A stretch of DNA of 16,012 bases. Source: Planctomycetota bacterium. Lineage in GTDB: Bacteria > Planctomycetota > B129-G9. Below are positions 1 through 16,012 of the stretch, piece after piece (position 1 is the first letter of the stretch; every line of letters begins with the position of its first letter). The translations under genes were made by a program, and so were the position numbers. Below the pieces are notes generated by a model. The model had not been told where the DNA came from, made no database searches, and saw nothing but the letters and a program-made list of their open reading frames with translations. The stretch is taken from NCBI GenBank assembly GCA_030622295.1, contig JAUXGI010000003.1:1-16012 (forward strand). Direction: 5' to 3'.

Positions 1-325
1 GGCTTGCCGTCACATTTTCCAGTTTCATCTTGCGCGCGTTTTTGCGCGGCATGGCAACGATATCGATTCCCGCGGGCAGTTCGTTCCTGGTCAGCCTGAA
101 ACCCTCCCTGAGCAGGCGTTTCAGCCTGTTGCGCTGAACCGCCTTGCCCCATTTCCTGCTGACGGCGGGACCGATACGACTTTGAGTCAGTCCGTTGGGC
201 AGCACAAAAACCAGGACGTTCGCGTCCGCCGCGGTCATTCCGCCGGTGAGAACGCGCTCGAAGTCGCGGTTCGTGCGGAGCCTTTCCTCTTTGCCGAAGG
301 ATGTTTTTTCTGTGCGGGCAGTCAT
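1..325 (-). CDS. rnpA: Ribonuclease P protein component, 3' end cut by window edge
   Basis: RnpA is the protein subunit of RNase P, which removes 5' leaders from precursor tRNAs. Reading from ATG at 325, 108 codons lie in the window. The product begins MTARTEKTSFGKEERLRTNR and carries the family signature RNRLKRLLRE (residues 65-74), followed by the basic strand GIDIVAMPRKNARK. RnpA proteins are usually about 110-130 residues, so nearly the whole gene is present. The start lies 6 nt after the stop of the BioF-like gene, so the two are probably co-transcribed. No strong Shine-Dalgarno sequence is visible. In most bacteria rpmH (ribosomal protein L34) lies just upstream of rnpA; here that place is taken by the BioF-like gene. 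Confidence 0.93.
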   Translation of the reverse strand, partial: MTARTEKTSFGKEERLRTNRDFERVLTGGMTAADANVLVFVLPNGLTQSRIGPAVSRKWGKAVQRNRLKRLLREGFRLTRNELPAGIDIVAMPRKNARKMKLENVTAS

Positions 326-331
326 TTCACT

Positions 332-1495
332 CTACGTGACCGCAGGGATGTCAATCGCCTCCAGCGCCTCGACGAGCCGGTCAATATCATCCCGCGTATG
401 CTGCGCCGTGACGCTCACCCGCAGGCGCGAAGCCCCCTCGGGGACCGTCGGCGGCCTGAGGGCCGGAATGAATATCCCCCGTTGCAGCAGCCTCCTGGAC
501 ACCTCCAGCGCGGTCTCCGCCGAGCCGAGCACTATCGGGATGATATGGCTTTCCCTGTGAAGCGGTTTGAAGCGTGTGCGATGCAGTTTGTGAACCAAGT
601 GGTTCACATTATCCCGGAGCCTCTTGCGCGGCTTCGGGTCGCGCACTATTAAGTCGAGCGCCTTCTCCGCCGCCGCACACACGCCGGGCGGGGGCGCGGT
701 GGTATATATGAAACTGCGCGCGCGATTGCGGAGCAGGTCTATGAACTCCGCTTTCCCCGCCGCAAAGCCCCCCAGACCTCCGAGGGCCTTGCCCAGGGTG
801 CCGACGATGAAATCCACCTTCCCCTGCAGGCCGAAGTGCTCTATCGCCCCCCGGCCATCCCGGCCGAGGGCGCCAATCGCGTGGGCGTCGTCCACCAGTG
901 TGTACGCGCCGTGCTCGCGCGCCAGCGCCGTGATATCCCTCAGCGGCGCCAAGTCGCCGTCAACGCTGAAAAGGCTCTCCGTGACGACAAGTATCTTCTC
1001 TATCAGGCTGTATTCCTCAAGCGCCTGATTCAGCCGCTCCATGTTCTTGTGCGGATAGACCACGACCGTCGCGCCGGACATCTTGCAGGCATCCACGATG
1101 CTGGCGTGGTTCAACTCGTCGGAGATGACGACGTCGTCCTCGTCAATCAGGGCGGTCAGGACGCCGACGTTGGCCATGTAGCCGGAGGAAAAGACCAGGG
1201 CGTCCTCGCAGGACTTGAACTCCGCTATTTTCCCCTCAAGGGACCGATGAAAGCCCATGCCGCCCTGTACCAGGCGCGAGGACGCGGTGCCCGCCCCCCG
1301 GCGCATCGTCGCTTCGGCGGCGGCCTTCATGACCTCGGGATGCTGCGAGAGGCCCAGGTAGTCATTGGAAGCAAAACTCAGCAACTCTTTCCCCTCTATC
1401 ACCACCCTGCAGCCGTGGCGCTCGCTCACGGTGAAAGGCCGGCGATAGAGGTTCCTGGCCATCAGGTCATTCAGTTGGTCGACGATAAATTCCAC
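332..1495 (-). CDS. bioF: 8-amino-7-oxononanoate synthase-like PLP enzyme (alpha-oxoamine synthase family)
   Basis: This is a PLP-dependent alpha-oxoamine synthase, the family that condenses an acyl thioester with an amino acid. BioF makes 8-amino-7-oxononanoate for biotin; Kbl and serine palmitoyltransferase are relatives. From the GTG start chosen here the product is 387 residues. It shows SFASNDYLGLSQHP, the LVDDAHAIG motif (Asp202, His205) and the PLP lysine in VGTLGKALGG (Lys236). The C-terminal RPPTVPEGASRLRVSVTA is BioF-like rather than Kbl-like. The same frame stays open to 1783, but that stretch overlaps fabZ and does not resemble the family. GTG at 1495 keeps the family-like VEFIVDQLNDL helix; ATG at 1462 is an alternative. 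The gene starts about 41 nt after the fabZ stop. BioF versus another ketosynthase of the family cannot be settled from sequence alone. Confidence 0.85.
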   Translation of the reverse strand: MEFIVDQLNDLMARNLYRRPFTVSERHGCRVVIEGKELLSFASNDYLGLSQHPEVMKAAAEATMRRGAGTASSRLVQGGMGFHRSLEGKIAEFKSCEDALVFSSGYMANVGVLTALIDEDDVVISDELNHASIVDACKMSGATVVVYPHKNMERLNQALEEYSLIEKILVVTESLFSVDGDLAPLRDITALAREHGAYTLVDDAHAIGALGRDGRGAIEHFGLQGKVDFIVGTLGKALGGLGGFAAGKAEFIDLLRNRARSFIYTTAPPPGVCAAAEKALDLIVRDPKPRKRLRDNVNHLVHKLHRTRFKPLHRESHIIPIVLGSAETALEVSRRLLQRGIFIPALRPPTVPEGASRLRVSVTAQHTRDDIDRLVEALEAIDIPAVT

Positions 1496-1536
1496 GGTTT
1501 TGTCCGCAGTCAGATGTCCGGAATCCGCCGTCCATT

Positions 1537-2016
1537 TCAGATCGGCATTCCTATGATGACGGCCTCGAAGACCATCCTGCCGTTTACCACGCCTTGTGTC
1601 TGGAAGACGGCACGGCGGGATTTCAGTTCGACGTTCTTTGCAATGAGGATAAGCCGGTCGCCGACGTGCACGGTGCCCCGGAACTTGACGTCGGTCATCC
1701 CGCCGAAACCTACAAAGCGTTCCGTGTCGTTGAGCAGGGCGTTCTGATAGTAGAACGAGCAGAGTTGTGCGGCGGCTTCGCACATGATGACGCCGGGCAT
1801 AATGGGCCGGCCGGGGATGTGGCCGCGAATCCAGAATTCGTCCCCGGTAATGTCCTTGTAGCCGACGATGCAGCCTTCCTCCGGTGCGAACCTGATGATA
1901 CCGCTCAGTTGCTCCATCTCGTATCGCTGGGGATTGGCCTCTCTTATGCCCTCTATCTCAATTTCAACGCGGTTCAGGTCTATTTCTTCAAGGTTCACCA
2001 GAAGTCTCGGCGGCAT
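1537..2016 (-). CDS. fabZ: FabZ-like (3R)-hydroxyacyl-ACP dehydratase
   Basis: This is a hotdog-fold dehydratase of 159 residues. FabZ removes water from 3-hydroxyacyl-ACP in type II fatty acid synthesis. The core RGHIPGRPIMPGVIMCEAAAQ holds the expected catalytic His66 and Glu80, 14 residues apart as in characterised FabZ proteins. The first 40 residues are a little longer than in typical FabZ. A strong ribosome binding site, GGAGGAGG at 2024-2031, lies 7 nt before the ATG and fixes the start. The gene begins 18 nt after the stop of the metallo-hydrolase and precedes the BioF-like gene. Acyl-chain supply for biotin or another acyl-amino acid condensation is a reasonable inference. A specialised dehydratase or other hotdog enzyme is possible. 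Confidence 0.83.
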   Translation of the reverse strand: MPPRLLVNLEEIDLNRVEIEIEGIREANPQRYEMEQLSGIIRFAPEEGCIVGYKDITGDEFWIRGHIPGRPIMPGVIMCEAAAQLCSFYYQNALLNDTERFVGFGGMTDVKFRGTVHVGDRLILIAKNVELKSRRAVFQTQGVVNGRMVFEAVIIGMPI

Positions 2017-2023
2017 TGCTGTT

Positions 2024-2031
2024 CCTCCTCC
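2024..2031 (-). promoter_or_regulatory. Strong ribosome binding site of the fabZ-like gene
   Basis: GGAGGAGG on the minus strand, 7 nt before the ATG at 2016. It lies in the 18-nt gap after the upstream stop and is the strongest Shine-Dalgarno sequence I found in this operon. Confidence 0.8.
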
Positions 2032-2034
2032 ATC

Positions 2035-2613
2035 TCACGTGCGAAAGTCGTCAAAGAAGGGATTGAAAAGCCTTTCTATCCCCACAGTGCTGCGGGGGCC
2101 GTGTCCGGGATTGAGAGACATGTGGTCGCCCAGCGTGAGCACCCTTGTCCACAGGGCCTCGGCCTGCTCCAGGAAAGCCTCGCGGTCCGGCGTGCCGCCG
2201 ACCGACCCCGAGAAGAGCGCGTCCCCCGTGAAGACCGCCTCGTCCATCACGCGCAGAGATATGCCGCCCGGCGTGTGGCCCGGAGTGGAGATGACAAATC
2301 CCTGCAACTCCCCCAGTTCGACCACGACATCTTCTTCGAGTTCTTCAACATTTTCCCCGCCGTAGCCTTCGCCCTTGCCCACGAAGACCGTACAGTTGTA
2401 AAGAGACCGGGCTTCGGCGACGCCCCCGGTGTGGTCCGGGTGCGAGTGGGTCAGGAATATGCAGGTCACGTTGAGGCCGCCGGCATCTATGTAGTCCGCT
2501 ATCGCTCCCGTCCACTCGCCCGGGTCTATTATCATCGCCTCGCGGGTCTCGGGGCAGGCTATCACATAGCAGTTCGTGTAATCGCCGCAAACGCTGAAAC
2601 GCTTTAGTAACAT
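2035..2613 (-). CDS. Metallo-beta-lactamase-fold hydrolase (glyoxalase II-like, YcbL-type)
   Basis: This 192-residue protein is of the small metallo-beta-lactamase-fold hydrolase family. It has the complete metal ligand set: THSHPDH (His56, His58, Asp60, His61), His113 in STPGHTPGG, Asp131 in FTGDALF and His171 in NPGHGP. The length and motif spacing fit the short YcbL/glyoxalase II-like group, whose members hydrolyse thioesters such as S-lactoylglutathione; the real substrate is unknown. ATG at 2613 overlaps the pentapeptide-protein stop as TGATG, with AAAGGA a few bases upstream, which suggests translational coupling. The frame remains open further upstream, but that part is arginine/glycine-rich and unlike the family. 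Confidence 0.9.
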   Translation of the reverse strand: MLLKRFSVCGDYTNCYVIACPETREAMIIDPGEWTGAIADYIDAGGLNVTCIFLTHSHPDHTGGVAEARSLYNCTVFVGKGEGYGGENVEELEEDVVVELGELQGFVISTPGHTPGGISLRVMDEAVFTGDALFSGSVGGTPDREAFLEQAEALWTRVLTLGDHMSLNPGHGPRSTVGIERLFNPFFDDFRT

Positions 2614-3482
2614 CAGTCCAGTCCTTTGCTGTCGGTGAAATCGGCGCCATTGATGTCGTTGTTTCCTCTGTTGACGTTCTCGAAGACGACCGACTTGAAT
2701 CTTCCCCGTTCCATGACGGTTTCCAGCAGGTCGCATCTGGCCAGGGTGGAATTGGAGAAGTCCGCTTCGCGTATGATGGCCTTTGCCAGGTTGCAGTCTT
2801 CCAGGGTGGCCTCGCGGAAGTTCGCCGCCGCCGGACGCGACAGGTGGAAGTTCACGCCCCGACACACGGCCCCGTGGAAGGTCGCGCCCGCCAGATTTGT
2901 TCGCGACAGGTCGCACCTGACCAGTTCAGCCGACTCGAAGCTGCATCCGCCCATCACCGCCGCGGCGAAACTCGTATGCTCGACATGCGCCTCGCTGAAA
3001 TTCGCGAAGTCCAGAAACGCCTCCACAAAACTGCACCGCTCCATACCGGCGCTGCTGAAATCCACGTGGGAGCATCTGGCCTCTTCCGCGGCGACCTTGA
3101 CCAGGTCCGCCCTGCTCATGTCGGCCCCCTGCAGGTTTGCACCGGCCAGGTTCACCTTCTCAAGGTAGGACTTCTCCCAGTTCGTGTGGGCCAGGCAGGC
3201 TTCCGCCAGGTTCACGTTCTTGAGGCTGACACGTCTCATGCACGCGCCGGAGAAATTCGCCCCGCGGAGGTCCGCTCCATCCAAGATGACGTCCTCAAAG
3301 TCCACCTTCGCGAAGTTCCCGCCAGCCAGCGACTTGCGCGCGTCGACATGCTCGAAGAGGGTGTTCTTATACGCATCCCTGTCCGTGGTGTGCTGCCAGC
3401 AGTGATCAGAAAGCGCTATCGCATCGAACTGACAGCCCGACGTGCTGCAGCCCCGCCTTTCACGGTTTGCCGTTTGAGCCAT
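2613..3482 (-). CDS. Pentapeptide-repeat protein with an N-terminal Cys/His cluster
   Basis: This 289-residue protein is dominated by pentapeptide repeats from about residue 45 to 285, for example DGADLRGANFSG, NLAGANLQGADMSRADL and NFREATLEDCNLAKAI. Such repeats fold into a right-handed quadrilateral beta-helix. The N-terminus has Cys12, Cys17, Cys28 and His31 (C-x4-C-x10-C-x2-H), spacing compatible with a small zinc knuckle. No signal peptide or membrane segment is seen, so it is likely cytoplasmic. Some family members mimic DNA and protect gyrase, but nothing here shows that role. The ATG at 3482 has GGAG 7 nt upstream. This is the first gene of the minus-strand run toward rnpA and overlaps the next gene by one base. 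Confidence 0.9.
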   Translation of the reverse strand: MAQTANRERRGCSTSGCQFDAIALSDHCWQHTTDRDAYKNTLFEHVDARKSLAGGNFAKVDFEDVILDGADLRGANFSGACMRRVSLKNVNLAEACLAHTNWEKSYLEKVNLAGANLQGADMSRADLVKVAAEEARCSHVDFSSAGMERCSFVEAFLDFANFSEAHVEHTSFAAAVMGGCSFESAELVRCDLSRTNLAGATFHGAVCRGVNFHLSRPAAANFREATLEDCNLAKAIIREADFSNSTLARCDLLETVMERGRFKSVVFENVNRGNNDINGADFTDSKGLD

Positions 3483-3497
3483 GTTTTCGCTCCAAGA

Positions 3498-3511
3498 ATG
3501 TTTCAGAACAT
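3498..3511. promoter_or_regulatory. Small palindrome ATGTT-TCAG-AACAT at the -10/start-site region
   Basis: A perfect 5-bp inverted repeat with a 4-nt centre. It overlaps the -10 box and probable transcription start of the pentapeptide-led operon. It could be an operator half-site pair, but a 5-bp arm may also arise by chance. Confidence 0.3.
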
Positions 3512-3538
3512 GTTAATTCCGATATTGCGCAAAGTCAA
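3510..3538 (-). promoter_or_regulatory. Sigma70-type promoter for the pentapeptide-to-rnpA operon
   Basis: On the minus strand TTGACT (3533-3538) and TAACAT (3510-3515) are separated by 17 nt. The implied start site is near 3503, giving a leader of about 20 nt before the ATG at 3482. The -35 box matches consensus at 5 of 6 positions, the -10 at 4 of 6. Confidence 0.5.
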
Positions 3539-3633
3539 AGCAAATCGAGCGCCTTCTGCGTTCCAGGGTACAAGGACCGCCATTCAGGGGAACGCAGAAA
3601 TCCGTCTTAATGCCCCCATGCCCCCTATACTGT

Positions 3634-3662
3634 TTGACTTTGTGCATTTGCATTCGTAATAT
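3634..3662 (+). promoter_or_regulatory. Sigma70-type promoter for moeA
   Basis: TTGACT (3634-3639), a 17-nt spacer and TAATAT (3657-3662). The start site would be near 3669, about 113 nt before the moeA ATG. Its -35 surroundings, TTTGACTTTGTGCA, nearly repeat those of the divergent promoter (TTTGACTTTGCGCA on the other strand). The intergenic region 3483-3781 otherwise shows no gene. Confidence 0.5.
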
Positions 3663-3781
3663 TGCTTGATGCTCGATGTCATTGTCCGGGTGCCGGGCCG
3701 AAAGGCCGTGGAGCGACACTCAAACAGCGGGGTTTCCCCAACCCGGTTTTCAGCAACTGGAAATCAGCCCACAGTGATGAG

Positions 3782-4990
3782 ATGATTAGTTACGATGAAG
3801 CGTTGACCGTCGCCTTCAGGACCGCGACCTCGGTTCCCAGGCGGGCGGTATCTGTGCCGCTTCTGGAAGCCAGGGGGCGCGTGCTCGCCAGGGAGATAGT
3901 GTCCGACATAGACATGCCCCCCTTCAACCGCGCGGCCATGGACGGCTATGCCGTCCGCGCAGAGGATATCGTGAGCGCGCCGGCTGAACTCGATGTCACA
4001 GGCACGGTCTCCGCGGGAACGATGCCCACCGTGAACGTCGGCCCGGGTCAGGCCGCGCGCATAATGACCGGCGCACCCGTTCCGTCCGGAGCGGACTCGG
4101 TGGTCGGGGTGGAGGACACGGAGTGCCGGAACGAGCGCGTCACCGTGAAGGTGTCATTGCCGGTCGGCAAGAACATCGCCCCTCAGGGCGAGGACGTGCG
4201 CAAGGGGGATGTGGTTGCCGTTGCGGACACGCTCATCAGGACCGCCATGCTGGGGCTGCTGGGCGCGGCGGGCGCGGCAAGCGTCGACGTTTACCGCCAT
4301 CCGGAGGTGGCCGTCCTCACCACCGGCACGGAACTGGTTGACATCTCGCAAAGACCCGCACCGGGACAGATACGCAATACAAACATCCTGACGCTCCGCG
4401 CGCTGCTGGCAGACACGGGAATAAAATGCCGGGAACTGGGGGGCGTCCCGGACGACATCGAAAAGTTGCGCAAAGCCGTCCGGAAGGGCCTTGGCAGCGA
4501 TGTGCTGATGGTGTCGGGCGGGGTCTCAAGGGGTGATTACGACTTCGTCCCCCGGGTGTTTGAAGAGGAGGGTGTGACGAAGATATTCCACAAGGTTGCA
4601 ATGAGGCCCGGCAAGCCGCTGTTCCTGGGACGCAAGGGCGACAAACTCGTCTTCGGCATACCGGGCAACCCGGTGTCGACGTTCGTATCTTTTGAGATGC
4701 TCGTCAAGCCGGTGCTGCTGACACTGAGCGGCGACAGTCGCCATCGCCCGTCTTTCATAAAGGCCACTTTCACGGGCGGTCGCGCCCGGGGCAGTTCACG
4801 CGAGCAGATGCTGCCGGGCATTCTCTCCGCAGGGGACGGGTTGCCGCACGCGAAAACCACGGAGTGGCACGGGTCGGGCGACATGCGGGGTCTGTCTCAG
4901 GCAAACTGCTTCATCCGGGTACCCGGCGGGACGAATCCTCCGGCGGACGGCGACATCGTCGAGGCCCACCCGTTCGGCGCATTTCGCTGA
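3782..4990 (+). CDS. moeA: Molybdopterin molybdenumtransferase MoeA
   Basis: MoeA inserts molybdenum (or tungsten) into adenylylated molybdopterin, the last general step of molybdenum cofactor synthesis. The 402-residue length is normal. Conserved blocks appear in order: PPFNRAAMDGYAVRAED (residues 46-62, Asp54), ARIMTGAPVPSGAD (92-105), TTGTELVD (180-187, Glu184), SGGVSRGDYD (245-254) and FGIPGNPVSTF (291-301), followed by a C-terminal domain IV. ATG at 3782 (MISYDEAL) matches the usual family start. The 40 codons open upstream look non-homologous and would include the predicted promoter's start site. The ribosome binding site is weak. No other molybdopterin gene is in the window. Confidence 0.95.
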   Translation: MISYDEALTVAFRTATSVPRRAVSVPLLEARGRVLAREIVSDIDMPPFNRAAMDGYAVRAEDIVSAPAELDVTGTVSAGTMPTVNVGPGQAARIMTGAPVPSGADSVVGVEDTECRNERVTVKVSLPVGKNIAPQGEDVRKGDVVAVADTLIRTAMLGLLGAAGAASVDVYRHPEVAVLTTGTELVDISQRPAPGQIRNTNILTLRALLADTGIKCRELGGVPDDIEKLRKAVRKGLGSDVLMVSGGVSRGDYDFVPRVFEEEGVTKIFHKVAMRPGKPLFLGRKGDKLVFGIPGNPVSTFVSFEMLVKPVLLTLSGDSRHRPSFIKATFTGGRARGSSREQMLPGILSAGDGLPHAKTTEWHGSGDMRGLSQANCFIRVPGGTNPPADGDIVEAHPFGAFR

Positions 4991-4999
4991 TACATCGCG

Positions 5000-5089
5000 G
5001 GGGAGCATGTAAGAATCCTGAATTTTCACATCGTCTCCAAGTTCCGCGAGGGGACAGTCGCTCAATTTCCAGGATTCTTACATGCTCCC
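5000..5089. repeat. MITE-like 90-bp element with 20-bp perfect terminal inverted repeats
   Basis: GGGAGCATGTAAGAATCCTG at 5001-5020 is repeated exactly in reverse complement at 5070-5089, around a 49-nt centre with no reading frame of note. The sequences just outside, TACATCGCG (4991-4999) and TACGTCGCG (5090-5098), form a 9-bp direct repeat with one mismatch, which looks like a target-site duplication. There is no T-run after the stem, so an intrinsic terminator is less likely. It fills most of the 126-nt gap between moeA and lnt and would form a long hairpin if transcribed. Confidence 0.65.
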
Positions 5090-5116
5090 TACGTCGCGCG
5101 TTCCACTCATGATTCC

Positions 5117-6847
5117 ATGGCTCAATCCGACAAAGCAAAACGCCGCAAGAACAAGACGCGGCGCAGTCCCGCTGATACGAAATCCCGCAGCGAGCCGGGC
5201 ATTGTCGCGACAATCCTGATGCTCCTCATCAGCGGCGTCGTGATGGCGATGGCGTTTCACCCTTTCGACATCCCGCTCTTCGCATGGGTGGCGCTGGTGC
5301 CGTGGCTGATTGCGGTCCTGCGAAAGCGCCCGGCGGCCGCTGCGCTCTGGTCACTCCTGCCCGGTTACATATTCTTCCTGATAGGCGCCTGGTGGATAAC
5401 CGAGGTGACCCACCTCGGGCTGTTTGCGATGTGCATACCGCTGTGCGTTTATTTCGGCCTTTTCGCGCTGGTGACGAATCTTGCGGTGAACCGCCTGGGG
5501 CTGCCGCTCATGCTTGCAGCGCCGCCTGTCTGGGTGGCGTGTGAATTCCTGCGGAGTTTCGTACTCACGGGCTTTCCCTGGCTCTTTCTCGCGCACAGCC
5601 AGTACGCACTTCTGCCCTTAATCCAGATATCCGACATCACCGGCGCTTACGGTGTGTCATTCGTCATCGTGCTCGTCAACGCTTTCATTGCGGAGGTCGT
5701 CCTTCGAATCCTGGACAGGAAGCGGTACAGAAAACTCGACACGCGCGGGCTTCTGCCGCGGGCGATATGCGTTGCGGCCGTTTTTGCGCTGGTGATGGTC
5801 TACGGGTTCCTGCGGCTGGACGCCGTACGCGGGGGGATGCGCGAGGGGCCGAGAATTCTCGTCGTACAGCCCAACGTGGCGCAGTTCCTGAAACGGGAAA
5901 GACAAGCGAGAAGAACCCTTTTCGTGGACATTGAAAGCCAGACGGTTGAGGCCCTGAACAAGGCGTCGGGGGAGATGAAACCGGACATGATTGTCTGGCC
6001 CGAATCGATGATCCAACCCGGACCGGACCACACTGAGGCTTATGAGGCCGTATGGTCCGAGAAGGTAAGAAAGCACGGCTGTCATTTCCTGGCCGGGGGG
6101 ACATATGTGAAAGACGAGCCGCACGTTTACAGGCACTGGAACCCGCACACACAACAATGGCAGGAACAGAAAGACGATTTCACCGACTGGCACAACAGCG
6201 CCTACTTCTTCACGGCGGACGGCCGGTTTCGGGGCAGGTACGACAAGATGCACCTGGTGCCGTTCGGTGAATTTGTTCCGCTGGGGAACATACTCCCGTT
6301 CATGGATGACATAATACTGCAAAGCGCGGGGTTCGTGCGAGACGTGAAACCAGGCGAGAAGATTACTTTCTTTGAAATGACCGGCGCGGACGGCGTCGTG
6401 TACAAGTTTTCCACGCCGATATGCTACGAAGTGGGATTCCCCGACCTTTTCGCCTCATTCGTGGAAAAGGGCGGGGAGAAAAAGGCCGACTACGTCGTGA
6501 ACATATCGAACGACGGCTGGTTCCACGAGAGCGCCGAACTGGAGCAAACGACTACTATAGCCGCCTTCCGCGCGGTTGAGAACCGGGTGGGCGTGGTTCG
6601 CGCGACGAACACGGGCATCTCTGCGTTCATCAAGCCCGACGGTTCTTTCTCGTGGGACGATGACGTTCTCAAGGACGATCGTGGCGTGATGAAATCCGTG
6701 CGGGGCGTGCTCAACCGTCACGTTTACGTCTGCGACGAACTCACCGTCTACTCACGCGTGAAGGACCTGTTCGCCACAGCGATGCTCGTCCTGTCCGGCA
6801 TAGCCCTGGTCGCATCCCTCATCATCCCCCGCATCCGCAAGCGGTAA
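5117..6847 (+). CDS. lnt: Apolipoprotein N-acyltransferase Lnt
   Basis: Lnt adds the third acyl chain to the N-terminal cysteine of lipoproteins in the inner membrane. The 576-residue product has a basic N-terminus, about six hydrophobic segments between residues 28 and 235, then a nitrilase-type domain from about 245 to 535 and a last membrane segment near 550-570. The nitrilase triad is visible: Glu296 in VWPES, Lys377 in YDKMHLVPFGE and Cys436 in TPICYEVGF. NISNDGWFH and AAFRAVENR are also typical. It is somewhat longer than the E. coli enzyme, mainly through the N-terminal tail. It follows moeA on the same strand, separated by the inverted-repeat element. Two lipoprotein genes lie about 0.7-1.9 kb downstream on the other strand. 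Confidence 0.95.
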   Translation: MAQSDKAKRRKNKTRRSPADTKSRSEPGIVATILMLLISGVVMAMAFHPFDIPLFAWVALVPWLIAVLRKRPAAAALWSLLPGYIFFLIGAWWITEVTHLGLFAMCIPLCVYFGLFALVTNLAVNRLGLPLMLAAPPVWVACEFLRSFVLTGFPWLFLAHSQYALLPLIQISDITGAYGVSFVIVLVNAFIAEVVLRILDRKRYRKLDTRGLLPRAICVAAVFALVMVYGFLRLDAVRGGMREGPRILVVQPNVAQFLKRERQARRTLFVDIESQTVEALNKASGEMKPDMIVWPESMIQPGPDHTEAYEAVWSEKVRKHGCHFLAGGTYVKDEPHVYRHWNPHTQQWQEQKDDFTDWHNSAYFFTADGRFRGRYDKMHLVPFGEFVPLGNILPFMDDIILQSAGFVRDVKPGEKITFFEMTGADGVVYKFSTPICYEVGFPDLFASFVEKGGEKKADYVVNISNDGWFHESAELEQTTTIAAFRAVENRVGVVRATNTGISAFIKPDGSFSWDDDVLKDDRGVMKSVRGVLNRHVYVCDELTVYSRVKDLFATAMLVLSGIALVASLIIPRIRKR

Positions 6848-6887
6848 ATCATCCCAACCCACACGTCTCACCACAGAAGCGGGTGTG

Positions 6888-6957
6888 CTCGGGGAGTCAG
6901 ACCCCTCCCGTCGCCCCGACAAGTCGGGGCTCCTCCTCAGCGTCTGACCCCCTCGCC
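6888..6957. repeat. Dispersed hairpin repeat, copy A
   Basis: Outer inverted repeat GTCAGAC (6896-6902) / GTCTGAC (6942-6948) encloses a perfect 8-bp hairpin, GCCCCGAC-AA-GTCGGGGC (6913-6930). The right end CAGCGTCTGACCCCCTCGCC is the same as in copy B and, inverted, as in copy C. It lies between the convergent ends of lnt and the zinc-ribbon gene. Confidence 0.85.
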
Positions 6958-6972
6958 GATCCGCCTCAAGCG

Positions 6973-6996
6973 GAAAAAGACCGGGCAAGGCCCGAC
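6973..6996 (-). terminator. Probable intrinsic terminator of the zinc-ribbon gene
   Basis: On the minus strand a 5-bp GC stem (CGGGC-CTT-GCCCG, 6982-6994), extendable by a wobble pair, is followed by TCTTTTTC. It starts a few bases after the TGA at 6999-7001. Confidence 0.6.
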
Positions 6997-6998
6997 TG

Positions 6999-7451
6999 TC
7001 AGGGCATGAGCAGCAGGGCGACAACCAGTATAATAACGGCCGTGGCGAGAGCGACGCCGCCGATTATGCACAGCAGTTTGCCGGTTTTCATCGGGTTGGC
7101 CGGCGTCAGCGGCTTGCTCTCCGCGGCAGGCTGCCAGTACGGCGGCCACACATAAGGATAATAGGGCCAGGGATACGGCTGTTGGGTTGGACCGCCTTGC
7201 GGGTTCTGGTGATACGGGTGTGGCTGCGGAGCCGACGGCGTCACGACGGCAGGCTCTTGCGGCAGCCGCTGATATTCCGCGCTTGTGGTCGGCGGGGTGT
7301 GAATGATTCCTTTGTGCCCGCAGGCGAAACACCGGAACTCCGTGCCCGCCATTTCGGCCGGCAGCCAGTATTCCCCGCCGCACTTGCAGACGTATCTGAT
7401 TCGATCCATCAAGTCGTCTCTCAGCAACCGGCCTGCAAATTTTACCCGCAT
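6999..7451 (-). CDS. Zinc-ribbon, Pro/Tyr-rich, tail-anchored membrane protein
   Basis: This 150-residue protein of unknown function has three parts. An N-terminal ribbon has Cys22 and Cys24 (VCKCGGEYWLP) and Cys41 and Cys44 (CFACGHKG). A linker of about 70 residues is rich in Pro, Gln, Tyr and Trp (PYPWPYYPYVWPPYWQP). A single hydrophobic helix at residues 125-149 ends the protein (LLCIIGGVALATAVIILVVALLL). It would be anchored by its C-terminus with the ribbon in the cytoplasm. GGAGG at 7459-7463, 7 nt before ATG 7451, supports this start; ATG at 7409 (MDRIRYVCKCGG) is a plausible shorter form and is how many such ribbons begin. The gene stands alone between a terminator and the lipoprotein pair. 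Confidence 0.75.
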   Translation of the reverse strand: MRVKFAGRLLRDDLMDRIRYVCKCGGEYWLPAEMAGTEFRCFACGHKGIIHTPPTTSAEYQRLPQEPAVVTPSAPQPHPYHQNPQGGPTQQPYPWPYYPYVWPPYWQPAAESKPLTPANPMKTGKLLCIIGGVALATAVIILVVALLLMP

Positions 7452-7458
7452 TCCCCGG

Positions 7459-7463
7459 CCTCC
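7459..7463 (-). promoter_or_regulatory. Ribosome binding site favouring the longer zinc-ribbon start
   Basis: GGAGG on the minus strand, 7 nt before ATG 7451. The alternative ATG at 7409 has only a weak GAGACGAC upstream. Confidence 0.5.
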
Positions 7464-7541
7464 GAGAGGGACGGGAAACGCGGGTTAATCGAATTCGCAG
7501 TTGTTTATTTCCGTCAGTCCTGAGGGCGGAGCGCTTCTCCT

Positions 7542-8123
7542 TTAGTCTTCTCTCATCGTCTTATGCAATTCGCCCTTGAGGTAACGTATAACATTTTGGT
7601 TGAGTATTGACATAACATCATCCATTGTCCCGCCAAGGTCGATGTCGCCCGCGATGAACCCGCCGGAATTAAATACGGCGAGTGTTTCGCCCGTCCGGGC
7701 GTCCTTGATTGTGTAGCGCATGATGATATATGCGTCGCCACCCAGGGTCGCGGCACGCTTGATCTTGCTGCCCTCATCATAGTCCAGCAGTTCCCCCTCT
7801 ATGCGAAGCGCCGGCGAACCGGGCACGGCGGTTCCCGCCATAAAGGCCTTCTTATTTAAATCTTCGTTTTTGTTAATTTGCTGGATAAGGTCAGTGCGGA
7901 TTTTGCCGAGGGTCTCGTCAGCGTCAACAAAATCGGTGGTGAACCTTTCAACCATGACACACGGATACTCGGCGGCGGTTTTGTCCTTCAGAGTTAATAT
8001 CCGGACCGTACCGCTTGAGCCGAAAAGAGCGTCTTTCGCCTTACGGGTGGCCACGGCTGCACATCCCGAGGCAAGAGCAAGAAAAAGGGCGGCGCACAGC
8101 AATAATATCTTTCGTGAATTCAT
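7542..8123 (-). CDS. Lipoprotein, DUF4410-like, downstream paralogue
   Basis: This 193-residue protein has a lipoprotein signal peptide (basic MNSRK, hydrophobic core, LASGC with Cys21 as the lipidation site). Residue +2 is Ala, so outer-membrane sorting is expected by the E. coli rule. The mature part contains ALRIEGELLDYDEGSKIKR and YTIKDARTGETLAVFNSGGF, a pattern resembling DUF4410-type lipoproteins; I could not check this assignment. Function is unknown. GGAGAGGA 6 nt upstream is a good ribosome binding site. Roughly two thirds of the residues match the neighbouring paralogue (8182-8745), and the leaders match too, showing recent tandem duplication. It ends with HKTMRED, which the other copy lacks. 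Confidence 0.85.
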   Translation of the reverse strand: MNSRKILLLCAALFLALASGCAAVATRKAKDALFGSSGTVRILTLKDKTAAEYPCVMVERFTTDFVDADETLGKIRTDLIQQINKNEDLNKKAFMAGTAVPGSPALRIEGELLDYDEGSKIKRAATLGGDAYIIMRYTIKDARTGETLAVFNSGGFIAGDIDLGGTMDDVMSILNQNVIRYLKGELHKTMRED

Positions 8124-8807
8124 ATCGTATCCTCTCCAAACATGCCCGGTGAGTTTCTTAATCAGGGACCTTCCCCACTTTTTACAATTCGCCCTTGAGG
8201 TAACGGATAACGTTCCAGTTGAGTACCGGGATTACGTCACCCATTTTCCCGCTAATGCCGATGTTGCCCCCGATGAACCCGGCGGAGTTGAATACGGCGA
8301 GTGTTTCGCCCGTCCGGGCGTCCTTGACCGTGTAACGCATGATGATATATGCTTCGCCACCAGGAATGGTCGCGGCACGCTTAAACTTGTCGCCTTCACT
8401 AAAGTCCAGCAGTTCCCCCTCGATGCGAAGCGCCGGTGAACCAGCCCCGGTCGCCCCCACAAACGCCTCCTTTTTGGGATCCTTGTTATTGTTGATTAAC
8501 TGGACAAGGTTAGTGCGGATTGTGCCGAGGGTCTCGTCAGCGCCCCCGAGTTCGGTGGTGAACTTTTCAACTATGACATACGGATACCCGGCGACGCTTT
8601 TGTCCTTCAGGGCTAACACATGGACTGTCCCTCTCGAACCGTAAAAGACGCTTTTCACCTTGCGGCCGGCCCTGGTTGCACATCCCGAAGCAAGAGTGAG
8701 AAAAAGGGCGGCGCACAACAACAATAGTATCTTTCGTAAATTCATATCGCATCCTCTCCAAACATGCCCGGTAAGTTTCTTAATCAGGGACGTTCCCCGC
8801 TTTTTTT
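7566..8807. repeat. Head-to-tail tandem duplication (about 619 bp + 623 bp)
   Basis: Unit 1 runs about 7566-8184 and unit 2 about 8185-8807. Each starts with CAATTCGCCCTTGAGGTAAC and ends after a T-run beyond the conserved leader (TTGGAGAGGAT, TTAAGAAACT, GTCCCTGATT on the minus strand). Both the coding sequence and the 5' leader are included, so each copy kept its own translation signals. Confidence 0.85.
8182..8745 (-). CDS. Lipoprotein, DUF4410-like, upstream paralogue with shortened C-terminus
   Basis: This 187-residue lipoprotein is the paralogue of the gene at 7542-8123. Its signal peptide ends in LASGC (Cys22), followed by Ala. The shared core includes PALRIEGELLDF, GGEAYIIMRYTVKDARTGETLAVFNS and NVIRYLKGEL. 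The reading frame ends right after KGEL, because the TAA comes from the start of the duplicated leader of the next unit; the last six or seven residues of the paralogue are lost. GGAGAGGA precedes the ATG. The 58-nt gap to the next gene suggests they are co-transcribed, though each has a copy of the same leader. Function is unknown. Confidence 0.85.
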   Translation of the reverse strand: MNLRKILLLLCAALFLTLASGCATRAGRKVKSVFYGSRGTVHVLALKDKSVAGYPYVIVEKFTTELGGADETLGTIRTNLVQLINNNKDPKKEAFVGATGAGSPALRIEGELLDFSEGDKFKRAATIPGGEAYIIMRYTVKDARTGETLAVFNSAGFIGGNIGISGKMGDVIPVLNWNVIRYLKGEL

Positions 8808-8808
8808 A

Positions 8809-8943
8809 AGAGCGTCCAACATAATGAGTAAACACATGTCCTGCTTGAGACGGGGGTCAGACCCTTTCCCGTCGGCCCCGATACATCGGGGCCTCCTCCT
8901 CAGCGTCTGACCCCCTCGCCCGGGGCATTTTGTTAGACGCTCT
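8809..8943. repeat. Nested inverted-repeat element enclosing copy B
   Basis: Arms at 8809-8826 (AGAGCGTCCAACATAATG) and 8926-8943 (CATTTTGTTAGACGCTCT) pair at 16 of 18 positions. Between them lies hairpin repeat copy B. The right arm is 3 bp from the stop codon of the large protease gene, and the left arm abuts the T-run that ends the lipoprotein duplication. GTCCAAC (8814-8820) and GTTAGAC (8932-8938) also fit the RYYYAAC/GTTRRRY core pattern of integron attC sites. The pairing beyond those cores fits terminal repeats better. Confidence 0.55.
8852..8921. repeat. Dispersed hairpin repeat, copy B
   Basis: Outer GTCAGAC (8856-8862) / GTCTGAC (8905-8911) encloses a perfect 9-bp hairpin, GGCCCCGAT-AC-ATCGGGGCC (8874-8893). 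Same orientation as copy A. Confidence 0.85.
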
Positions 8944-8946
8944 AAA

Positions 8947-11900
8947 TCAGATTATACTGATGACGAGTCCCGAGGACTCTATCGACTGGCCCTCAACGAG
9001 TTTCGTCGTCGCCGAGCCCAGTTTGAACTTCATCGTGCCGGCTGTCGCGATGATGCCGTGCGGGTCGCCGCCAATCTCGATTCCCCGCTTGATTGTTACC
9101 TTTGCGATTTCTCCCGCATCATGCTCCACATCGTCGCCGTCGCCGAAGAATCCGGAGGCCCCGGGCGTCGCACCGGCCGCAACGTCGGAATCCCGCAGCC
9201 AGCCTTTTATCTTAACCGACTCTATCGACCCCGCATTGGATTCGTCATCTCCGCCGCCGAGTGTGAAGTCGGAACCGTAGAGATAACCCGCAAGAGTGGT
9301 TGAGTCGGCCATGTCGGTGTCGACGGTCATTTTGTCGATTGACAGTGCGTTCAGGAACGCGCCCTCCATGCGTATCGACTTAAAGGAGTTTATGGCGCCC
9401 GCGGAGAACGCCCTGCCGGAAAACGTGCCGCCGTCGTATTCAATCTCGAAAGAGAAGGGGTTCCTGGAACCTTTTGCGAAGAAATCCTTGATGCCGCCGG
9501 TCAGCGCCAGTATGTCGCCGGTAACGTCGCCGCGCTTTGCGCCGATGGAGCGTATGGCCCAGCCGCGGCTGTCCGCGCCGGTAGCCGTGACCGTGCCGGA
9601 CAAATCCCCGCCGGTGGCGCGCAACTCTCCGATTGTTTCGGCCGTAACGTCGCCGCTTATGTTCCCGCCGCTCACGTACGCCTTCAGCGCGCTGTTGTAG
9701 ACGCCCTTGACCTTGTACTTGCCCAGATGGCCGTCCACGGTCACATCGCCGTTTCCGTCGCCGTGCCTGATTGATATCTCGCGCGCGTTGCTGCGCACCA
9801 CCACGTCGCCGTCCAGGTCACCGCCCCGCACCTTTATCTTGTTGGCGTGTCCGTCAAAGACCATGTCGCCCCCGACGGTGCCACGCGCAGTGAACTTGCC
9901 GCTCAGCGCCCTGTCCTTCGCGTCTTCGCCGCTCATCACATAGAGCGCAAGCGGGTCGTCAACGTCGCCGTCCCCGTCGATGTCGCCCCGCAGGTCAATG
10001 CCGCCCACGGTCATCCCGTTCACGTCGTAGCCCGTGATGCCGCTCTTCAGGCTGATATTCCTGACAGGCGAATCGGAAATGATAAACGCGAGGTCGCCCG
10101 GGTCGCCTGAACGCGAGTCCTTGATATTATCCACCCGGGTTGCTCCGGTGAATATGAACGCCAGGCCGTCCATCGGGTCGTCGCCCGTAAGTTTGACGGA
10201 CTTGACTCGCTCGCCGCGGAACTTCACCCGGATGTCCTCGGCTTCGATGTCAAGCGGGCCCTGCGTGTCAAGAGCGATGACGGTGGCGTTGCCGGACTGC
10301 CACGTCGCCACCACGTTGAAATCCACCTCCGGCTCACCGGTCGGCTCGAAGCCCATCGTGTAGCCCGGATGCGGGTTGCCCGTGTCCGACTCGACGGAGA
10401 CCAGATATGTGACGGCGCCCCCGGCGACGTAGTCCAGCGTCAGGTCTCCCTCGCCGCTCGTCTGATTAACGAGCACCCCCTCGGAGGTGTACAGGCTCAC
10501 ATTCAGGTCATCGACTGCGCCGGGGACCGGCCCTATGACCAGCGTGGATGGGACGGCATCGGTTCTCGGCACGGAGAATGAGAACCAGTCGATTTCCGCC
10601 GCCTGCGCCAGGTTGAAGCCCGAGAGTACCGACTCGGAGTTGATGAGTCCCAGGTCGCAGGCCTTGCCCATAATGGTGTTGGCTCCGGCATGGTCGGCGA
10701 AGGCGGCCTCCGGCGCGTCTATCTCAAGCGCGTACTCGGGGAACAGAGCGCCCGCGTCCGACCGGACCTGAACCAGGTACTCACCCGCGCTCTCGCCGTT
10801 CAGGCTTACCGCCTCCGTGCCGGAGCCGGTATCCGACTGGCCGACAAGCACGCCGTTGCCGTCATAGACCGCCAGTTGCAAATCGCCGTAAGAGTCGTCA
10901 TAGATTACCGTCACGTCGTCATCGGCGCCTCCGTCGGAGCCGATAGTGAAACGGAGCCAGTCGATGTCCGCCTGCGTATGAAGGGCGAGGCCGTCGAAGG
11001 AATGGCCCTCGCCGGAGAGTTGATGCAGGTTGTACGCCAGGGCCGGGGAGTCGTTGTATTCAGCCCAGTCGGGCGTCGCGCCGACGCCGCCCCTGTCCAC
11101 ATCGCCGAACGTCTGCAGGAAGTTCAGCCAGTCGGTCTCGACATTGAAACCGGCATGCAGCGAGGAGTAAGCCGGGTTGATTTCCCAGTCATGTTTGGGG
11201 AAATAAATCGACAAACCGCTCCCGGCCGCAATCGGGGAGATTTGTTCCACGACTGCATCATCAACGGCGTCCGCCAGATTCTGCGCCGCGTCCCGGATGA
11301 ACGGGTTCACGTCGCTGCCCGCGAGCAGTGAGGCGAACTGTCCCACATCCCGGAAATCCGTGTCGCCGAAGAAATCCGCGCCGTCATGCGCATCGGCTAT
11401 TTCCGTCCAGTCGGCCGGAACGGCGGTGTTTATCATTGAAAAGGCAAGGTCGCCCACGGCGTCCACCAAGTCGCTCATCTCGGCGGTGTCAATAACCGAC
11501 AACGTGCGGCCCGGCCACCACGAATATTCCAGGTTGTAACTCTCAAGAAGGCCGGAAGCAAAGGCCTCTCCCGCCACCATGTCGGGAGCGGCTTCCAGCG
11601 CGGCAAAAGCGGTCTCGTAGTCATAGCCGCCGCCGGGTATGACCTGTTGCGAAGCCACGAGGAAGTCGGTGAAATCATTGACGGCGAACGCCGTCTCAGT
11701 CATGCCCATGAGGCATGCGTCGTACGCAACGGCGTCGAAATGGACATCGGCATCATTAAGAGCGTTCCAGAGGTCGCCGGCGGAGAGAAAGTCGCCCGAC
11801 TCGGGGTCGAAGTTCGAGCCCCACGGTCCGTTGCCGTGGTCCCACAGTATAAGCGAGTAGTGATTTGCGGGGGCCCGCTCTTCGCTCCACTCGATGAAAC

Positions 11901-13716
11901 TCTCGAGGACGTTGGAACTGCCGCTGTTTCGCTCGGACAGGATGTCAAAGGTCGTTGCAATCGTATCCATGTCTGAATCGGGCGCAATCAGCGCCCGGCC
12001 GACGGTGCTCCACGGCAACTGGGAGCCCATGCCCGTGGACTCGTCGGCAAGGCCCGCCGTCCTGTCCCAGAACACGGTGATGTTCACGCCCCCGGGCAGG
12101 TTGTCGGCGGCCGCTTCCAACTCGTTGATATCGCCGGCGGCGAAATTCTCCAGGTCGCCGGAAGTCATGTAGACCATGATGGTCCAGTCATCCATCTCCC
12201 CGGGAACCTTGGCCGGGGCATCGATGAGAAGGTCATACGAGTTTGTGTCCCCGCCCTCGCCGAAGACCTGCAGGTAGTAGGTGCCGGCGTCGAGGTTGTG
12301 CAGGGAAATGGTCTCATCGCTGGTATTCGAGGCGGCAATCCGCACGGCGTCCATCGTGTCGTCATAGAGGATCATGTTCAGGTCGCCGAGCGAATGCGCA
12401 AAGTCAATTTTTATGAAGTCCGAACGATTCCCTTCGGCGACGGTCGTGAACGTGAAGTAGTCATTATCGGCGGCGCTGATTGTGAGGTCATTCAGGCGGA
12501 TTGTGCCTGAGACGGTGAGGAGGTCCGTAGCCGAGGCAAAGTCGTCATTGGCCTCCAGGGCATCCGGCGCGAAGGCGGTCACGGGCGCACTGACGGTCAG
12601 CGAATAGTCGGGATTGGTCGCGTCGGCCCATCCGTAAACCCTCGCGTAGTACGTCCCCGCAGCCAGCCCGTCAAGGCTTATGGACTCGCTGTCCCCGACG
12701 CCTTCGGACGAACCGACCAATACGGCGGCATCATCGTACAACTCAATGTCCAGGTCGCCCAGGCTGTGCAAGAAGTCTATCCGGACGGAATGGGCATCGG
12801 CCCCTGCGGCAAGAATATCAAACTCGAACCAGTCATCGTTGCCTGCTTCATGTATTGAGAGGTTTTGCCGGGTATTCACTCCCTCCAGCGCACCCAGGTC
12901 AAAGGCATCCACCAGGGCGTCGTTCGGCTCGGAGGCGTCCGCGCCGATGACGAACGCATCGGAGAGGGGCGCGTTGATTGCCACGGCGTACTGCGGGTTG
13001 GAGTCGCCGTCAAAGCCGAAGACATGGAGATAGTAGAGGCCCGCACGGAGATTGGCCAGGGGGATGGTTTCGTTGTCGCTGAAACCCGCGGCCAGGTCAA
13101 TCAGGCTGCCGTCGGCGTCGTACATCTCGAGGTCAAGGTTGCCCAGCGCATTACTGAACTCCACGCGGGCATAATTATCCCTAGTGCCGTCGGCGAGCAT
13201 TTCGAACATGAACCAGTCGTTATCGCCGCCGGTGATTGTGAGACCCTGTAGTGAGAACTCCCCCTCCGGCTGCCCCAGGTCGAAGGCCGCGGGCATGGAA
13301 TCGTTGGATTCGGCGGCGTCGGCGACTTCTCCGCCCGGCGCGGAGATGGTCAGGTCGTAGTCGTTGGCAGCGCCTGCGAAGCCGGAAACCCGCAGCACAT
13401 AATCCCCCGCCGCCAGTCCCTCAAGGCTTATTCTCTCGATGTTGCCGGAACCGAGCGAAGAGTCTATCTCGGTCATAACGCCGTCGAAGAGAACCATGTC
13501 CAGGTCGCCCAGGGAGTGGTCGAAATCTATCTCGACCAGATGCCCGGCCTCTCCGGTGTCGGAGATGCTGAACTCAACGGTGTCCACCTCGCCCGCCGGG
13601 TCGATTGACAGCCCCGGCTCCAGGTGAAGGCCCTCGATTAAACCGAGGGTGTAGGTGCTGGGGACAATGCGGTCCTCCAGTTGCTCCAGACGGAGGGATA
13701 TTCTTCTTCTCGCCAT
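8947..13716 (-). CDS. Large multidomain surface protein with clostripain-type (C11) protease core and six PPC domains
   Basis: The 1589-residue protein is probably exported. Residues 1-21 carry an arginine-rich start and LEQLEDRIVPS, like the LEPR/LEDR leaders of planctomycete surface proteins; no ordinary signal peptide is seen. Four PPC-like beta-sandwich domains follow (about 44-127, 165-250, 293-378, 417-501), each with a form of SLGDLDIELYD and AGTYYLxVFG. A clostripain-family peptidase (about 509-870) begins DDWTIMVYMTSGDLEN and has the catalytic His627 in LWDHGNG and Cys668 in AYDACLMG. Two more PPC domains lie at about 917-1002 and 1042-1124. Residues 1130-1589 form a glycine- and aspartate-rich beta-repeat region with a calcium-loop-like DIDGDGDVDD (1245-1254). 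A GGAG lies about 9 nt before the ATG. C11 enzymes cleave after basic residues, but the substrate here is unknown. Confidence 0.88.
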   Translation of the reverse strand: MARRRISLRLEQLEDRIVPSTYTLGLIEGLHLEPGLSIDPAGEVDTVEFSISDTGEAGHLVEIDFDHSLGDLDMVLFDGVMTEIDSSLGSGNIERISLEGLAAGDYVLRVSGFAGAANDYDLTISAPGGEVADAAESNDSMPAAFDLGQPEGEFSLQGLTITGGDNDWFMFEMLADGTRDNYARVEFSNALGNLDLEMYDADGSLIDLAAGFSDNETIPLANLRAGLYYLHVFGFDGDSNPQYAVAINAPLSDAFVIGADASEPNDALVDAFDLGALEGVNTRQNLSIHEAGNDDWFEFDILAAGADAHSVRIDFLHSLGDLDIELYDDAAVLVGSSEGVGDSESISLDGLAAGTYYARVYGWADATNPDYSLTVSAPVTAFAPDALEANDDFASATDLLTVSGTIRLNDLTISAADNDYFTFTTVAEGNRSDFIKIDFAHSLGDLNMILYDDTMDAVRIAASNTSDETISLHNLDAGTYYLQVFGEGGDTNSYDLLIDAPAKVPGEMDDWTIMVYMTSGDLENFAAGDINELEAAADNLPGGVNITVFWDRTAGLADESTGMGSQLPWSTVGRALIAPDSDMDTIATTFDILSERNSGSSNVLESFIEWSEERAPANHYSLILWDHGNGPWGSNFDPESGDFLSAGDLWNALNDADVHFDAVAYDACLMGMTETAFAVNDFTDFLVASQQVIPGGGYDYETAFAALEAAPDMVAGEAFASGLLESYNLEYSWWPGRTLSVIDTAEMSDLVDAVGDLAFSMINTAVPADWTEIADAHDGADFFGDTDFRDVGQFASLLAGSDVNPFIRDAAQNLADAVDDAVVEQISPIAAGSGLSIYFPKHDWEINPAYSSLHAGFNVETDWLNFLQTFGDVDRGGVGATPDWAEYNDSPALAYNLHQLSGEGHSFDGLALHTQADIDWLRFTIGSDGGADDDVTVIYDDSYGDLQLAVYDGNGVLVGQSDTGSGTEAVSLNGESAGEYLVQVRSDAGALFPEYALEIDAPEAAFADHAGANTIMGKACDLGLINSESVLSGFNLAQAAEIDWFSFSVPRTDAVPSTLVIGPVPGAVDDLNVSLYTSEGVLVNQTSGEGDLTLDYVAGGAVTYLVSVESDTGNPHPGYTMGFEPTGEPEVDFNVVATWQSGNATVIALDTQGPLDIEAEDIRVKFRGERVKSVKLTGDDPMDGLAFIFTGATRVDNIKDSRSGDPGDLAFIISDSPVRNISLKSGITGYDVNGMTVGGIDLRGDIDGDGDVDDPLALYVMSGEDAKDRALSGKFTARGTVGGDMVFDGHANKIKVRGGDLDGDVVVRSNAREISIRHGDGNGDVTVDGHLGKYKVKGVYNSALKAYVSGGNISGDVTAETIGELRATGGDLSGTVTATGADSRGWAIRSIGAKRGDVTGDILALTGGIKDFFAKGSRNPFSFEIEYDGGTFSGRAFSAGAINSFKSIRMEGAFLNALSIDKMTVDTDMADSTTLAGYLYGSDFTLGGGDDESNAGSIESVKIKGWLRDSDVAAGATPGASGFFGDGDDVEHDAGEIAKVTIKRGIEIGGDPHGIIATAGTMKFKLGSATTKLVEGQSIESSGLVISII

Positions 13717-13821
13717 GTCAGTATACTCCGAATTCGTTTTCCCGATAAAACACCCTGCACTGATAAAACAGTTACAGAAACCGACCCGTATCCCCCTTCC
13801 CGTGCCCTCATTTTCGCCAGC

Positions 13822-13850
13822 ATGATATTGCCCTTGCGCCTGATTGTCAA
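13822..13850 (-). promoter_or_regulatory. Strong sigma70-type promoter of the large protease gene
   Basis: TTGACA (13845-13850), a 17-nt spacer and TATCAT (13822-13827) on the minus strand: perfect -35 and 5/6 -10. Transcription would start near 13815, leaving a leader of about 100 nt. The -35 box lies 6 nt from repeat copy C. Confidence 0.65.
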
Positions 13851-13855
13851 GGCAA

Positions 13856-14002
13856 GGGCGAGGGGGTCAGACGCTGAGGAGCCCCGCCTCGCGGGGCCTT
13901 TTCCTTCCGCGCCCTCTCTTCTCGGACATTATTTCCGAGGTCATGCAAACCGAAAGTATAAGACCCCGCAAGGCGGGGCGGGAAAGGGTCTGACTCCCCG
14001 AG
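13856..14002. repeat. Dispersed hairpin repeat, copy C (inverted, expanded)
   Basis: Same ends as copies A and B but on the other strand: GTCAGAC (13866-13872) and GTCTGAC (13988-13994). The interior is longer and has three hairpins: GCCCCGC-CTC-GCGGGGC (13881-13897), CTCGGA/TCCGAG (13921-13939) and CCCCGC-AAG-GCGGGG (13964-13978). With the promoter it accounts for the 13717-14007 gap, which contains no gene. Confidence 0.8.
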
Positions 14003-14007
14003 CTTCG

Positions 14008-14730
14008 TTATTTGGTGAGGGAGAGGACCTCGACGCCTTCTACCTGCCGGAAGTTGGCGCCCTGGCCGATGCAGCGCAACGCTGCTTCCGCATCAGTCAC
14101 GAGCGAGCCGCACAAGACATCGAAGCCGTAATCAAGCAGAACCGGGGTGAGCGGCGTGGTCGGGCCGAGCATTATCTTGAAAGCGTCGGGCCGGCAGTGC
14201 GACAGGACTTCGTCGAGTGTATGGTTGATGAGGGTGGTGCCGCTGACGGCGACGACGTCGCACTGCGGCAGGTAGCGGGCGTACTCTTCGCGGGGCAAAT
14301 CACCGGGCGCGGGTCTCAGTTCGTATATCCACAGGTTCTTCGCGTGCTCGCGCAGTTTGCCGATGAAGGGGAAATGCCCGATGATGCCTATGTTTTTCCC
14401 TTTCCCCTTTTCGATTATCACTTCGCGGGCGTTCATCTCGACACATTTCTCGATGTCGATGTCTATCAGCGAGTTTACTGCGGCCATGCCGATGGAGGCT
14501 TCGAGGGGCAGGTCGGACAGGGCCATGCGCGCCAGGTTCAGGGCGCTTCCATAATCGAGCCCGCCGGCGGACTTCACCTGAAAGACATTGCCCCCATGAC
14601 AGTCCAGCCGCAGAGTCGAGGCCAGGCCGCAACGGCGCGAAACGACCGCCGTCCAGAAGGTACACGTACGGACGTCCTTTACGGGTGCGTCGTTCCCGAT
14701 GCCCCCGATTATGTCTTCGATAATCTTCAT
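14008..14730 (-). CDS. DUF4213/DUF364 (putative heavy-metal chelation) protein
   Basis: This 240-residue protein matches the two-part architecture of DUF4213 (about residues 1-95, ending in AAVNSLID) and DUF364 (about 105-235). Visible family marks are IGIIGHFPFI (114-123), the SGTTLINHTLDEVL segment (163-176), GPTTPLTPVLLDYGFD (189-204) and CGSLVTD (207-213). The family has been described as putative heavy-metal chelators; its exact reaction is not settled. No signal peptide is seen. The ATG lies about 42 nt after the thioesterase stop, with no clear ribosome binding site and no alternative ATG/GTG in between. It is the last gene of the three-gene operon with the Mrp-NifX fusion, and repeat copy C follows directly. 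Confidence 0.85.
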   Translation of the reverse strand: MKIIEDIIGGIGNDAPVKDVRTCTFWTAVVSRRCGLASTLRLDCHGGNVFQVKSAGGLDYGSALNLARMALSDLPLEASIGMAAVNSLIDIDIEKCVEMNAREVIIEKGKGKNIGIIGHFPFIGKLREHAKNLWIYELRPAPGDLPREEYARYLPQCDVVAVSGTTLINHTLDEVLSHCRPDAFKIMLGPTTPLTPVLLDYGFDVLCGSLVTDAEAALRCIGQGANFRQVEGVEVLSLTK

Positions 14731-14772
14731 GTCGTGACCGGGCGTCGGCAGCCCGCCAATTTCGCGCCGGAG

Positions 14773-15174
14773 TCAATCCCCGAAATGCATGAACCTTCCT
14801 TCCGCTTTTGCGGCGACCTTGCCGTCCCTTTTCAGCAGGGCCTCGACCATGTACAACCCCGCCCGCTTTCCTGTTTCCCGGGCCTCGATTGCCGTTTCGG
14901 CCCCTATCGGCACGGACTCAAGATACCTCACCGACAGCCTTCCGGTCAGGCACCGAACGCCTTTCATCAGCAGGCAGTGTATCATGGCCGAGCCGAGCAG
15001 CAGGGCTATAATCCCGCCGTGGAGGACTCCGTCGTAACTCTGGTAGATGTCCCTGGCCACCCAGCGGGTTCTTGCTACACCGTCCGGCCCTGCCACAAAT
15101 TTCAGGCCCAGGCCGCCTTCGCTTTCGGGACGGCAGGCAAAGCAGTTCTTGTGTCGCGGCGGGTCAATGGTCAC
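14773..15174 (-). CDS. Hotdog-fold thioesterase-like protein (PaaI/4HBT superfamily)
   Basis: This 133-residue hotdog protein has the N-terminal NCFACRPE, then YQSYDGVLHGGIIALLL (His52-Gly53-Gly54) and LSVRYLESVPIG. The family hydrolyses acyl-CoA thioesters. After HGGII, related enzymes usually have an Asp or Glu in LLDxAM that serves in catalysis; here the segment reads LLGSAM, with Gly61 (GGC, one base away from GAC) in that place. The protein may therefore be inactive as a thioesterase, use another residue, or bind rather than cleave. The start is GTG at 15174, overlapping the upstream gene by 11 bases, with AGGGGG 8 nt before it. It is the middle gene of the operon. Confidence 0.8.
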   Translation of the reverse strand: MTIDPPRHKNCFACRPESEGGLGLKFVAGPDGVARTRWVARDIYQSYDGVLHGGIIALLLGSAMIHCLLMKGVRCLTGRLSVRYLESVPIGAETAIEARETGKRAGLYMVEALLKRDGKVAAKAEGRFMHFGD

Positions 15175-16012
15175 AGATATTGCCCCCTGCTTGAAGTATC
15201 CCGGCGAGGTACTGCCTGACTACCTCTTCGGGTTCGAGCGTGGGGGCTCCGACAAGGACCTTTACCCCGGCCTGCTCAAACAGGCTGACGGCTCTCTGAC
15301 CCATGCCGCTGACTATCACCAGTTTCACGCCTTCCCCGCTGAGCCATCGCGGGTAAACCCCGGGCTGATGTTCGGGGGGTTCTGCGAAGTTTGTGCCGAT
15401 AATTTTATCGTCCTCGACATCTACGAGTGCAAACTTCTCGCAATGCCCGAAGTGCATGCACAACTTACCGCCTGCCGTAGGTATTCCAATGCGCATACGT
15501 TTATCCTTACTGCTGTAGGAAATGGTGTGGGGGAGACGGGCTTCGGCCCGTTCCGGGAAAACCTGAAGATCGCCTTCCACTTTTTTCTCTGGAGTCGAGC
15601 GCTTGCCCTCAACTCCGTCCAGGATTTTATCCACGACGGCCCCAAAGGCCTTTGCCGCAGGGCTGTCCGCGTGGCGTTGCATGAAGGAGGCGCCGCTGTC
15701 CGATGCGTGGACTATCCGAGGGTCAATGGGTATCGAGCCAAGCAGCGGCGCGCCAGTCTCCCTGCTCAATTTCTCGCCGCCGCCGGCCTTGAAAACGTCT
15801 ATGTGCTCCCCGCAATGCGGGCATTCCAGCCCCGCCATGTTCTCGATTATTCCCAGAACCGGCACCTTTAGTTCTTTGCAGAACGTTATGCACCTTCTGA
15901 CATCGACGACCGAAACGTCCTGAGGCGTGGTGACGACTACAGCGCCGTCTATGCCCGGCAGCAACTGGCAAATGCTTAGAGGTTCGTCGCCCGTGCCGGG
16001 CGGGGAATCGAC
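15164..16012 (-). CDS. mrp: Mrp/NBP35-family Fe-S carrier ATPase fused to NifX/NifB-like (ORP) domain, 5' end off window
   Basis: 282 residues of the C-terminal part lie in the window; the P-loop N-terminus is beyond 16012. The fragment opens with VDSPPGTGDEPLS, the Mrp-family switch region, and continues with VVVTTPQDVSVVDVRR and IENMAGLECPHCG, whose CxxC (Cys64, Cys67 of the fragment) binds the bridging Fe-S cluster. From about fragment residue 173 a dinitrogenase iron-molybdenum cofactor-type domain follows: GIPTAGGKLCMHFGHCEKFALVDVED, PGVYPRWLSGEGV and VSGMGQRAVSLFEQ. This arrangement is that of MrpORP proteins known from sulfate reducers. Likely role: cytoplasmic assembly or delivery of Fe-S or mixed-metal clusters. 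It is the first visible gene of the operon and overlaps the hotdog gene. Confidence 0.92.
   Translation of the reverse strand, partial: VDSPPGTGDEPLSICQLLPGIDGAVVVTTPQDVSVVDVRRCITFCKELKVPVLGIIENMAGLECPHCGEHIDVFKAGGGEKLSRETGAPLLGSIPIDPRIVHASDSGASFMQRHADSPAAKAFGAVVDKILDGVEGKRSTPEKKVEGDLQVFPERAEARLPHTISYSSKDKRMRIGIPTAGGKLCMHFGHCEKFALVDVEDDKIIGTNFAEPPEHQPGVYPRWLSGEGVKLVIVSGMGQRAVSLFEQAGVKVLVGAPTLEPEEVVRQYLAGILQAGGNICDH

Follow-up and report, generated by a model that had tools for sequence, protein, structure and literature searches.

Three copies of a hairpin repeat, A, B and C, are found in the window, a stretch of planctomycete DNA of 16,012 nucleotides. Each copy is located in a gap between called ORFs. 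Copy A (6888–6956, plus strand) separates convergent genes that end at 6847 and 6999. Copies B (8851–8919, plus strand) and C (13859–14002, minus strand) are each located between tandem minus-strand genes. All three carry the right-end 25-mer CTCCTCAGCGTCTGACCCCCTCGCC without a mismatch, and none of 200 shuffled sequences matched it. An earlier sequence-only reading of this DNA had described three intergenic copies with shared ends, A and B in one orientation and C in the other. Our analysis agrees on all of these points, and the coordinates given there were right to within a few bases.

Copies A and B are short forms, with inner hairpins GCCCCGACAAGTCGGGGC and GGCCCCGATACATCGGGGCC and scores of 94.8 and 83.5 bits, respectively, against our model R1. 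The left end of B reads GGGGGTCAGACCC. The RNA folding z-scores for the plus and minus strands are -3.7 and -4.6 for A, -6.2 and -6.6 for B, and -4.1 and -6.7 for C. Copy B is enclosed by an outer palindrome, whose 21-nt arms at 8806–8826 and 8926–8946 are 86% complementary. To the left of A, the plus-strand segment 6858–6887 (CTCACCACAGAAGCGGGTGTG) resembles by eye the module M6 (CTCACCACAGAAGCGAGTGTG), which adjoins other copies. Modules M1–M7 were chosen from element flanks, and their enrichment beside elements is therefore biased upward.

Copy C is a long form, a member of a separate class that spans 130–157 bp. Between its conserved ends, a middle stem is flanked by two GC hairpins, in line with the expanded interior with three hairpins described before. 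In the minimum-energy fold, the two GC hairpins merge into one long stem. Both are terminator-like sites with inward-pointing T-rich tails (13881–13897, plus; 13963–13979, minus). A scan of positions 6700 to 14200 identified 10 terminator-like sites, compared to 6.6 expected in shuffled sequences. It flagged C twice and left A and B unflagged. An intrinsic terminator is a hairpin with a trailing T-run at the end of a gene; this arrangement is found just in the long-form hairpins and does not characterize the family. Since two hairpins in C were flagged, the long form may act in termination. No Rfam family was found at the gathering score; the one match reached 25.8 bits, with 52 required (E 0.12).

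The repeat is abundant in the host. Its 20-nt right end has 160 matches with up to 3 mismatches in the 1.85-Mb assembly, a planctomycete MAG that is 73.6% complete, and the reversed control has none. In the sampled contigs we found 107 end pairs. The sample contains 148 right-end-like matches, a number that overstates the right ends because 16 of the 31 leftover matches are the complement of left ends. Among the 148, 108 are paired with a left end no more than 260 nt away. Another 9 lie at most 160 nt from where the strand read begins, and the remaining 31 are the leftover matches. Model R1 has at least 83 host matches, with 85 candidates scored. The majority of copies span 46–67 bp. Among 59 genomes searched, the element is present in two, the host and one congener (G001).

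Most copies are intergenic. At most half of the length lies within called genes for 92 of the 107, and the other 15 are mostly inside called ORFs; by comparison, 84.6% of random 60-mers have more than half of their length in coding sequence. The host-genome search proposed with the sequence-only reading has returned further copies, the majority outside genes, and the earlier observation was correct and understated. The 63 copies placed relative to genes comprise 43 in tandem, 12 in convergent and 8 in divergent gaps. The convergent placement is not enriched, as 16% of random intergenic positions are of this kind. The suggestion of a bidirectional terminator is thus not supported for the family and stands as a possibility for the long form. 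Relative to tandem genes, 27 copies are in the opposite orientation and 16 in the same.

Copy B has no match in plasmids or phages. Viral contigs gave one exact 17-mer match, and a second end or a hairpin was absent from the 201 nt read around it. In genome contigs the 17-mer occurs in 14 stretches; since about 30 matches are expected by chance with equal base use, we limit the relatives to three stretches, from Planctomycetota bacterium isolate B129_G9. An empty-site comparison relied on the sole long syntenic match in G001. It carries lnt followed by a different gene, and is therefore uninformative on insertion. Neither an empty site nor an excision or insertion event came to light in the analysis, which covered a single genome of the species. 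Direct similarity between the two flanks reached a score of at least 11 in 6 of 97 cases, compared to 1.6% of cross-paired flanks, a weak signal with uncertain boundaries.

Comparison of the copies revealed fixed ends and a free hairpin. The inverted ends, GGGG(A)GTCAGACCC ... CAGCGTCTGACCCCC, are almost invariant. The left end is mainly GGGGAGTCAGACCC; of 82 short copies, 86% carry the A. The outer stem has 11 pairs, of which 9 are the same in every copy. In the inner stem, all 7 pairs change on both sides, and 97.2% of cells are paired, compared to 33–54% when the partner is slid. The 83 short copies carry 30 different inner hairpin sequences. The inner hairpin is conserved in structure only, not in sequence.

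The compensating changes that preserve the inner stem, together with the stable folds and the two terminator-like hairpins of the long form, are what would be expected of an RNA or terminator structure that functions in the host, was spread by duplication and has its hairpin under selection. We consider this very unlikely. The conservation of the ends far exceeds the needs of pairing, the gene context is close to random intergenic positions with a 27 to 16 split in orientation, and 15 of the 107 copies are mostly in called ORFs. Among the 59 genomes, moreover, only the host and one congener show the amplification, and the Rfam search found no family at the gathering score. The structured RNA proposed earlier is not supported, as the single Rfam match is below that score and the interior sequence is not conserved.

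Identical hairpin cassettes recur in unrelated surroundings, and a minority of copies are enclosed by larger palindromes. Some joins swap a few bases rather than just adding sequence (GTCAGACCCTTCCCG compared to GTCA-TCCGCCTGAGGCGGA-TTCCCG). These joins and the perfect stems could indicate that the hairpin diversity comes mainly from replication errors (template switching between palindromes) or recombination, and not from insertion of mobile cassettes. As the main source of the diversity this is slightly less probable still than a host function: the same cassettes turn up in unrelated surroundings, and the dispersal of the whole element is left unexplained. A replication-error origin of the hairpins could nonetheless be compatible with the mobile element that we favor below.

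The ends point to a family of transposases. TIRYTs are described in the available text of PMC3733652 as RAYT-related Y1 transposases with the terminal motif GGGGWSAS. A Y1_Tnp domain joined to a DnaA-like C-terminus is the make-up of a TIRYT (PMC3733652), or of TnpA_REP subclass 2.1 (PMC6006769), in the parts of these papers at hand. The end core of the element, GGGGTCAGAC, fits GGGGWSAS. The right end (GGGGTCAG in GAGGGGGTCAGACGC) fits it as well, as do minority left ends such as that of B. The most common left end, GGGGAGTCAG, departs from the motif, which is broken in most left ends because they read GGGGAGTCAGAC, with an extra A.

The host search, which covered the Y1_Tnp family, found one complete TIRYT-type gene (P0001) and one fragment truncated by a contig end. 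P0001 encodes a Y1_Tnp domain above the cut-off (47.7 bits) and a Bac_DnaA_C match below it (19.6 bits; cut-off 31.5). It is flanked on each side by a 43-bp palindrome with the core GGGGTCAGACCCC, the two in direct orientation, and the truncated relative adjoins another palindrome with the same core. The element and the palindromes bordering the host TIRYT-type genes thus have a common core. Among 30 P0001-type loci (L160–L189), long palindromes border the gene at the host locus only. Usable flanks are present at 24 loci, with gene limits taken from locus length and approximate where a contig ends early. Inverted GGGGWSA is found at 9 of them and exact GGTCAGACC...GGTCTGACC at 4, and the swapped and reversed-letter controls gave 0; the other 15, including the host's own P0001, are without inverted GGGGWSA. 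A repeat next to another host Y1 gene, L011 (core GGGGACAG), also fits the motif, whose consensus is loose; a domain search found no DnaA-like domain in the L011 protein.

The full ends of the element border none of the Y1 genes found in the 73.6% complete host assembly, where the core alone is common. We therefore do not file the element as a proven TIRYT-associated repeat. The congener G001 contains the element without the AGGGGTCWGACCCCT palindrome, and its one Y1 gene product is 30% identical to P0001. These observations, and the extra A that makes the two ends unlike, would also fit a miniature element of another transposase, for example of a DDE transposon, that has been lost, is unassembled or belongs to a family other than the Y1_Tnp covered by the host search, with the likeness to TIRYT ends due to coincidence or convergence. 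We regard this as unlikely, although better placed than the two alternatives above: the GGTCAGACC core adjoins both P0001-type host genes and, in other genomes, recurs in inverted form at 4 of the 24 loci that carry P0001 relatives; the swapped control gave none.

The repeat is probably a non-autonomous, REPIN/MITE-like palindromic mobile element of the TIRYT type, with its ends recognized by a TIRYT supplied in trans. It is short, non-coding and dispersed in many copies, with terminal inverted repeats that pair over 11 bp. The earlier suggestion of a REP/MITE-type element is supported by the conserved inverted ends of its many mostly intergenic copies, by their restriction to two of 59 genomes and by the transposase group with a common end core encoded in the same genome. 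On this reading, the kind of element is known and the variant is new. The inverted ends would be the recognition sites of a Y1/HUH single-strand transposase, and the substrate would be the long imperfect hairpin into which one strand folds. The enzyme would read the fixed ends, and the apical hairpin would need only to pair, which would leave its sequence free. Other palindromes may have refilled the apical slot repeatedly. Mobility, the single-strand mechanism, the exact boundaries, the acting enzyme and hairpin tips as insertion targets are all inferred from these patterns.

A broader system is conceivable, and we propose it tentatively. Throughout the genome, the tips of hairpins may be invaded or replaced by hairpins of unrelated sequence, with nesting that builds composite mobile elements. 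The GGGGTCAGAC cores would be kept, other stems would be free as long as they pair, and single-strand transposases would target the tips. The de-novo formation of REP-like repeats is named as a question for future work in the available part of PMC3733652. The family bears on this open question of how such repeats originate and diversify. More than 100 copies with fixed ends carry different hairpins in one slot, some of them nested, and form a natural before-and-after series. For the TIRYTs, a group that has received little study, the analysis further suggests an abundant family of modular elements in Planctomycetota. If the palindrome-in-palindrome system is real, bacteria would have their own equivalent of the selfish palindromes that nest in one another in Volvox organelles.

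Several known systems are similar. The small dispersed repeats (SDR) of cyanobacteria, tiny hairpins that move within bacterial genomes, resemble our element by description. The TIR repeats of TIRtrons, as far as the available text of PMC3733652 and PMC6006769 describes them, have inverted ends and a GGGGWSAS-like core, are palindromic and moderately abundant in some genomes, and border Y1 transposases with a DnaA/HTH-like C-terminus; the text also notes two Pseudomonas cases in which TIRs are fused to unrelated stem-loops. In contrast, our element has full ends that are not found beside a TIRYT, an extra A in most left ends, and an interchangeable inner hairpin cassette in more than 100 copies whose two ends are fixed and differ from each other. 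REPINs, in the portion of PMC3116915 available, also have two conserved inverted ends, an intergenic location and a spacer kept mainly in length and pairing through compensatory changes, and a RAYT is thought to move them in trans. Our element likewise has a pairing spacer between inverted conserved ends. Unlike in REPINs, its spacer hairpins are discrete cassettes that also occur elsewhere, and a long class carries extra hairpins; its consensus ends are without GTAG and border no host Y1 gene found. In the nested palindromic repeats of Volvox carteri organelles, short palindromes are located within one another and create composite repeats, according to the accessible text of PMC2670323. Those repeats are in organelle genomes and have other sequences, whereas ours are on a bacterial chromosome in which related palindromes border Y1 transposase genes.

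The sequence-only reading described a dispersed hairpin repeat with three copies in the window. They are confirmed as A (6888-6956, plus strand), B (8851-8919, plus strand) and C (13859-14002, minus strand). All three share an exact 25-mer at the right end, and none of 200 shuffles contains it. The host, a planctomycete MAG, has 1,848,359 bases in 412 contigs and is 73.6% complete; the window is its contig 175. Searching this assembly with the 20-nt right end, as that reading had proposed, revealed further copies: there are 160 matches at three or fewer mismatches, 39 of them exact (counted from the list). The reversed 20-nt pattern has no match in the whole assembly. Copies were analyzed in a sample of 599,643 bases (including 17,902 N) made up of the window and 100 of the 412 contigs. 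Because 74 of the 100 contigs were picked for end matches or Y1 transposase genes, sample densities do not represent the genome average. The sample contains 107 pairs of left and right ends with starts less than 150 nt apart. Their spans fall mainly into classes of 46-67 bp and 130-157 bp, with a few intermediate or longer.

The element is composed of constant inverted ends and a variable interior. In the short copies (82-83), the core letters GTCAGACCC on the left and GCGTCTGACCCCCT on the right are conserved at 96-100%, and an A follows GGGG at the left end in 86%. Left and right ends are inverted relative to each other and pair. Stem pairs were analyzed after aligning 24 of 26 listed copies, a set selected for differing interiors. 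Nine of 11 outer stem pairs are invariant in this alignment, and both sides change in all seven inner pairs. Pairing holds in 97.2% of alignment cells, versus 33-54% with the partner slid. The 83 short copies contain 30 different inner hairpin sequences. A perfect inner stem of at least 6 bp is present in 65 of the 83, versus 111 of 4,150 mononucleotide shuffles; 13 of the other 18 have the CGTCGCTTCG interior, with a very short stem. The expanded interior with three hairpins noticed in copy C proved to be the long form, with a pair of GC hairpins plus a middle stem. T-rich tails follow both GC hairpins in C and are directed inward.

Most copies are located between genes, as had been noted for A, B and C. 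Genes were called with a simple codon-usage caller (443 genes, 84.6% coding). At most half of the length lies in called genes for 92 of the 107 elements, and among random 60-mers 84.6% have coding sequence over more than half of their length. The remaining 15 lie mostly within called ORFs, which are caller predictions only. A called gene lies on either side of 63 elements, and the context is tandem for 43, convergent for 12 and divergent for 8. Random intergenic positions give similar proportions (66%, 16% and 18%, respectively). Elements are opposite to the tandem genes in 27 cases and in the same orientation in 16. In the window, 7542-8123 and 8182-8745 encode, in tandem, two related small proteins whose starts resemble those of lipoproteins (66% identity over 172 aa), one with a DUF4410 match slightly under its cut-off. 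The 1,589-aa product of 8947-13716 has PPC domains and a peptidase domain of the clostripain family (C11).

The flanks of some elements are themselves palindromic. They form an inverted repeat scoring at least 11 in 19 of 94 elements, versus 5.0% of cross-paired flanks (140/2,791) and 3.5% of random intergenic spots (52/1,500), and none at this score in the other 75. At score 15 the count is 12 of 94, versus 1.8% and 0.2%, respectively. Copy B is among these elements, with outer arms at 8806-8826 and 8926-8946. Of 107 elements, 46 have one of the recurrent modules M1-M7, themselves picked from element flanks, at a distance of up to 110 nt, versus 89 of 1,500 random intergenic spots. The five copies of M7 share the same arms and have three fillings: a GGAACCTCGCGAG hairpin (three copies), a GGCCCCGAC hairpin (one) and the element (one). 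M5 (L041, L076, L099 and other loci) is composite and about 170 bp long. Its outer arms are TACACCGTCAACCTTAA..., and the element is central in many copies. A similar composite is found in the congener genome G001 (L143). The M5-type composite looks as if it had spread as one unit. A minus-strand terminator-like hairpin, GTCGGGCCTTGCCCGGTCTTTTTCC, adjoins copy A at 6966-6996, and at L053 a very similar hairpin with a T-run comes after a right-end core. From this likeness, it is as if terminators were among the hairpin cassettes.

A 15-bp palindrome, TCCGCCTGAGGCGGA, sits within the element ends and in the loops of other hairpins. The host contains 101 matches to it (for example L014:783-797, plus strand, L069 and L086). 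Across the phylum it is patchy, in 8 of 149 genomes including the host (104 matches in G137, 32 in G002), and it has no match in G001. This patchy occurrence suggests an independent, spreading mini-palindrome. The element itself is narrowly distributed. Its 15-nt core was found in 2 of 59 genomes, with 125 matches in the host and 7 in G001. The covariance model that had been called for was built, and its search was positive in the same two genomes, with at least 83 copies in the host, for which 85 candidates were scored, and 10 copies in G001, where the inner hairpins also differ.

Three Y1_Tnp genes in the host score above the cut-off. One, P0001 (contig 261, 330 aa), combines Y1_Tnp with a DnaA-like C-terminus that scores below the curated cut-off. 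This combination is described for TnpA_REP subclass 2.1, the probable equivalent of the TIRYTs (PMC6006769, PMC3733652). P0001 has CTACTGTCACCTAAAGGGGTCAGACCCCTTTAGGTGACAGTAG on both sides in direct orientation. An additional contig-truncated, C-terminal P0001-like piece (L050:12820-13216; 48% identity over residues 196-325) is adjoined on its visible side by the palindrome ATTTCAACTTTGGGGTCAGACCCTAAAGTTGAAAT, with a GGGGTCAGACCC core and different arms. The remaining two genes are RAYT-like (L009, L011), each with a repeat type of its own beside it, AATTAGGGTCAGG and AAAAAGGGGACAGTCCCC / AAAAAGGGGACAGTCCCCTTTTT; AAAAAGGGGACAGTCCCC likewise matches GGGGWSAS, the published TIR consensus. In the GGGGTCWGACCC-core palindromes the core is constant and the arms vary: 25 of 36 sample sites have arms of at least 10, with 22 different strings. 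AGGGGTCWGACCCCT is present 57 times in the host, and two further genomes among 149 have a single copy.

P0001 has matches at E 1e-20 or better in 73 of 392 genomes, including the host. Thirty P0001-type loci were fetched, 24 with two usable flanks. Inverted GGGGWSA is present at 9 of the 24, and at none in swapped and reversed-letter controls. Exact GGTCAGACC...GGTCTGACC is present at four, and at none in the swapped control. Together with the published consensus, these motifs tie the element core to the TIRYT group. Against this link, no Y1 gene examined in the host has the full element ends beside it. Most left ends carry the extra A, and the inverted motif is absent at 15 of the 24 loci, including the host's own. 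In addition, the 79%-complete G001 assembly has the element without the AGGGGTCWGACCCCT palindrome and without a close P0001 relative. Direct repeats at element flanks are weak. Judged from sequence, the repeat very probably represents a family of mobile elements, and on balance it is likelier to be of the TIRYT kind than otherwise.

In the openly licensed literature, judged by titles and abstract openings, no description of this element was found. REPINs also have conserved inverted ends and a spacer whose pairing is kept by compensatory changes (PMC3116915). Palindromes inserted in palindromes are already known from Volvox organelles (PMC2670323). The apparently new features are the set of discrete, shared hairpin cassettes and the nesting, here in a bacterial chromosome that also carries candidate transposases.
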